Assembly: GCF_003841405.1 (NCBI RefSeq)
Contig: NZ_PXYA01000001.1
Location: 186,001 to 250,000, forward strand
DNA length: 64,000 nucleotides
Direction of reading: 5' to 3'
Source: Tetragenococcus halophilus subsp. halophilus DSM 20339
GTDB taxonomy: Bacteria; Bacillota; Bacilli; Lactobacillales; Enterococcaceae
In this document: in pieces, positions 1-64,000 of the stretch
Layout of the letters: each line of letters opens with the position of its first letter
How positions within the stretch are numbered: the stretch's first letter is position 1
Program-made: the position numbers and the translations under genes
Notes under the pieces: model-generated
What the model saw: the letters and a program-made list of their open reading frames with translations, nothing else
What the model was told of the DNA's origin: nothing
Databases searched by the model: none

Positions 1-603
1 GAATTGATATTTTTATATAATCTTTCTCTAAAAAGGGAGAGGGAGCGTTTGTCTGTGGCTAGTGATGTAACTTCTGCTTATCACTCCATTGCGACTAGAA
101 GTGACGTGACTTATTCTCCGGATGATGTTGATGATTTTTGTCATGAATTGTATCAACACAAAATCATTCATTTTTTTGGCAGAGGGTTTAATTCCTATGC
201 AGGAGCTGATTTTCAGCTGAAGTTTTCTCGTATGGGAAAGTATGTAAGGATTATTTCTGATGAGCGATCGATTGCTCTTTCAGCAAATTCGGCTGAAAAA
301 GATGAGTTGATTGTTGTTGTTAGTTTAAGAGGAGAAGATGAACAAATGCAGGAATCTTTAGGGATAGCTAAAGAAAAGAATGTGCCTATTTTGTTAATCA
401 CTTCTAATCAACATTCTCCTTTAATTCCATTTGCTAACAATGTTTTGTTTGCTGCAGGCTTTACTAGAGAAGAATCTCTGGGAATTATTTCGCCACAGGT
501 TCCGATACTTATTCAATTAGATATTGTTTATGAACGTTATATCCAGCTATACTCCGAAAATATCCAAAAATGGATTAAATCGGAAGAAATATTACACAGC
601 TAA
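1..603 (+). CDS. RpiR/MurR-family regulator, 5' partial
   Basis: The frame is open from the first base of the window, so the N-terminal helix-turn-helix lies mostly outside. What remains (about 200 residues) is a SIS sugar-phosphate-binding domain: a segment around GRGFNSYAGADFQLKF, then a core containing IVVVSLRGEDEQMQESL. The family consists of DNA-binding regulators whose SIS domain senses a phosphosugar. The stop lies 13 nt before the start of the GH1 gene and the GH1 ribosome site overlaps it, so the two are probably cotranscribed; control of the beta-glucoside genes is inferred from position only. Confidence 0.8.
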   Translation, partial: ELIFLYNLSLKRERERLSVASDVTSAYHSIATRSDVTYSPDDVDDFCHELYQHKIIHFFGRGFNSYAGADFQLKFSRMGKYVRIISDERSIALSANSAEKDELIVVVSLRGEDEQMQESLGIAKEKNVPILLITSNQHSPLIPFANNVLFAAGFTREESLGIISPQVPILIQLDIVYERYIQLYSENIQKWIKSEEILHS

Positions 604-616
604 AAGGAGCTTTTTT

Positions 617-1990
617 ATGAAAACATTCCCGAAAAATTTCTTATGGGGGTCGGCCACTTCTGCCCCGCAATCTGAAGGTCATAGTTCACAAAATGGTAAG
701 TCTGCTACAACTTGGGATTATTGGTTTCAAACCAATCCGGAAAAATTCCACGAGAATCAAGGACCCGAAAATACGTCGAATATCTATGAAATGTATAAAG
801 AAGATTGCCAGCGAATGAAAGAAGTTGGGCTTAATTCTTTTCGGACATCCATTTCCTGGGCACGTCTTTTACCTGATGGCAAGCATGTAAACCAGGAGGC
901 AGTGGCTTTTTATCGCTATTATTTTGAACATATCCTTGCAGAAGGTGTTCAACCTATTATTAACTTATTTCATTTTGATATGCCGATGTGGCTAATGGAA
1001 AAGGGCGGTTGGGAAAGTCGTGAATCGGTGGATGCTTTTGCCTTTTATGCAAGAACGGCGTTTGAGTTGTTTGGAGATCTAATTGATCAATGGACGACCT
1101 TTAATGAACCCATCGTGCATATTGAATGTGGCTATTTAAATGGCGCTCATTATCCAGCTATTCATGATTTCAAAAAAGCAGTCCAAGTGGGTTACCATAC
1201 CTTGATGGCTCACGTTTATGCCGTGCAAGCTTTTCGTGAAGTAAAGCCTAAAGGCAGTATCGGCATTATCTTAAATATTACTCCGGCTTATGCACGCAGT
1301 GCTGCACAAGCCGATCAAAAAGCCAAAGAAAATGCCGATTTATTAACGATGAAAAGTTTCTTAGATCCAGCAGTCAAAGGAGCTATACCTGAAGCTTTGG
1401 TGCAATTAATCAAAGGACATGAGCTAACTCCAGAAACAAACCCTTCTGATAAAGAAGTAATGAAAGAAAATACAGTAGATTTTATTGGTTTAAATTATTA
1501 TCAGCCTTTACGCGTACAAGCACCTGAAAATCCACGTTTTCCTGCGCAAGATCCAGAGGACTTATATGCCCCTTATGATTGGCCAGAAAAAAGAATTAAT
1601 CCTTATCGTGGCTGGGAGATTTATCCCAAAGCCATTTATGATGTGGCGATGATGATGAAAAATGAGTATGACAATTTCCCTTGGTATGTGAGTGAAAATG
1701 GTATGGGCGTTGCGAATGAGGAACGTTTTATGGATGAACAAGGCATGATTCAAGACGATTATCGCATTGATTTTATGAAAGAACACTTGGATTATCTTTA
1801 TCAAGGGATTCAAGAAGGCAGTAATTGCTTTGGCTATCATACTTGGACCTTTATTGATTGCTGGTCATGGCTAAATGGCTATCGTAACCGTTATGGCTTT
1901 TATCGTTTGGAATTGGAGAATAACTTTGAACGTCATTTGAAAAAAAGTGGGCTATGGTACAAAGAAGTCGCACAAAATAATGGGTATTAA
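617..1990 (+). CDS. GH1 family 6-phospho-beta-glucosidase/beta-glucosidase
   Basis: 457 residues, the normal GH1 length. ATG 617 is chosen because AAAGGAG sits 8 nt upstream and the product then starts MKTFPKNFLWGSATS, the usual GH1 N-terminus; a longer in-frame start at 524 would overlap the upstream gene. Visible GH1 landmarks are TTFNEP (acid/base Glu) and YVSENGMG (nucleophile Glu). Near the C-terminus WSWLNGYRNRYGF matches the 6-phosphate pocket of LacG/BglA enzymes, in which Ser, Lys and Tyr bind phosphate; here Ser and Tyr are present but the Lys position is Asn. A phospho-glycoside substrate is therefore likely but not certain. It is followed 15 nt later by a ROK sugar kinase. Confidence 0.85.
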   Translation: MKTFPKNFLWGSATSAPQSEGHSSQNGKSATTWDYWFQTNPEKFHENQGPENTSNIYEMYKEDCQRMKEVGLNSFRTSISWARLLPDGKHVNQEAVAFYRYYFEHILAEGVQPIINLFHFDMPMWLMEKGGWESRESVDAFAFYARTAFELFGDLIDQWTTFNEPIVHIECGYLNGAHYPAIHDFKKAVQVGYHTLMAHVYAVQAFREVKPKGSIGIILNITPAYARSAAQADQKAKENADLLTMKSFLDPAVKGAIPEALVQLIKGHELTPETNPSDKEVMKENTVDFIGLNYYQPLRVQAPENPRFPAQDPEDLYAPYDWPEKRINPYRGWEIYPKAIYDVAMMMKNEYDNFPWYVSENGMGVANEERFMDEQGMIQDDYRIDFMKEHLDYLYQGIQEGSNCFGYHTWTFIDCWSWLNGYRNRYGFYRLELENNFERHLKKSGLWYKEVAQNNGY

Positions 1991-2005
1991 GAAAAGAGGA
2001 AAACA

Positions 2006-2866
2006 ATGAGTCTGGCAGTTTTTGATATTGGCGGTACTGCAGTGAAATATGGTTTATGGCAAGAAGGGGTACTTGAACAGAAGGGGAAATTTCCTACCCC
2101 CTCTTCTTTTACCCAACTAGAAGAAACTTTTGCTCAAACAATCAAAAATTTTGATACTGAGGTTACAGGCGTTGCTATTAGTTCTCCAGGCGCAGTCAAT
2201 GTGGAGAAACGAAGAATTGATGGCATAAGTGCGGTATCTTATCTTCATCATCGCCCCATTTTTGCTGAACTGGAAGACTATTTAAAATTACCTGTTACCA
2301 TCGAAAATGATGCCAATTGTGCTGGTATTTGTGAAATGATTCAAGGAGCAGGAAAACAAGTACAACAAGCGGTGTTTCTTGTTATTGGAACGGGTGTCGG
2401 GGGCGCCATTTTTATTCATAATCAATTATACAAAGGCGCCCATCTTTTCGGTGGCGAATTTGGTCTTATGCGTAATCAGAATGGGAAAGCTCTGAGTGTG
2501 AATGGGACTGTTCGAAATACAGCCTTGCGTTTTTCCGAAAAATTTGGTCAAAACGTCGATGGCCTGCAACTTTTTGATTTAAAAAAAGCAGGCAATACTA
2601 AGGCGACGCAAATGATTTCAGAAATGTATGATGCTTTGGTGGAAAGTCTATATAATATACAAGTGTCTTTAGATCCAGAGATGGTGATTATCGGCGGAGG
2701 CGTTTCTGCACGAAATGAATTTATCAACGAATTGCGTAAGCGACTATATCGTGATTTAGCAAAAGATGATATCGAGTCCATTATGCCAGAAATCCAAGCT
2801 TGTCAGTACCATAATGATGCGAACCTTATTGGTGCAGCTTTAAATTTTGAATCTTTAAATCAATAA
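2006..2866 (+). CDS. ROK-family sugar/beta-glucoside kinase
   Basis: 286 residues. The N-terminal DIGGTAVKYGLW is the ROK phosphate-binding motif, ENDANCAG the sugar-binding/catalytic stretch, and VIGTGVGGAIF and VIIGGGVSARNEF complete the ASKHA fold. The CxCGxxGC zinc motif of typical ROK glucokinases is absent, as in beta-glucoside kinases such as BglK. Placed 15 nt after the GH1 gene with AGAGGAAA upstream, it probably phosphorylates the glucoside or the released sugar. The exact substrate cannot be read from sequence. Confidence 0.85.
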   Translation: MSLAVFDIGGTAVKYGLWQEGVLEQKGKFPTPSSFTQLEETFAQTIKNFDTEVTGVAISSPGAVNVEKRRIDGISAVSYLHHRPIFAELEDYLKLPVTIENDANCAGICEMIQGAGKQVQQAVFLVIGTGVGGAIFIHNQLYKGAHLFGGEFGLMRNQNGKALSVNGTVRNTALRFSEKFGQNVDGLQLFDLKKAGNTKATQMISEMYDALVESLYNIQVSLDPEMVIIGGGVSARNEFINELRKRLYRDLAKDDIESIMPEIQACQYHNDANLIGAALNFESLNQ

Positions 2867-2881
2867 ATAGGAGAAGATATC

Positions 2882-3049
2882 TTGAATTATCAAAAAAGGG
2901 ATAATCATTATATGGTTGATACGCAACAGTTAGCACAAGAACACGATCGCCAAATCATTGAAGCAAGTTTTGCAGATTCTGAAACAAGCCATACTCTTTC
3001 CGAAGAGGAGATGAAACAAGAGCTTGCTAAATATGGCTGGGGCGAATAA
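2882..3049 (+). CDS. small hypothetical protein, 55 aa
   Basis: A short ORF from TTG 2882 preceded by TAGGAGAAG at 8 nt spacing, 15 nt after the ROK kinase and before the operon terminator. The product is hydrophilic and acidic with a predicted C-terminal helix (SEEEMKQELAKYGWGE). An internal ATG at 2912 would give 45 residues. The ribosome site and position inside the operon support a real gene. I do not recognise the family; antitoxin-like small proteins look similar, but no toxin is next to it. Confidence 0.5.
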   Translation: MNYQKRDNHYMVDTQQLAQEHDRQIIEASFADSETSHTLSEEEMKQELAKYGWGE

Positions 3050-3115
3050 ATGCGAGTTCAATCTTAAACTGAATCAAAAAAACTAAGAGAAGCATCCTCT
3101 TTAGCTTGACCTAAA

Positions 3116-3163
3116 AATAACCGAGAAAGTTTGTATATTTACAAACCTTTTCGGTTATTTTTT
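3116..3163 (+). terminator. intrinsic terminator of the beta-glucoside operon
   Basis: Twenty-base arms 3116-3135 and 3140-3159 pair with two mismatches around a 4-nt loop and run into a T-rich tract. It separates the GH1/ROK operon from the next regulator. Confidence 0.8.
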
Positions 3164-3289
3164 ACATTTATTCAATAGCAAGTCATAGTATTATAAACTA
3201 TGTATTTAAGCCCTTTCAAAATCACGGAAAAGAATTGAGCTGTTGATTAATAAAAAAATATTGGATAATACGATCTAGGGAGGAAGAAA

Positions 3290-5236
3290 ATGTTAAGTGA
3301 AAGAAGCCAGCTAATTTTGACTCTTATACTTGAAAAGAAAACGATCGAGTTAAATGACATTGCTAAACTATTGGGTGTTTCACCACGGACTGTAAGAAAT
3401 CATTTTTTGGAAATTGATGAATTCTTACATAGTAAGAATTTAAATGGTTTGGAGAAACAAGTGCAAGTGACTTACTCACTTAATGATAGTAAAAGCTCAA
3501 TTGAAAAGGCTTTATCCCATGGAAATTCTTCGAATAATAAAGAAGATTTTTGGCAAGAACCTTCTTTTCGATTGCAATTTTTATACAATAAGCTTTTTTG
3601 GGAAGAACGACGGATTACTATCGAATACTTTATGGATTGCTTATTAGTCAGTAGAAGTACGGTTAATAATGATTTGAAAGAGTTAAGAAAGATTGCTTGG
3701 AAAAAAGATATCTCCATTTATTTTGAAAAAAAGAGAGGATTTTATTTATCAGGTTCTGAAGAAAATCAACGCGAGCTTTATTTTATATTTATAGAAAAAG
3801 CCATACATTCGAGTAATTATTTAAAAGAACTGGAAACAAGTGATCGTTCTTTTATCAATTATTGGATTAAAAAAGTGGAAGAAGAATTAATGATACAAAT
3901 GACAGATGATAGTTTTCAAAAATTCGAAGAAATTATTGTGACGATTATTAAACGAATAAAGAGCAACAAATATGTAAGCGAAAATTATAAACCCGCTGCT
4001 GGCTATTCTATCAATGAATTAGAAATTGTTAGCAACAATTGTCATTTACTAGAAAGATACTTTGACATTTTGTTCGATTCCCCCGAAATTTTATTTCTAT
4101 CCAATCAGCTTTATCAAAGACATTTCATCAAAAACGAGGTGATCTATCAAGGGTTTAAAGTAAACTTGGATATTTTAGCAAATAATGTAATAACGGAAAT
4201 TAGTAAGAAATTAAACATTGACTTAACAAAAGACAAAGAGTTATATGAAAATTTAGCCTTACATTTCCAGACAACTATAACTAAAGATACTGATATTAGT
4301 GATTTGATCAATGAAGAGATGTATAAAAAGATTCGAAATATGTATCCAACTGTCTATGTTGCTGTCAAAAAAGTAATGAAGCAGGTATTTACACAACACC
4401 ATATTTCAATAAGTGATGATAAAGAATATTCTTTTGTAACCTTACATCTCATTTCTTCGATGGAAAAAATGAAAAACATCTATACTAAAAATCTAAATGT
4501 TTTTCTAGTCTGTCATATGGGCGTAGGAACTTCTCAGTTTTTAAAAAATAAATTAGAACAGCATTTTAACTTTCCTATGGAAGTGGTCACCAAAGATTAT
4601 TTACAAGCGCATTTATATGACGCGGATATGATTATTTCTACTGTGCCGCTAGAAGATATAGATATTCCGTTTGTTGAAGTATCGGCTGTTCTTTCCGAAA
4701 TAGATGTCAATAAGATTCAATTATTAGAAAAAAAGATTTTAGATGAAAAAATGATTCAAGAAAAAAGTATGGAAGGAAGCTATGAACCAATGTTAAAAGA
4801 ACTATTAACAGAAAATACAATTGATACTCAGGTTAACGTCAATGATTGGAAAGAAGCGATCATTTATGGCGGAAAAATTTTAGAAGAAGAAGGAACTATT
4901 GATAGAACATATACCAATTCGATGGTAGAGTCCGTGGAAAAATTTGGTCCTTATATTGTTATCGCCCCCCATATTGCCTTGGCTCATGCTAGTTCCAAAG
5001 ATGGCGTCCATAAAATTGGAATGAGTTTAATTACCTTAGATAAGGGAATTAATTTTGGTAATAAGGAGAATGATCCTGTCTATACTGTTATTTGCTTAGC
5101 GGCTATTGATCATAACTCTCATTTAAAAGCGTTATCCGAATTAGTGGAAGCTTTAAAAGAAGAGCAGTTTAATCGCTTATTACGTTCTTCTGATAAGGAA
5201 GGGATCTTACAGTATATTGATAAAACAGGTATTTAA
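3290..5236 (+). CDS. PRD-type transcriptional regulator with EIIB and EIIA domains (BglG/LicR class)
   Basis: 648 residues. Residues 1-45 form a DeoR/Mga-type HTH (ELNDIAKLLGVSPRTVRNHF), a second HTH follows near 105-130 (FMDCLLVSRSTVNNDLKEL), and PRD-like helices occupy about 170-400. An EIIB-like domain begins near residue 403 with VFLVCHMGVGTSQFL (Cys in a CxxGxGTS loop). The last 140 residues are an EIIA domain of the ascorbate/mannitol class with APHIALAHA, whose His is the usual phosphorylation site. In this family phosphorylation by HPr and the PTS tunes DNA binding. The operon downstream has EIIB and EIIC but no separate EIIA, so this C-terminal domain may also be the phosphodonor (inference). 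AGGGAGGAAG precedes ATG 3290. Confidence 0.9.
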   Translation: MLSERSQLILTLILEKKTIELNDIAKLLGVSPRTVRNHFLEIDEFLHSKNLNGLEKQVQVTYSLNDSKSSIEKALSHGNSSNNKEDFWQEPSFRLQFLYNKLFWEERRITIEYFMDCLLVSRSTVNNDLKELRKIAWKKDISIYFEKKRGFYLSGSEENQRELYFIFIEKAIHSSNYLKELETSDRSFINYWIKKVEEELMIQMTDDSFQKFEEIIVTIIKRIKSNKYVSENYKPAAGYSINELEIVSNNCHLLERYFDILFDSPEILFLSNQLYQRHFIKNEVIYQGFKVNLDILANNVITEISKKLNIDLTKDKELYENLALHFQTTITKDTDISDLINEEMYKKIRNMYPTVYVAVKKVMKQVFTQHHISISDDKEYSFVTLHLISSMEKMKNIYTKNLNVFLVCHMGVGTSQFLKNKLEQHFNFPMEVVTKDYLQAHLYDADMIISTVPLEDIDIPFVEVSAVLSEIDVNKIQLLEKKILDEKMIQEKSMEGSYEPMLKELLTENTIDTQVNVNDWKEAIIYGGKILEEEGTIDRTYTNSMVESVEKFGPYIVIAPHIALAHASSKDGVHKIGMSLITLDKGINFGNKENDPVYTVICLAAIDHNSHLKALSELVEALKEEQFNRLLRSSDKEGILQYIDKTGI

Positions 5237-5256
5237 AAGCGTAGGAGGGATAAAAA

Positions 5257-5826
5257 CTGGATTACTCAAAAGAAATTAATAGTAGGATAGAAGCTTTGCA
5301 AAATGTTCGTGAGTCAAAGATAGAACAAATGGAACAAACAGCTGAAATACTCATAAAAGCTTTAAAAAATGGAAATAAAGTGTTAACTGCTGGCAATGGG
5401 GGAAGCGCAGCAAATGCACAGCATATTACGGGTGACGTTGTCGGACGTTACAAAATCGAAAGGAAAGCTTTTGCGGGGGTTACTTTGACGGTTGATCCCA
5501 GCGTGATGACAGCGACTGGAAATGATTATGGCTACGAGGAAGTGTTTGCTCGCCAGGTGGAAGGGGTAGGAAATAAAGGGGACGTTCTTATTATCATGTC
5601 TTCTAGTGCGGGATCTTCTAATTTATTACAGGCGTTGAAAAAGGCAAAAGAAAAGGAGATATATACGATTGCGGTATTAGGAAATAATGGAGGCGTGTTA
5701 AAAGAGTGGACGGACAAATGTATCGATTTTTCTTTTAAAGATTCAGATTTAGTTGAAGAAATTGCGATGTCCATTTTCCATATGGTTTTGACGCAAGTAG
5801 AAGAAAGTGTAGTAAATAATCAATAA
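5257..5826 (+). CDS. SIS-domain sugar-phosphate isomerase, GmhA-like (probable CTG start)
   Basis: The SIS core has the GmhA hallmark AGNGGSAANAQHITGDVVGRY, a serine-rich phosphate loop SSSAGSSNLLQAL, and a C-terminal helix LVEEIAMSIFHMVLTQVE. No ATG or GTG gives a full protein: an in-frame TAA lies at 5251-5253, the first common start is TTG 5296 without a ribosome site, and a strong GTAGGAGGGA (5241-5250) is spaced 6 nt from CTG 5257. Starting there gives 189 residues, the normal GmhA length, and restores the N-terminal helix. GmhA isomerises sedoheptulose 7-phosphate; beside a transketolase, an aldose/ketose phosphate isomerase acting on an imported pentose, hexose or heptose phosphate is plausible. 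Substrate unknown. Confidence 0.75.
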   Translation: MDYSKEINSRIEALQNVRESKIEQMEQTAEILIKALKNGNKVLTAGNGGSAANAQHITGDVVGRYKIERKAFAGVTLTVDPSVMTATGNDYGYEEVFARQVEGVGNKGDVLIIMSSSAGSSNLLQALKKAKEKEIYTIAVLGNNGGVLKEWTDKCIDFSFKDSDLVEEIAMSIFHMVLTQVEESVVNNQ

Positions 5827-5847
5827 AAATTTTGGGAGGAAATACAG

Positions 5848-6114
5848 ATGAAAATATTAACAGTATGTGGCATGGGTTCAGGATCTAGTTTGATTATGAA
5901 AATGAATGTAGATGCGATTTTAGAAGAAGAAGATATTAAAGGTGAAGTAGAAGCTTGTGATTTAGGTTCTGTAGGTGGACAAGGCGCAGATTTAATTATT
6001 TCAACCGCTGAACTAGAAAGTCAGCTAACGGATGTTGAAGCTCCTAAAGTATTTGTGAACAATGTAGTTGATAAAGAGGCAATAAGAAATGCAATTTTAC
6101 CTCAGATAAAGTAG
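5848..6114 (+). CDS. PTS EIIB, ascorbate (Ula/Sga) type
   Basis: 88 residues beginning MKILTVCGMGSGSSLIMKM; the Cys of the CGMGSGSS loop is the phosphorylation site. Length and the downstream UlaA-type EIIC place it in the L-ascorbate family of phosphotransferase EIIB proteins. TTGGGAGGAAAT precedes the ATG. The family also carries sugars other than ascorbate, so the substrate is left open. Confidence 0.9.
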   Translation: MKILTVCGMGSGSSLIMKMNVDAILEEEDIKGEVEACDLGSVGGQGADLIISTAELESQLTDVEAPKVFVNNVVDKEAIRNAILPQIK

Positions 6115-6131
6115 AAATGGAGTGGAAATAG

Positions 6132-7469
6132 ATGAATTTTATTTATAGTTTTTTTAATCAACCGTCAATTATCATCGGACTGATTGCTTTTATTGGTTTG
6201 GTTGCTTTAAAAAAGCCAGTAACGAAAATTATTACCGGAACAGGTAAAACAGTTATCGGTTTTCTAATCCTATCTAGTGGCGGTGACATTATTTCTGGTG
6301 CATTAGAAACGCTAGGTCCTGCTTTTGAAGATGCGTTTAATGTACAAGGGGTAATTCCGGCAAATGAAGCTGTTATTGGGATAGCAGAAAACTTGCTGGG
6401 AACAGAGATGAGCTTAATTATGGCTTTTGGTTTTATTATGAACATTTTGATTGCTCGGTTGACCAATGTTAAATACATTTTTCTATCAGGACATCATATT
6501 TTGTTCATGTCAGCATTATTAGCTGCAGTGCTTGGTACAGCCGGTTTTACAGGTGTAGAGCTAGTCGTGGTCGGTGCTTTCTTGTTAGGCTCATTTATGG
6601 CGATTTCTCCTGCCATTGTTCAACCTTTTTACCGTAATGTGACGGGAAATGATAATATCGCTATGGGTCACTTTAATGCGGCCAATTATGCATTATCTGG
6701 CTGGATTAGTAAATTAGTAGGGAATAAAGAAAAATCGACAGAAGATTTAAAAATCCCTGAGGGCTTAGGTTTTTTCAGAGACAATACGATTTCTACTGCT
6801 ATCGTTATGATAATTATTTATGTACTTACCTTCTTATTTGCTGACAGCGCGGTTATTGGCGAAATGTCCGGCGGAGATAACATTGTAATGTTTGCTATTA
6901 CACAAGCGCTTACTTTTACGGCTGGTTTTGTGATTGTTTTACAAGGGGTACGTATGATGTTGGCTGAAATTGTTCCTGCCTTTAAAGGAATTTCTGAAAA
7001 AATTGTGCCAGATTCGAAACCGGCTTTAGATGTACCTGTTATTTTTCCTTATGGGCCTAATTCTGTTTTAGTAGGTTTTGTTTCTTCTGTGGTAGGTGGA
7101 TTCCTTATGTTTTTACTCCTGCCATTACTTAATTTACCCGTAATCATTCCAGGATTAATTCCATTATTCTTTGTAGGTGCTGGTTCTGGTGTGTTAGCCA
7201 ATGCAACAGGAGGAAGACGAGGGACAATTATTAGTGGCATTATTAATGGCGCATTACTAATTTTGTTGCCAGCAATTTTGCTACCATTATTAGGAGACCT
7301 AGGATTTACTAACTCTACTTTTGGAGATTCTGATTTTGCTGTTGTTGGAATTGTACTTGGCTATTTCTATAACTGGTTCGGCAAAGTCGGAATTTATGGC
7401 ATCGTCGCTATTTTAGTGGCTTACTTTATTTATTCAGCCCTACGTCCAGCGAAGAAAATAGAAGTTTAA
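6132..7469 (+). CDS. PTS EIIC, ascorbate (UlaA/SgaT) type
   Basis: 445 residues with about ten to twelve hydrophobic spans, starting NFIYSFFNQPSIIIGLIAFIGL. The LSGHHILFMSALLAAV and GHFNAANYALSGWISK stretches and the overall length fit UlaA permeases. It lies 17 nt after EIIB and 13 nt before the transketolase gene, so one transcript is likely. The classical ascorbate catabolic enzymes UlaD, UlaE, UlaF and UlaG are absent here, which argues for another substrate. Confidence 0.9.
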   Translation: MNFIYSFFNQPSIIIGLIAFIGLVALKKPVTKIITGTGKTVIGFLILSSGGDIISGALETLGPAFEDAFNVQGVIPANEAVIGIAENLLGTEMSLIMAFGFIMNILIARLTNVKYIFLSGHHILFMSALLAAVLGTAGFTGVELVVVGAFLLGSFMAISPAIVQPFYRNVTGNDNIAMGHFNAANYALSGWISKLVGNKEKSTEDLKIPEGLGFFRDNTISTAIVMIIIYVLTFLFADSAVIGEMSGGDNIVMFAITQALTFTAGFVIVLQGVRMMLAEIVPAFKGISEKIVPDSKPALDVPVIFPYGPNSVLVGFVSSVVGGFLMFLLLPLLNLPVIIPGLIPLFFVGAGSGVLANATGGRRGTIISGIINGALLILLPAILLPLLGDLGFTNSTFGDSDFAVVGIVLGYFYNWFGKVGIYGIVAILVAYFIYSALRPAKKIEV

Positions 7470-7482
7470 AGGAGATTATTAT

Positions 7483-9474
7483 ATGAGTACAAATTCTAAA
7501 AGTGAACAATTAGCAATTAATACTTTACGTACATTGGCTATTGATGCCGTCGAAAAAGCAAGTAGCGGACATATGGGGCTTCCTTTAGGGGCAGCTCCAA
7601 TGGCCTATACATTGTGGAATAGACATTTAAATATTAATACAGAAGATCCGCGGTGGTTTAACCAAGATCGTTTTGTTTTATCAGCAGGTCATGGTTCTAT
7701 GTTACTGTACGGATTATTGCACTTAAGTGGTTTTAATGTTTCAAAAAAAGATTTGCAAGAGTTTCGTTCTTTTAATAGTAAAACGCCAGGACATCCAGAA
7801 TGGGAGCAAACAGAAGGAGTAGAAGTAACCACTGGACCTTTAGGACAGGGAATTTCTATGGCCGTTGGTATGGCTCTAGCCGAGAAAAAGTTGGCGGCAA
7901 CTATCAATGAAGAGCAAAATCAGTTAATCGATCATTATACGTATGTGTTGTGTGGTGATGGGGATTTGATGGAAGGTGTGAGTCATGAAGCCATTTCCTT
8001 TGCCGGGCACTTGCAATTAGGAAAGTTAATCGTGCTATATGATTCTAACCAGTCTTCTTTGGATGCTTCTTTGGAACAGTCCTTTTCAGATGATATCAAA
8101 AAGAAATTTGAAGCTGTTCACTGGCAACATCTACTTGTTGAAGATGGACAAAGTATCGCTGCGATCGATGCGGCAATTAATCAAGCAAAAGAATCAAATC
8201 AGCCGACGGTTATCGAAGTGCGAACAACCATTGGTTATGGTTTACCGAATATTGCAGGAACCAGCGATGCTCATAGTGATCCAGTGGGAGAAGAGAACGC
8301 AAAGAAAGCCAAACAAACTTTAGAATGGGAATATGAGGAACCATTCACTATCCCCGATGAAGCTTATGAGACATTTTCAGATTTAAAAACTAGAGGGAAA
8401 CAATTGGAAGAAGAATGGGAGAAAAATTTTTCAAAACTTAAGCAAAATAATCTTGAAAAAGCAGAAATATTGGAATATTTCATCGAACAAAAACTACCAG
8501 AAAACTGGTCTGAAATGTTAGGAGAGCTTTCTTTTGATAACGAGCCCTTAGCAACACGTACTGCTTCTCATAAAATATTAAATACTTTACAAACAGATAT
8601 TCCACAGTTGATAGGGGGAGCTGCAGACGTTAGTTCATCAACAAAAGCGACAATTGATAATTCTGCAGCGATTACTGCTTCTAATTTTTCCGGTAAAAAT
8701 ATTTATTTTGGTGTCAGAGAATTCGGGATGGCAGCAATTGCTAACGGATTAGCATTACATCATTTTTTACCCTTTGTCAGCACGTATTTTATTTTCTCAG
8801 ACTATATGAAACCGGCTATTCGTTTAGCCGCATTAATGGGCTTACCAGTTACTTATGTTTTTAGTCATGACAGTATTGCTGTTGGAAAAGATGGCCCTAC
8901 GCATCAGCCGGTCGAGCAACTCGCTGCTTTTCGCTCTATGCCGAACTTGCAAGTAATTCGCCCCGCAGATGGCAACGAAACGGCAGCAGCTTGGAAGTTC
9001 GCTTTAAAACAAAAGACTAAACCAACAATGCTCGTATTAGAAAGACAAGCAACTGCGCCAGTTACTCATTCTTTGGATCAGGCAATAGAAGGTGTAAGCC
9101 ATGGAGGCTATATTGTCTCTGAAGTGAAAGATCCTGTGGGGATATTAATCGCTAGTGGTTCGGAAGTTTCTTTAGCATTGGAAGCCCAAGAAGCTCTTAC
9201 TAAAGAGAACATTGCAGTGAATGTTGTGAGTCTTCCTTCTTGGGATTTATTTGAAGCGCAAACAAAAGAGTATAAAGAAAAGGTATTACCACATAATTTA
9301 ACTAAACGTATAACAGTGGAAATGGCTTCGAAATTAGGTTGGAGAGAATATGCAGGATCTGAAGGTAAAATTCTATCTGTTGATTCCTTTGGTTATTCGG
9401 GTGACCCAGAAGAGGTGATGGAAGCATTTGGATTTACTGTGGGTAATGTAGTGAATAAATTTAAATCTTTGTAA
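7483..9474 (+). CDS. tkt: transketolase
   Basis: 663 residues, full length. The thiamine-diphosphate domain shows GHMGLPLGAAPMAY, TGPLGQGISMAVGMA and CGDGDLMEG; the central Pyr domain has FGVREFGMAAIANG (catalytic Glu) and HDSIAVGKDGPTHQPVEQL; a C-terminal domain follows. It moves two-carbon units between ketose and aldose phosphates in the pentose phosphate pathway. As the last gene of a PTS operon it is probably a dedicated copy that feeds the product of the SIS isomerase into central metabolism, rather than the housekeeping enzyme (inference from position). Confidence 0.93.
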   Translation: MSTNSKSEQLAINTLRTLAIDAVEKASSGHMGLPLGAAPMAYTLWNRHLNINTEDPRWFNQDRFVLSAGHGSMLLYGLLHLSGFNVSKKDLQEFRSFNSKTPGHPEWEQTEGVEVTTGPLGQGISMAVGMALAEKKLAATINEEQNQLIDHYTYVLCGDGDLMEGVSHEAISFAGHLQLGKLIVLYDSNQSSLDASLEQSFSDDIKKKFEAVHWQHLLVEDGQSIAAIDAAINQAKESNQPTVIEVRTTIGYGLPNIAGTSDAHSDPVGEENAKKAKQTLEWEYEEPFTIPDEAYETFSDLKTRGKQLEEEWEKNFSKLKQNNLEKAEILEYFIEQKLPENWSEMLGELSFDNEPLATRTASHKILNTLQTDIPQLIGGAADVSSSTKATIDNSAAITASNFSGKNIYFGVREFGMAAIANGLALHHFLPFVSTYFIFSDYMKPAIRLAALMGLPVTYVFSHDSIAVGKDGPTHQPVEQLAAFRSMPNLQVIRPADGNETAAAWKFALKQKTKPTMLVLERQATAPVTHSLDQAIEGVSHGGYIVSEVKDPVGILIASGSEVSLALEAQEALTKENIAVNVVSLPSWDLFEAQTKEYKEKVLPHNLTKRITVEMASKLGWREYAGSEGKILSVDSFGYSGDPEEVMEAFGFTVGNVVNKFKSL

Positions 9475-9489
9475 AGATATTTATGTAGA

Positions 9490-9494
9490 GATAA
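9490..9494. repeat. target-site duplication GATAA, left copy
   Basis: Direct repeat of 11171-11175, flanking the IS1380 copy exactly. Confidence 0.9.
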
Positions 9495-9588
9495 CCTGAA
9501 TGATTTATAAATTTTTCCCAGGATCATTCAATCCTTGGCATGTGCTTTTTTCTAAAGGTTGAGTTGCTTCACCTTCTGGGTGTACAAA

Positions 9589-9649
9589 AAGAACGCACTT
9601 CGTGTTATTGTAAAGTCAACGAAACATAACAATAAAGGAGTGCGTTCTT
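9589..9649 (+). promoter_or_regulatory. hairpin masking the transposase ribosome site
   Basis: AGAACGCACT (9590-9599) pairs with AGTGCGTTCT (9639-9648), with further inner pairing of TTATTGT and ACAATAA. The right arm overlaps the end of the AAGGAG ribosome site and reaches to 2 nt before the ATG. A transcript entering from outside would fold and hide the start, a known way for IS elements to limit transposase made by read-through. Confidence 0.55.
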
Positions 9650-10972
9650 ATGTCTATTACTTTACAACAAAATTCTCTTACATTCAATAAGCAAAAAGCC
9701 ATCTTGATCGCCAATGACGGTGGCACCTTAACCAATGACGCGGGGCTCGTCTTACTTTCGGAGTTTCTAAATCAAATTCGTTTTGATTCCCTGTTAGCGC
9801 AATACGTTCATATTCCAGAGTATCGTGCCTTCGCCCAACATGAATGGCTGGATGTCGTAAAACAATGGCTATATCAATTGATCGCTGGTTATTCTCGAGA
9901 CCGAGACGCCAATACCTTACAATATGATCGCCTTTTTAAGGAAGCATTGAAACAAGAACGCCTTAGTTCGCAATTTATGATGTCTACTTTGCTTCATACC
10001 TTGACAGAAGAAAATGTTAATCAACTATTACAAGTGGCGAAAAAACTTGGCGATTTAGGCATGGACCAGCAAAACAGCCAACAACTCGTGCTTGATCTGG
10101 ATTCCACCTGTTGTCCCACTTACGGAAAGCAAGAAGCAGGGGAATATATTTACCACTATGGCCTCAATGGGTATCATTCATTTGTGGCATTTGAAGGTTT
10201 AACCGGATTGGCATTAGATGTTCGCCATCGTCATGGCAAATCTTATACCTCCACCCACGCCGAAGATTATCTCGTAGAAATGTTGGCGCATTACCAACAA
10301 CGTTCGAGTGATCCCACAATGCTTGTACGCGGGGATAGTGGCTTTGCCAAACCGGAAATTTATAAACAATGTGAGTGTCGAGGCGCCCATTATGTGATTA
10401 AATTGAAAAATAACGTACGGTTGATTCATTATGCGCAACATCTTGTCCAATATACCAACGGTACGGACTACACAAAGTCCGAACATCAATATTTTAAGAT
10501 GGCTTATCAAGCAGATTCTTGGGACCGATCTCGAACAGTAGCCATCAAGGCTACTCGAAAAGCCGAAACTTTACTTTTTTCCGAATTTCAATTTGTGGTG
10601 ACCGATTTCGCTCATCTTTCGCCCCAAACCATTTTTCAGCTCTATCAAAAACGAGGGAATATGGAAAACTTCATTAAAGAAATGAAGACCGGATTTTTCG
10701 CTGATAAAACGGACAGTCCTTCCTTTTTAGCGAATAAGGTTCGCTTAGCCCTAAGTTTTATCGCCTATAATATCATCCACTTGATGAAACAGCTGACTTT
10801 TCCGCAAGAGAAAAAGACGACGGTGATTGACACGATCCGTTTTCAACTATTTCATATTGCTGGAAAAGTCACAGAACACGCGCGTCAAGTGCAAATTCAC
10901 TTATCAAGTACGAATGTTTACAACACGCTTTTTTGGGAAGTCCTTACACGAATTCAGCGATTGAATCTCTAG
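9650..10972 (+). CDS. IS1380-family transposase
   Basis: 440 residues, intact. DDE residues are visible at LVLDLDSTCCPTYGKQ (first Asp), LVRGDSGFAKPE (second Asp) and YQKRGNMENFIKEMKTGF (Glu), in the IS1380/DDE_Tnp_1 arrangement. AAAGGAG precedes ATG 9650. An intact frame, conserved ends and a clean target duplication suggest a recent, possibly active copy. Confidence 0.93.
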   Translation: MSITLQQNSLTFNKQKAILIANDGGTLTNDAGLVLLSEFLNQIRFDSLLAQYVHIPEYRAFAQHEWLDVVKQWLYQLIAGYSRDRDANTLQYDRLFKEALKQERLSSQFMMSTLLHTLTEENVNQLLQVAKKLGDLGMDQQNSQQLVLDLDSTCCPTYGKQEAGEYIYHYGLNGYHSFVAFEGLTGLALDVRHRHGKSYTSTHAEDYLVEMLAHYQQRSSDPTMLVRGDSGFAKPEIYKQCECRGAHYVIKLKNNVRLIHYAQHLVQYTNGTDYTKSEHQYFKMAYQADSWDRSRTVAIKATRKAETLLFSEFQFVVTDFAHLSPQTIFQLYQKRGNMENFIKEMKTGFFADKTDSPSFLANKVRLALSFIAYNIIHLMKQLTFPQEKKTTVIDTIRFQLFHIAGKVTEHARQVQIHLSSTNVYNTLFWEVLTRIQRLNL

Positions 10973-11170
10973 TTTACTTTTCCCCTTTTCCTCTTGATAA
11001 AAAAGGCTTGGCTTTCATTCTCTAGGAAGAATTTTATCTTTTTTTAGCGTCGTTCGATCATCCCTTTCTATTCTTTATTCAAAAGCGGCGATAAAAAGGG
11101 AAAATAACATAAAAGTCACCTCGTTGAACAGTCGAATGCGTTATCCACAAATTTTTATAAATCATTCAGG

Positions 11171-11175
11171 GATAA
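11171..11175. repeat. target-site duplication GATAA, right copy
   Basis: Direct repeat of 9490-9494, immediately outside the right inverted repeat. Confidence 0.9.
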
Positions 11176-11210
11176 TTATAGAAGTTTATTTTTTATAGTG
11201 CCATGAAACT

Positions 11211-11258
11211 GTCGGTTTATTCTTGTAGACTAAATATAAGAATAAATCGGCTTTTTTA
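11211..11258 (+). terminator. intrinsic terminator, probably of the ascorbate-type PTS operon
   Basis: GTCGGTTTATTCTTGTA (from 11211) pairs, with G-U pairs, with TATAAGAATAAATCGGC ending near 11251, followed by six T. It stands on the far side of the IS1380 insertion from the transketolase gene, so the operon and its terminator now seem to be separated by 1.7 kb. Confidence 0.7.
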
Positions 11259-11392
11259 TTCTTTGAATCTTGCGCAGTTAAAAAAATTTAAAGCGAATAA
11301 GGTTTCATTGCTTTAAAATTGTTATAATGAATTTATATTTAATCTTAAAGAATATTTGCACATTTTCCTACTGTATTTAAAGGAGGCATGCT

Positions 11393-12250
11393 ATGCATCA
11401 GTTATTTTTACCGAAATCATTTACTCAAAAATTTAATGAAAACAACCCTTGTTTTATATATATTAGTCAAGTAAACATAGAAGATCGTAACCATCCTCGT
11501 ACCTTACATGCTCATTCAGATGTTGTTGAATTGCTCTTAGTTACTGAAGGAAAAGGGGAAATCTTTATTGATGAACGCGAGTATCTTGTCAAAAAAGGGG
11601 ATCTGGTTGTCTATAATAGTGATGTTGTACATGAGGAATTTTTTAAAAATGAAGCCGTTTCTTTGTATTGTATTGGTTTTAAAGGTGTGCAAGAAAAGGG
11701 ACTACGACCAGGAGCTTTGATTTCTGATCAAAAAATGCCTATCTTTAAAACAAGAGAAAACTTTAATATTATAAAAAATATTTTTGAAACTTGTTTTCTC
11801 GTTTTAGAACAACGGCAGCTCAACTATGCAACGATTGTACAACAGTTTTTTATGACACTAGTGCTTTTATTAAAGTCGAATATTCTACAAAATAAAAACA
11901 ATATGAAGAAAAAAGATAACAAACTAGCTATCGTACAAGACATTAAATTATATATGGATGAAAATTTTACTCAAGAGTTTAAAGTAAAGAATTTAGAAAG
12001 TAATCCACGATGGAATATTAATTCATTTTATTTTGCTCATAAATTTAAAGAGCTTTATGGTTATTCACCCATTGAATATTTACAACGACGCAGGATAGGA
12101 GAAGCTCAGACGCAATTAATTACAACTAAAAGCTCAGTCACAGAAATTGCCCACAAAGTAGGATTTAATAGTTCTGCTTATTTTTCAACACTTTTCAAGA
12201 AAATTGTTTCTCTAAGTCCTAGAGAATATCGAGATAGGTACGTGAAATAG
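11393..12250 (+). CDS. AraC-family transcriptional regulator
   Basis: 285 residues. The N-terminal cupin domain (about 30-110) contains HAHSDVVELLLVTEGKGEIF, typical of sugar-sensing AraC regulators. The C-terminal 100 residues hold two HTH motifs, the second being VTEIAHKVGFNSSAYFSTLF followed by the family signature SPREYRDRY. AAGGAGG lies 8 nt before the ATG. It probably controls the sugar transporter and dehydrogenase genes that follow; this is inferred from position. Confidence 0.88.
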   Translation: MHQLFLPKSFTQKFNENNPCFIYISQVNIEDRNHPRTLHAHSDVVELLLVTEGKGEIFIDEREYLVKKGDLVVYNSDVVHEEFFKNEAVSLYCIGFKGVQEKGLRPGALISDQKMPIFKTRENFNIIKNIFETCFLVLEQRQLNYATIVQQFFMTLVLLLKSNILQNKNNMKKKDNKLAIVQDIKLYMDENFTQEFKVKNLESNPRWNINSFYFAHKFKELYGYSPIEYLQRRRIGEAQTQLITTKSSVTEIAHKVGFNSSAYFSTLFKKIVSLSPREYRDRYVK

Positions 12251-12300
12251 TGAACGCAAGATTTTTAAAATTTTTATTTTTAACTTTTTTGAGAAGGACT

Positions 12301-12318
12301 TTTACTAAGTTTAGTAAA
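12301..12318. promoter_or_regulatory. candidate operator, 18-bp perfect inverted repeat
   Basis: TTTACTAA-GT-TTAGTAAA, two 8-bp arms around 2 nt, in the 205-bp gap between the AraC regulator and the sugar transporter. No other clear signal was seen in this gap. Confidence 0.4.
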
Positions 12319-12455
12319 TCACATATTGCGCAAGATACGAAAATATTTTTATCTAATTGTCTTTTATAATTTAATGGTAGACACAAGTTTTTAATTATTA
12401 GTTCAGTCTAGTAGTTCATTTCTTGTGAAAATAAAAGCAAGAGGTGGTTTTTAAA

Positions 12456-13322
12456 ATGGGTAATATTTTATTGGCACTAGTGCCAGCATTAATGTGGGGG
12501 ATCAACCCACTAGTTATGCAAAAAATTGGTGGTAAAGCAACAAATCAACAGATGGGAATGTCTATGGGAACATTAATATTCTCAGTAGCGGTTTTATTTT
12601 TTTATCAACCAGCTGCATGGTCTGCCAATCTAATTATAGCTTCATTTTTATGTGGGATATCTTGGTCATTTGGTCAGTTTAACCAAATTAAAAGTTTTCA
12701 TATTATTGGTGTTTCGCGTGCAATGCCGATTTCGACTGGGACACAATTAATTGGTACAACCTTAGTAGGTGTATTGTATTTTAGAGAGTGGACCCAAGCA
12801 ATGCATTATGTTTTAGGAATTAGTGCATTAATATTAATTATTGCGGGTGTTACTTTTACTGCTTATCAAGAAAAAGTAGAAAAAATAAGTAATGAAGTAG
12901 ACATGAAAAAAGGGATGATTACATTAATTGTTTCTTCTGCAGGTTTTGTATTATACGCAGTAATTCCTCGTCTTGCTGATATTAATGGTTGGGATGCAAT
13001 TTTCCCACAAGCGATTGGTATGTTTATTGGTTCGATTTTGTTTTGTTCATTTGAGAAGAAACCAGATATTTTCGGAAAAAAGTCTTTTCAAAATTTACTT
13101 ATTGGGCTCTTTTTTGCTATCGGGAATATTACACTTATGCTTTCTAATGAAGCAAATGGCGTTGCATTAGGTTTTACTCTTTCTCAGATGAATGTGGTGG
13201 TCTCCACTATAGGTGGACTGCTTATTCTTCATGAAATAAAAACTTCCAAAGAACTTAAGTACACTTTAGGTGGTTTGATCTTGGTGGTTGCCGGAGGTAT
13301 TTTGATAGGCATGACGAAATAG
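12456..13322 (+). CDS. GRP/RbsU-family sugar uptake permease
   Basis: 288 residues, ten predicted membrane helices of the glucose/ribose porter family (DMT superfamily). The start MGNILLALVPALMWGINPLVMQ is typical, and ATG 12456 is chosen over GTG 12444 because AGAGGTGG (12440-12447) sits 8 nt before it. GISWSFGQFNQIKSF and VSRAMPISTGTQLIG are conserved in this family. Proteins of this group import glucose or ribose by proton symport. The substrate here is not determined. Confidence 0.88.
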   Translation: MGNILLALVPALMWGINPLVMQKIGGKATNQQMGMSMGTLIFSVAVLFFYQPAAWSANLIIASFLCGISWSFGQFNQIKSFHIIGVSRAMPISTGTQLIGTTLVGVLYFREWTQAMHYVLGISALILIIAGVTFTAYQEKVEKISNEVDMKKGMITLIVSSAGFVLYAVIPRLADINGWDAIFPQAIGMFIGSILFCSFEKKPDIFGKKSFQNLLIGLFFAIGNITLMLSNEANGVALGFTLSQMNVVVSTIGGLLILHEIKTSKELKYTLGGLILVVAGGILIGMTK

Positions 13323-13372
13323 AATTTTGGGGACGACAAGAAAAAAGGAATATGTTATTTTGTAATAGAGTA

Positions 13373-13386
13373 AGAAAACGCTTGAA
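13373..13386. promoter_or_regulatory. candidate cre (CcpA) site
   Basis: AGAAAACGCTTGAA differs at two positions from the consensus TGWAANCGNTNNCA, and lies about 45 nt before the inositol-dehydrogenase-like gene. Confidence 0.4.
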
Positions 13387-13431
13387 ATTGCAAAATATAG
13401 CAATGTAATAAAAATATGAGGAGGAATTTCA

Positions 13432-14445
13432 TTGGATAATCATTTGATTCGTGTAGGTGTTATCGGATGTGGAGCGATTGGAAAAGAACACGTTGAACGA
13501 CTAACGAACGTCGTTGCTCAAACGAAAGTCGTGGCTGTATACGACTATGTAGAAAAAGTTGCAGATGAAGTTGCGCAAAATTATGATGCTAAAAGTTTCG
13601 CAAGTGGTGAAGAATTAATCGCAAGTGATGACGTGGACGCGGTTGTAGTCTGTTCGACAGATGAGACGCATGCTGGTTATGTTGTGGAGTGCTTAAAACA
13701 AAATAAATATGTTTTCTGTGAAAAGCCCTTAGCGTTAACTGCCAAAGAATGTGAAGAAATGATGGCAATTGAAAGTAAGCAAGGCCATCGTTTGTTACAA
13801 ATGGGTTTTAATCGTCGTTTTGATAAAGGTTATGTGGAAATGAAAAACGCAATTGAAGATGGGGAAATTGGTGCTCCCTTAATGATCCATAGTGCGCATC
13901 GTAATATTTCACAAGCCCCTGGATTTGAAACTGATTATGCAATCACTCGTGTGGCTATTCATGAAATAGATATTAGTCGTTGGTTATTAGGAGATGAGTA
14001 TGAGGAAGTCCAAGTTCTTAAAGTAAAACAAAGTAAACGCACTTCCGGCGATTGGTTAAACCCACAGTTGATGATGTTTACAACAAAATCAGGACAACGT
14101 ATTGATGTTGAAGTCCAAACAGATGGCGCTTATGCTTATGACATTCGCTGTCAAGTGGTTGGAGAGGACGGTACACTAGATTTACCAGATCCAGCCGTAG
14201 TGGCTAAGCGAAAAAACCAACAAGTTTCGTACGGTCTAGGAGATCATTGGGCGAGTCGTTTTGCGGATTCTTATGATGAGGAATTTATTGAATGGGCAAC
14301 TGGTATTTTAAATGATCAACTTGTCGGAGCTAGCACTTGGGATGGGTATGCTTCTTGTGTCACTTCAGACGCGTTGATCAAATCAAGAGAAACTGGCCAA
14401 GCAGAAAAAGTAACGATGATTGAACAAGCCGAGATTTATAAGTAA
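13432..14445 (+). CDS. Gfo/Idh/MocA oxidoreductase, inositol 2-dehydrogenase-like
   Basis: 337 residues. The Rossmann domain begins with RVGVIGCGAIGKEHVERL (GxGxxG), the EKPLA motif is at about residue 100, and the C-terminal substrate domain follows, with VAIHEIDISRWLLGDE carrying the catalytic His/Asp region of inositol dehydrogenases. TTG 13432 is the start: GAGGAGG (13419-13425) is 6 nt upstream and no ATG fits. It would oxidise myo-inositol or another polyol/sugar with NAD. No other iol genes are present, so the substrate is uncertain. Confidence 0.85.
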   Translation: MDNHLIRVGVIGCGAIGKEHVERLTNVVAQTKVVAVYDYVEKVADEVAQNYDAKSFASGEELIASDDVDAVVVCSTDETHAGYVVECLKQNKYVFCEKPLALTAKECEEMMAIESKQGHRLLQMGFNRRFDKGYVEMKNAIEDGEIGAPLMIHSAHRNISQAPGFETDYAITRVAIHEIDISRWLLGDEYEEVQVLKVKQSKRTSGDWLNPQLMMFTTKSGQRIDVEVQTDGAYAYDIRCQVVGEDGTLDLPDPAVVAKRKNQQVSYGLGDHWASRFADSYDEEFIEWATGILNDQLVGASTWDGYASCVTSDALIKSRETGQAEKVTMIEQAEIYK

Positions 14446-14470
14446 ATTTTTCTATCTTATACAAGGAAAC

Positions 14471-14506
14471 GGGATGCTGGCTAATAAAAAGTTAGCATCC
14501 CTTTTT
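14471..14506 (+). terminator. intrinsic terminator
   Basis: GGGATGCT-GGCTAA (14471-14484) pairs with TTAGCATCCC (14492-14501) and is followed by five T; it ends the oxidoreductase transcript. Confidence 0.8.
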
Positions 14507-14566
14507 GTTTTATGCTTCTAAAAAATAATCAAATACAATGAACTATGCATAAAATAAATGTTATGA

Positions 14567-14580
14567 TGTAAGCGAAATCA
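14567..14580. promoter_or_regulatory. candidate cre (CcpA) site upstream of deoC
   Basis: TGTAAGCGAAATCA matches the cre consensus at all but one defined position, 23 nt before the deoC start. Confidence 0.5.
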
Positions 14581-14602
14581 AAATTAAGAAAGGAGAATAC
14601 GA

Positions 14603-15286
14603 ATGACGATAAATTTAACGGTAAAGCAATTAGCCAATAAAATAGATCATACTTTATTAAAAGCAGATGCACAGGAAGCCGATTTTGAAAAGTTATGCCA
14701 AGAAGCAAGATCGTATGGATTTAAAATGGTGGCGATTAATTCTTATCCTGTTGCGTTATGTAAGAAGCTATTAGATGGAAGTTTAGTGCATGTAGGCGCG
14801 GCGATTGGCTTTCCTTTAGGGCAAACGACTATCCAGACAAAAGCATTTGAAACCAAAGAAGCAATTAAAAATGGCGCAGATGAAATTGATTATGTTATCA
14901 ACTTATCAAAATTAAAAGATGGTGACGACAAATATATTGAAGAAGAGATGCAAACAATTGTGGATATCTGTAAAAAAGAAGATGTTCTTTCGAAAGTTAT
15001 TTTAGAAACTTGTTATTTAACAGACGATGAAAAGAAAAAAGTTTGTGAAATAGCTAAAGAAGTTCAACCAGATTTTGTTAAAACGACCACTGGTTTTGGT
15101 TCAGCTGGAGCAACTGCTGATGTTAAATTAATGAAAGAAGTGGTTGGTGACAAAGTAAAAGTCAAAGCTGCTGGAGGTATTCGTGACTTGAAAACTGCTA
15201 AAGATATGCTTGAAGCAGGGGCCGATCGTTTAGGCATGAGTTCAAGTGTTAAAGTTATTGAAGAGTATCGAGCAGAGCAAAGTTAA
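14603..15286 (+). CDS. deoC: deoxyribose-phosphate aldolase
   Basis: 227 residues, full length. KIDHTLLKADA at the N-terminus, VIGF-like AAIGFPLGQ, ILETCYLTDDEK, the Schiff-base segment FVKTTTGFGSAGAT and KVKAAGGIRD are all characteristic. It splits 2-deoxyribose 5-phosphate into glyceraldehyde 3-phosphate and acetaldehyde, the last step of deoxynucleoside use. AAAGGAG precedes the ATG. It is a lone deo gene here; the usual partners deoB, pdp and a nucleoside transporter are absent. Confidence 0.95.
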   Translation: MTINLTVKQLANKIDHTLLKADAQEADFEKLCQEARSYGFKMVAINSYPVALCKKLLDGSLVHVGAAIGFPLGQTTIQTKAFETKEAIKNGADEIDYVINLSKLKDGDDKYIEEEMQTIVDICKKEDVLSKVILETCYLTDDEKKKVCEIAKEVQPDFVKTTTGFGSAGATADVKLMKEVVGDKVKVKAAGGIRDLKTAKDMLEAGADRLGMSSSVKVIEEYRAEQS

Positions 15287-15356
15287 TTTGTAACAACTCG
15301 AAAGTAGGTAATAAATGAAAGCTTTGAATGTGTGAAGAAACACAAGGGGGTACGAA

Positions 15357-16400
15357 ATGCGAGCAGTGCAACTTTATGGAAAAGAAAATATGCGGATAAA
15401 TAATATAGAAAAACCACAAATTAATGAAAACGAAATTTTACTTAAAATAAAAGCAGCTTCTCTTTGTGGTACTGATGTACGTATGTATAAAAACGGAGCT
15501 ACAGGTATTGATAAGCATCATCCGTTAACACTGGGCCATGAAATTTCAGGAATTATTGAAGAAGTGGGGAATAATGTTACTTCTTATAAAATAGGACAAA
15601 GGGTTTCTGTGGCGCCTAATGTTGGTTGTGGTAACTGTGATCAATGTATTAATGGAAACACTCATTTATGTACCAACTATCGAGCTTTTGGTATTCATTT
15701 AGCTGGCGGTTTTGCTGAGTACTTAAAAATCCCTGAAAAGGCTATTCAGCAAGGGAATATTACGTTTTTAGCTAATAGCACTTCTTTTGAACAAGCAGCT
15801 TTAATTGAACCTTTTAGTTGTGTATTTAATGGTCAAGAGATCGCTGGTAGTTTTCCTGGAGACTCAGTTTTGATCATTGGTGGAGGTCCTATTGGTATCA
15901 TGCATGCGATGTTAGCTTTTAATAAAGGAGCTGGCCAAGTTATTTTAACCGATCATCATGAAAATCGCATGGAAGCAGCTAAAAAAATCTTGCCGCAATT
16001 AACGATTCTATCAGGTGAGAATTTGGCGGATAAAATTGCTGAAAAAACACAGGGGAAAGGAATGGATCTTTGCATCGTTGCAGCTCCTTCACCTCAAGCA
16101 CAGACAGAAAGCATGTATTATATGGTAACTAATGGACGTTTACTTTTCTTTGGTGGATTACCCAAAAATCGTGAGAATGTAGCAATAAATACTAATATTT
16201 TGCATTATAAACAATTACGTATTTTTGGTTGTACTAGGGCTAGCTTATCCTCTTATCGCAATTCTGAAAAACTGATTGCTAGTGGCCAGGTCCCTATTGA
16301 ACGTTTAATTACCAATAAATATCCAATAGAAGAATTTAAACAAGCGCTGGAAAATGCTGAAAAGTCGATTGGCTTGAAAAATGTAATTACTTTTGATTAA
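15357..16400 (+). CDS. zinc-dependent alcohol/polyol dehydrogenase (MDR, sorbitol dehydrogenase-like)
   Basis: 347 residues. The catalytic zinc ligand region LCGTDVRMY, the GHE motif (LGHEISGIIEEVG), and the four structural-zinc cysteines in CGNCDQCINGNTHLC are present, followed by the NAD-binding IIGGGPIGIMHAMLA. The family includes sorbitol, L-iditol, threonine and galactitol-1-phosphate dehydrogenases. It lies 70 nt after deoC behind its own AAGGGGG ribosome site and is followed by a strong terminator. It ends next to, and converges with, the RpiR gene of the tagatose-type locus; whether it feeds that pathway is unknown. Confidence 0.85.
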   Translation: MRAVQLYGKENMRINNIEKPQINENEILLKIKAASLCGTDVRMYKNGATGIDKHHPLTLGHEISGIIEEVGNNVTSYKIGQRVSVAPNVGCGNCDQCINGNTHLCTNYRAFGIHLAGGFAEYLKIPEKAIQQGNITFLANSTSFEQAALIEPFSCVFNGQEIAGSFPGDSVLIIGGGPIGIMHAMLAFNKGAGQVILTDHHENRMEAAKKILPQLTILSGENLADKIAEKTQGKGMDLCIVAAPSPQAQTESMYYMVTNGRLLFFGGLPKNRENVAINTNILHYKQLRIFGCTRASLSSYRNSEKLIASGQVPIERLITNKYPIEEFKQALENAEKSIGLKNVITFD

Positions 16401-16411
16401 CATAATAAAAT

Positions 16412-16463
16412 ATCCATTGAAAATTGTGACTAGGACGATTCTCAATTTTCAATGGATTTTTTT
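16412..16463. terminator. strong hairpin terminator between convergent genes
   Basis: Perfect 15-bp arms ATCCATTGAAAATTG (16412-16426) and its complement (16442-16456) followed by seven T. The T tract runs up to the stop codon of the convergent RpiR gene, so it may serve both strands. Confidence 0.85.
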
Positions 16464-17211
16464 AATTTTCAGAAGTTCGTAAAGCATACGAATCCAACAA
16501 CACTCGAGCTAAAATAGTTAAAGGCAACCTCGAACGCACCTCATAATCTGGAAAAAAAGATCCTTCCGATTTAAATCCTACAAAAGGAATTTCGACAAAA
16601 TTTATTAAACTAGAGTGGCGGCTGGCTGTTAACAATATCGTTCCAATTTCTAATTGGTAACAATTTTTTGCTGCTGTAACTAACTCTTTAGTCTCTCCGT
16701 TAAGGGAAATGAAAATCACTACATCATTTTTCGTTAATTTTTTACTCATCGTTTTTATGATTTCTGGATCTGCGTGTAACTCACAATATTTTCCTGTAAG
16801 CTGAAATTTGACCATCATTTCTTGTGCCGTCATTTCTGAAAAGCCTCGTGCAAAAATAATGACACGTTTTGCTGCTTTGATTCTTTGAATTGCATCTTCA
16901 ATATTACCTGTTTCGATCATATTAATGGTTCGTGTTACTTCTTGTTCATTTTTTAAAATAGCAGTTCGTATTCCTTGATCTACTTTGTCTAAAGAAGAAA
17001 AATTAATATCTTTATAAGACATTTCTTTTAAATGATGTTTAAAGGCTGTAAATCCTTCATAGCCTTTTTTCTTCATGGTACGAACAATTGTAGCGGTTGA
17101 GACATTGGCTAATTCACTTAGTTTGACGATGGAATAGTTTGGAATATTTTGTATATTTTCTTGAATAAAGTCCCAAACATATTGTTCTGAATCACTTAAT
17201 TTTTTATCCAT
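16462..17211 (-). CDS. RpiR-family regulator with SIS domain
   Basis: 249 residues. Residues 1-75 hold the RpiR HTH (KLSELANVSTATIVRTMKKKGYEGF), then a SIS domain with IIFARGFSEMTAQEMMVKFQ and DVVIFISLNGETKELV. AAGGAGTGT lies ahead of ATG 17211. It is divergent from the PfkB/fructose-PTS/LacD operon and most likely controls it in response to a ketose phosphate. The arrangement and size are ordinary for the family. Confidence 0.88.
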   Translation of the reverse strand: MDKKLSDSEQYVWDFIQENIQNIPNYSIVKLSELANVSTATIVRTMKKKGYEGFTAFKHHLKEMSYKDINFSSLDKVDQGIRTAILKNEQEVTRTINMIETGNIEDAIQRIKAAKRVIIFARGFSEMTAQEMMVKFQLTGKYCELHADPEIIKTMSKKLTKNDVVIFISLNGETKELVTAAKNCYQLEIGTILLTASRHSSLINFVEIPFVGFKSEGSFFPDYEVRSRLPLTILARVLLDSYALRTSEN

Positions 17212-17367
17212 GAATGCACACTCCTTGTAGCTCCTATCATAATATGAACAAAACGATGCGTCTATTAAAAAGAAAAAAGATTGTAAAGGTTTTCTGTTTT
17301 ATCTCCTTATTTTGAACACTTTTACACATCTATATGTTGCATAATAAAAATTAAGGAGGAAGTGGTG

Positions 17368-18294
17368 ATGGCTTTTTATACTTGTACGTTAAATCTAGCA
17401 ATTGATTTATTTATTGAAACAGATGAGTTAAAGCCTTTTGTTGTCAATCGAACAAAAGATGATGATATTCAGGCAAATGGAAAGGGATTTAATGTCTCAC
17501 TGGTTTTAAAAATGTTAGGTATTGATAGCTCCGCACTAGGGTTTCAAGCGGGTTTTACCGGCAATTATATTGAAGAATTTTTACATGAAAAACAAATCGA
17601 TACGGACTTTATTGAAGTTCCTGGAATGACACGGATCAATGTTTTTACGAAAGTCAATCAAACGAATAAAGAATACAAACTAGTCAATCGAGGTCCGAAT
17701 GTTCCAAAAGAAGCTGTTCAATCGTTATTAGACCAAATCAACAATTTACAAGAAGGCGACTATTTATGTGTATCTGGTAGCTTTCCACAAGGTGTCTCTT
17801 CATCGATTTTAGTCGATATGGCAAAAATCTGTCAGGACAGAAAAGTTCATCTAATTATTGATAGCAGCTATTTAGATGTGATGGATTGCTTAACTTATCA
17901 GCCGTTTTTATTAAAACCAAACGAAGAAGAATTAGCTTTATGGTTTAATACTAAGATTAATTCGCAAGAAGACTATGTTTATTATGGTAATGAATTATTA
18001 AAAGCAGGAGCTCAAAATGTACTGATTTCTTTAGGGGCAGATGGCGCTGTTTTATTGAATAAAGAAGGGGTCTTTTTTGGAAATTCACCTAAGGGCGAAG
18101 TCGTTAATACAGCATGCTCTGGAGATACTTTACTAGGAACATTTTTGGTAGGAATTTTAAAAGAGAAAAATATCGAAGATAACTTAAAACTTAGTTTGGC
18201 AGCTGGCAGTTCTACGGCTTTTCATAAAGGTCTAACGGATTTTTCAGATGTGGATGATTTACAAAGACAAATTACCATTTCAAAAAAGGAGTGA
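17368..18294 (+). CDS. PfkB-family phosphosugar kinase (1-phosphofructokinase/tagatose kinase type)
   Basis: 308 residues. FYTCTLNLAIDLFIE at the N-terminus, NGKGFNVSLVLKMLG and the C-terminal NTACSGDTLLGTFLVG (catalytic Asp in the xGD motif) identify the LacC/FruK branch. ATG 17368 is preferred over the in-frame GTGs at 17362 and 17365 because AAGGAGGA (17353-17360) is 7 nt upstream. With a fructose-type PTS giving a 1-phosphate and a LacD aldolase downstream, it would make the 1,6-bisphosphate of tagatose (or fructose). Confidence 0.88.
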   Translation: MAFYTCTLNLAIDLFIETDELKPFVVNRTKDDDIQANGKGFNVSLVLKMLGIDSSALGFQAGFTGNYIEEFLHEKQIDTDFIEVPGMTRINVFTKVNQTNKEYKLVNRGPNVPKEAVQSLLDQINNLQEGDYLCVSGSFPQGVSSSILVDMAKICQDRKVHLIIDSSYLDVMDCLTYQPFLLKPNEEELALWFNTKINSQEDYVYYGNELLKAGAQNVLISLGADGAVLLNKEGVFFGNSPKGEVVNTACSGDTLLGTFLVGILKEKNIEDNLKLSLAAGSSTAFHKGLTDFSDVDDLQRQITISKKE

Positions 18295-18300
18295 ACTAAC

Positions 18301-19737
18301 ATGGCAAGGTATCAAATTGTAGGCGCAACAGGTTGTCCTACTGGGATTGCACATACCTATATGGCGCAAGAAGCTTTACAACAAGCGGCTGAAAATAAAG
18401 GCGTTACCATCAAAATCGAAACTCATGGGCAAGTTGGTATCGAAAATGAATTAACCGCCCAAGAAATAGCAGATGCTGATGCGGTAATTATTGCAGCAGA
18501 TAAAGATGTACAAAAAGAACGCTTTGCTGGCAAACAAGTGATCAATGTTGCGGTAGGTAGAGGGATTAAAGAAGCGGATCAATTAATTGACGATGCACTA
18601 GCAGGTAAAGGTGAAGTCTTGGAAGGTGAAAGTAAGCAAGAAAAACAGTCAGAACAAACAGAAGGCCAAGGCGAAACAAAACAAGCCAATAGTATTGGTC
18701 GAGACATTTACAATAATTTGATGAATGGTGTTTCGCATATGCTGCCGTTTGTGGTCGCTGGAGGTATTTTGATGGCGGTTTCTTTTGCGATTTGGGGTGT
18801 TTATTCGGCGGAACCTGATAGTGCACAATATAATGAAACGGCTGCGATGATTAAAGGCATTGGCGATATGTCGATGGGACTAATGGTACCTGTGTTATCC
18901 GCTTATATTGCTGAAGGGATCGCGCAACGTCCTGGCTTAGCCGTTGGTTTTGTCGGCGGTTTAATTGCTGATGATGGCGGAACGGGATTTTTAGGCGGGA
19001 TCTTGTCTGGTTTTCTAGCAGGATATTTCATGCTAGCTTTGAAAAAATTACTAGTTAAAATGCCGAAATCATTAGACGGGTTAAAAGCTATTTTCCTTTA
19101 TCCAGTTATTGGAGTTTCTGTGGTTGGTGTGATTATGTGGTTATTGAGCGGTCCAATGGAGGCAATCAACCAAGCAATGATGAACTTTTTAGTCAACTTT
19201 GAAGGCTCGAATCCTTTAATTTTAGGCATCATTATTGGTTGTATGTCCGCCTTTGATATGGGAGGCCCCATTAATAAAGCAGCTTATGTTACTGGGACTT
19301 TTCTTTTAGCGCAAGGAAATAGTGGGTTTATGGCTGGCGTTTCCGCAGCTTGTATCGCACCTCCATTGATTACTGGTTTTGGTGCTCTATTTTTCGGTAA
19401 ATATTTTGAAAAAAATGATCGTAATGCTGGATTCGTTAATTTTATTTTGGGATCTACTCATATTACTGAAGGAGCAATTCCTTTTGCCACAAAAGACCCA
19501 TTACGAAACATCCCAATTTTTATGCTAGGTTCTTCCATCGCAGCCGTATTAACTTACATGTTTAATGTGCAAGTACCTGCGCCTCACGGTGGTTTCCTAG
19601 TTTTACCAGTCGTAACAGGTAAAGTAGCCTGGGTTTCTTCCATCTTATTAGGATCAATTATTGCAGGTTTATTATTTGGCTTTAAACAAAAAAGACTTGC
19701 AGTAAAAAACAATACAAACGAAAGTGAGGCAGCATAA
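18301..19737 (+). CDS. PTS fructose-family EIIBC
   Basis: 478 residues. The EIIB domain (1-100) begins YQIVGATGCPTGIAHTYMAQ with the phosphorylated Cys. A low-complexity linker rich in Glu, Gln and Lys (about 105-130) leads into a fructose-type EIIC with nine or so membrane spans, including LPFVVAGGILMAVSFAIWG and GCMSAFDMGGPINKAAY. The family phosphorylates ketoses at C1. It overlaps the EIIA gene by one base (TAATG). Confidence 0.92.
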   Translation: MARYQIVGATGCPTGIAHTYMAQEALQQAAENKGVTIKIETHGQVGIENELTAQEIADADAVIIAADKDVQKERFAGKQVINVAVGRGIKEADQLIDDALAGKGEVLEGESKQEKQSEQTEGQGETKQANSIGRDIYNNLMNGVSHMLPFVVAGGILMAVSFAIWGVYSAEPDSAQYNETAAMIKGIGDMSMGLMVPVLSAYIAEGIAQRPGLAVGFVGGLIADDGGTGFLGGILSGFLAGYFMLALKKLLVKMPKSLDGLKAIFLYPVIGVSVVGVIMWLLSGPMEAINQAMMNFLVNFEGSNPLILGIIIGCMSAFDMGGPINKAAYVTGTFLLAQGNSGFMAGVSAACIAPPLITGFGALFFGKYFEKNDRNAGFVNFILGSTHITEGAIPFATKDPLRNIPIFMLGSSIAAVLTYMFNVQVPAPHGGFLVLPVVTGKVAWVSSILLGSIIAGLLFGFKQKRLAVKNNTNESEAA

Positions 19738-20195
19738 TGCAACAATATATTAAAGAAGAAAATATCTTTTTAAACCAAGAATTAACAACACAAGATGAGG
19801 TATTTCAATTTTTAGCAGAACAAGCAGTAAAAGCAGGGATTGCGACAGACGCTGAGGCTATTTATCAAAAATTCAATGGACGGGAAGAAGAGAGTACAAC
19901 CGGCATGATGGATGGCTTTGCCATTCCTCATGCGAAAGATAAATCAATAAAAGAAGCAGAGGTAATCATTGTTTATCCTAATTCGGGGATTGAGTGGGAT
20001 AGCATGGACGATAGCCTTTCTAAGTATATTATTGCTTTATTTGTTCCCGATACAGAAGCTGGAACCACGCATTTAACTCTTTTATCTACATTAGCACGTT
20101 TGTTAATGAAAGCTGATGTCACAGACAAATTAAAAAAAGCCACATCTGCTACTGAAATCGCAGAAGTATTAAATTCCAATATTGCTGAATCATAA
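19737..20195 (+). CDS. PTS fructose-family EIIA
   Basis: 152 residues of the mannitol/fructose EIIA class; the phosphorylation site is the His in GFAIPHAKD. The start overlaps the stop of EIIBC by one base, indicating translational coupling. Separate EIIA beside EIIBC is a normal arrangement for fructose- and tagatose-type systems. Confidence 0.92.
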
Positions 20196-20212
20196 AAAGG
20201 AGATTACTAGTT

Positions 20213-21166
20213 ATGAATAAACAAGAACATTTAAATCAACTTATGAATGAAGAAGGGGTGATTAGCGCTTTAGCAATCGACCAAAGAGGGGCAATGAAAA
20301 AAATGATCGCCCCTTACAAAGAACCAGAAGGTAACGATATTTCTGACTTTAAAAGTTTAGTGGCAACGGAGCTAACGCCTTATACTTCTTCTATCTTGCT
20401 GGATCCGGAGTATGGCTTACCAGCTGCAGGAAAAAAAGCCAACAGCAGTGGGCTATTACTCGCTTATGAAAAATCCGGTTATGATGCGACAACACCTGGC
20501 CGTTTGCCTGACTTACTTGATGTTTGGTCCGTTCACCGATTAAAAAAAGCCGGTGCTGATGCTTGCAAATTCTTACTTTATTATGATGTAGACGAAGACC
20601 GAGCAATCAATGATCAAAAACATGCGTTTATCGAACGAATTGGTGCCGAATGTGTAGCTGAAGACCTACCTTTCTTTTTAGAATTAGTCTCTTATGATGC
20701 TTCTGGTTTAGACGTAAAAAGTGCAGAGTATGCGAGAGTAAAACCACATAAAGTGAATGAAATGATGAAAGAATTTTCTGCTAAAAAATACCATGTAGAT
20801 GTATTAAAAGTTGAAGTGCCAGTAAATATGACTTTTGTCGAAGGTTATAGTGATGGAGAAGTTGTTTATAGTCAAGATGAAGCAGCTGGTTACTTTGTTG
20901 ATCAAACTAATGCAACTGATTTACCATTCATCTTCTTAAGTGCAGGAGTATCAGCTGAATTATTTCGTGACACCTTGCGCTTTGCTAAGGAAGCTGGATC
21001 AACTTTTAACGGCGTCTTATGTGGCCGGGCAACTTGGGCAGATGGCGTTCCTGTTTTTGTACAAGATGGTAAACAAGCCGCTATCAAATGGTTACAAACA
21101 CAAGGTAAACAAAACATTGACGAATTAAATGAAGTATTAAAGATAACAGCTACACCAATTAAATAG
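20213..21166 (+). CDS. lacD: tagatose 1,6-bisphosphate aldolase
   Basis: 317 residues, full length for class I Lac[36 protein letters not shown], and [11 protein letters not shown] with [12 protein letters not shown] are typical. It cleaves tagatose (and fructose) 1,6-bisphosphate to dihydroxyacetone phosphate and glyceraldehyde 3-phosphate. AAAAGGAG precedes the ATG. The lacAB isomerase genes of the tagatose 6-phosphate route are absent, so entry through a ketose 1-phosphate is the simpler reading. Confidence 0.93.
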
Positions 21167-21178
21167 AAGATAATAAAG

Positions 21179-21218
21179 ACTGGTTACTGTGAAGTTAATT
21201 TATAGTAGCCAGTTTTTT
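21179..21218 (+). terminator. intrinsic terminator after lacD
   Basis: ACTGGTTACT (21179-21188) and AGTAGCCAGT (21204-21213) pair with one G-T, followed by a T tract. Confidence 0.75.
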
Positions 21219-21242
21219 ATAGGAGATCAGTAAATTAACCAA

Positions 21243-21309
21243 ATAAGTCGGGCAAGCTTATGAGCTTATCATGATTTAACCTCATTAGTTTACTGAACTT
21301 ATGTGCTTA
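21243..21309 (+). repeat. 67-bp intergenic direct repeat, copy 1
   Basis: Begins ATAAGTCGGGCAAGCTTATG and ends CTTATGTGCTTA. It is about 90% identical to 21399-21465, offset 156 bp. Partial copies of the CTTATG(T/A)GCT word also occur near 21340 and 21494. The 21,219-21,594 stretch holds no gene that I can see. Confidence 0.75.
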
Positions 21310-21398
21310 AACACAAATAACGCTACTACTTTGGTCGTTCTTATGTGCTAAATCCATTCTAAATGGAGTTTTTGTTATTCTTTTCTTAAATTAAGAAC

Positions 21399-21465
21399 AT
21401 AAGTCGGACAAACTTATGTGGTTATCATGATTTAACACCACTAGTTTACTGAACTTATGTGCTTA
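21399..21465 (+). repeat. 67-bp intergenic direct repeat, copy 2
   Basis: Begins ATAAGTCGGACAAACTTATG; pairs with 21243-21309. Both contain TTATCATGATTTAAC and TAGTTTACTGAACTTATGTG. Confidence 0.75.
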
Positions 21466-21594
21466 TTTCTTTTTTAGCTCACTACTTTTGCTTACTTATG
21501 AGCTTAGCAGAATCTAAATTTACTTCTAATCAATCCTTAAGTACTTACTTAACAAAGTGAGAACGAAATTGAAATTTGCCTCTTGATAAGAAAA

Positions 21595-21648
21595 AAATAA
21601 AGACTAGAAAAAACTTTTTACAATATCAGTTTTATCTAGTCTTTATTT
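21595..21648. terminator. bidirectional hairpin terminator after the toxin gene
   Basis: AATAAAGACTAGA and TCTAGTCTTTATT are perfect arms with A and T runs on the outer sides, so it can stop transcription on both strands. The toxin stop codon lies inside the right arm. Confidence 0.75.
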
Positions 21649-21930
21649 TTTTGGTATATTCTTTTCATAATGCGACCATGCTGCTAAAATTGTGACTTCT
21701 TTATCTTTTTTATTAACTGAATAAACAACTCTATGTTTATTATTTATTCTCATAGAGTAAAGTCCTCTACTTTTTGGACTTAATTTTTCTTGTCTTCGGA
21801 CATTTGCAAAAGGATTTTCTTTTAATGTCTCAACAATCTCATCGAAGTCTTTTTTTAATCCAGATTGCTCAAGTAATGGAATATGCTCTTTTTTTATAAC
21901 TCTATGCGCTTTAACTCTCCAAACACTCAT
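21643..21930 (-). CDS. YoeB/Txe-family toxin (mRNA interferase)
   Basis: 95 residues of the RelE/ParE fold, YoeB branch: MRINNKHRVVYSVNKKDKEVTI and the C-terminal SHYEKN resemble the basic/His/Tyr active site of YoeB. The family cleaves mRNA in the ribosomal A site. The ATG overlaps the antitoxin stop (ATGA), so the pair is translationally coupled. It is slightly longer at both ends than the approximately 85-residue family norm. Confidence 0.85.
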   Translation of the reverse strand: MSVWRVKAHRVIKKEHIPLLEQSGLKKDFDEIVETLKENPFANVRRQEKLSPKSRGLYSMRINNKHRVVYSVNKKDKEVTILAAWSHYEKNIPKK

Positions 21931-22175
21931 AGTTCTTCAAAATCGTCTTCTGAAGAATTATCCATCAGATCAAAGACGTAGTCTAAAGTACCAGTTTCAC
22001 GAAGATAAAGTTCTTCCTGCATTCTTTCATATTCTCTTTTAGAAAGCATAACGACACCTTCATTTGTACCTTCATTACTATTAATTGTAATTTCTAACGG
22101 GGTGTTCTCTTTATTCACTTTATCAATAGTTTTAAATAAATCCTTTCTGAGATTTGTTCTTGTCATTGAATCCAT
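21927..22175 (-). CDS. YefM/Axe-like antitoxin (Phd/YefM family)
   Basis: 82 residues from ATG 22175 (MDSMTRTNLRKDLFKTIDKV), which has GAGGATGG upstream; a longer frame from 22193 lacks a ribosome site. The N-terminus resembles the Phd/YefM DNA-binding fold and the acidic C-terminus (MDNSSEDDFEEL) the toxin-neutralising tail. It would bind the toxin and repress the operon through the TGTACA element just upstream. Confidence 0.85.
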   Translation of the reverse strand: MDSMTRTNLRKDLFKTIDKVNKENTPLEITINSNEGTNEGVVMLSKREYERMQEELYLRETGTLDYVFDLMDNSSEDDFEEL

Positions 22176-22194
22176 TTTAAACACCATCCTCATA

Positions 22195-22212
22195 TGTACA
22201 TAATATAGTACG
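22195..22212. promoter_or_regulatory. candidate YefM-type operator
   Basis: TGTACATAATATAGTACG: imperfect inverted repeat with a TGTACA core, the hexamer known to be bound by E. coli YefM. It lies 20-37 nt upstream of the antitoxin start on the minus strand. Confidence 0.5.
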
Positions 22213-22306
22213 CTTTTGATTTTGTCAATTTATAAAGTATTATGTCCATTTTATTTTACCATTGGAACAAACATCATTTCGATGTTTATTTTTGTTTAGC
22301 GAGAAA

Positions 22307-22332
22307 TTATTTCACTATATATAGTGAAATAA
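22307..22332. promoter_or_regulatory. 26-bp perfect palindrome upstream of the mannose-type PTS
   Basis: The arm TTATTTCACTATA is followed directly by its reverse complement with no spacer. It lies 100 nt before the EIIA gene and is followed by the small palindrome ACGATCGT. It looks like a regulator-binding site; which regulator is unknown. Confidence 0.5.
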
Positions 22333-22432
22333 CGATCGTTGAAAACGATTTAATAGCTTTTATAATTTAATTATAATAAATAGCATTACAAGTAAGTGAA
22401 ACATTGGTAAAAAAAGGAAGGGAGAAAGTGAA

Positions 22433-22864
22433 ATGTCAGAAAATGTTGGAATTATTGTTATGACCCATGGTGACTTTGGAAAAGCAGCGATGGAAAGTGC
22501 CCAATTAATTGTAGGTCAGCAAGATAACTATGATACTGTTAGTGTTTTTGTTGTAGATGATGTCGAACAGTTAAAACAAGAACTATTCGATAAAGTGAAT
22601 CAGTTAGATACTAGTAATGGTTTAATTTTGTTTACTGATATTGTCGGTGGTACGCCGACAAACTTGGCAAGTGAATTATTAACACGCGAAGATGCTTTAG
22701 TGGTTGCAGGAGTGAATTTACCCATTTTATTAGAAGTTTTCACAAACTGTACAAAAGATATCCAATCTCTTAAAGAAATCATAACTAGTACTTATAATCA
22801 AGGTTTATCTGTACGAACAAATGAGGATATAGAAGGAGAAGATGACGATGAGTATAGTCTTTAG
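22433..22864 (+). CDS. PTS mannose-family EIIA
   Basis: 143 residues. The phosphorylated His is in GIIVMTHGDFGKAAMES; LILFTDIVGGTPTNLASELL is the conserved second half of the fold. An acidic C-terminal tail follows. It overlaps the EIIB gene by 17 nt and is the first gene of the EIIA-EIIB-EIIC-EIID operon. Confidence 0.92.
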   Translation: MSENVGIIVMTHGDFGKAAMESAQLIVGQQDNYDTVSVFVVDDVEQLKQELFDKVNQLDTSNGLILFTDIVGGTPTNLASELLTREDALVVAGVNLPILLEVFTNCTKDIQSLKEIITSTYNQGLSVRTNEDIEGEDDDEYSL

Positions 22865-23321
22865 TAGAATCGACGACCGCTTAATTCATGGACAAGTGGT
22901 AACAACCTGGGCGAATATGCATAGAATTGAACAGATTATTATTTTAAATGACAAAGTTGCAGGGGACAAAACACAAAAAAATATTTTAAAAATGTCTGCC
23001 CCTCAAGGGATAAAAGTACAAGCTTTTCCGGTAGAAAAATTTGGCGAAATTATTAAGAAAAATGAAATCACGCGACGTACTATGCTTTTATTTACGACGA
23101 GTGTTGACGTATTAAGAGCAGTCGATGCGGGAATTCCAATCGACGCGCTAAATATTGGTGGCATGCGTTTTCAAGAAGGTAGACAACGATTATCAAAAGC
23201 GTTAGCAGTCACAGAAGAGGAGAAACAAGCATTTCAAAAGTTGCTTGACGGTGGACTAAATATCACGATTCAAATGGTACCAAACGATGAAAAAGTTAAC
23301 CTAAAGGAGGTTATCCAATGA
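22848..23321 (+). CDS. PTS mannose-family EIIB
   Basis: 157 residues starting MSIVFSRIDDRLIHGQVVTTW, where the His of RLIHGQV is phosphorylated. ATG 22848 is preferred to ATG 22842, because GGAG (22835-22838) is 9 nt from the former and only 3 from the latter, and homologues start at this point. It overlaps EIIA upstream and EIIC downstream. Confidence 0.92.
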   Translation: MSIVFSRIDDRLIHGQVVTTWANMHRIEQIIILNDKVAGDKTQKNILKMSAPQGIKVQAFPVEKFGEIIKKNEITRRTMLLFTTSVDVLRAVDAGIPIDALNIGGMRFQEGRQRLSKALAVTEEEKQAFQKLLDGGLNITIQMVPNDEKVNLKEVIQ

Positions 23322-24099
23322 TTTCTGCATTATTAGTTGCTTGTTGGGCAGGGATTTGTGCGATTGACGATATTGGAACACAAATATTACGTAGACCGTT
23401 ATTGATTGCTCCGGTGGTTGGATTAATTATGGGTGATTTGCAAACTTCTTTATATATTGGTGCAACATTAGAAGTTATGTGGATGGGGATAGGAAATGTC
23501 GGTGCATATTCTGCTCCAGATATTATTTCTGGTACAGCTATTGGTACGGCTTTAGGTATCTCTTCGGGTGGAACCGCCACTGCTGTAGCATTAGCCGTTC
23601 CCACATCACTGTTAGCTCAGCAATTACTCATTTTATATCGTTCGACAATTACTTACTTAAATCCAATTGCTGATCGGATTGCTGAAACAGGTGATTTTTC
23701 TAAAGTTTTCCGTATTAATTATGTTCCTATGCTGATTGCCTTTTTAGTTCGAGCGGTGCCTACATTTTTAGCTATTTATTTCGGTGCCGGAGCTATCGAT
23801 ACAGCGGTTGAAGCCTTCCAGACGCGATAATGGATGGTCTAAGTGTGGCAGGTGCAATTATTCCTTCGGTCGGAATTGGTTTATTGATGTTGATGATGAT
23901 CAAAAAAGGCGAGCTCTGGATGTTTTTGGTGGCTGGTTTTACCTTAGCAGTCTATTTAGACTTAGAGATACTGCCGATTACGTTAATCGCTCTGCCTATC
24001 GCTTTTATATATGATCTAGCAGTAAAACAAACACCGCAAACATCAGAACAAAATGTAGAGACTGATACAGCTGATGATGAGGAGGAATACGATCTATGA
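23318..24099 (+). pseudogene. PTS mannose-family EIIC, split by a 1-nt frameshift
   Basis: The first 170 codons encode a normal EIIC N-terminus (DDIGTQILRRPLLIAPVVGL, GATLEVMWMGIGNVGAY) and end at a TAA at 23828. The rest continues in another frame from 23830 (MDGLSVAGAIIPSVGIGLL) to 24099. Adding one C at 23815-23820 (TTCC to TTCCC) restores EAFPDAIMDGLSVAGA and a 260-residue protein, the family length. Either the permease is inactive, or the base is a sequencing error; EIIA, EIIB and EIID are intact, which leaves both open. Confidence 0.8.
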
Positions 24100-24914
24100 G
24101 TACTGAAGAGATGAAAATTACCAAACATGATTTGAATCGTGTTTTTTGGCGTATGCAGTTATTAAATGTAACCAACAATTTTCAATCATTACAGGCAATT
24201 GGGTTTTTATCTAGTTTTGTTCCAGTTTTAGAACGTTTGTATGAAGGCCAATCTGAAGAACTAAAGACAACTGCAATGAAACGTCACTTAGAATTTTTTA
24301 ACAGTCACGTAAATGCCGATGCTCTGATTCTAGGGATTGCTGCTGCTATTGAAGAAACAACAGGTGAAGAAGAAAAACAAACAGTAACCGATGTAAAAAC
24401 GGGACTGATGGGACCACTTGCCGGTATCGGTGATAGTATTTTAAAATTTACCTGGTTACCTATTTGCGGAAGTATTGGTGCATCTTTAGCGCTTAACGGT
24501 AGTATTCTAGGTCCTATTGTTATGTTTTTACTATATAATGTAGTGAATGTATCCATCAAATATTATGGGATTCATTTGGGATATACTAAGGGAATGGAAA
24601 TGATCGAAGGAACAGGTGGAAATATCTTACAGCGCCTTTCCAATATTGCTAATATTGTAGGTTTAATGGTTGTTGGCGGTCTTATTGCGTCTGTAGTAAA
24701 TGTGAATGTTGTTGCTGAAATCTCAGCAGGGGATAATGTCATTGAGTTTCAGGAAATGTTTGACCAAGTAATGCCTGGATTGTTTAGTTTATTGATTACT
24801 TTTGCTGTATATAAAATTTTGAAAAAAACCAATGGAAAACATGCGCCCCTATTGATATTAGCCATTATGATTTTATCAATTCTTTTGACTGCGGTCGGCG
24901 TCTTAGGAGAATGA
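24096..24914 (+). CDS. PTS mannose-family EIID
   Basis: 272 residues. The N-terminus ITKHDLNRVFWRMQLLNVTNNFQ, the central GLMGPLAGIGDSILKFTW and C-terminal membrane spans are typical. Its start overlaps the end of EIIC (ATGA). With EIIC it forms the membrane part of the transporter. A tyrosine phosphatase gene, now disrupted, begins 2 nt after it. Confidence 0.93.
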   Translation: MSTEEMKITKHDLNRVFWRMQLLNVTNNFQSLQAIGFLSSFVPVLERLYEGQSEELKTTAMKRHLEFFNSHVNADALILGIAAAIEETTGEEEKQTVTDVKTGLMGPLAGIGDSILKFTWLPICGSIGASLALNGSILGPIVMFLLYNVVNVSIKYYGIHLGYTKGMEMIEGTGGNILQRLSNIANIVGLMVVGGLIASVVNVNVVAEISAGDNVIEFQEMFDQVMPGLFSLLITFAVYKILKKTNGKHAPLLILAIMILSILLTAVGVLGE

Positions 24915-25038
24915 TATGGAAAATAAATATAAAGTAGAGCAAACTAGAAAAAATCATTTCCATTTTGAAATACCTATGGCTAACAAAGAACAAGAAGTAG
25001 AAGTATTTTTGATGGAAAATTCGCAACCAAATTTTTTA

Positions 25039-25045
25039 TTAAAAA
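25039..25045. repeat. target-site duplication TTAAAAA, left copy
   Basis: Identical to 26612-26618; flanks the IS4-family element. Confidence 0.85.
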
Positions 25046-26611
25046 CTAAAACTTGAAAGTTCAAAAATACAGTTCATCCCTTGATAAATAAACGTTTTTT
25101 GATACAAAAATAGCATGAACGACTCAAAACTTGGTATAATAGAATTACCAAAAAACCAATAACCAAGGAGTGTTCATGCCATGTCAATTATAACACAAAA
25201 AACGTCAAATTCAGAAAAAATTTCTACCTCTGTGTCTGATTTTTTTCATCGGTTCCATGTAGCTTCTGCGTTGAAAAAATCAAACGCAGTCCATAAAAGG
25301 GGTTTTTCGGTTCCTGTTATTTTTTCTTTTTTATTGGCCTCGATCTTTACCAACGGTTCTACCTATCGGTTTTACCAAAAGCAAAAGGAACAGCTATCAT
25401 TTTCAGATAAAACATTTCGCAACGTTTTGAATGATCCGCACATTCATTGGCAAAAATCACTGATCTTAGTGGCTAAATCCGTCATTACTTTCCTACGTCC
25501 ATTGACGGATGATGCCCGAAAAACCACATTTATCGTGGATGACTCCATGTATACCCGCTCGAATGCGAAAAAAGTGGAATGTGCCGCTTTACAATACGAC
25601 CATGCCAAGAAAAAATATTTCAAAGGATTTCGTTATTTACAATTAGGCTGGAGTGATGGCAACAGCTTTGTCCCGTCGCTTTTTCCTTGCTCTCCGGGAA
25701 AAGAAAGCTCCAATCTGATCTTGATATCGGGGACCAACGCACGAATAGGGGGAAACGTAAAGCTCAAGCGCTTCGTAAAGGCACAGAAGTGACACTGGAA
25801 CTGCTTCGATCGGCTTTGAACCAAGGGATCCATGCGGATTATGTCTTATTCGATACTTGGTTTTCCAGTCCCAAAATGTTCCAACAGATCCGTGACCTGA
25901 AATGCCACTGCGTAGCGATGGTCAAACGTAGTCAAAAGATCTACTACCGTTATCAAGGCCAAAAGATGGATGTCAAAGAAATCTTCAAACGAAATAAAAA
26001 GCGCCGCGGTCGTTCTCGCTATCTTTTGAGTGTCCAAGTAGAAGCTGTCGTAGAAGGGAAAATCCTTCCCATTAAGTTGGTATATATTCGCAATCGCAAT
26101 AAACGAAACGACTATTTGGTCTTAGCTTCGACCGATATCGATCTGACCGAAGACGAGATCATTCAGCTCTATGCTAGACGCTGGTCGGTGGAAGTCTACT
26201 TCAAGATGTGCAAACAATACTTAAAATTAGCCAAGTACCAAGGGATTTCTTATGACGGGATCTTTGCGCATACGACACTGGTAGCTATCGGTTATATGAT
26301 CCTAGCGGTGCAAGAACGTGAAAGTAAAGACGACCGAACGCTTGGCGAGTTATTTTATCTTCTCATTGATGAGCTTTCTGAGCTTTCTGTATCGGAAGCC
26401 ATTCTGCAATTACTCGTTTTATTCCAAGAAGCTTTTGCGGATGAATATGTTTTGGATGAAGCCGTATTAAATAACATTATCGAACAGTTCCTTGAAAAAC
26501 TACCTTCCTCTATACAAAAACAGCTCAAGCAAGCAGGTTGAAGTTAATTTTGTGCATGAGATCCTTGGTATACCAAGGGATACGTATCGAAAAGTAGGTT
26601 TCAAGTTTTAG
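25046..26611 (+). mobile_element. IS4-family insertion sequence inside the phosphatase gene
   Basis: 1,566 bp. It starts CTAAAACTTGAAA and ends with the reverse complement TTTCAAGTTTTAG. Seven-bp direct repeats flank it. Size and transposase fit IS4, possibly the ISPepr1 subgroup. The single transposase gene is frameshifted. Confidence 0.88.
25181..26541 (+). pseudogene. IS4-family transposase, frameshifted
   Basis: Residues 1-165 are in one frame and the remainder, from about 25675, in another. Restoring one base near 25672 (CCC to CCCC) gives FVPVAFSLLSGK and a 453-residue protein. DDE residues are visible: FIVDDSMYTR, YVLFDTWFSSP, and the Y-R-E-K motif YARRWSVEVYFKMCK. The element cannot move by its own product unless the base is a read error. 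Confidence 0.82.
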
Positions 26612-26618
26612 TTAAAAA
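26612..26618. repeat. target-site duplication TTAAAAA, right copy
   Basis: Identical to 25039-25045. Confidence 0.85.
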
Positions 26619-27547
26619 CAAAACAGGAAAATTTTGATATTGATCTTAACGAACTTTCTCATCGTCCCTATTTTTTGATTAAAACAAAAGCAAATCAATA
26701 TATTACGGCAGAACGGACGTTGCCTGTTGAAGGCATGAATAATTTTAGAGATATGGGCGGATACGAGACTGATTCGGGAAAAACTGTTCAATGGGGAAAA
26801 CTTTATCGCTCGGATCATATTCATAATGCAACGGATAAAGGAATCGCCTATCTACAAACTTTGGGCATTCACACCATTATTGACTACCGTAGTAATGTGG
26901 AGACGCAAAAATACCCTAATAAGCAGATCAGCGATCAAGTAACCACTTATCAAATGGATCCATCAGCACATGCCGCAGAATTAGCCGCGCAATTTCAATC
27001 TTCTAAAGAAGAAGAAGATGCAAATTTAATTAATGAAATTATTGAACAAAAGGAAAAAGGAACTTTAGTCGATCATAGCGATGTTGTTTTAACACAATAT
27101 CATACCTTTGTGACTAAAAAAGAATCCCAAGAAGCTTTTTCTAAGATGCTGCAAATCGTTGCGGATCCTAATGCCCCTGCTGTAGTTCAACATTGTAGAG
27201 GTGGAAAGGATCGGACAGGTTTTGGTTCTATGCTTGTTTTAGGAACATTGGGTGTAAAAAAAGAAGACTTAGTCGAGGATTATCTTCTAACCGCAAAAAA
27301 TCGGATTGAAAGAAATCGAATTAAAATGGAAGGTTATAAAAAATTGACGAATGACCCAGTGGTATTGGATCAGTTATACTCTTTTATTGATACAAAACCG
27401 GACTTTATTGAAGAATCGATCGATACGATTCATGAGCAATACGGATCGATTGAAAATTATGTTAAAAAGGAATTAAAATTAACAGAACAGATGGTGCAAC
27501 AGATGAAAAATATGTATCTAGAATAGTGCGGAGGAAAAAGTAGGCGT

Positions 27548-29443
27548 ATGAAAAATACAGACGAACTTCGTATTTTAGCAGATGAGCCTAGGTTACAGTC
27601 TTTGTTTCTTCTTTTATTTCGTCATGATGGCTATTTTACCAGTATGCAGTTAGCAGAAGAATTAGGCGTGACCTCGCGGACAATTAAGTCAGACGTTTTA
27701 TTGTTAAAACAGATTTTCTACACAGAAGAAGTTTTCATTACTTCGAAGCCTTCCAAAGGCTATCAATTAGAAGTAATGAATAAAGAAACGGAGAATAAAA
27801 TCAAGCAGTTTTTTCAAATTTATCCTTCAATATCAAGTGAAAGTGAATTTGATCATCGTGTTCGTTATATTATTCGTAGACTGCTATCTTCGGAAGAAGC
27901 TGTCAAAGAAGAAGATATACAGACGGAAATCGCGGTTAGCTATTCTTTAAATCGTGAGATGCAAGAGGTTAAAAAGATGCTTACAAAGTATGATTTATCC
28001 TTAAAAACACGCCCTCATTATGGAATGTATATTGATGGCGCTTCGTTTAAAAAAATCATGCTTACTGTTCGAATGTATCGCTATTTTGATAAAAGTATAA
28101 ACCATGACTTTGGAATTATAGCTTACAATCAGTTGTTTTATTGCGATGAGTTAGAAAAATCAGCGATAAGAAAGACGTTTTACGAAACAATTATCCAATC
28201 AAGGATTGTATTTTCAGATATTAATGCAGAACGTTTTATTGTCTATTTGTTATACTTTCGTAACCAAACATTGCAAAAGAATTCACTGCAATTGTCTTTA
28301 CCAACGATCGATTTTGATTACCGCGCAACTGAGGAGTATGAACTCATTGTGGAATTAGTACAGAAACTAAAAATCAAGTTTAGTGGTTTTGAATTTACTA
28401 AAGAAATAGTCCAGTTTTTAACCTATGTGGCGGTTTTTAGCACAGATTTATATCGATTTATTGATTGTAGCAAAGAAAATTATAATACGCTGATTTCTTT
28501 TGCTGAAGAAATTAGGAACTTTATTTTAAAAGGTATGTCTGAATATTTACAGATTGATATTTTTGATGACTACACTTGCTTGAAAGATTTATTAAAAATT
28601 ATGATTCCCATTAGTTTAAAAATAAAGTTAGGTGTTTCAGATAGTATTGATCTGCGTTATAAAGATTTTAAAAATGAAGGCGCACAGTCGCTCATTCGCT
28701 ATTACAGTTCGTTAGTGTATCAAGATTTTTTTCAAGTTTATCATTATTCATTTTCAAAAAGAGAACAACAGCTTATTTTTTCGACGATCCTTGGCGTCAT
28801 CAACCGGATTACACTAAGTCATCGTAAATTACGCTTAGCAATTATTGCTATCGATGGTCGTTTAGCTACACAACCTTTGAAATTCAACTTACAGCATTAT
28901 TTTTCGGAATTTATCGAACGAATCGAAACCAAAGTTTTGTATGAATTAGAAACGTTGGAAAACCAGCAATTTGATTATTATTTATGCTCTGATTATGGCA
29001 AGAAGTTAAACATTACTTGCGAACCCATTTTCTATATAGAAGAGGAAATGAATGAATTTAAGTATATGGATTCTTTGAAGCATATTTTTTTTCAATCGTA
29101 TGATTATGATAAAAAGCTTCCTCAAATTAAGTTAAAGAATATCAATTGGAACGATAAAAATGGACTCAATGAATTAACATCGACAACATTTGTCCAAAAC
29201 AATAGCGTGCAAGTCCAGTTTAATTTACACCATGAAAAAGAGGATTTTACCATTTTTCATATAAATGATGCAGATCTCGAGGAGAAGAAATATTATATCG
29301 AAGTTAAAACTCAAATTGCAGGAGACAAACAAAAACTAAAGATGCTCGTCAATATCATTGAACAAATTATGACTGATCCATTGAAGCTAGATGCAGTCAA
29401 CGAAGAGGAAAACATAAGTTATAGCCATTTTTTGGTTGATTGA
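27548..29443 (+). CDS. PRD-containing transcriptional regulator (BglG/Mga-like)
   Basis: 631 residues. An HTH at 20-60 (TSMQLAEELGVTSRTIKSDV) is followed by a second winged-helix region and PRD-like helical segments (about 190-400). A C-terminal region resembles a degenerate EIIB. The AAA+ domain of LevR-type sigma-54 activators is missing, so the mannose-type PTS here is not under LevR/sigma-54 control of the usual kind. GGAGG lies ahead of ATG 27548. Being 21 nt after the phosphatase it is probably the last gene of that operon and its regulator. Confidence 0.82.
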   Translation: MKNTDELRILADEPRLQSLFLLLFRHDGYFTSMQLAEELGVTSRTIKSDVLLLKQIFYTEEVFITSKPSKGYQLEVMNKETENKIKQFFQIYPSISSESEFDHRVRYIIRRLLSSEEAVKEEDIQTEIAVSYSLNREMQEVKKMLTKYDLSLKTRPHYGMYIDGASFKKIMLTVRMYRYFDKSINHDFGIIAYNQLFYCDELEKSAIRKTFYETIIQSRIVFSDINAERFIVYLLYFRNQTLQKNSLQLSLPTIDFDYRATEEYELIVELVQKLKIKFSGFEFTKEIVQFLTYVAVFSTDLYRFIDCSKENYNTLISFAEEIRNFILKGMSEYLQIDIFDDYTCLKDLLKIMIPISLKIKLGVSDSIDLRYKDFKNEGAQSLIRYYSSLVYQDFFQVYHYSFSKREQQLIFSTILGVINRITLSHRKLRLAIIAIDGRLATQPLKFNLQHYFSEFIERIETKVLYELETLENQQFDYYLCSDYGKKLNITCEPIFYIEEEMNEFKYMDSLKHIFFQSYDYDKKLPQIKLKNINWNDKNGLNELTSTTFVQNNSVQVQFNLHHEKEDFTIFHINDADLEEKKYYIEVKTQIAGDKQKLKMLVNIIEQIMTDPLKLDAVNEEENISYSHFLVD

Positions 29444-29456
29444 AGAAATTAAATAA

Positions 29457-29501
29457 TAAATCTAACCCATCCTGCCATCTAAACAGAATGGGTTAGATTT
29501 T
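29457..29501. terminator. bidirectional terminator between convergent genes
   Basis: AAATCTAACCCAT (29458-29470) and ATGGGTTAGATTT (29488-29500) are perfect 13-bp arms between the PRD regulator and the convergent MetE-like gene. Confidence 0.8.
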
Positions 29502-29533
29502 GTTTGAAGTTAGAAAAAGCAGTAAAAATTTAT

Positions 29534-30689
29534 CTATCCCCAATACTCAGCTGCGATTTTCTGACCTTGATTAATTTTATTCCATTGTTGTTCGATGGAG
29601 AGTTCATTTCCGTTGTCACAAGAAGCAAAGCCACATTGGTGTGAAAGAAATAAACGTTCTTTTGGCAAAATCTGACTTGCTTTATCAAGCAGATTTACCA
29701 CTCGTTGTTCATCGTCAAGCGTACTTGTTTTACTGGAAAGAAGCCCTAAAACGACTTCAACATCAGGCTTATCTTTTAATACTTCTAGAGCTGAAATGTC
29801 ACCAGCACGTTCATCATCCCATTCCAAAAAGAAACGATCGTAGTGTTGTTCGCCTAAAAATTTTTCGGCAATTGCTTGGTAAGTGCCTCCCGCAGCATGA
29901 CGGCTCTGGTAGTTTCCTCGACAATTATGCGTCCAAACTTTTAGACCTAATTCATGTCCAAAGTCAGCGACTTTGTTGTTAATTGAGATAAAGGTGTCGG
30001 CTAAATCTTCTATCCCTTCATTTCCACTAGCGTAAAAACTATGTTCATTATCATCAGCAAATAGCTCCCACAGACAATCATCAAATTGGATGATCTTACC
30101 ACCAGCTTCTTTATATTCAGTTAGAAATTCTTTATAAGCGTTGACTAAACCATCTTTTAATTCCTCCTGGGTTTTGTACAGTTGATTCTTACCAAACAGA
30201 CCATCAAAGATTGTTAGTTCAGTAAATGCATGAGCGGCACCCCACACAGTGAGCTTAACATCGGTCTCTTCAGCTTGAGCGTTAATATTTTTAAAAATAT
30301 CAATAAAGTGATGATTTTTCCCAGATAAAGGTTCAGTGATACGAAGACCAATGTCCTTTCTAGTTTCAAAATCTCCGCCGTCATGATCTTGAAAAGCATA
30401 GCCAGTATCAGCAATATAGCGTTCAATCCCTTTAAGGCCCCAAATAAAGTCCAAATGCCACATAGACTTTGTATATTCTCCATCAGTAATAGGCGTTATT
30501 CCTTCTTCTTTTTGTTTAGCAATCACTTGTTTCGTCGTTTCACTTTCTTTTTCTTTATAACCTGGAAAAGCATCATAAAATGGATACTTTATATCATCAC
30601 GATTTTCAATTTTTTGTTTGTATTCCAATAAATCTTCAGGTCTTAACAAAGAAACCCACAAGTTGAAATTTTGTTGTAGCTGTACTCAT
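29534..30689 (-). pseudogene. YxjG/YxjH-like MetE-family methyltransferase, frameshifted near the start
   Basis: The body (375 residues) is a cobalamin-independent methionine-synthase C-domain protein: HTHNCRGN-like WTHNCRGNYQSRHAAGG, IIQFDDCLWELF and SHQCGFASCDNGNEL. The natural start is ATG 30689 with GGAGGAATG upstream (MSTATTKFQLVG), but after 12 codons the frame is broken. One T too many in GGTTTC (about 30655) separates it from SLLRPEDLL; removing it gives a 384-residue protein. In this family a zinc/thiol site transfers a methyl group to homocysteine. Expression from TTG 30661 would need a ribosome site that I do not see. Confidence 0.78.
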
Positions 30690-30805
30690 AAAGCATTCCT
30701 CCAATATTTTTGTATTGGCATTATTCTAACAAGTTTACTCTAAAATAGATAATACGTTTTATTTCTATGTTATGATAGGTAAAAACTATAACAAGGAGAA
30801 AACAT

Positions 30806-31729
30806 ATGAGGATACAACAATTAGAATACTTGGAGAAAATCGTTGAAACAGGATCGATAAATGAAGCAGCAAAGCAGCTTTTTATTAGTCAGCCATCGTT
30901 ATCACAGGCAATGAAGGAAATGGAAAAAGAATATAAAATCCAATTATTTTACCGAACGAAATTAGGGATTACATTAACAAATGAAGGACGGGAATTTATC
31001 AACTATTCGCGTGGGATTTTAGATCAGGTTAATCTATTAGATGAACGTTTCGGGAAAACTACGACACGTAAACATATTTTTAGTGTGTCAGGACAACACT
31101 ACGCTTTTGTTGTTCACGCTTTTGTAGAGTTAGTGAAAAAAATCGGTCAAGACGAATACCAATTTACTTTAAGAGAAACACAGACGCAAAATGTTTTGGA
31201 TGACATCCAAACTTTTAAAAGCGAATTAGGTATAATTTATTTAAATGATTTTAATCAAACCGTCCTAAAGCGACTTATTGCAGAAAAAAATTTAGAATTT
31301 ATTCCATTATTTGAAGCCAAACCACATGTTTTCGTGGGCAGAGAAAATCCTTTAACGAAAAAGAAAAGTATTACTTTAGAAGACTTAGAAGATTATCCTT
31401 ATTTATCCTATGAACAGGGGGATACTAACTCGTTTTATTTTTCTGAAGAAATTTTAAGTACCTTACAAAGGAAAAAGCATATTCAAATCAGTGATCGCGC
31501 GACAATTTTTAATTTGATGGTAGGACTAAATGGTTATACGATCAGTTCGGGTATTATTAGTAGTGAATTAAATGATGAAAAGATTGTTGCTATTCCTTTG
31601 GAAATAGACGATTCAATGATACTAGGTTACTTAAAAAATAAGAAGATCGATTTAAGTAAGATAGCAAAAGATTACTTAGAATTACTAAAACAGCACATTC
31701 GAAATTATGGGTTTGAGATTTATGAGTAG
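30806..31729 (+). CDS. LysR-family transcriptional regulator
   Basis: 307 residues. HTH at residues 1-60: LEYLEKIVETGSINEAAKQLFISQPSLSQAMKEME, followed by a LysR substrate-binding domain. AAGGAG precedes ATG 30806. It is divergent from the MetE-like gene across 116 bp, the usual arrangement for a LysR regulator and its target, so control of methionine-related metabolism is plausible. Confidence 0.9.
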   Translation: MRIQQLEYLEKIVETGSINEAAKQLFISQPSLSQAMKEMEKEYKIQLFYRTKLGITLTNEGREFINYSRGILDQVNLLDERFGKTTTRKHIFSVSGQHYAFVVHAFVELVKKIGQDEYQFTLRETQTQNVLDDIQTFKSELGIIYLNDFNQTVLKRLIAEKNLEFIPLFEAKPHVFVGRENPLTKKKSITLEDLEDYPYLSYEQGDTNSFYFSEEILSTLQRKKHIQISDRATIFNLMVGLNGYTISSGIISSELNDEKIVAIPLEIDDSMILGYLKNKKIDLSKIAKDYLELLKQHIRNYGFEIYE

Positions 31730-31742
31730 CATTTGTAGTGAT

Positions 31743-31906
31743 AAAACTAGAGCTACTTTGCCAGACTAACTCAAGATTTCGAAAAAACTAAAGCTACTTT
31801 AGCAGACTAACTCAAGATTCCACAAAAATTAGAGCTACTTTGTCAAACTAGCTCTAAAATTATGAAAAACTAGAGTGACTTTGTAAGACTAACTTTAGAA
31901 TATTGA
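31743..31906 (+). repeat. 41-bp tandem repeat, four copies
   Basis: Units begin at 31743, 31784, 31825 and 31866, each opening AAAA(C/T)TA(G/A)AG and containing ACTTTG...ACTAA(C)TC. Copies 1 and 2 are nearly identical; 3 and 4 are more diverged. Each can form a small hairpin; in copy 3 the arms TAGAGCTA and TAGCTCTA are perfect. The array fills most of the 259-bp gap before the chorismate mutase gene. Confidence 0.85.
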
Positions 31907-31988
31907 ATGACTAATTTTATTTTCCCATAGTATTATACTATCAACCATGATATACTCCTATTTAAAATAACTGAAAGAGGGTATGACA

Positions 31989-32261
31989 ATGAATTTAGAA
32001 GAGGCAAGAAAACTGATTGATCAAGCAGATAAGGAGCTTGTTCCTTTGATTGAACAACGAATGAACGCGGTAGTGGAAGTGGGTAAATTTAAAAAAGAGC
32101 ATAATATACCTGTTTTAGATGAAAATCGTGAAAAAGCAGTCTTAGATAAAATCGCTTCTTATACTGAAAACAAAGACTTTGAAGATTCAGTTCGTAAAAT
32201 TTTTCAAGCAATTATGGACACGACAAAAGAATATCAACAAGAAGAAATTATTGATCAATAA
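31989..32261 (+). CDS. chorismate mutase, AroQ type
   Basis: 90 residues, all helical: NLEEARKLIDQADKELVPLIEQRM and VGKFKKEHNIPVLDENREKAVL carry the Arg, Lys and Glu residues of the AroQ fold. ATG 31989 is preferred to 31983 because GAAAGAGGG ends 8 nt before it. It converts chorismate to prephenate for phenylalanine and tyrosine. It stands alone, without pheA or tyrA partners. Confidence 0.9.
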   Translation: MNLEEARKLIDQADKELVPLIEQRMNAVVEVGKFKKEHNIPVLDENREKAVLDKIASYTENKDFEDSVRKIFQAIMDTTKEYQQEEIIDQ

Positions 32262-32324
32262 TACTTTTTTGTCTTGTTAATAAATTTATCATAATGTAAT
32301 TTTTTGAAAGAAGTTGGCGTTTTT

Positions 32325-33770
32325 ATGAGAAATAGGAAAATACCGATTCTGCTTTTTGCTTTACTAGTGATTTTCTTTTTTCGTTTTATCCCAGCACCTA
32401 CAGGGTTAAACGCGGATGGTATGCAGGTTGTCGGAATCTTTTTAGGCACGCTACTATTGTGGATTTTTGTAGGGATTGATTGGCCAAGTTTATTATGTTT
32501 AGCGGCTTTGACTTTGGTGCCAGTATTAGATCCGGAGCAAGTTTTTGCTTCATCTTTTGGTAATGAAACTTTTGTCTTTTTACTTTTTACTTTTATGCTT
32601 ACTTACGCTTTGTCGCAGACAAGTATTATTAAACGTATTGCACTAGCGTTTATTACTAGTAAGTGGGCACAAAAGGGCGCTTGGCAATTGACATTATTAT
32701 TTTTATTATCGGTATTATTAATAGGATTATTTATTTCCCCAACGGTCTTATTTTTTATTATGCTGCCGATATTAGAAGAGATCTATGGTATTTTAAATCT
32801 GAAAAAAGGAAGTACCTTTGCTTCCATGTTAATGATTGGCTTAGTGATTTCTTGTTCTTTATCTTCGGGGATGACACCTATCGCTCATGTTTTTCCTGTA
32901 ATTGCATTGGGCGTATTTGAATCTATTGCAAATATGACAATAAGCTACGCAGATTATATGGCTTTTGCGATTCCATCAGGTTTATTAATCTTTTTATTTA
33001 TGTTGTTAGTTTTCCGCTTTATTTTAAAACCAGATACAAAGCAATTTAAACAGTTGGATAAAGCTGACTTTAAAGAAATGCAGACTGAACCTGTTACAAC
33101 ACGGGAAAAAATGATTTTGTCTATTTTTGTTATTGTCATTTTATTATGGGTATTACCGGGTATTATTTCGCCTATCTTGCCTAATATAGCAGCAACAATC
33201 GATAGCTTCGGAACTGCTGTACCGCCGCTTGCTGGCGTTGTTGTGTTAGCAATGTTGCGATTGGAAGGCAAGCCTTTATTAGTCATCAATGAAGCTATCA
33301 CAAAGGGTGTCTCTTGGCCGAGTCTGATTATGGCAGCTTCGACTTTAGCCATAGGTAGCGCGCTGACTAATGAAGATATTGGGTTGATTAATTATGTATC
33401 AAATGTGATGAAGCCAATTGCACAAGGGCTTTCGCCGTTATTGATCGTAGGATTATTTATCGCTTGGGCAACTTTTGAATCAAATATTGGCTCGCATATG
33501 GTTACTTCACAAGTGGTTACTTCCGTGGCAGTGCCTATTGCGCTTTCTTCCAATATGGTTGAAGCAGCTTCTCTTGCAGCTGTTATTGGGTTAGTGGCTT
33601 CTATCGGCTCAGCTACACCGCCTTCGATGCCTTATGTAGCTATCGCTGGTTCTTCTGGTTGGACCAATACTATACAAATGTTAAAATATGGGATGTTAGT
33701 AGCAGTAGGAACACTAATTATCGCATTATTTATAGCATATCCGCTAGCTAATTTATTTATTAATGTATAA
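32325..33770 (+). CDS. DASS-family (SLC13) anion/dicarboxylate permease
   Basis: 481 residues with about 11-12 membrane spans. SSGMTPIAHVFPVIALG and ATFESNIGSHMVTSQVVTSV followed by GSATPPSMPYVAIAG match the two substrate/sodium-binding SNT-like regions of the divalent anion:sodium symporters. ATG 32325 begins a typical MRNRKIPILLFALL end; an in-frame TTG at 32304 has no ribosome site. The substrate is probably a di- or tricarboxylate or a sulfonate. Confidence 0.82.
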   Translation: MRNRKIPILLFALLVIFFFRFIPAPTGLNADGMQVVGIFLGTLLLWIFVGIDWPSLLCLAALTLVPVLDPEQVFASSFGNETFVFLLFTFMLTYALSQTSIIKRIALAFITSKWAQKGAWQLTLLFLLSVLLIGLFISPTVLFFIMLPILEEIYGILNLKKGSTFASMLMIGLVISCSLSSGMTPIAHVFPVIALGVFESIANMTISYADYMAFAIPSGLLIFLFMLLVFRFILKPDTKQFKQLDKADFKEMQTEPVTTREKMILSIFVIVILLWVLPGIISPILPNIAATIDSFGTAVPPLAGVVVLAMLRLEGKPLLVINEAITKGVSWPSLIMAASTLAIGSALTNEDIGLINYVSNVMKPIAQGLSPLLIVGLFIAWATFESNIGSHMVTSQVVTSVAVPIALSSNMVEAASLAAVIGLVASIGSATPPSMPYVAIAGSSGWTNTIQMLKYGMLVAVGTLIIALFIAYPLANLFINV

Positions 33771-33773
33771 TTT

Positions 33774-33813
33774 TAAGCATCCAAAAGGCATTACGCTTTT
33801 AGGATGCTTTTTA
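33774..33813 (+). terminator. intrinsic terminator after the DASS gene
   Basis: AAGCATCCAAAAG and CTTTTAGGATGCTT pair around a 6-7 nt loop; T tract follows. Confidence 0.8.
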
Positions 33814-33918
33814 TAAAAACACAAGATAATGTTGTATTCGGAAGAAACAGTACATAGAAATAAAATAATATAAGACTTAAATTTAGTAATGAATTAAAAA
33901 ATAAGGAGGCTATAAATA

Positions 33919-35055
33919 TTGTATGATGTGATTATTATAGGAGCAGGTTCTATGGGAATGGCTGCTGGATATTACTTAACAGAATCAGGACAAACAGTTG
34001 CGCTGATTGATGCTTTTGACCCTCCGCATGAAGAAGGTTCGCATCATGGCGAAACTAGGTTAATCCGCCATGCTTATGGAGAAGGTAGTAGTTATGTCCC
34101 TTTAGCACTGCATGCACAAAGACTATGGGAAAGCTTAGAAAAGAAAACGAATGAAAGAATTTTTGCTAAAACTGGCGTATTAAATTTTGGTCCTAAAGAT
34201 AATATATTCTTAGAAACCGTGAAAAAGTCAGCTGAAGAGTATCTTTTGCCTCTAGAAGTGATGACAGCAAAAGACATTAACCAACGCTGGCCGGGATTTC
34301 AATTGGATAAAGACGCTATTGGTTATTTTGAAAAAAGTTCTGGTGTGTTGTTTAGTGAAAATGCAATACGAACCTACCGTATGTTAGCAGAAAAAAATGG
34401 TGCTGATTTATACATGAATCGTTTTGTTCAATCAATTAAAACATCAACAGAACAAATTACTGTAAAATTAGAAAATGAAGCAGTTGTTGGTACAAAATTA
34501 CTTATCGCTGCTGGTAAAAGGACCAATCAAGTAACAAAACTATTAAATATAAAATTACCTCTTATACCACTACGTAAAACTTTTTCATGGATGACTGCTG
34601 CTAAAAATTCACTTTATAAGGAAGGCAGGTTTCCAGCTTGGGGTTATGATGATGGAAATAGCACTTATTATGGCTTTCCTGATATAAATGAAAAAGGGTT
34701 GAAAATCGGTAGACATGATGGAGGACGTTTGTTAGATGATCCGAGGGTGTTAGAACGGTTTGGAACATATCCAGAAGACGAGCAGGAAGTGGTTGATTTT
34801 ACACATAAGCATTTATTAAAAAATATAGAATTAAAAGAAGGCAAAGTATGTACTTATACGAATACGCCGGATGAAGATTTTATTATCGATTATTTACCAG
34901 AGTATGAAAATATTATGGTTGCTTGTGGTTTTTCGGGTCATGGTTTTAAATTTGCCAGTGGTATTGGTGAATGTTTGGCAAATATGCTGATGGGAAAACA
35001 ACCAGCTGTTTCTTTGGAAAGTTTTCGACTGAGTCGTTTTGATGATAGCATTTAG
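33919..35055 (+). CDS. FAD-dependent amino-acid oxidase, sarcosine/N-methyltryptophan oxidase type
   Basis: 378 residues. The FAD-binding DVIIIGAGSMGMAAGYYL is at the N-terminus, then HHGETRLIRHAYGEG and C-terminal VACGFSGHGFKFASGIGE, all characteristic of the MSOX/SolA group. It would oxidise N-methyl or secondary amino acids and produce hydrogen peroxide. Start TTG 33919: GGAGG (33904-33908) is 10 nt upstream and there is no in-frame ATG near it. In the covalent family the flavin attaches to a Cys; the ACGFSGHGFK Cys fits. Confidence 0.85.
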   Translation: MYDVIIIGAGSMGMAAGYYLTESGQTVALIDAFDPPHEEGSHHGETRLIRHAYGEGSSYVPLALHAQRLWESLEKKTNERIFAKTGVLNFGPKDNIFLETVKKSAEEYLLPLEVMTAKDINQRWPGFQLDKDAIGYFEKSSGVLFSENAIRTYRMLAEKNGADLYMNRFVQSIKTSTEQITVKLENEAVVGTKLLIAAGKRTNQVTKLLNIKLPLIPLRKTFSWMTAAKNSLYKEGRFPAWGYDDGNSTYYGFPDINEKGLKIGRHDGGRLLDDPRVLERFGTYPEDEQEVVDFTHKHLLKNIELKEGKVCTYTNTPDEDFIIDYLPEYENIMVACGFSGHGFKFASGIGECLANMLMGKQPAVSLESFRLSRFDDSI

Positions 35056-35093
35056 CGATAGATATTTTAAAAAAAAGATAAGTATTTCAGTGT

Positions 35094-35142
35094 ATAAAAA
35101 ATATCCAAGAAGCATAATTTGCCAATTGGATATTTTTTATAC
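35094..35142. terminator. bidirectional terminator between convergent genes
   Basis: AAAAATATCCAA and TTGGATATTTTTT are complementary arms with A and T runs outside, between the oxidase and the ECF operon. Confidence 0.75.
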
Positions 35143-35144
35143 AA

Positions 35145-36554
35145 TTATCCTAAATTAATAATCTCATCGCACCAATCAGCTGATAGTTCCACATCATGGG
35201 TAATGATGGCTATAATAGCGTCGGTTTCCTTCAGCGTATTTAATAACTGACCAAAATGTTGCATATTGACATAGTCTAAACCACTAGTAGGTTCATCAAA
35301 AATAATCAATTCTTTTCCCGATAAGATAGCTGATGCTATGGCAACACGTTGTTTTTGTCCCCCTGATAAGCTCATAGGATGACGTTCTTCTAAACCTGAC
35401 AAATTTAGTTTTTCTAATACTGGGTCTTTTTGTTCAGGATATTTTGCGTTGAGTAAAACTTCTTCAGAAACAGATTCGCTAAATAATTGGTAATTTGCAT
35501 CCTGCATCACTAAAAAACCTTTTTTGACTAATTCTTTAGGAGAAATTGATTGGCCATGCCATAAAATTTTTCCTGCTAAGGGTTTTAATAAGCCCGTAAG
35601 CGTGTTTGCTAGTGTTGTTTTTCCTACGCCATTGGGACCTATGATTCCTGTGATTTTGTTTTGACTTAGCCCGACAGTCATATTTGATAAAATCGGAGTT
35701 TTTTTATCATAACCAATGCTTAAATTTTCCGCTTGTAGTAAATAGGCCCCTTGGAAATTTTCAGTTTTTTGTTCTTTTTGCAAAAGTTTTTTGTGTTTTT
35801 TAGACAAATCCATGGCTCGCAGACCTTTTTGTCCTAACTCATGATTCGTCAATTGATTAAATTTATCGCTGTTCCAATCTTGGACTAACTTACCATTTTC
35901 AAATAGTACGTAGCGATCAACTAGTCCCTTGCTCCAAGCTAAACGATGTTCGGTGAGAATAATTGTGACTCCTTGTTCCTTTTTTTGTTTTATCATTTTT
36001 TTGATCTGCTCTACTGCCTTTTGATCCAAATTACTTGTTACTTCATCTAATATCAGAACTTTAGGGCGTAGAGTGTTGGCAGCAGCCATAGCAACTTGTT
36101 GTTTTTGCCCACCAGATAATTTGAAGATATCACGGTTAAGTAAGTTTTTGATATCAAGTTCTTCAGAGACTTCATTGATACGTTTATAAATTTGATTAGG
36201 AGACTCTCCTATATTTTCAGGAGCAAAAGCAAGTTCATAGGTGGTATTTGTAGTAAAATGTTGTGTTTTTGGATTTTGAAAAACACTACCAATTACAGGA
36301 ACATAATCTTCAATGTCTGCTTCTCCCGCAATTAAACCGAGTGTTTCAACATGTCCAGTCAAGTCGCCTTCAATATAGTTAGGGCTAATTCCATTTAATA
36401 AACGACTAAAAGTGGTTTTGCCACTACCGCTTTTTCCGCAAATAAGAATACACTCACCGGAAGATACTTTTAGGTTAATCGATTTTAAAAAAGTATCATC
36501 TGCATGAAGAAAACGAAATGAAGTATTTTCACTATTTATTGCAAATCGTTTCAT
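35145..36554 (-). CDS. ECF transporter duplicated ATPase (EcfA-EcfA fusion)
   Basis: 469 residues with two ABC domains in one chain. Domain 1: Walker A CGKSGSGKTTFSR, signature LSGGQKQQ, Walker B VLILDEVTSNLD. Domain 2 from about residue 270: GPNGVGKTTLAN, LSGGQKQRVAIAS, IIFDEPTSGLD. It powers an energy-coupling-factor importer with the two upstream genes. The start overlaps the permease stop by 4 nt. Confidence 0.92.
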   Translation of the reverse strand: MKRFAINSENTSFRFLHADDTFLKSINLKVSSGECILICGKSGSGKTTFSRLLNGISPNYIEGDLTGHVETLGLIAGEADIEDYVPVIGSVFQNPKTQHFTTNTTYELAFAPENIGESPNQIYKRINEVSEELDIKNLLNRDIFKLSGGQKQQVAMAAANTLRPKVLILDEVTSNLDQKAVEQIKKMIKQKKEQGVTIILTEHRLAWSKGLVDRYVLFENGKLVQDWNSDKFNQLTNHELGQKGLRAMDLSKKHKKLLQKEQKTENFQGAYLLQAENLSIGYDKKTPILSNMTVGLSQNKITGIIGPNGVGKTTLANTLTGLLKPLAGKILWHGQSISPKELVKKGFLVMQDANYQLFSESVSEEVLLNAKYPEQKDPVLEKLNLSGLEERHPMSLSGGQKQRVAIASAILSGKELIIFDEPTSGLDYVNMQHFGQLLNTLKETDAIIAIITHDVELSADWCDEIINLG

Positions 36555-37246
36555 AATAAACCTCCTATATCAATAACAATGGGAATGATAGCAATAACCA
36601 TATAAATCAGGTCAACTTTAGTCATGCGGAGGTTGATAATGGACGTTTGTTTTCCCGGAATACTTAATCCTTTAGTTAAAGCAGAAATAGTCAAATCCTG
36701 TGCCACTTGACTTGCGTTCATCAGCAGTGGAATTAAAATAAACTCAAAGGTTTGTACGGGTTGTTTAATAAAAGCAATAGGACCTTTTTCAATTCCTCGA
36801 AAAGCCATCGCCTTTCTAATCTGATGATAATCTTCTCGTATTGTTGGAAAAAAACGAAAGATAACCGAAAAGGGTACAATAAAAAAATTAGGAAAACGCC
36901 ATTTTTTAAATAAACTGATCCATTCCGCTGAGTGTGTTAATCTTAATGCATAAATGCCTATTATAATTCCGGGGATTAACTCCCGAAATCCATTAGCGAC
37001 CATTGAAAGTGGGTAAAGCAACATTGTATTATCGATATTTGGCAAAATAGTAAAGGCTGTAAACAATTGCAGACTATAAACGATAACAATAATGAAACCC
37101 CATTTAAGTTGCTTACTTATAAAAAAAGGCATAATGAAAATAAAGACCGTGACTATTTCGATAAAAATACTGCTATCTAACAGTAAGACAATTTGGGATA
37201 TTAGCAAAAAATAAAGAATTGTTCGCGGATCAAAATGGAAAACCAT
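36551..37246 (-). CDS. ECF transporter transmembrane subunit EcfT
   Basis: 231 residues, several membrane spans and an interhelical region with FRFFPTIREDYHQIRKAMAFRGIE, the Arg-containing coupling helices that contact the ATPases. It is coupled by overlaps to both neighbours (1 nt with the S component, 4 nt with the ATPase). Confidence 0.9.
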   Translation of the reverse strand: MVFHFDPRTILYFLLISQIVLLLDSSIFIEIVTVFIFIMPFFISKQLKWGFIIVIVYSLQLFTAFTILPNIDNTMLLYPLSMVANGFRELIPGIIIGIYALRLTHSAEWISLFKKWRFPNFFIVPFSVIFRFFPTIREDYHQIRKAMAFRGIEKGPIAFIKQPVQTFEFILIPLLMNASQVAQDLTISALTKGLSIPGKQTSIINLRMTKVDLIYMVIAIIPIVIDIGGLL

Positions 37247-37851
37247 TAGACAATTCCTGCTTTTTTAAAATGTTTTTTCATCATTCGTTGACCAAATAAG
37301 CCACCAACAATAGCCGCAATGATAAGCAAAACAAAAACAACAATCCCCGTGTAATTAGCAATACTTGCAAAGACATTTTCAATATAAGCTGTATCTTTTC
37401 CACGTTCTCTGAGATTAGCTGCATAGCTATCTGGGCTAAATAACAATTGAACGACAGGTCCAGTAGTATTAAAAGAAAATACAATATAACTAATTAGTAG
37501 TCCTATCCTACTTTTGTACTTGAAAATATAGGCGATAATGTCTGCAAGTAGGGCAGAAATAACACTTGGAATTAAGGCAAAAGGAAATAATCCACTCAAA
37601 AAGAAAAATATACCTAAAACACTCCCCATAATCGTAATCGCGCCAAATTTAGGGACCTTTGCGACCATTAACATAAAAATCGTTCCAGCAAGCAAAGCTG
37701 CCATAACAGGAGAATAAGAATAGGAATAACCAGGAATAAGCAGTACCACAATCATTTCAGCGACGCCGACTAATATAAAATATAATGCTGTATAAATTCC
37801 TATAGAAATTAAATCCGATGTACGTATCGTTTTACTGCTACTTTTTTTCAT
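37246..37851 (-). CDS. ECF transporter substrate-binding S component, MptD/Trep_Strep-like
   Basis: 201 residues, about six membrane spans (SIGIYTALYFILVGVAEMIV and others). ATG 37851 is taken because TTGGAGGT is 5 nt upstream; a longer frame from 37878 has no such site. A dedicated S subunit with its own EcfT and ATPase makes this a group I ECF transporter. The ligand is not known for this family branch; a vitamin-like or nucleoside-type compound is possible. Confidence 0.8.
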   Translation of the reverse strand: MKKSSSKTIRTSDLISIGIYTALYFILVGVAEMIVVLLIPGYSYSYSPVMAALLAGTIFMLMVAKVPKFGAITIMGSVLGIFFFLSGLFPFALIPSVISALLADIIAYIFKYKSRIGLLISYIVFSFNTTGPVVQLLFSPDSYAANLRERGKDTAYIENVFASIANYTGIVVFVLLIIAAIVGGLFGQRMMKKHFKKAGIV

Positions 37852-38100
37852 AGTTACCTCCAATAAATTTTTCATCAATTTTCTCAGTTCATTATACGCT
37901 AGTTATAGATTTAATTATAGGAGGTTGGCATTCATTTTACATTTTTTACTTTATTTAGACGGTGAATAAGATTTCGTAGGTTAATCAGTATTTTTAAGAA
38001 TTAATTTAATCATTTATGAAATAATATTTCATCACTACATATTTTATTTGTCTTGAAAAGGCTATTTTAGAAAAAATGTTTCAAAAATGTCTATAAACAA

Positions 38101-38129
38101 TTGAAACTACGCTTTGTAAACGCTATAAT
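38101..38129 (+). promoter_or_regulatory. sigma-A promoter with overlapping cre site
   Basis: TTGAAA (38101-38106), 17 nt, TATAAT (38124-38129). TGTAAACGCTATAA (38115-38128) matches the cre consensus with one mismatch and covers the -10, the placement for CcpA repression. The rest of the 299-bp gap before 38151 is AT-rich with nothing else clear. Confidence 0.65.
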
Positions 38130-38150
38130 AAAGGCGAGAGGAGGGAAAAG

Positions 38151-38456
38151 ATGAAACCTGAAGAACAGCCATTACGAGGACCTAGGCTTTCTGTTAAAAG
38201 TAGTTTTATCGTATTTGCTTTTTTGTTACTTGGCGGAGTTATTTTTCCTTACTTGTTGACAATATTAGGTCTTAGTTTTAAGACAGGCGTTATGCTTACC
38301 TTACCAGTCAGTCTAGCTTTTTCTTTGGTATATAGTCATTATTTTATAGAGACTAAGCAAGGTTTTTGTAAGCGATTTATTTTGTTTTTTGTTGTAACTA
38401 CGGTCATTTTAGAACTGATGTCATATGTCTGGTTAATAGAAGGGTTTATCTTCTAA
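38151..38456 (+). CDS. small membrane protein of unknown function
   Basis: 101 residues with three predicted membrane spans (about 18-40, 45-62 and 75-98). AGGAGGGAAAAG precedes the ATG. It lies 19 nt before a cellobiose-type EIIC gene and shares its promoter and cre site. I do not recognise the family; a link to the PTS permease is inferred only from the operon. Confidence 0.7.
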   Translation: MKPEEQPLRGPRLSVKSSFIVFAFLLLGGVIFPYLLTILGLSFKTGVMLTLPVSLAFSLVYSHYFIETKQGFCKRFILFFVVTTVILELMSYVWLIEGFIF

Positions 38457-38475
38457 AAAAGAAAAGAGGGGAAAT

Positions 38476-39771
38476 ATGTTAGACAAATTCACCCAATGGA
38501 TTGAAAAATATCTGGGAGGACCGATGGCAAATATTGCCAACCAGCGTCACTTAAGAGCTGTCCGTGACGGGATTATTGCCGCATTACCCTTGATTATTGT
38601 TGGATCTTTTTTCATGATTGTCGCTTTTCCGCCACTACCTGAGTCGTGGGGAATTACACAGTTTTTGACCGCAAATGCTGAAACAATTTTGCTTCCTTAT
38701 CGTATGTCTATGTATATTATGGCGCTATATGCGACTTTTGGTATTGGTGCGAGTTTATCCAAGAGTTATGATCTTGACCAAGTTGCGGGTGGAATTTTAG
38801 CAGTTACGGCTTTCTTACTAACTTTGGTTCCTGTTTCTATTCCTGAAGAAGCAACGGAAATAGCTGGTGTTGAAGGTTTTGTGCTTCCTATGGCAAATCT
38901 TGGCGGCGAAGGAATGTTTGTCGGGATTGTGACTTCGATTATTGCTGTAGAAATCTATCGTTTAACGGATAAATCAAATTTTAAAATTACAATGCCTGAT
39001 CAAGTACCTCCCGCAGTTGCTCGTTCTTTTGAAGTATTAACGCCTACGTTAATTGTAATCTTGTTGATTGGTTCAATTACTTATTATATTGGTTTTGATT
39101 GGCATGCTTTTATCGGTAATTTAATTAGTCCATTAATTAGTGCGGCAGATTCATTGCCATCTGTTTTGTTATTAGTCTTACTAACAACTTTCTTTTGGTT
39201 CTTTGGTATTCATGGCTTAGCGGTTATTGGATCAATCGCTCGACCACTGTGGTTACAATTATTGGAAAGTAATTCCAGTGCATTAGCTACTGGAGAGCCT
39301 TTACCTACAATTGGAGCAGAGCCATTTTATCAATGGTTCATCTGGATCGGTGGAGCAGGTGCAACGATCGGATTAGCTATTTTACTAGCTTTTCGTTCAA
39401 AGTCGCAATATGGTTCAAAACTTGGAAAGACGATTCTGGCGCCAGCGATTTTTAACATCAATGAACCTATTATTTTTGGTGTACCTATTGTGTTAAATCC
39501 TATTCTAATGGTGCCATTTATTGGAGCACCTATTGTGTTAGCAACAATTGCTTGGTTTGCGACAAAACTAGGTTTGGTTAATGCCGTGACGGTGACTGCT
39601 CCTTGGACATTACCCGGACCTATCGGCGCTTTCTTGGCAACAAATGGAGATTGGCGAGCTGCTGTTTTAAATGTTGTTTTAATCATTATTGCTATTTTAA
39701 TTTATTATCCTTTCTTTAAAGTTTATGACAAAAACGAACTCGCGAAAGAACAAGGAACGATAGAAAAGTAA
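38476..39771 (+). CDS. PTS lactose/cellobiose-family EIIC
   Basis: 431 residues. The start MLDKFTQWIEKYLGGPMANIANQRHLRAVRDG, the FWFFGIHGLAVIGS motif, and FNINEPIIFGVPIVLNPILM are diagnostic for the CelB/LicC permeases. EIIA and EIIB are not encoded nearby, so the permease must rely on subunits made elsewhere. AAAGAGGGGAA precedes the ATG. Confidence 0.92.
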   Translation: MLDKFTQWIEKYLGGPMANIANQRHLRAVRDGIIAALPLIIVGSFFMIVAFPPLPESWGITQFLTANAETILLPYRMSMYIMALYATFGIGASLSKSYDLDQVAGGILAVTAFLLTLVPVSIPEEATEIAGVEGFVLPMANLGGEGMFVGIVTSIIAVEIYRLTDKSNFKITMPDQVPPAVARSFEVLTPTLIVILLIGSITYYIGFDWHAFIGNLISPLISAADSLPSVLLLVLLTTFFWFFGIHGLAVIGSIARPLWLQLLESNSSALATGEPLPTIGAEPFYQWFIWIGGAGATIGLAILLAFRSKSQYGSKLGKTILAPAIFNINEPIIFGVPIVLNPILMVPFIGAPIVLATIAWFATKLGLVNAVTVTAPWTLPGPIGAFLATNGDWRAAVLNVVLIIIAILIYYPFFKVYDKNELAKEQGTIEK

Positions 39772-39820
39772 TTCAAAAGATGAAAGTTGTTTTGTTTCAT
39801 ACATTTTATCATTATTTGTA

Positions 39821-39858
39821 ATTATTGGAGGCAGATTGAGCAAGTTGCCTCCAATAAT
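39821..39858 (+). terminator. hairpin after the EIIC gene
   Basis: ATTATTGGAGGCA and TGCCTCCAATAAT are perfect 13-bp arms (39821-39833, 39846-39858). The following T tract is weak, so termination is likely but not sure. Confidence 0.55.
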
Positions 39859-39863
39859 TTAAC

Positions 39864-39942
39864 GATTGGTGGCACATCGTCAAATGTCCCGCCGATATTT
39901 CTATGGATTGGGTTCACATCGTCAACTATTTCGCCAATTGCG
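39864..39942 (+). repeat. direct repeat of about 35 bp, two copies 42 bp apart
   Basis: GATTGGTGGCACATCGTCAA (39864) and GATTGGGTTCACATCGTCAA (39906) open two related units, each ending in CGCC(G/A)AT-like sequence that can pair with the unit start. The 313-bp gap 39772-40084 holds this, the hairpin before it and no convincing gene. Confidence 0.6.
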
Positions 39943-40084
39943 CTATTTTTTGAAGTTAACCAACTAATTTTTATTTTCATTTATAAGAAACAATTGACGC
40001 AATTCTTTTTCAAAAAAATTAACTATGTTATAGTTAAGTAGTAATAACGCTTACATATTTTTTAGTTAAGGGAGATTTTTATTT

Positions 40085-41416
40085 ATGGAAATTAAAGAAA
40101 TAGTGCCTGAGGAATTATTAACCTCAAATGCTCATGAACTCGAACCGGGACAAGCGGAATTAATCGGTTATGCTAAGAGTACAGAAGATGTCAGCGATTT
40201 TATGAAAAAAGCAAATGAGGCTGACAAAAAAGTGATTACGATTGGGGCACATACCGGATTAACTGGTGCAACTTATCCTCATGAAGGTGAGTGGTTTTTA
40301 AGTTTAGCTGAGATGACTGATATTATCTCTTTAGATAAAGAAACATTAACTTTAAATGTACAAGCAGGGGTGACTCTGGCGCAAATCCGCCAGTATTTAG
40401 CCGATACGCCTTATTTTTATGCGCCAGATCCAGGTGAAAAATCCGCTACGATTGGTGGTACTGTTGGAACGAACGCAGGAGGAATGCGCGCCATCAAATA
40501 TGGTGTAACACGCGATAATGTACGTGGCTATGATGTGGTGTTGGCTAATGGTGATATTATTCATGCAGGTAGTTTAAATCAAAAAAATAGTTCTGGTTAC
40601 GACTTAAAAGATCTTTTTATTGGCTCAGAGGGGACATTAGGTGTTATTACTGAATTACAATTAAAATTGCGGACTAGACCACGTTATGAACGTTCCATGC
40701 TGGTTGGTTTTGAAAAATTAGATGATCTGGCACCTACAGTCTATGAAATTTTAAATTCGCCTGTAGAGCCCGTAGCATTGGAATTATTAGAGAAAAATTC
40801 GGTGGGTTATGCGGAAGATTATTTACAAGTCAAAATGCCCAAACAAGAAGGAGCGGCTTTTTTACTTTTGACATTAAACTCCAATGACGAAAAAGCTCTA
40901 AACCGTGAATTAGACGAAGTCCGTTCCATTGTTAACTCGGCAGGCGCGTTAAATATCCGGGATATTGATGAAAAAGAAGCAAAATTAGTTTGGAATATTC
41001 GCGATCATATCCTAACCGGAATTTATGCTGCGGCAACTACCAAAATGTACGATCCTGTCGTTCCCACTCGTTACGTTCCTGATTTAATTATTCAATCGAA
41101 AAAATATGCAGATGAGATGGGAATTTCAAGTGCGTTTTTTGGACATGCAGGTGATGGCAACATCCATATCTGCGTTTTACAAGAAGATTATGAAGATGTT
41201 CAGTGGAAAAAGATGTTAGTCGAATATGAACAAAAACTTTATCCATTTATTGCTGAACTGGGCGGTTTGCCTTCTGCTGAGCATGGTATTGGCTTGGAAA
41301 AGAAAGAGTATTTATCCCATTTTTACTCAAAAGAATACATGAATACATTAAAGGCGATTAAAAAAGCACTAGATCCAAAAAATGTATTAAACCCAAATCG
41401 AATCTTTGATTTGTAA
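40085..41416 (+). CDS. FAD-binding oxidase, GlcD/D-lactate dehydrogenase-like
   Basis: 443 residues. FAD-binding type 4 domain: TIGAHTGLTGATYP, PDPGEKSATIGGTVGTNAGG and SSGYDLKDLFIGSEGTLGVIT; C-terminal domain with HAGDGNIHICVL and SAEHGIGLEKKEYL (metal/substrate His). The family oxidises 2-hydroxy acids such as glycolate or D-lactate. GGGAG is 9-10 nt before the ATG. A weak cre-like element (TAATAACGCTTACA, 40042-40055) lies upstream. Confidence 0.9.
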   Translation: MEIKEIVPEELLTSNAHELEPGQAELIGYAKSTEDVSDFMKKANEADKKVITIGAHTGLTGATYPHEGEWFLSLAEMTDIISLDKETLTLNVQAGVTLAQIRQYLADTPYFYAPDPGEKSATIGGTVGTNAGGMRAIKYGVTRDNVRGYDVVLANGDIIHAGSLNQKNSSGYDLKDLFIGSEGTLGVITELQLKLRTRPRYERSMLVGFEKLDDLAPTVYEILNSPVEPVALELLEKNSVGYAEDYLQVKMPKQEGAAFLLLTLNSNDEKALNRELDEVRSIVNSAGALNIRDIDEKEAKLVWNIRDHILTGIYAAATTKMYDPVVPTRYVPDLIIQSKKYADEMGISSAFFGHAGDGNIHICVLQEDYEDVQWKKMLVEYEQKLYPFIAELGGLPSAEHGIGLEKKEYLSHFYSKEYMNTLKAIKKALDPKNVLNPNRIFDL

Positions 41417-41421
41417 AAAGG

Positions 41422-41450
41422 TTGACCTAAGTTCTTTGTTCAGGTATGAT
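41422..41450 (+). promoter_or_regulatory. promoter of the tryptophan leader
   Basis: TTGACC (41422-41427), 17 nt, TATGAT (41445-41450): close to consensus in both hexamers. Transcription would begin near 41457, 30 nt before the leader ATG. Confidence 0.8.
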
Positions 41451-41486
41451 AAGCTCAATTACTAAACAAGAAAGGAAGAAACCATT

Positions 41487-41552
41487 ATGCAATTAACTTA
41501 CGCAAACAATTTAGCACAAGCATGGCAAAACTGGCGTAGTAGGTTGTATTGA
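41487..41552 (+). CDS. tryptophan leader peptide (21 aa)
   Basis: ATG 41487 with AAAGGAAG at 41471-41478 encodes a 21-residue peptide containing QAWQNWRSRLY, with Trp codons at 41523-41525 and 41532-41534, ending at TGA 41550. Two Trp in 21 residues, the near-consensus promoter, and the chain of competing stems immediately downstream mark it as a leader for ribosome-mediated attenuation rather than a functional protein. Confidence 0.75.
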   Translation: MQLTYANNLAQAWQNWRSRLY

Positions 41553-41668
41553 TGGATTCTTTCCATAGATACAACGATTTAGACGAGCAATCTAAAGCTT
41601 TGTATCTATGCCGGTTAAAATCAATCTTATGAACCGCATAGATCAATCATCTATGCGGTTTTTGTTTT
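41543..41668 (+). promoter_or_regulatory. five-segment transcription attenuator (Trp)
   Basis: Segments: A 41543-41549 (GTTGTAT), B 41564-41575, C 41600-41616, D 41632-41643, E 41649-41660. Possible stems: A:B (7 bp plus inner ATGGA/TCCAT), B:C (CATAGATACAA with TTGTATCTATG, 11 bp perfect), C:D (12 bp, one bulge), and D:E (12 bp perfect, 5-nt loop) with a T tract, which is the terminator. A ribosome halted at the first Trp codon leaves A free, so A:B then C:D form and D:E is prevented. A ribosome at the stop codon covers A, so B:C and then D:E form. The logic is inferred; the stems are seen. Confidence 0.75.
41661..41668. repeat. target-site duplication TTTGTTTT, left copy
   Basis: Eight-bp duplication shared with 43196-43203; this copy is also the T tract of the attenuator terminator. 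Confidence 0.9.
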
Positions 41669-41710
41669 GGCTCTTTGTCAAATAGTGTTGTTTAAGCAAA
41701 ACCTTTATAA

Positions 41711-41738
41711 AAAGAAGGACTTCGGTTCTTCTTTTTTT
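41711..41738. terminator. terminator at the left end of the ISL3 element
   Basis: AAAGAAGGAC and GTTCTTCTTT pair with one G-U around a TTCG tetraloop; T tracts exist on both strands. It can stop the transposase message and also any transcript coming from the Trp leader. Confidence 0.75.
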
Positions 41739-41744
41739 GTTATT

Positions 41745-43073
41745 TTATAAGATCTCAAGAAGCCCTTGTTGAATAAGCACTCGCTTACGTAGATGATTAA
41801 AAGAACGAAAGCCAAAGGCAATCCGTTGAATTACTTTAATCAAGTTGTTTTTCCCTTCAAGTTTGCCGTTGGAATACGGTTGAGTAAAAGATAAGGTAAT
41901 TTCTTTACGGTACTTTTGGAGGTGACGTAAGGATTTTTTAAAGGGTTCTTCTAATAAAGGCGACAGTTGATCAATGATAGCGAAAAATGGTTGCGCTTTG
42001 CCGTTTTCAAAAGCGTCAAGCAGATCTTGATAAACATCATAAGAAGCCTTAAGCACGGGATCAATGGTTAATAAGTAATCCACAACTTCCGATTCCGTCA
42101 CATATTTTTGGCGAAAAAGAGGGAACTGTTTCAAATGGTCGTACCCCAAGTTTTTATGCTTTTTTTGGAGCTGTTTCCAGTATTTTTTTAATTTGCGATA
42201 ATCCTTCATTTGTTGGGCGCTCTTTTTGTCCAGCTGGTTCATCGACCGAATCCGCTGCTGGTTAAAAGCTCGAGAAATCTGTTGGATAATGTGGAAATGA
42301 TCCACAAGAATCTTGGCCTTCGGAAATACTTGAGGGATCATTTTTCCATAAGCCGAATTCATATCCATAACCACATGTTGGACTCTTTTCCGCGCTTGTT
42401 GAGTAAATCGTTGAAAGTAAGCAATCAGTTTGAAATTGCGGCGATCGTCCAAGATATCGATAATTTTTCCTGTCTGAGCGTCACTGAAGATAAAACACAT
42501 GGCTCCTTCACAGTCCTTCGTGCCTTTGAATTCATCGATTAGCAAATGTTTCGGTAAATGGTTGGGATTGAATTTAAGTCCTTGATAGAAGGTATCCAAT
42601 ACGCGTTCCACAGTTTTAAATGAGACCCCATAGCGTAAAGCAATATCTTTCATCGATAGTTTTTTCTTCAAGTCTATCGCAATGGCAAACTTCAAGGCTT
42701 GCGAAATATAACAGTCTTTGGCGATATAATAGGTCCTGGCACTAAAAGTATGATGACAGGATTTACAATAAAATCGTTGCTTAAATAAGCGTAAAACGCT
42801 GGGCACTTCCTGATAAGGAATTAATTGAATATCCGAAGCCTTTGGCGAATGTTTAATAAGAAGATTCTCTTCATTTATGAGGCCACAACATTCGCAAGCT
42901 TTCGGGGTGTAGGTAAGGACACCGTAAAAGACATTCGTCATTCGATGATGAATGGGTTCTTTTTGAACTGCTTGAGCGGAAAAAAAGATGTGAGGGTCCT
43001 TAATATTGAGTAAGTTTTTAAGGCCTACATCTAGATTTTGATCTTTAATTTTGATATCTTTGTATTGAAGCAT
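41745..43073 (-). CDS. ISL3-family transposase
   Basis: 442 residues, intact. The N-terminal zinc finger has CECCGLI and FYCKSCHHTF; an HTH (SMKDIALRYGVSFKTVERVL) follows; DDE residues lie in HLLIDEFKGTKD, VVMDMNSAYGKMIP and YSNGKLEGKNNLIKVIQR. AAAAGGAG precedes ATG 43073 on the minus strand. An intact frame and exact target duplication suggest a recent insertion. Confidence 0.94.
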   Translation of the reverse strand: MLQYKDIKIKDQNLDVGLKNLLNIKDPHIFFSAQAVQKEPIHHRMTNVFYGVLTYTPKACECCGLINEENLLIKHSPKASDIQLIPYQEVPSVLRLFKQRFYCKSCHHTFSARTYYIAKDCYISQALKFAIAIDLKKKLSMKDIALRYGVSFKTVERVLDTFYQGLKFNPNHLPKHLLIDEFKGTKDCEGAMCFIFSDAQTGKIIDILDDRRNFKLIAYFQRFTQQARKRVQHVVMDMNSAYGKMIPQVFPKAKILVDHFHIIQQISRAFNQQRIRSMNQLDKKSAQQMKDYRKLKKYWKQLQKKHKNLGYDHLKQFPLFRQKYVTESEVVDYLLTIDPVLKASYDVYQDLLDAFENGKAQPFFAIIDQLSPLLEEPFKKSLRHLQKYRKEITLSFTQPYSNGKLEGKNNLIKVIQRIAFGFRSFNHLRKRVLIQQGLLEIL

Positions 43074-43140
43074 TTGTTTTCTCCTTTTATTTTGGTGTCC
43101 AACTTAATTATAAAGGAAACAAATGCTTTTTTGTTATATA

Positions 43141-43168
43141 AAAAATTAGTGTTATTACTAATTTTTTT
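43141..43168 (+). terminator. hairpin at the right end of the ISL3 element
   Basis: AAAAATTAGT and ACTAATTTTT are perfect arms followed by further T. It may end transcripts heading out of the IS toward trpX. Confidence 0.55.
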
Positions 43169-43195
43169 AGTAACAACACTAAATATTATAGACCC

Positions 43196-43203
43196 TTTGT
43201 TTT
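43196..43203. repeat. target-site duplication TTTGTTTT, right copy
   Basis: Identical to 41661-41668; the length is typical of ISL3-family insertions. Confidence 0.9.
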
Positions 43204-43303
43204 TCAGCAATGATCGCAGGATTGTTGCTTTTTTTATTTGTTAAAACAAAGCAAACAAAGCGATCATATCAGTTTAATTCAATAAAGAAAGTAGGAAGGT
43301 AAA

Positions 43304-44305
43304 ATGAAAAACAAAGGATTGATATTCAGTGTTGCTGTTATTGTGGTAGTTTTAGCAGGTAGCTTGTTCGCTTTTGAGTTAGGGAAAAGGAATTCGGGAA
43401 ACGCTCAGTCTGAAGAAACGAAAAAAGTAAGTATTTTACAATATGTCAGTCACCCTTCATTAGATGATATACGACAAGGTGTGGAAGACGGCCTAGCGCA
43501 ATCGGGTTACAAAGAAGGCGAGAATCTTGAACTCGAGTTTCAAAATGGTCAAGGCGATCAAAGCAAATTAGCGACAATGAGCCAACAATTAGTCGAAGGT
43601 AATCCTGACGCTCTGGTAGGAATCGCTACACCCGCTGTTCAGAGTTTAGCAAATGAAACGAGTGATATACCTATTATGTTAGGCGCTATTGCAGATCCAG
43701 TGGGCAGTGATTTAGTCGATTCTATGGAAAGACCAGGCGGAAATATGACCGGCGTTTCTAATCAAGTACCGATTGATCAACAACTGGATTTGGCCAAAGA
43801 ACTTTTACCTGAAGCAAAAACAATGGGGATCCTTTATTCGTCCTCAGAAGATAATGCTAAACCACAAGTTGTAGAAGCCGAAAAAGAGGCGAAAAAGCAA
43901 GATTTTAAGACTGAAAGATATGCGGTTCCTTCATCAAATGAAATTCAACAAACGATCCAAGCCATGGACGATGTCGATTTTATCTATATTCCAAATGACA
44001 ATACTATGGCTAATGCGATGTCAACCATTGTTAACGAAGCCGACAAAAAGAATATTCCCATTATTCCATCAGTAGATATTATGGTGGAAGAAGGCGGCGT
44101 CGCGACCGTAGGGATTGACCAACATGAATTAGGGGTAAAAACAGGTGAAATGACAGCTGATATCCTCAATGGAGATGATCCAGCTAAAACTCCTGTCTAT
44201 GTTTACGACGAAGGGGAAACATATGTTAATCAAAAGCAAGTGGAAAAGTACAATATTGATTTGCCAAAAAATTTGGAAGATGAAGCAGAGTTTATAGATA
44301 GATAA
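43304..44305 (+). CDS. trpX: TrpX-family ABC transporter substrate-binding protein
   Basis: 333 residues. Residues 5-27 are a hydrophobic signal anchor without a lipobox Cys. The mature part is the ABC_sub_bind fold: VSILQYVSHPSLDDIRQGV, IPIMLGAIADPVGSDLV, and IPSVDIMVEEGGVATVGIDQ. TrpX binds tryptophan for the TrpXYZ importer in streptococci and relatives. The Trp leader upstream supports that ligand. The permease and ATPase partners are not next to it: a terminator follows at once. GTAGGAAGG precedes the ATG. Confidence 0.82.
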   Translation: MKNKGLIFSVAVIVVVLAGSLFAFELGKRNSGNAQSEETKKVSILQYVSHPSLDDIRQGVEDGLAQSGYKEGENLELEFQNGQGDQSKLATMSQQLVEGNPDALVGIATPAVQSLANETSDIPIMLGAIADPVGSDLVDSMERPGGNMTGVSNQVPIDQQLDLAKELLPEAKTMGILYSSSEDNAKPQVVEAEKEAKKQDFKTERYAVPSSNEIQQTIQAMDDVDFIYIPNDNTMANAMSTIVNEADKKNIPIIPSVDIMVEEGGVATVGIDQHELGVKTGEMTADILNGDDPAKTPVYVYDEGETYVNQKQVEKYNIDLPKNLEDEAEFIDR

Positions 44306-44328
44306 AATTTAGTTTAATTCATGATGAA

Positions 44329-44364
44329 AAAAAGCGTGCTATGTATAAAGCAGCACGCTTTTTA
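44329..44364 (+). terminator. intrinsic terminator after trpX
   Basis: AAAAGCGTGCT (44330-44340) and AGCACGCTTTT (44352-44362) are perfect arms ending in T. Confidence 0.85.
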
Positions 44365-44474
44365 TAATTGTATTTTTTATCCAAGAAGTAAGTAGAATCT
44401 TCATTTAAAATCATGTAGCAATCCTTAGAGCTAAAATCTAACTTCTGAGTGTCGGTTACCAAAAAAGTACACTT

Positions 44475-44909
44475 TCAGCGAATAATCATGACTGAAATTG
44501 GGGCATTTTTAGCCATATAAGAAGCACTGGTGCCAAAATAGTCTTTCAGCCCATGCTTAGCGTGTGATCCAATAATGAGTAAGTCACATTGGGTTTGTGG
44601 CAAGATATGATGAATAATTCGTTCAGCAGGGGCACCTTCATCGCTAAAAAGTTTAACGGTTTGTACACCTTGGTCATAAGCATATTGCTGATACTTTCGT
44701 AGATTTTCTTCTGTTTTTTTACGTGCTAATCGCAAGTAATCATCATCCAAAGCCTGATACACGTTTATTTCATCCGATTCTAATATAGAAGCAATAACCA
44801 ATTCAATATTTTCGTGAGCAGCTTTTTTTACGGCATATTGAAAAGCTTTTTGCGCATTGGCAGATTCATCGACTCCAACTAAGATGCTGTGAAATCCATT
44901 ACCCATCAT
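44475..44909 (-). CDS. universal stress protein, UspA family
   Basis: 144 residues. SILVGVDESANAQKAFQYAV at the N-terminus and the ATP-binding LLIIGSHAKHGLKDYFGTSASYMAKNAPISVMIIR at the C-terminus (GxxGxxG(S/T) type loop, partly altered) identify UspA. The start overlaps the end of mntH by 11 nt, so the two are coupled, an arrangement seen for manganese transporters in lactic acid bacteria. Confidence 0.88.
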   Translation of the reverse strand: MMGNGFHSILVGVDESANAQKAFQYAVKKAAHENIELVIASILESDEINVYQALDDDYLRLARKKTEENLRKYQQYAYDQGVQTVKLFSDEGAPAERIIHHILPQTQCDLLIIGSHAKHGLKDYFGTSASYMAKNAPISVMIIR

Positions 44910-46473
44910 TATTCATTCCTTCTTTTTGTAGTTGTTCAAACTTTTTATTTCCCTTATATAACTCAATAATTGTCCATGCTAATAAGGCTAGAACAACAAG
45001 AATTAAAACATAAGCAATTCCATCTGCCCATAAAAGTTCTTGTCTAGTAGCTTGCGCTCCAAAAAAGCCTTCAATTTGGTCGGGTAAGCCGATTAAGTTC
45101 AAATAAGTTAACGCAATAACAGAAATCCAACCTAAAAACTTTACGATGGTACTATTGCGGAAACGTTTGCCCATTTCAGCTTGACTGTTTGTCATCATAA
45201 GCAGTGGGATGATTGAAAACGGTAGAGCAAAAGCTAGAAAAACTTGTGAGTTATTCATTAAATTGTTTAAGGCGGTATGCTCTTCTACGGTGCTTTTACC
45301 ACTCGTGATAAGAACACAAATTAAGACGGGAACAACTGATAACAAGCGAGTCACTAAACGACGTAACCAAATGGGCATTCGCATATGAATAAAACCTTCC
45401 ATGATTACTTGTCCTGTGAGCGTACCAGTAATGGTTGAATTTTGTCCAGATGCTAATAAGGCAACGGCAAATAATGTGGATAACAGTCCCGAACTGGCTA
45501 CTTGAGATAATACGCCATTACTTAAGGTATTAGGGTCAGATAAAGCTTCGTAGAGCCCAAAAAAGGACGGATCTTGTACTGCGCCATCTTTAAATACAGC
45601 TACGCCCATAACCAATAACAAGGCATTGACAAGAAAAGCTAAAGAAAGTTGAATATTGGAATCCCAAGTAGAAAAACGAACAGCTTGTGCGACTTCTTCT
45701 TTGTTATCGTGATCGAGTTTGCGTGTCTGTGAAACCGCTGAATGCAAATACAGATTATGCGGCATGACCGTGGCACCAATAATTCCTAATGAACCTGTTA
45801 GTGGTGTTTGACCTCCAATATGCGGCGTTTGCGAAAAGGTATCCATTGTTGGGATAAAACCTGCAAACATGGCTCCTAAATCAGGCTTTGATAGAGCGAC
45901 TTGGTAGACAAAGACAAATAAAATGACAAAAATTAAACAAACGACAATAGCTTCAATTTTACGAAAACCGATTTTGGTTAGCAGTAACAAGAGCAATACA
46001 TCTAAGACAGTGATGAAAACAGCATATACAAGTGGAATATTGAATAACAAGTAAAGCGCAATCGCAGCTCCGATCACTTCAGCAATATCCGTTGCCATAA
46101 TGGCTAATTCTGTCAGTACCCATAAAACGATACTTAAAGATTTACTTGTACGCGCACGAATGGCTTGAGCCAAATCCATTTGGCTAACGATTCCTAGTTT
46201 TGAAGACATATACTGTAAAAGCATCGCAATTAAACTGGAAATTAGAATAATGGACATTAATAAATATTGAAAATTTTGACCACCTGTAATAGAGGTAGAC
46301 CAATTCCCAGGATCCATGTAGCCGACAGCGACTAAGGCACCCGGTCCAGAGTAGGCCAGTAAAGTTCGCCAAAATCCTTTTCCTTTGGGTACTTGGACGG
46401 TACTATTGATTTCTTGCAAGGATGCTCCATTGGTTTGCTCAATAATGGAGTGTTTTTTTGGTTCATCGCTCAT
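44899..46473 (-). CDS. mntH: NRAMP-family manganese transporter
   Basis: 524 residues with eleven or so membrane spans. GYMDPGNWSTSI in the first span and MPHNLYLHSAVSQTR in the sixth carry the metal-binding DPGN and MPH motifs. It imports Mn(II), and possibly Fe(II), with protons. An unusually long hydrophilic N-terminal segment (about 40 residues) precedes the core. AAAGCAGGT-type ribosome site upstream of ATG 46473. Confidence 0.93.
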   Translation of the reverse strand: MSDEPKKHSIIEQTNGASLQEINSTVQVPKGKGFWRTLLAYSGPGALVAVGYMDPGNWSTSITGGQNFQYLLMSIILISSLIAMLLQYMSSKLGIVSQMDLAQAIRARTSKSLSIVLWVLTELAIMATDIAEVIGAAIALYLLFNIPLVYAVFITVLDVLLLLLLTKIGFRKIEAIVVCLIFVILFVFVYQVALSKPDLGAMFAGFIPTMDTFSQTPHIGGQTPLTGSLGIIGATVMPHNLYLHSAVSQTRKLDHDNKEEVAQAVRFSTWDSNIQLSLAFLVNALLLVMGVAVFKDGAVQDPSFFGLYEALSDPNTLSNGVLSQVASSGLLSTLFAVALLASGQNSTITGTLTGQVIMEGFIHMRMPIWLRRLVTRLLSVVPVLICVLITSGKSTVEEHTALNNLMNNSQVFLAFALPFSIIPLLMMTNSQAEMGKRFRNSTIVKFLGWISVIALTYLNLIGLPDQIEGFFGAQATRQELLWADGIAYVLILVVLALLAWTIIELYKGNKKFEQLQKEGMNNDG

Positions 46474-46572
46474 AAAAATACCTGCTTTCCTTTAATTTCG
46501 TTTTTATCATACATCAAAATCCGAAATCTTAAAAGAATTTTTATGGCAAACCTAAAAAAATTATTTAACAAA

Positions 46573-47622
46573 TTAAATATTCAAATAGTAATCTTCTTCT
46601 TTTAGAATGGGCGTCACCTTGGTAAAGAGATATTTAAAAAGAAAACTAAAAGCAATTGGAGCAACGGCAAAAGCGATAATAGATTTTAACAAAGTAACAA
46701 ATGTCCAGCCATCTTCGGCCAAATTCATGTAATTAATCGGACCAATTAAGCCACTAAAACCAAAGCCTGCTGACATAGGTGAACCTTGAATATCCCATAA
46801 AGCAGCTAAAACACCGCAACATGCAGCAGTACAAATGATAGGTAACAAAATCAGTGGTTTTTTCAAGGCGTTAGCCATCGACATTTTCGGTGATCCGATA
46901 AAGTGAGCAAAACTTGTTCCTTTGGTATTCACATGCCAGCCCATGATTGCAAAACCAAATCCGGTTGCACAAATACCAATATTGGCCGCGCCTGAACCTA
47001 TGCCGCTTAACGAGATCGCTAAAGCAATACCAACGGTTGTAATCGGAGAAACAATCAAAACAGAAAAAATAACAGCTAATAAAATACTCATAACAAGAGG
47101 TTGTAAATCAAGTAGTTGGGCGATCCCTTGTCCGATCCATTCCGTAATTTTTAAAATATAAGGCAAAATCAAGCGTCCAATAATGCCTGGAATAATCAAA
47201 GAAAGCGCGGGAATAACTAAAATGGTATAAGACTTTAACTTATTTCCTAAGAACAAAAGCATGCCACAAGCCATAGCGGCAGTTAGTCCTATGTTAATAA
47301 TGTCGCCTGTACCTTCTAAAAGCATTCCATCTGGTGTAAAGTTAACGGCTCCAGAAGCAAAGATAGAAGCAAGTCCTACCGCAGCCGACTGTATCGGTGG
47401 AAATTTAAAGTTGATACCGATCAAAGTCCCAATAACAATTCCCATCATAGAATTAGAAAGATTTACTGCATTTAAGACGTTGATCAAAAACGGGAAAGTA
47501 GGTAAGAGTGCTTTACAAAGTTCAGATAATAAGGCGCTTGGAATTAAAACGATGACTGTACCAATGGCTAAGCCGTTTAAAATATTCATAATAAATTCTC
47601 TTGGAGTTACTTGTTGAGTCAT
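46573..47622 (-). CDS. lone PTS EIIC (PTS_EIIC_2 type)
   Basis: 349 residues from ATG 47622 (MTQQVTPREFIMNILNGLAI), chosen because AAAGGGA lies upstream; a frame from 47691 is longer but unsupported. About nine membrane spans; GIVIGTLIGINFKFPPIQSAA and GWHVNTKGTSFAHFIGSPKMS match the stand-alone EIIC_2 group. No EIIA or EIIB is nearby, and the transported compound is unknown. Confidence 0.78.
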   Translation of the reverse strand: MTQQVTPREFIMNILNGLAIGTVIVLIPSALLSELCKALLPTFPFLINVLNAVNLSNSMMGIVIGTLIGINFKFPPIQSAAVGLASIFASGAVNFTPDGMLLEGTGDIINIGLTAAMACGMLLFLGNKLKSYTILVIPALSLIIPGIIGRLILPYILKITEWIGQGIAQLLDLQPLVMSILLAVIFSVLIVSPITTVGIALAISLSGIGSGAANIGICATGFGFAIMGWHVNTKGTSFAHFIGSPKMSMANALKKPLILLPIICTAACCGVLAALWDIQGSPMSAGFGFSGLIGPINYMNLAEDGWTFVTLLKSIIAFAVAPIAFSFLFKYLFTKVTPILKEEDYYLNI

Positions 47623-47955
47623 AAGATTGTCCCTTTCTGAAATACAAATTTTTATAAGTAAAAGAATAGCACTTTTTCTGAATTTTTCCAATATTTAAAC
47701 ATTCCATATAAAAGTAGGATTTGCAATTTATAGAAACCACTTAAGTGGGCAAGTTAACAGAACTGCATCTGAAATACAAAGATGACTGAAAAAGACTTTT
47801 TCAGCTATCAACAAATACACAAATCAAAAAAGGAAAATCACTGAAATATGAAGAAGCGAATTAAAAATTAGATCGACTTCCTGCTCGTTGCTTTCTTAGT
47901 AAAAAAAATTTATACTTATTGCAACGATTCTTTCTTTATGATAAGGAGGTTCAAT
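47623..47955. other. intergenic stretch between the EIIC_2 gene and malR
   Basis: About 330 bp, AT-rich, carrying the divergent promoters of two genes. The only marked structure is the short palindrome CTGAAAAAGACTTTTTCAG at 47786-47804. No further gene seen. Confidence 0.5.
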
Positions 47956-48935
47956 ATGTCATTGACCATCAAAGATGTTGCTGAAAAGGCTGGCGTTTCC
48001 GTTACAACCGTATCGCGCGTGTTAAACAATCGTGGGTATATTAGTGATAAGACGCGGAAAAAAGTCATGACCACAATGGACGAATTAAATTATACGCCTA
48101 ATGAAATGGCACGTTCTTTTTTAACCAATAAGACGCGCTTTATTGCACTAATTGTTCCAACAACTGAAAACCCTTTTTTCGGTGAATTAACGTTTCATCT
48201 TGAAAAAGAGCTGGCTAAAAAAGGGTATAATCTATTTATTTGTAACAGCTTAAATGATGTTGATAATGAAAAAAAATACTTACGCTTACTTCAAGAAAAA
48301 CGGGTCGATGGGGTTATTGTAGGATCGCATAATATTAATATCAGTGAATATCAATACTTTGAGAATAAGATCGTAAGTATCGAAAGAGAATTAACAGCCC
48401 ATATTCCTATCATTCAAAGTGATAACTATCTGGGGGGAAAGCTTGCTACACAAGAATTAATTGATAAGGGTTGCCAAAAAATTGTATGCATTCGAGGAGA
48501 TCAACAGGTTACGACTCCAGCAAATGATCGTGCGGCTGCGTATAAAGATGTGATGAAAGAAAATAACCTTGTTTATAGTTTCAAGGAAGTTCCTTTTCAA
48601 TTCACCGACCAAAAAAACGTGAACTGATTGATCAGCTTTTTACCGGAGAAACGGGATATGACGGTATTTTTGCTGGGGATGACATCATTGCTACGATGTG
48701 TATGAACAGCGCTAAAGAACATGGGGTTTCAGTTCCTGCAGAATTAAAAATCATCGGTTTTGATGGAACAAAGATTGTTCGGCAACTGAATCCAGAATTG
48801 ACTACCATTGTTCAGCCAATCGAAAAACTGGCACAAAAATCAGTCGAAGTGCTATTGGCGTTATTAAATGAAGAAAAAGTTGAACAAGTAACCAAGTTAC
48901 CAGTAAATCTCTTATCTTCAACTTCTAGCCAGTGA
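47956..48935 (+). pseudogene. LacI-family regulator of the maltose/sucrose locus, frameshifted
   Basis: The N-terminal HTH is intact (LTIKDVAEKAGVSVTTVSRVL), as is most of the periplasmic-binding fold. At 48609-48615 a run of seven A should be eight: the frame then stops at 48625-48627 instead of reading QKKRELIDQLFTGETGYDGI, which is present in the shifted frame and runs to 48935. Restored, the protein has 326 residues. ATG 47956 follows AAGGAGG. Loss would leave the locus without its specific repressor. Confidence 0.8.
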
Positions 48936-48946
48936 TTATGTCCATT

Positions 48947-48980
48947 CACTCCTAACTAAAAAAGGTTGGGAGTGTTTTTT
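48947..48980 (+). terminator. intrinsic terminator after the LacI gene
   Basis: CACTCCTAAC (48947-48956) pairs with GTTGGGAGTG (48965-48974), followed by six T. Confidence 0.8.
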
Positions 48981-48999
48981 GATAAAATATGTTAAAGGG

Positions 49000-49055
49000 T
49001 TGATATATGGTAACGATTGACATATTATATTATTATATTTCGTAAAACGATTTCA
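49000..49055 (+). promoter_or_regulatory. promoter and LacI/CcpA-type operator of the maltose operon
   Basis: TTGATA (49000-49005), 17 nt, TATTAT (49023-49028). Just downstream, GTAAAACGATTTCA (49042-49055) is a LacI-family/cre-like half-palindrome with a central CG, well placed for repression. Confidence 0.5.
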
Positions 49056-49128
49056 AAATCGGAAATAATAAAAAATAATTAATTCTATTATGGCGTAGAG
49101 CAACTTTTAGGAAAGGTGAGGATGTTCA

Positions 49129-50790
49129 ATGAAACAAACAAAAAAATGGTGGAAAGAAGCAGTTGCTTACCAAATTTATCCTCGTAGTTTTTATGATACA
49201 AATGGAGACGGAATTGGTGATATACGAGGTATTATAGAAAAATTAGACTATTTAAAAGATTTAGGGGTTGATGTAGTTTGGCTGAGCCCAGTTTATCAAT
49301 CACCTAACGATGACAATGGTTATGATATTAGCGATTATAAAGCTATTATGAGTGAATTCGGGACAATGAAAGATCTTGATGAATTGATGGAAAAAATACA
49401 CAAACGTGGTATGAAATTAATTATGGATCTTGTCATTAATCATACTTCGGATGAACATGAATGGTTTATTGAATCACGGTCTTCTAAAGATAATCTATAT
49501 CGTGATTATTACATTTGGCATCCAGGTAAAAAAGATGGAAGCCGCCCTAATAATTGGGAATCTATTTTCAATGGTCCAGCTTGGGAGTGGGATGACAAAA
49601 CAAAAGAATATTATATGCATATATTTTCTAAAAAACAACCTGACTTAAATTGGGAGAATCCAGAAGTGCGGCAATCGCTGTATGATACTGTTAATTGGTG
49701 GTTAGATAAAGGAATCGACGGTTTTAGGATTGATGCAATTACACATATCAAGAAAAAGCCTGGTTTTCCAGATTTGCCTAATCCATTGAAAAAAGATGTT
49801 GTGCCATCTTTTGATGCGCATATGAATCAACCGGGTATTGATAAACATCTCACAGAATTAGCTGAAGAAACCTTCAATAACTACGATATTATGACAGTAG
49901 GAGAAGCAAATGGTGTTGAAGTAGAGGATGCAGAACAGTGGGTTGGTGAAGAAAACGGTTATTTTGATATGATTTTTCAATTTGAACATATAAATCTTTG
50001 GGGAGATAAAGCTACTTTTGATCTCACAGAATTTAAAAAAGTGTTAACCAAGTGGCAAAAAGGGTTAGAAGGTGTTGGTTGGAATGCTTTGTTTCTTGAA
50101 AACCATGACTTAGTGCGTGCGGTTTCGTCAATGGGAAATGATACAGATATGCGTAAAACATCTGCTAAAGCGCTAGCAACGATGTATTTCTTTATGCAGG
50201 GGACTCCCTTTATTTATCAAGGGCAAGAAATTGGTATGACAAATGTTCATTTTGATTCTTTAGATGAATATGATGATATACAGTCAGTCAATAAAGCTAA
50301 AACTATGATTAAAGAAGGTAGTAAGCAAGAAGAAGCAATGGAATATATTTGGGAAAGTTCTCGTGATAATTCAAGAACGCCAATGCAGTGGAATTCTACA
50401 GAGCAAGCAGGATTTACAACGGGCACGCCATGGTTAAAAGTAAATGACAATTACGCAGATATCAACGTAGCTGAGTCTTATGAAGACCCTAATTCTGTTT
50501 ATAATTTCTATAAAAAAATGATTGATATCAGACGTCGTTCAGAAACCCTTATTTATGGAACCTATGAATTAATTGAAGAAAAGCACCCATCAGTTTATGC
50601 CTATCTCAGACACGGTGAGCAAGAAGATTTTCTTATTATGGTAAATATGTTTGATGGTCGTGAAAAAATGGACTTTTCTAAATATAATCTAAAAGAACTT
50701 GTACTAGCTAATTATGAAGTTAATGATCGTTTAAATAATAGTATCTTATTACGTCCTTATGAAGCACGTATGTATAAAATTTCAAAATAG
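49129..50790 (+). CDS. GH13 alpha-glucosidase (alpha-1,4-preferring, GH13_31)
   Basis: 553 residues. GH13 regions: DLVINHTSDEHEWF, DGFRIDAITHI (nucleophile Asp), IMTVGEANGV (acid/base Glu), FLENHDLVR (third Asp). After the nucleophile comes Ala in DAI: in this subfamily Val at that position goes with alpha-1,6 bonds (isomaltase) and Ala or Thr with alpha-1,4 bonds, so maltose, sucrose or short maltodextrins are likely substrates. AAAGGTGAGGATG region precedes ATG 49129. It is intact and stands first in the maltose operon. Confidence 0.9.
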   Translation: MKQTKKWWKEAVAYQIYPRSFYDTNGDGIGDIRGIIEKLDYLKDLGVDVVWLSPVYQSPNDDNGYDISDYKAIMSEFGTMKDLDELMEKIHKRGMKLIMDLVINHTSDEHEWFIESRSSKDNLYRDYYIWHPGKKDGSRPNNWESIFNGPAWEWDDKTKEYYMHIFSKKQPDLNWENPEVRQSLYDTVNWWLDKGIDGFRIDAITHIKKKPGFPDLPNPLKKDVVPSFDAHMNQPGIDKHLTELAEETFNNYDIMTVGEANGVEVEDAEQWVGEENGYFDMIFQFEHINLWGDKATFDLTEFKKVLTKWQKGLEGVGWNALFLENHDLVRAVSSMGNDTDMRKTSAKALATMYFFMQGTPFIYQGQEIGMTNVHFDSLDEYDDIQSVNKAKTMIKEGSKQEEAMEYIWESSRDNSRTPMQWNSTEQAGFTTGTPWLKVNDNYADINVAESYEDPNSVYNFYKKMIDIRRRSETLIYGTYELIEEKHPSVYAYLRHGEQEDFLIMVNMFDGREKMDFSKYNLKELVLANYEVNDRLNNSILLRPYEARMYKISK

Positions 50791-50837
50791 GAAAAAATAT
50801 TTTGAATTTGAATTTTTTAAAATTAAGGGATTGGAAG

Positions 50838-51680
50838 ATGAAAGTTTTAACATTAAATGTACATGGATGGATGGAAAAATTTGCTAGTAAAAAAATAAAA
50901 CAACTAGCGCAAGTGATAGCGACTAAAGATTATGATGTGATCGCTCTTCAAGAAGTTAATCAGCCTATGAAAGAAGGAATGACTGAGCATAAGCGCTTTA
51001 TAAAACCCAGTCAGGAAGTTAATCTCGTTCCATTAAAAAAAGGCAATTATGCAGGAGTTTTGGTCAAAGAACTAGAGAAATTTGGAAAGTACTATTTTTG
51101 GACTTGGAGCGCTAATCATATAGGATATGATAAATATGATGAAGGACTAGCCATTTTATCGAAAACACCACAAAATTCCCAGGTAATAAATATTTCTCAG
51201 TCTACAGAATACGATAACGTAGGCACTAGAAATATTTTAAAAAGTGAAATATCAATTTTTGATAAAAAATGGTTAATTTTTAATGGTCATTTTTCTTGGT
51301 GGGAAGATCCAGAAGATAATCAAATTTTCAAACATGAGTGGGATAGAGCCCAAATTGCCCTTAATGAAAACATGAAAGAAAACATTATTTTTATGGGTGA
51401 TTTTAACAATGAAGCTAGCACTTACAATAAAGGATATGATTATGTTTTAAAAACAGCGCCCTTTTTAAATGATTCTTATACAATCGCACAAGAAAATTAC
51501 GGGTATGCAACCATGAAGGGAAAAATCGATGGTTGGAAAACAACTTCTGATAGTAAACGAATTGATTATATTTTTGTTAGTGATAAATTAACTGTTCAAA
51601 AAAACCATGTCATTTTCAATCAAGATAATGAATCTATTGTGAGTGATCATTTTGGTGTTGAAGTCATAATATTAGAGTAA
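50838..51680 (+). CDS. mapP: EEP-family phosphatase, maltose 6'-phosphate phosphatase-like
   Basis: 281 residues of the endonuclease/exonuclease/phosphatase fold: KVLTLNVHGWMEKF (Asn), VIALQEVNQ (catalytic Glu), NGHFSWWEDP, MGDFNNEAS (GDFN) and IVSDHFGVEV (SDH). ATG 50838 is preferred over an upstream TTG at 50802 because homologues begin MKVLTLN and GGATTGGAAG is just ahead. In Enterococcus faecalis MapP removes phosphate from maltose 6'-phosphate formed by the maltose PTS; the flanking alpha-glucosidase and maltose-type EIICB support the same role. Confidence 0.82.
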   Translation: MKVLTLNVHGWMEKFASKKIKQLAQVIATKDYDVIALQEVNQPMKEGMTEHKRFIKPSQEVNLVPLKKGNYAGVLVKELEKFGKYYFWTWSANHIGYDKYDEGLAILSKTPQNSQVINISQSTEYDNVGTRNILKSEISIFDKKWLIFNGHFSWWEDPEDNQIFKHEWDRAQIALNENMKENIIFMGDFNNEASTYNKGYDYVLKTAPFLNDSYTIAQENYGYATMKGKIDGWKTTSDSKRIDYIFVSDKLTVQKNHVIFNQDNESIVSDHFGVEVIILE

Positions 51681-51795
51681 AAAAATATATTTATAAAGCT
51701 TTATTCATAGTAAAGCTTTATAAATTGTCCCTTTTAGAAATCGCTGTCAAAAATATCTGGATAAAATAAAAAAGGCATTAAAGGAGCTAAATAAA

Positions 51796-53382
51796 ATGAT
51801 GCAAAAAATACAACGTTTTGGTGGAGCAATGCTTACGCCAGTTATGCTATTTGCTTTTAACGGGATAATATTAGCTTTATCTATTGCGTTTCAAAATGAA
51901 TCAATAGTAGGAGGACTCGCCGCTTAAGGTTCCTTTTGGAGCGATATTTGGGGAATGATTGAATCTGGCGGATGGACAGTATTTGATCATATGGAATTAC
52001 TGTTTGTAATCGGTTTGCCTATCGGGCTAGCGAAAAAAGCTCAGGCGCGAGCAGTTATGGAATCTTTTGTTATTTATATGATTTGGAATACAAATATTAA
52101 TTACATTTTAAACACATGGAACTTTGGCGTAGATATGAGTAATGTGGAAGATGCTATCGGTATTAAAGAAATTGGTGGCGTTGCGACATTGGATACTAAT
52201 TTAATTGGGGCATTATTGATTTCTGGGTTAGCTGTATACTTACATAACCGATTTTTCGATACACCTTTACCAGAATGGTTAGGGATTTTCTCTGGTTCAT
52301 CATTTGTGGTTATGCTTGGTTTCTTTATGGCTATTCCTCTTGCATTTTTAACTGCATGGATTTGGCCATCGATTCAAGACGTTATTTCTCAACTGCAAGG
52401 GTTTATGGCTTCTAGTGGAACAGCTGGTGTTGGAATTTATGTTTTCTTACAAAGACTTTTAATTCCAACAGGTTTGCATCATTTTATTAATCAACCTTTT
52501 GAATTTGGTCCAGCAGCCGTTGAAGGTGGGCTACTTAATTATTGGTTTGAAAATCTTTCGGAAATTGCTGCTTTTGATGGCTCAATAAGAGAGATATTTC
52601 CTCAAGGCGGTTTTATGTTACAAAATGCATCTATGTTTTTCTTTCCAATAGGTATTGGAGCAGCTTTTGTTGCTACTTCAAAACCTGAAAAATGGAAAAA
52701 GACAATGGCTTTAGTTATACCAACAGCTGCTACAGCAATGATTGCAGGGATTACAGAACCTTTTGAATTTACCTTCTTATTTTTAGCACCCCAATTATTT
52801 GCTGTTCATGCAGCATTAACATCTATCTTTGCAATGACCATATATGCGTTTGGTTTAGCTGGAGGATTCGCGGCAAATATTGGAGGTATTACGGGCGTTC
52901 TCTTACCAATGGCTGAAAATCATTTAGATGCTATTTTTATTTACTTTGCTAGTGGTATTGTACTCACTTTCATTTACTATTTTGCTTTCCGTTGGGTAAT
53001 TTTAAAATTCAATTTAAAAACGCCTGGACGTGAAGAGGACGAAGAAGTACACATGTATAGTAAGAAAGAATATAAAGCTAAAAAAGCAGAAGAAAAAGGC
53101 GCTGCTTCTAGTGATGAAGGATTAAGCGATGTAGGTAAAAAAGCGTTAGGTTTTTTAAATGCTTTGGGTGGGACTGATAATATTGCTGATATTAATAACT
53201 GTACGACTCGTTTGCGAATTTCGGTAAAAGATCCAGATCAGTTGGAAAATGATGCTTTTTTCAAAAATTATGGTGCTTATGGCGTAGTTCGAAATGGGAA
53301 AGCTATCCAGGTTATTGTTGGAATGGAGGTTCCAAAAGTACGAGAAGAGTTCGAAAGGATAGTAAACGACAATGTTAGTTAA
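51796..53382 (+). pseudogene. malT: maltose/alpha-glucoside PTS EIICB with in-frame stop
   Basis: ATG 51796 (AAAGGAG upstream) begins MMQKIQRFGGAMLTPVMLF. At codon 44 an in-frame TAA (51925-51927) follows GGLAA; the same frame continues as GSFWSDIWGMIESGGWTVF to 53382. The glucose-family EIIC is otherwise complete (LIPTGLHHFINQPFEFGPAA, ITEPFEFTFLFLAP) and the C-terminal EIIB has the phosphorylation-site Cys in NNCTTRLRI. Total 528 codons. A product restarting at ATG 51955 would lack the first membrane spans. The symbol follows the E. faecalis maltose transporter and is inferred from type and context. Confidence 0.8.
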
Positions 53383-53446
53383 TGTTTAATTTAAGGTTTG
53401 GTTTAACAAAAGTTTAGTTTATTTAGGAACAGGAGAAAAGTTATTT

Positions 53447-54901
53447 ATGCTTTATACAATTGAAAAAGCTAATGAATTTATTAGAGGGAACAAGGAAACT
53501 ACTGGGAAGAAATTTTATCCAGACTATCACTTTGCTCCTCCAATTGGATGGACAAATGATCCAAATGGTGTAGTTATATTTAATAATGAACTTCATTTAT
53601 TTTATCAACATTATCCTTATAAAGCAGAGCATGGAGCTATGCATTGGGGGCATGCAAAAAGTAAGGAGGGTTTACACTGGCAAGATTTGCCAGTAGCACT
53701 TGCTCCCGATCAAGATTATGATAAGGGCGGTGTTTTTTCCGGGAGTGCTATTGAAAAAGATGGAAAATTATATGTGATGTATACAGGACACTTGCCAGAT
53801 GAAACAGATGAAACGAAAACGCGTCAAAATCAAAATATAGCTATTTCAGAAGATGGTGTGAATTTTAAAAAATATGAGGGAAACCCTGTGCTAACGGAAG
53901 ATGATATTCCTGCAGGTACTTCGGTCGTTGATTTTCGCGATCCAAAAATTTTCGAAAAAGATGGCATATATTATTCTGTGATCGGTTCTAAAACATTGGA
54001 TAACAAAGGGCAGGTCATATTATACCACTCAGAGGACCTATTGAATTGGGAGTATGTTTCAGTTATTTTTCCGTATAACCCTTATTTAGGTACGATGGTA
54101 GAATGTCCAGATTTATTGTTGTTTAAAGATAAAGCTGTTTTTATTTTAAGCGCTATGGACTATGTTGATGAAAAAGGAAAAGTACACTCTCATATTTCTT
54201 GGTTAATTGAAGGTGAGATGGACTGGGAAAACTTTGAATTTCAACAAACATCTATAAAAGAGATGGATAATGGAATGGACTTTTATGCTCCACAAACAGT
54301 AAAATTAGCAGAGGAACGCTATTTAGCTATTGCATGGATGCAGAACTGGCAAGCAAACCGGCCAACTTACGAACTAGGTCATAACTGGTTTGGACAAATG
54401 ACATTGCCAAGAATGATTACTGCTAAAGATGGGGAATTACAGCAAAAAGTCCCTTTAAAAATTTTTGATTTAATAAAAATATAAGAAACAAAATTAGAAA
54501 ATAATGAGATTTCAATAGAAGATAGAAATTATATTGCTTTTAAAATAGCAGCAAATAATGTAACGCCTTTTGATTTGTTTTTTACAAATGAAGAGGGAGA
54601 ATCTTTACAGTTCAGCTATTCTTCAGAAAAACAGGGCTTGTTTTTCTCTCGTAAAAATACTGCTTACCAAATAAGCGGGGAAGGTGATAGTTCTATGGAG
54701 GAATCTGATGTGCTAGCTATAGATACAAAAAAAGCTTTGTCTGTGCAAATTTTTCTTGATCGGTCTTCTATTGAAATATTTATAAATGAAAATGAGACAA
54801 TCACAAGTACTTTTTATGTTCAAAAATCATTTTCTTTACTGCAATTAAACTCTCAAACAGAACATTTATTGGAAGATTTAGCACTGGGAAACATAGAATA
54901 A
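53447..54901 (+). pseudogene. GH32 sucrose-6-phosphate hydrolase-like, in-frame stop
   Basis: Catalytic domain: PIGWTNDPNGVV (nucleophile Asp), VVDFRDPKIF and MVECPDLLL (acid/base Glu), the three GH32 signatures. After codon 345 a TAA (54482-54484) interrupts the frame, which then continues unbroken to 54901 through the beta-sandwich domain (LSVQIFLDRSSIEIFINE). Together 484 residues, the usual size. The truncated form keeps the five-bladed propeller but loses the C-terminal domain needed for stability in known enzymes. Confidence 0.82.
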
Positions 54902-54910
54902 TATTACTTA

Positions 54911-54945
54911 AATGGCTGCATCGATAAGATGTCAGCTGTTTTTTT
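54911..54945 (+). terminator. intrinsic terminator of the maltose/sucrose operon
   Basis: GGCTGCATC and GATGTCAGCT pair with one bulge around GATAA, followed by seven T. Confidence 0.7.
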
Positions 54946-55045
54946 GATGTAATTTTGATGGCGTAAAGTCAAGCAACAGATAGTAGAATAGAAAAAATTG
55001 TTCACTCAGAAGACGAATGAATAATAAAACTGGTTTGTTCAGAAA

Positions 55046-55079
55046 ACTAAAAAGCGACTAAAAAATTAGCCGCTTTTAT
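55046..55079 (-). terminator. terminator of the left mini-XRE gene
   Basis: AAAAAGCGACTA and TAGCCGCTTTT pair with one mismatch; T-rich on the minus-strand side. It lies at the stop codon of the gene at 55079. Confidence 0.65.
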
Positions 55080-55315
55080 TTTTTGCTTTTATCTTCTACT
55101 CTTTCAAGGGAAACAATTTCATTTAAATCGTCAATGTCTAATGTTTCAGCGATTCTTACTAAGTAATCAATATATAAATACTCACGTTGTCCGCTAGCCA
55201 GACGACTTAATTTTGATTTATCAATATCAGCTTCAAGCGCAAGTTTTGATAAGGACCAGCCTTCTTTTTCTAGTAGTTCATGAATATGTACGACCAATTT
55301 TCTTTCTGTATACAA
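55076..55315 (-). CDS. mini XRE-family regulator, paralogue 1
   Basis: 79 residues from TTG 55315, which has GAAAGGAT 8 nt upstream on the minus strand; a much longer frame to 55540 would run through the divergent gene. The HTH reads WSLSKLALEADIDKSKLSRL, followed by a helix pair YIDYLVRIAETLDIDDLNEI. It is clearly a paralogue of the gene at 55633-55863, with KLVVHIHELL matching RLVIHIHDLT. Such small Cro/C1-like proteins repress nearby promoters. It is divergent from the CAT-domain gene and may control it. Confidence 0.75.
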   Translation of the reverse strand: MYTERKLVVHIHELLEKEGWSLSKLALEADIDKSKLSRLASGQREYLYIDYLVRIAETLDIDDLNEIVSLERVEDKSKK

Positions 55316-55340
55316 ATAACCAGATCCTTTCAAAAGCTTG

Positions 55341-55400
55341 TTGCTTATATAAGTATCATAGGTTATAATAAGTTTGAAAACGTTGTCCTTAAGGGCAACG
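55341..55400 (+). promoter_or_regulatory. promoter and 5' leader hairpin of the CAT-domain gene
   Basis: TTGCTT (55341-55346), 17 nt, TATAAT (55364-55369). The start of the message would contain CGTTGTCCTTAAGGGCAACG (55381-55400), a hairpin without a T tract. It does not show the internal loops of a typical RAT antiterminator, so its role is open. Confidence 0.6.
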
Positions 55401-55442
55401 AATGAGAATAACCAACTATTTTTTAAAGGAGGAAAGGTTGCA

Positions 55443-55625
55443 GTGAAAATTTTGCAAGTATTTAGCCATAATGCTCTAGTTGCTAAAAGTGATAATGATG
55501 AATCAATGGTTCTTGTTGGAAAGGGGATTGGATTTAACAAAAAGAAAGGTGATCGTATAAATGAAAGCGCTGCCTCCGAGGTTTATGTCGAAAGCAAGAA
55601 GCAGCAGTTAGGGGAAACTCAGTAA
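55443..55625 (+). CDS. stand-alone CAT RNA-binding domain (LicT/SacY type), 60 aa
   Basis: GTG 55443 with AAAGGAGGAAAGG upstream encodes 60 residues beginning MKILQVFSHNALVA, with the conserved Asn of the RNA-contact region and VGKGIGFNKKKGDRI, the core signature of the co-antiterminator domain of BglG/LicT proteins. The two PRD domains that normally follow are absent: the frame stops after SKKQQLGETQ and the next gene converges from the other strand 7 nt later. In LicT and SacY the isolated CAT domain is known to antiterminate constitutively, so this may be a functional minimal antiterminator or a truncation remnant. Confidence 0.78.
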   Translation: MKILQVFSHNALVAKSDNDESMVLVGKGIGFNKKKGDRINESAASEVYVESKKQQLGETQ

Positions 55626-55632
55626 AATTGAT

Positions 55633-55863
55633 TTATTTATCTTCAATGGTAAAAATTTCACGAATGTCAGTAATATTTAATGCTTCAGCAATTTTTATAA
55701 CAAAGTCAATATTGACCCGCTTGCGTTTGCCACTAGCTAACTCACTTAAACGAGCGATATCAATACCAGATTGGCGAGAAAGTTCTCGTAAAGACATATT
55801 ATATTTTTGTGTCAGGTCATGGATGTGAATCACTAATCTTTTTTCGCTTTGCAAAAAACTCAT
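55633..55863 (-). CDS. mini XRE-family regulator, paralogue 2
   Basis: 76 residues. HTH MSLRELSRQSGIDIARLSEL followed by VNIDFVIKIAEALNITDIREI. It shares length and motif order with the gene at 55076-55315. GAAAGGATG lies at ATG 55863. It converges on the CAT-domain gene, ending 7 nt from it. Between them the three genes form a compact cassette of two DNA binders and one RNA binder. Confidence 0.8.
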   Translation of the reverse strand: MSFLQSEKRLVIHIHDLTQKYNMSLRELSRQSGIDIARLSELASGKRKRVNIDFVIKIAEALNITDIREIFTIEDK

Positions 55864-55977
55864 CCTTTCATACTGTTATATACAAATATCATAAGCTAAG
55901 AATAAAAAATTAGCGTTGCTTGTTTGGGTAACAAAAAGTATTTTATCAAGTTGAAAAACTATTGCTAGTGTAAAATT

Positions 55978-56030
55978 AGCTCAAATTTTCTTCACATCAC
56001 TATTATGTGAAAAAAATTTGAGCTTTTTTC
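55978..56030 (+). terminator. long orphan terminator-like hairpin
   Basis: AGCTCAAATTTTCTTCACAT (55978-55997) pairs with ATGTGAAAAAAATTTGAGCT (56005-56024) with one or two mismatches, followed by six T on the plus strand. No plus-strand gene ends near it, so a short untranslated transcript could end here. Confidence 0.6.
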
Positions 56031-56325
56031 TGGTGTAGTAAAGGCTAAAAATCGGTTATTCAGTTAAAGAGTCGTTTGCTAAAGAAGACGAGAATAGAGG
56101 TATCATGAGGTGTTAATATTTAAAATGTATAAAAAATAAGTCAAGCAAAGAGGTAAGCTCTTTACTCGATTTATCTTTTTAATTGGATAAACAGTTTTTT
56201 TATTAATTATTTTGATATTAATCTAACAAAATATTCTTCCCACCTGCTTATGTTAGATGAGCAATGAAATTGGGACTAATGAGGTTAAAATTTTCGCATA
56301 ATAAAACATATCAGTAAAAAACTTT
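56031..56325. other. intergenic stretch without a recognised feature
   Basis: AT-rich, no ORF with a ribosome site seen; a weak AAAGAG/CTCTTT hairpin near 56150-56165. Confidence 0.5.
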
Positions 56326-56659
56326 TCACTTTAGTATAAAAGTATCAGACCAAGTTTGAATGATATTTTTCTTACTGTCTGCTAGTGGATAATAAACGCG
56401 CATTAATTCGCAATAAAGTTTGTAAGGGTGATAAAAGTCTAAGCGATGTTTGATACCTTTCACTTTTTCAAATTCGAAATAATGATTTTGAATAAGCGAT
56501 AGGGACATTTCACCCCAGTCATCTTTGCTAGTGTATTCTAGCATGACTTTCATGACCGCTAAAAACATTACATACTTGTTCATGTCATGATCTGTTTCTA
56601 GCGCTTTTTTTTATCTTCTCTTGGATTGCTGCAAAAGGTGCGAGCATTTTTAATTTCAT
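56326..56659 (-). pseudogene. small hypothetical protein coupled to the GntR gene, frameshifted
   Basis: ATG 56659 overlaps the GntR stop (ATGA) and starts MKLKMLAPFAAIQEKIKK. A run of eight A (minus strand, 56605-56612), where seven are needed, then shifts the frame. The continuing frame reads ALETDHDMNKYVMFLAVMKV and goes on to 56326 for a total of 110 residues. I do not recognise the family; it is soluble, with aromatic residues in the C-terminal half. The tight coupling suggests it works with the regulator. Confidence 0.65.
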
Positions 56660-57384
56660 AGGGAAATGCGATCACTATTCATATGAACATCTAAGATAAA
56701 TTTGCTTTGGCTGCTTTTGAAAACAGATTTGGAAAATTCAAAAGCGCGTCCTTTTTGATCGTAAGCAACCTGTTCAATGACCAGAACTGGGCTAGCTTTT
56801 GCTATCTCTAAGGCTTTGCTTGCTTCCTCACTAGCTTCTTCAGCATAAATTGTACGATGAGCGTCTGTTAACTGTAGTTTTGCTTCTGTACCTAAATAAT
56901 GGTAGATAGAATCTTGCAATATTTTTTTATCAAGGGGCGCGATATATACTGGCATTATTGTGTGTTCGTAACTATACAATTGATCATTAATACTACGAAC
57001 ACGTTTAAATTCATAGACAGGACTACTTGCTTCAATTCCTAAATTTTCCTGCTCGTTTTTTTCAGCTAGACGGGCATCAAAGTGTAAAATCTTACTCGTG
57101 ATTTTTTGATCGCGGTGAGAATAAGTTGTTCCGATAGGTAAGTCTAAGGGTAAAAGATCGCTAGTATCAGTGTTAATTCGCTTGCGCACATAAGTACCAG
57201 AACCTTGTTTACTAAAAATAAGTCCTTCATTTTCCAATAGGTGAAGGGCTTTTTTCAATGTAATTCTTGAAACATCATATTTTTTTGCAAAAAAATCTTG
57301 CGTGGGCAATAAAGTGCCGGCACGATAGTGATTTGTTAAAATATCACGTTTAATATCAGAATAAATATCATGGTATTTATACAA
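56656..57384 (-). CDS. GntR-family regulator (HutC/UTRA type)
   Basis: 242 residues from TTG 57384, 6 nt after GAGGTG; a GTG at 57393 overlaps that ribosome site. Winged helix at residues 10-70 (LPTQDFFAKKYDVSRITLKKAL, GLIFSKQGSGTYV), then a UTRA ligand domain with VYEFKRVRSINDQLYSYEHT. UTRA regulators bind sugar phosphates such as glucosamine 6-phosphate. It is divergent from the PTS/GH84/GH38/GH125 operon and is its probable regulator. Confidence 0.9.
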   Translation of the reverse strand: MYKYHDIYSDIKRDILTNHYRAGTLLPTQDFFAKKYDVSRITLKKALHLLENEGLIFSKQGSGTYVRKRINTDTSDLLPLDLPIGTTYSHRDQKITSKILHFDARLAEKNEQENLGIEASSPVYEFKRVRSINDQLYSYEHTIMPVYIAPLDKKILQDSIYHYLGTEAKLQLTDAHRTIYAEEASEEASKALEIAKASPVLVIEQVAYDQKGRAFEFSKSVFKSSQSKFILDVHMNSDRISL

Positions 57385-57397
57385 TTTGTCCACCTCT

Positions 57398-57445
57398 AAA
57401 ATATAATTTGTATATACTTATTATAAACAAAAAATATAATTTGTA
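57398..57445. promoter_or_regulatory. two identical 15-bp direct repeats, candidate GntR operators
   Basis: AAAATATAATTTGTA at 57398-57412 and 57431-57445, 33 bp apart, in the gap between the divergent GntR and PTS genes. A related inverted sequence (TTTACAAAT-like) lies near 57468. Confidence 0.5.
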
Positions 57446-57467
57446 AAGCTTAATATTAAATTAGATA

Positions 57468-57518
57468 TTTACAAATAAAAAAATTTATATATAATAGTTT
57501 ACAAGGAAGGCGCTTTCT
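57468..57518 (+). promoter_or_regulatory. promoter with cre-like site of the glycan operon
   Basis: TTTACA (57468-57473), 16 nt, TATAAT (57490-57495). GGAAGGCGCTTTCT (57505-57518) just after the start point resembles a cre box, with three mismatches. Confidence 0.55.
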
Positions 57519-57543
57519 AAAATTTATTTAAAGGAGAAAAGAA

Positions 57544-58881
57544 ATGAAGTTTAATGTTGAAAAATTACAAGAGCCTTTACTAAAGGTATCTTCTTGGGTT
57601 GAAAGTAACACGATTTTGCAAGCGATTAAAAATGCATTTGTTCGAATTATTCCCTTTACAGTCGTTGGATCTTTTTCGAATTTGATTCAAATGCAACTGG
57701 ATGCATTAATAGATAATCAAAATATTACTAATCCAATTGTTACTGGAATTAGCGAACTTTTTGGTTATTTGGGTAATGCGACCTTAGGAATTGTGGCGTT
57801 AATTGTTGTATTTTCCTCGTCCTACTCTTATGCCACAGAATTAAAAAGGAAAGAAAAAAATAAAAATTTAAATCCAATAATTGCTACACTTTTAGCTTTT
57901 GCTTCTTATTTTGTAATGGTACCTAATAATGTTAACTTTGAAGATCCCAGTGCCGAAGTTATTGAAGGATTTGCGAACTCATTTTTTAGTTATGAAGGAA
58001 TGTTTACCGGACTTATTGTAGGAATGTTATCCGTAGCGTTATTTGCCAAATTTACCCGTAGTAAATTTACGATTAAAATGCCTGGCAGTGTGCCACCGAA
58101 TGTTTTCGATTCATTCTTTTCTTTAATTCCAATTAGTGAAGTATTGCTGATTTTTGGTGTTATTCGAATTATTATTCAGTCTTTAGGCTTTGCTTCCTTG
58201 TTACAAATGATATCAGAAGTACTTATTGCACCTTTATTAACAGTAGGTACTGGTTTGCCAGCAATTTTAATCGTTATTTTACTACAACAAATTTTATGGT
58301 TCTTAGGACTTCATGGTTTCAACATTGTTTGGGGCGTTATTTCTGCTTTTTGGTTACCGATTTATCTAGAAATTATCGCACAATTTGCTGAAACTCAAAG
58401 TTTTGCGGGTATTGAAATTGCGCCCAATACCATGACCAACGTTTATGCGATGATTGGTGGTTCAGGCTCAACGTTTGGTTTAATTATTGCTATGTGGATG
58501 TTTGCTAAAAAAGGTGAAAAAGAGCGTGAAGTCGCCAAGTTGTCACTTATTCCAGGACTTTTTGGGATCAATGAGCCTGTCATTTTTGGTTTGCCGATTG
58601 TTTTAAATCCGATTATGTTTATTCCGTGGGTATTGGTTCCGATGATGAATGCAATTATCGCTTATATCGCGACCAGCCTTGGTTGGGTTGTACCATTGGT
58701 TGTTTTAAATTCAGGAAATGAGCCGCTCTTTGTAAGTACATGGATCTTGGGTGCTTTCCGTTTGAGTCCCGTTATTTTGACCGCTGTTTTAGTTGTATTA
58801 GATATTTTCCTTTACGCGCCATTTGTGATTATCAATCAAAGAAGTACTCGTAGACAAAACGCGGAGATGGCTGAGTCATAA
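57544..58881 (+). CDS. PTS lactose/cellobiose-family EIIC
   Basis: 445 residues. The N-terminus KVSSWVESNTILQAIKNAFVRIIPF, FLGLHGFNIVWGVISAFW and FGINEPVIFGLPIVLNPIMF identify the family. It is the first gene of the operon and lacks EIIA and EIIB partners here. Together with GH84, GH38 and GH125 genes it probably imports a disaccharide or monosaccharide released from mannose- or GlcNAc-rich glycans. AAAGGAG precedes the ATG. Confidence 0.92.
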   Translation: MKFNVEKLQEPLLKVSSWVESNTILQAIKNAFVRIIPFTVVGSFSNLIQMQLDALIDNQNITNPIVTGISELFGYLGNATLGIVALIVVFSSSYSYATELKRKEKNKNLNPIIATLLAFASYFVMVPNNVNFEDPSAEVIEGFANSFFSYEGMFTGLIVGMLSVALFAKFTRSKFTIKMPGSVPPNVFDSFFSLIPISEVLLIFGVIRIIIQSLGFASLLQMISEVLIAPLLTVGTGLPAILIVILLQQILWFLGLHGFNIVWGVISAFWLPIYLEIIAQFAETQSFAGIEIAPNTMTNVYAMIGGSGSTFGLIIAMWMFAKKGEKEREVAKLSLIPGLFGINEPVIFGLPIVLNPIMFIPWVLVPMMNAIIAYIATSLGWVVPLVVLNSGNEPLFVSTWILGAFRLSPVILTAVLVVLDIFLYAPFVIINQRSTRRQNAEMAES

Positions 58882-58899
58882 AGTGAAAGGGTTGAAAGG

Positions 58900-60873
58900 A
58901 TGTCTAAAAAATTTGTAACGTTACTATCTGTCGTTTTAGTAACTGTTTTAATCATAATAGGAGCGATATATTTATTTAACCAGTCTACTGAAAATTCTAC
59001 GCAAAGTGCTAGCCAAGATTCAGCGATGACAAAAAAAGAATATAATATTTATCCTAACCCTCATACTATTAAATACGGAGAAGAAGAATTAGCGATTAAT
59101 CAAGCAGCGCAAGTGATATATGATGATACCATCGATGATGTTACTAAGGATAAAGTAAGTAGTATTTTTAAAGGACAAAATCTACCTGAACCCACAGTCG
59201 CTGATGAAGCTTCAGAGGGGCTATTAAATATTTATATAGGCACAAAAGATTCAGATGGCCCGGCTGAGCAGCAAGCAGATGAAATTGTAGCCAATAACGA
59301 TCAAATTTTTGACTATAATGACGCTTATCAATTAGCTGTTGATGGAGATTCTATTGCGATTGTAGGAAAAAATACGGACGCTGCTTTTTATGGACTGACA
59401 ACACTAGAAACTATCTTAAAGCAAACAAAAGATGATGTGATTCAGCAAGTTCAAATAGCAGATTATGCAGATACTAAAATTCGAGGATTTATTGAAGGCT
59501 ATTATGGTATTCCTTGGTCCAATGAAGACCGCAAGTCATTGATGAAGTTTGGCGGGCAATTCAAGACGACGTCATACATTTTCGCACCTAAAGATGATCC
59601 TTATCATAGAGAAAAGTGGGATGATCTTTATCCAGAAGAAGAATTAGAAGAAATTGGCGATATGGCTGAGGTCGGAGAACAAAATAAAACAGATTTTGTT
59701 TGGTCAATATCACCGCTAGGAGAAGTCGCTGAGATCGCACAAGATGAAGGCGAAGAAGCAGCAATGGATCTGTTAGATGAAAATAATGAAAAACTGTTAG
59801 CTAAATTCGATCAGTTGTATGATGCAGGTGTGAGAGAATTTGGCATTTTAGGTGATGATGTTGGCGCACTTCCTCTTGATTATGTGGTTGCACAAGTCAA
59901 TGCTGTTTCTGAATGGGCAGAGGAAAAAGGAGACGTCAAAGATACGATTTATACGCCAGCTGCCTATAATTCTGATTGGGCCTGGGATGATGGTGAAGAG
60001 TTAAATACCTTAGAAGAAAATTTTGATGACAATGTTCATATTCTTTGGACAGGAGCTAATACCGTATCGCCAGTCACCCAAGATACTGTTGATGATTTTA
60101 AAAATCTTGATAATGAGGGTAACGAGAGAAGAGATCCTTTGTTTTGGCTTAACTGGCCGGTAAACGACGTGGATATGGAGCGTGTTTTCTTAGGAAAAGG
60201 CGATATGCTTGAAACGGGCGTAGATAATCTAGCAGGTGTAGTTACGAATCCGATGCAAGAAGCTGAAGCCTCTAAAGTCGCTATCTTTGCGATTGCTGAT
60301 TATGCTTGGAACAATGAAGATTTTAATGATCAAAAAAGTTGGCAAGATAGTATGCAATATATTGAACCCAACGCTACTACAGCTTTTGCTACTCTTGCCC
60401 AACATATGACACACTCCGATCCTGAGGTAGGGCTAGAAGCAGAAGAAAGCGAAAATATTAAAGATTTACTTGATAATACGCTTGAAAATGTTCAAAATGG
60501 GGAATCGATTCAAGAAACAGCCCCGAATTTAATTAAGGAATTAGAATATATTGCAAATGCTGGAGAGATCTATTTAGATCAAGCGAGCAATGAGAAGCTA
60601 AAAGACGAATTAGAACCCTTTGTACGTGCATTACATGACATGGTATTAGCTGATGTTGAATTTATAAAAGCACAAGAAGCACTTGATGACGGCGATAGCG
60701 ATCAGGCGCAACAATATTTTGACAAAGGTCAAGAGTTAAGGGAAAAAAGTTTAGATTATGATCGACCTATGCTAGAAGGAGAAGATCCGACAAAAGCAAA
60801 ACCTGCTGGAAAAAGACTGCAACCTTTTAGCAATGAACTAGAAGATGCAGTAAAGAATAATTTAAATGAATAG
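58900..60873 (+). CDS. GH84 beta-N-acetylglucosaminidase (NagJ/hyaluronidase type), secreted or membrane-anchored
   Basis: 657 residues. Residues 5-28 are a hydrophobic signal anchor without a lipobox; a Ser/Gln-rich linker follows. An N-terminal GH20b-like domain (about 45-185) is followed by the GH84 barrel: RGFIEGYYGIPWSNEDR, and the catalytic Asp pair in FGILGDDVGALP; then TGANTVSPVTQD and LFWLNWPVNDVDMERVFLG. The C-terminal third is helical. The protein is very acidic (Asp and Glu rich throughout), which fits export into a salty medium. It removes terminal GlcNAc from glycans or glycoproteins. Confidence 0.9.
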   Translation: MSKKFVTLLSVVLVTVLIIIGAIYLFNQSTENSTQSASQDSAMTKKEYNIYPNPHTIKYGEEELAINQAAQVIYDDTIDDVTKDKVSSIFKGQNLPEPTVADEASEGLLNIYIGTKDSDGPAEQQADEIVANNDQIFDYNDAYQLAVDGDSIAIVGKNTDAAFYGLTTLETILKQTKDDVIQQVQIADYADTKIRGFIEGYYGIPWSNEDRKSLMKFGGQFKTTSYIFAPKDDPYHREKWDDLYPEEELEEIGDMAEVGEQNKTDFVWSISPLGEVAEIAQDEGEEAAMDLLDENNEKLLAKFDQLYDAGVREFGILGDDVGALPLDYVVAQVNAVSEWAEEKGDVKDTIYTPAAYNSDWAWDDGEELNTLEENFDDNVHILWTGANTVSPVTQDTVDDFKNLDNEGNERRDPLFWLNWPVNDVDMERVFLGKGDMLETGVDNLAGVVTNPMQEAEASKVAIFAIADYAWNNEDFNDQKSWQDSMQYIEPNATTAFATLAQHMTHSDPEVGLEAEESENIKDLLDNTLENVQNGESIQETAPNLIKELEYIANAGEIYLDQASNEKLKDELEPFVRALHDMVLADVEFIKAQEALDDGDSDQAQQYFDKGQELREKSLDYDRPMLEGEDPTKAKPAGKRLQPFSNELEDAVKNNLNE

Positions 60874-60888
60874 ATTGATTTCTGAAAT

Positions 60889-60927
60889 TTACCTGATTTA
60901 TGGGTGGATTGTTCATAAGTCAGGTAT
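60889..60927 (+). terminator. partial terminator or processing hairpin between GH84 and GH38 genes
   Basis: TACCTGATTTATG and CATAAGTCAGGTA pair almost fully around an 11-nt loop, with a weak T tract; it may lower expression of the distal genes. Confidence 0.5.
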
Positions 60928-60987
60928 TTGTTTACAAAGTAGCTTAATATAAAATAGTTTTAAATATGAGATGAAGGAGTGTCGTTT

Positions 60988-63609
60988 TTGACGAAAGTAC
61001 ATGTTGTTGCACATACACACTGGGATTTTGAGTGGTATTTTACTCGACAAGAAGCAAAAGTACAGTTTGCTTTTCATATGGATGAGGTCTTTACTGCTTT
61101 AGAAAATAACCAACTGGATTATTATGTTTTAGATGGTCAAATGTCAATTTTAGATGATTATTTAGCAGATTTCCCGGAGAAAAGACCCGTTGTTCAAAAT
61201 TATGTTACTGCAGGTCGTCTCTTTGTGGGGCCATGGTATACGCAAATTGATGAAATGGTAACTAGTGGTGAATCTATTATACGTAATTTGCGTTTAGGAA
61301 TGGATAGTGCAGATGAATTAGGTGCAGCAATGCCGGTCGGTTATCTGCCAGATTCTTTTGGGCAGTCACAAGATATGCCTAAGATTTATCATGGATTAGG
61401 GATTAATCATGCGCTCTTTTGGCGCGGGACACCTAAAGAAGTAGATACACGTTATTTTTACTGGCGTAGTAATGACGGATCACAAATTCTTACGGCCAAT
61501 ATAAAAAACGGCTATTTTGCAGGTGTTGATTTAATTGAAACGGATCAATTCAAAATACTAATACAAAACATAACATCAGAGACAAATGATGAACCAGCTT
61601 TATTACTTGTTGGTGGTGATCAGCGCCCGGTTGATTTTAACTTAAAAGAACGGATTACTAAAGCTAATACTACAACTGATGATGGCGTTGAATTTGTCGA
61701 AAGTAACTATCCTGCGTTTTTTGATCAACTTGAAAAAGAAGAATTAAAAACAATTTCTGGGGAGTTTATTGATCCTTCCCTTTCAAAAATTCATCGTGGT
61801 ATTTATTCCTCAAGAGCGGATTTAAAGCAATTGTATGATCGTTTAGAACGAACAATGATTTATCAGGTAGAACCTTTATCGGCAATGGCTAGTCAAAAAG
61901 GACTTGAACTTAAACAAGGCCTAGTAGACGATATATGGAAAACGATTGCTAGAGGACAGGCCCACGATAGTTCTGGTGCTTGTAACAGCGATAAGACCAA
62001 TCAAGATATCAAACAAAGAGGTCTTAATGCTTTACAAATGGCAGAATCTTTACGAGATTACTTACTGCGAAAAATGAGTATTTCTGTTGCAGATAATAAA
62101 TTAAACGATTTATTTATTTGGAATCCTTTGCCGGTTGAAAGTAAACAAATACGTCAATTTAGTATTTCTACTAAAGCAGCTGATTTTTCTCTTTTCGATC
62201 AAAATGGAGATCCGGTACAATTTGATATCATTAGTCAGGAAAGGGAAAATGCCGCTGTTTTGCGTCGTAATCCTGAAGAAATGGCAAATGATTTCTATTA
62301 TCTAAGCGAAATTGCTTTTTTTGTAACTGTTCCCGCGACAGATTTTTACCAATTTCATATTGAAGAAGGAAAAACGACAGCATCTCAATTGTCCAGCGCT
62401 GATAATACTATTGAAAATGAATATTATATTTTAAGTTTTAATGGTCATGGTTTGGATTTATATGACAAGAGTAATAAGAAAAATTATGCTGATTTTCTAG
62501 CTTTTGAAGATGGTGGAGATGAGGGGGATAATTATGATTATTCACCAGCTTTTGCGGATTGGATACTTGCATTAGACTTTAGTCAGGCAGAAACAAAAGC
62601 GAAACAAGGTAATTTTGTGAGTACTTTAGCATTGAATGGAGAATGGCTGCTTCCTTATGATTTAACGGCTAGAAAAGAACACAGCTTAAATGGTGAAGTT
62701 GCTTATGAATTATCTTTGACACTAAACAAAGAAGAAAAAGCAATTGATATCTCTTTACAAATAGACAATCAAATCTTAGATCATCGACTACGTTTAGTGT
62801 TTAATACAGATGTTCAAGCTGATTATTCCTATGCAGATACTCCTTTTGGCGTTATCAAACGTCCGGTCGAAGATCCTCATTTAAAAGATTGGCAAGCGAT
62901 TGGCTATAAGGAAGAACCAAGCAGTATGCGTCCTATGATCCACTTTGCCAATACGCATAATGATGAATCAAGCTGGTCATTTATCAGCAAAGGGGCAAAA
63001 GATTTCCAATTAATTGGTGAAGATTACAAACAGTTAGCAGTGACGGTTTTAAGAGGGGTAGGTTATTTAGGTAGACCCGATCTATTTAGACGTCCCGGAG
63101 ATGCTTCGGGCTTACAAACGACGGTTGTTCCAACACCAGACAGTCAACTACAAGGAGAGTTTTCTTTTAAAGGCCGTTTAGTTATTGAGGAAAACTATGA
63201 CGCAACTGCACTGGAAAATCATTATGTACATTTAACACAAGAAGGACTTTACTATCAAAGACAAAATTTAAATCAGTTCACTACACCTATAGAATATTTT
63301 GCGATTAATCAAAGTAAACATTCGATTGCACATGATCGCTTATTTGAACTTGAAAACTTGCAAGTCGTTTTTAGTAGTATGCAGATAACTAAAGATCAAA
63401 CAGGTTATGAACTACGTTTATATAATCTGACAGATCAAGAAGTTTTAGTCCCTGGCAATATTATTTGCCAAAAGACAAGTAGTATTTCTCAGTTGAATCT
63501 AAGAGGGCAACAATTACAACAGTTGGCGATGCAAGTCGATCATTACCATATGGAAGCTTTTGGACCAGGCGAAATACGGACTTACGGTATTTATCCGCAA
63601 AATGATTAG
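60988..63609 (+). CDS. GH38 alpha-mannosidase
   Basis: 873 residues, intracellular (no signal). VHVVAHTHWDFEWYFTRQEA (zinc-binding His and Asp), VGYLPDSFGQSQDMPKIYHG (catalytic Asp region), GIYSSRADLKQLYDRLER, and AHDSSGACNSD are the GH38 hallmarks of the bacterial MngB group. TTG 60988 is taken because GGAG (60976-60979) is 8 nt before it, while the earlier GTG 60979 overlaps that ribosome site. It would cleave alpha-mannosides or mannosyl-phosphosugars after import. Confidence 0.92.
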   Translation: MTKVHVVAHTHWDFEWYFTRQEAKVQFAFHMDEVFTALENNQLDYYVLDGQMSILDDYLADFPEKRPVVQNYVTAGRLFVGPWYTQIDEMVTSGESIIRNLRLGMDSADELGAAMPVGYLPDSFGQSQDMPKIYHGLGINHALFWRGTPKEVDTRYFYWRSNDGSQILTANIKNGYFAGVDLIETDQFKILIQNITSETNDEPALLLVGGDQRPVDFNLKERITKANTTTDDGVEFVESNYPAFFDQLEKEELKTISGEFIDPSLSKIHRGIYSSRADLKQLYDRLERTMIYQVEPLSAMASQKGLELKQGLVDDIWKTIARGQAHDSSGACNSDKTNQDIKQRGLNALQMAESLRDYLLRKMSISVADNKLNDLFIWNPLPVESKQIRQFSISTKAADFSLFDQNGDPVQFDIISQERENAAVLRRNPEEMANDFYYLSEIAFFVTVPATDFYQFHIEEGKTTASQLSSADNTIENEYYILSFNGHGLDLYDKSNKKNYADFLAFEDGGDEGDNYDYSPAFADWILALDFSQAETKAKQGNFVSTLALNGEWLLPYDLTARKEHSLNGEVAYELSLTLNKEEKAIDISLQIDNQILDHRLRLVFNTDVQADYSYADTPFGVIKRPVEDPHLKDWQAIGYKEEPSSMRPMIHFANTHNDESSWSFISKGAKDFQLIGEDYKQLAVTVLRGVGYLGRPDLFRRPGDASGLQTTVVPTPDSQLQGEFSFKGRLVIEENYDATALENHYVHLTQEGLYYQRQNLNQFTTPIEYFAINQSKHSIAHDRLFELENLQVVFSSMQITKDQTGYELRLYNLTDQEVLVPGNIICQKTSSISQLNLRGQQLQQLAMQVDHYHMEAFGPGEIRTYGIYPQND

Positions 63610-63623
63610 AAGAGAGGGATGAA

Positions 63624-64000
63624 ATGATTGATCAAAAACATTTGATTGATAAAATAACTAATTACGCTGACACAGTAAATTTATATTCAGAAAAAGCGAC
63701 AAAGTTATTTCGCCATGCGTTGATTGATACAATCAGTAATACTGTTTCAGTGCAAGATGATGGAAATATTTTTGTGGCAACTGGCGATATCCCGGCGATG
63801 TGGTTGCGTGATTCAACTTTTCAAGTATTGCCTTATCTTCAGTTAACAAATAAAATACCCGAGATCAAGGCGTTATTGCATGGTGTGATTAAGCAACAAC
63901 TTAGCTTTATCCAACATGATCCCTATGCTAACGCATTTAATAAAAGTGCAAATGGTGCGCACTATAGCCAAGACCAATCAAACATCCCCATTTCTGATTG
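63624..64000 (+). CDS. GH125 exo-alpha-1,6-mannosidase, 3' partial
   Basis: ATG 63624 with AGAGAGGG upstream, 15 nt after the GH38 stop; the frame is open to the end of the window (125 residues). The hallmark GDIPAMWLRDST of the metal-independent mannosidase family (former DUF1237) is present, as is HDPYANAFNKSANG. GH125 enzymes remove alpha-1,6-linked mannose. Its pairing with GH38 and GH84 supports an N-glycan or yeast-mannan degradation locus. Confidence 0.88.
   Translation, partial: MIDQKHLIDKITNYADTVNLYSEKATKLFRHALIDTISNTVSVQDDGNIFVATGDIPAMWLRDSTFQVLPYLQLTNKIPEIKALLHGVIKQQLSFIQHDPYANAFNKSANGAHYSQDQSNIPISD

Follow-up and report, generated by a model that had tools for sequence, protein, structure and literature searches.

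Described leaders of amino acid genes

In the trp and his attenuators of Escherichia coli, outlined in a review (PMC10953045), control codons, mutually exclusive stems and a terminator are combined so that the genes are on only when the ribosome stalls. In Listeria, also a Firmicute, experiments support ribosome-mediated control by the ilv-leu attenuator Rli60, which differs from the leader described here in having four segments and branched-chain codons (PMC5864092). Predicted His leader attenuators of Bacilli, Erysipelotrichales and Peptostreptococcaceae have His codons, a terminator and alternative structures before hisS, hisZ and his operons (PMC2965389, PMC9413887). The trpXYZ operon of Streptococcus suis, the same target operon as here, is preceded by a T-box with the same input, charged tRNA-Trp, but this RNA binds the tRNA directly and works without a leader peptide (PMC9382623). 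The trpB motif (Rfam RF04312) was published in 2024 as SRC-39-1, among ten described strong riboswitch candidates, with >900 representatives in Firmicutes and Fusobacteria that lie mostly 5' of an uncharacterised ABC transporter; its authors note that a classic attenuator remains possible, while the parts of the account consulted propose a riboswitch and mention neither a leader open reading frame (ORF) nor the upstream segments that we call A and Z (PMC11109978).

The leader in this report lies in a window of 64,000 nucleotides from Tetragenococcus halophilus subsp. halophilus DSM 20339. We read it, with a probability of about 0.8, as a ribosome-mediated attenuator that senses charged tRNA-Trp via its leader peptide, has six segments and three states, and is the same kind of RNA as the trpB motif. 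It would share with the E. coli trp and his attenuators their control codons, exclusive stems, terminator and predicted sign. It would differ from them in having six segments, of which Z, at the control codons, reaches over the A:B hairpin to pair with C, and in using C:D as its antiterminator.

Organization of the leader

All parts of the leader lie on the forward strand. A promoter-like sequence, TTGACC-17-TATGAT (41422-41450), has its -35 box at 41422-41427 and its -10 box at 41445-41450, separated by a 17-nt spacer, and similar boxes are present in a paralogous leader. The ORF at 41487-41552 has 21 codons (MQLTYANNLAQAWQNWRSRLY*), with Trp13 at 41523, Trp16 at 41532 and the stop codon TGA at 41550-41552. 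Segment A (41543-41556) overlaps the final leader codons and the stop, and its partner is segment B (41562-41575), which can pair with either A or C. The B:C hairpin, P1 of RF04312, carries an apical stem, TTTAGA/TCTAAA, at 41578-41596, assigned from sequence and alignment. Segment C (41599-41615) can pair with Z, B or D; segment D (41632-41643) makes the antiterminator with C and an intrinsic terminator with E (41649-41660), the latter a perfect 12-bp hairpin followed by a T tract that ends at 41668. The first-pass annotation had claimed the promoter, the 21-codon ORF with two Trp codons, segments A to E and the 12-bp terminator, and every one of these agrees with the window letter by letter. 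It counted five segments only, having overlooked segment Z (ACTGGCGTAG, 41530-41539), which overlaps Trp16 and can form 10 bp, including 2 G-U pairs, with 41606-41615 in the 3' half of C (CTATGCCGGT).

Likewise absent from that description is an ISL3-family insertion sequence on the reverse strand (41669-43195, transposase 41745-43073), which lies between the leader and trpX and outside the switch. The element is flanked by an 8-bp target duplication, TTTGTTTT, and its insertion point is the attenuator T tract. It is absent between leader and trpX at L012-L016, from five other genomes of the genus, where the two adjoin; for L012 the leader-trpX junction was compared base by base with that of the window. 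The left end of the element has short matches at seven further places in the genome. The gene beyond it, trpX (43304-44305, forward strand), encodes a tryptophan ABC transporter substrate-binding protein (NCBIfam NF041285, 449.5 bits, cut-off 390) and is the ancestral target gene of the window leader, from which the insertion probably uncouples it. The window trpX has no partner genes behind it, as the next listed ORFs (44475 onward) are on the opposite strand; its product is 100% identical to TrpX of T. halophilus Tet1 and T. solitarius NBRC 100494.

The leader was found in all nine Tetragenococcus genomes searched, with 15 leaders in total, and both Trp codons are kept in all 15 peptides as WQNW or WQSW, which points to more than chance. 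The paralogous leader of the same genome, 73% identical to the window copy, precedes trpXYZ without interruption, and its trpX heads two further transporter genes. At L009:5749-5943, Rfam RF02863, Enterococcus sRNA 2410, was matched 3' of trpXYZ at 80.7 bits (cut-off 61).

Relation to the trpB motif

No Rfam family reached its gathering cut-off in the window. At a relaxed threshold, RF04312 aligned end to end with 41562-41670 on the forward strand, at 52.1 bits and with an E value of 9.8e-7 for the 321 bases searched. Rfam admits members at 59 bits or more, and the window leader (52.1) and its paralogue (50.3 bits) fall below this value; the window leader is clearly related to RF04312, yet not a member by Rfam's rule. 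The plan is the same, with P1 corresponding to B:C and P2 to the D:E terminator: a P1 hairpin, then a terminator hairpin and T tract, 5' of an amino acid gene (trpX downstream in relatives). The cut-off is exceeded at 6 of 20 trpX loci of relatives.

Within the order, 211 of 395 genomes had matches with E ≤0.001, 60 of these above the cut-off; the corresponding counts were 20 of 398 genomes for the class and 5 of 398 for the phylum. At E ≤0.005, 28 of 117 genomes in the order of one Clostridial match and 20 of 331 in its class had matches, and for all of these figures it holds that the genome samples overlap and that some matches are chance. The leader is not universal within the order, where TrpX is present in 243 of 295 genomes.

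Conservation of leader peptide and stems

The published RF04312 model starts just 3' of a short ORF. We scored a leader ORF as one of 9-45 codons with a Shine-Dalgarno-like sequence and an end from 45 nt before to 12 nt after the model start, and for the Trp class required Trp among the last ten codons. Such a Trp leader was found at 99 of 107 loci, compared to 110 of 3710 random positions (3.0%) in the same loci. The 107 loci are a non-random set, made up of the best 30 genomes' matches in the order, 17 from the class search and 60 other order matches. The eight misses include a His leader before a hisZ-like gene (L095), two Phe/Tyr leaders before TrpX-like proteins with 384 and 269 bits (cut-off 390; L099 and L103) and a Trp leader recognized by eye (L167); the other four, L101, L102, L104 and L171, are without a leader and are probably chance RF04312 matches.

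The first-pass annotation had proposed that the stems B:C, C:D and D:E be examined for covariation, and both pairing and compensatory changes were found in 57 aligned sequences, a subset of the 107 loci picked for spread (L061, which has a weak A:B, L099, L147 and L167 were dropped from a first list of 61). D:E was paired in 92.3% of cells and A:B in 87.4%, with changes on both sides in 9 of 10 D:E pairs and 6 of 12 A:B pairs; the two parts of C:D were paired in 87.0% and 73.7%, and B:C in 93.1%, the least conserved helix being its apical stem (68.1%). No observed value was matched by more than 1 of 500 shuffles, a count that is not a probability, because the loci share ancestry, and slid registers paired at most 51.1% of cells. 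On average, an A segment also pairs better with its own B than with 91% of the Bs from other loci (n=104, with L101, L102 and L104 left out). Antiterminator C:D and terminator D:E, which exclude each other, are thus both supported by covariation.

A three-state model and its rivals

All statements on mechanism for this leader are computational. As long as no ribosome is on the leader, A:B would form and Z would hold C, leaving D free for the D:E terminator, and the gene would be off. Given translation of the leader in step with RNA polymerase, a shortage of charged tRNA-Trp would stall the ribosome at the Trp codons, where it would cover Z and leave A; A:B would then form, the freed C would pair with D, no terminator would arise and the gene would be on. 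When Trp is sufficient, the ribosome at the stop codon would cover both Z and A, so that B:C and D:E form and transcription is predicted to terminate. A ribosome footprint extends 12 nt from the first base of the A-site codon. With this value the computed spacing agrees with the earlier claim that stalled and terminating ribosomes would expose different segments. Z pairing was analysed in 152 of 156 leaders, four with A:B weaker than -10 (L061, L160, L205, L221) being left out.

The five-segment attenuator of the first-pass annotation has the same kind of switch and the same sign, and those parts stand; the segment number and the reversed default that follows from A:B and C:D read-through in the ribosome-free leader, with only a ribosome at the stop switching off, are both probably wrong, and we regard that version as unlikely. 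An arrest like that of TnaC, with free tryptophan stalling the ribosome at the leader stop so that Z and A are covered and termination is enforced, would give an output of the same sign, and 45 of 93 leaders (those of the 99 Trp leaders with A:B of -9 or better) do have their last Trp 9 nt upstream of the stop. The distance ranges, however, from 9 to 30 nt, the stop codon varies among loci, and an RNA core common to Phe/Tyr, Leu and His-run leaders is hard to square with one arrest peptide; we consider such an arrest improbable.

Classification of the trpB motif as a strong candidate with so many representatives (PMC11109978) speaks for a ligand-binding riboswitch, in which the B:C hairpin would have tryptophan or something related as its ligand and would act on the D:E terminator. 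We think it very improbable for this RNA. The T-box of S. suis trpXYZ (PMC9382623) lends some interest to a tRNA-binding leader, and the first-pass annotation had held a T-box before orthologous trpX genes to be incompatible with its own reading. None reached the gathering cut-off in the window or at 20 trpX loci of relatives, nor did any appear in 41400-41720 at E ≤1, so that the chance of a T-box here seems negligible. Rfam's curated four-segment Trp-leader family likewise gave no gathering match in the window and none with E up to 1 in 41400-41720.

The six-segment attenuator would explain Rfam's trpB motif. Within the open-licence PMC literature searched, no title or abstract start connected a leader peptide with RF04312 or the trpB motif; the name "trpB motif" together with RNA was present in one paper, and the term "RF04312" was absent. 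In that scope, the identification of the motif as an attenuator, the Z and A segments upstream of the published model and the exchange of control codons appear to be new.

Leaders for other amino acids

Searches of the phylum and of Clostridia gave 70 further loci. No leader was found at 16 of these; the rest had 27 Phe/Tyr, 18 His and 8 Leu leaders and a single Trp leader, compared to an any-class background of 6.2% of 1852 random positions. The Leu leader L221 (L241, at the same place, was dropped) and the Trp leader L205 are probably chance. In 32 of the 34 Clostridial Phe/Tyr and Leu leaders (without L208 and L219), A:B was paired in 94.0% of cells and C:D in 92.4%, with changes on both sides in 5 of 11 A:B pairs and 2 of 12 C:D pairs; around Z and A the alignment of the Leu rows is poor. 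Of 500 shuffles, 6 reached the both-sides-changed count and 23 the count of further pair types.

Over all 177 loci the codon type agrees with the downstream gene, as labeled by phmmer against nine reference loci, with 28 downstream proteins checked by NCBIfam. A short ORF with a ribosome-binding site thus carries control codons matching the amino acid of the regulated gene. Trp leaders (100) precede 87 TrpX, 6 TrpB and 7 other genes, the window leader being counted among the 7 because the insertion intervenes; His leaders (19) precede 11 hisZ-like and 8 hisS-like genes; Phe/Tyr leaders (29) precede 18 NSS transporters, 6 ABC permeases, 2 TrpX-like, 2 BrnQ-like and 1 other; and Leu leaders (8) precede 7 NSS and 1 other. 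The 21 loci without a leader have 18 other, 1 TrpX and 2 NSS genes. A tree of 25 NSS proteins, which all come from a single Clostridial family, separates 18 Phe/Tyr-led from 7 Leu-led proteins by one fully supported branch. In the Bacillus cereus group, NSS genes have been reported to lie behind T-boxes for Leu, Phe and Trp (PMC2494555), so that a different sensor seems to serve the same transporter family there.

Among the His loci, hisZ-like L226, L228, L229 and L235 and hisS-like L192 and L215 pass the NCBIfam cut-off, and hisZ-like L095, L176, L224 and L225 score 218-228 bits against 271.65. Some of these loci may be the His leader elements described earlier, which those accounts, in the parts consulted, tie neither to RF04312 nor to Trp, Phe/Tyr or Leu leaders (PMC2965389, PMC9413887).

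Taking these loci together, we lean toward the view that the orphan riboswitch candidate of >900 copies is a single modular ribosome sensor of Firmicutes with three states and exchangeable codons. It would distinguish whether a ribosome is absent, stalled or finishing, and codon exchange would have reset it between Trp, Phe/Tyr, Leu and His, the leader peptide naming the substrate of uncharacterised transporters. If true, its spread would mean that lineages regarded as uncoupled keep transcription-translation coupling adequate for attenuation. A review cites evidence for uncoupled transcription and translation in Firmicutes (PMC10953045), which makes the spread of the device notable, yet is also an argument against it.

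Phe/Tyr leaders adjoin an ABC permease gene at L207, L212, L216, L218, L240 and L243, which suggests Phe/Tyr transport. The L207 and L240 permeases had no NCBIfam match at 1e-12; they belong to Pfam BPD_transp_2, as does the trpXYZ permease of the window genome. Tyr/Phe-rich leaders precede BrnQ-type carriers at L181 and L185, named branched-chain amino acid carriers by NCBIfam, a substrate annotation that may be wrong.

At L061 a group II intron reverse transcriptase (2047-3105) is the first long ORF found 3' of a Trp leader, and at L143 a Trp leader precedes an unexpected target, an Opp4A-like oligopeptide-binding protein (2-1555; 478.8 bits, cut-off 650). Two other loci lie before NSS genes: at L220 (G1177) RF04312 matches a second terminator hairpin, with the leader and the rest of the device just upstream, and at L209 (G1238) two RF04312 matches overlap.
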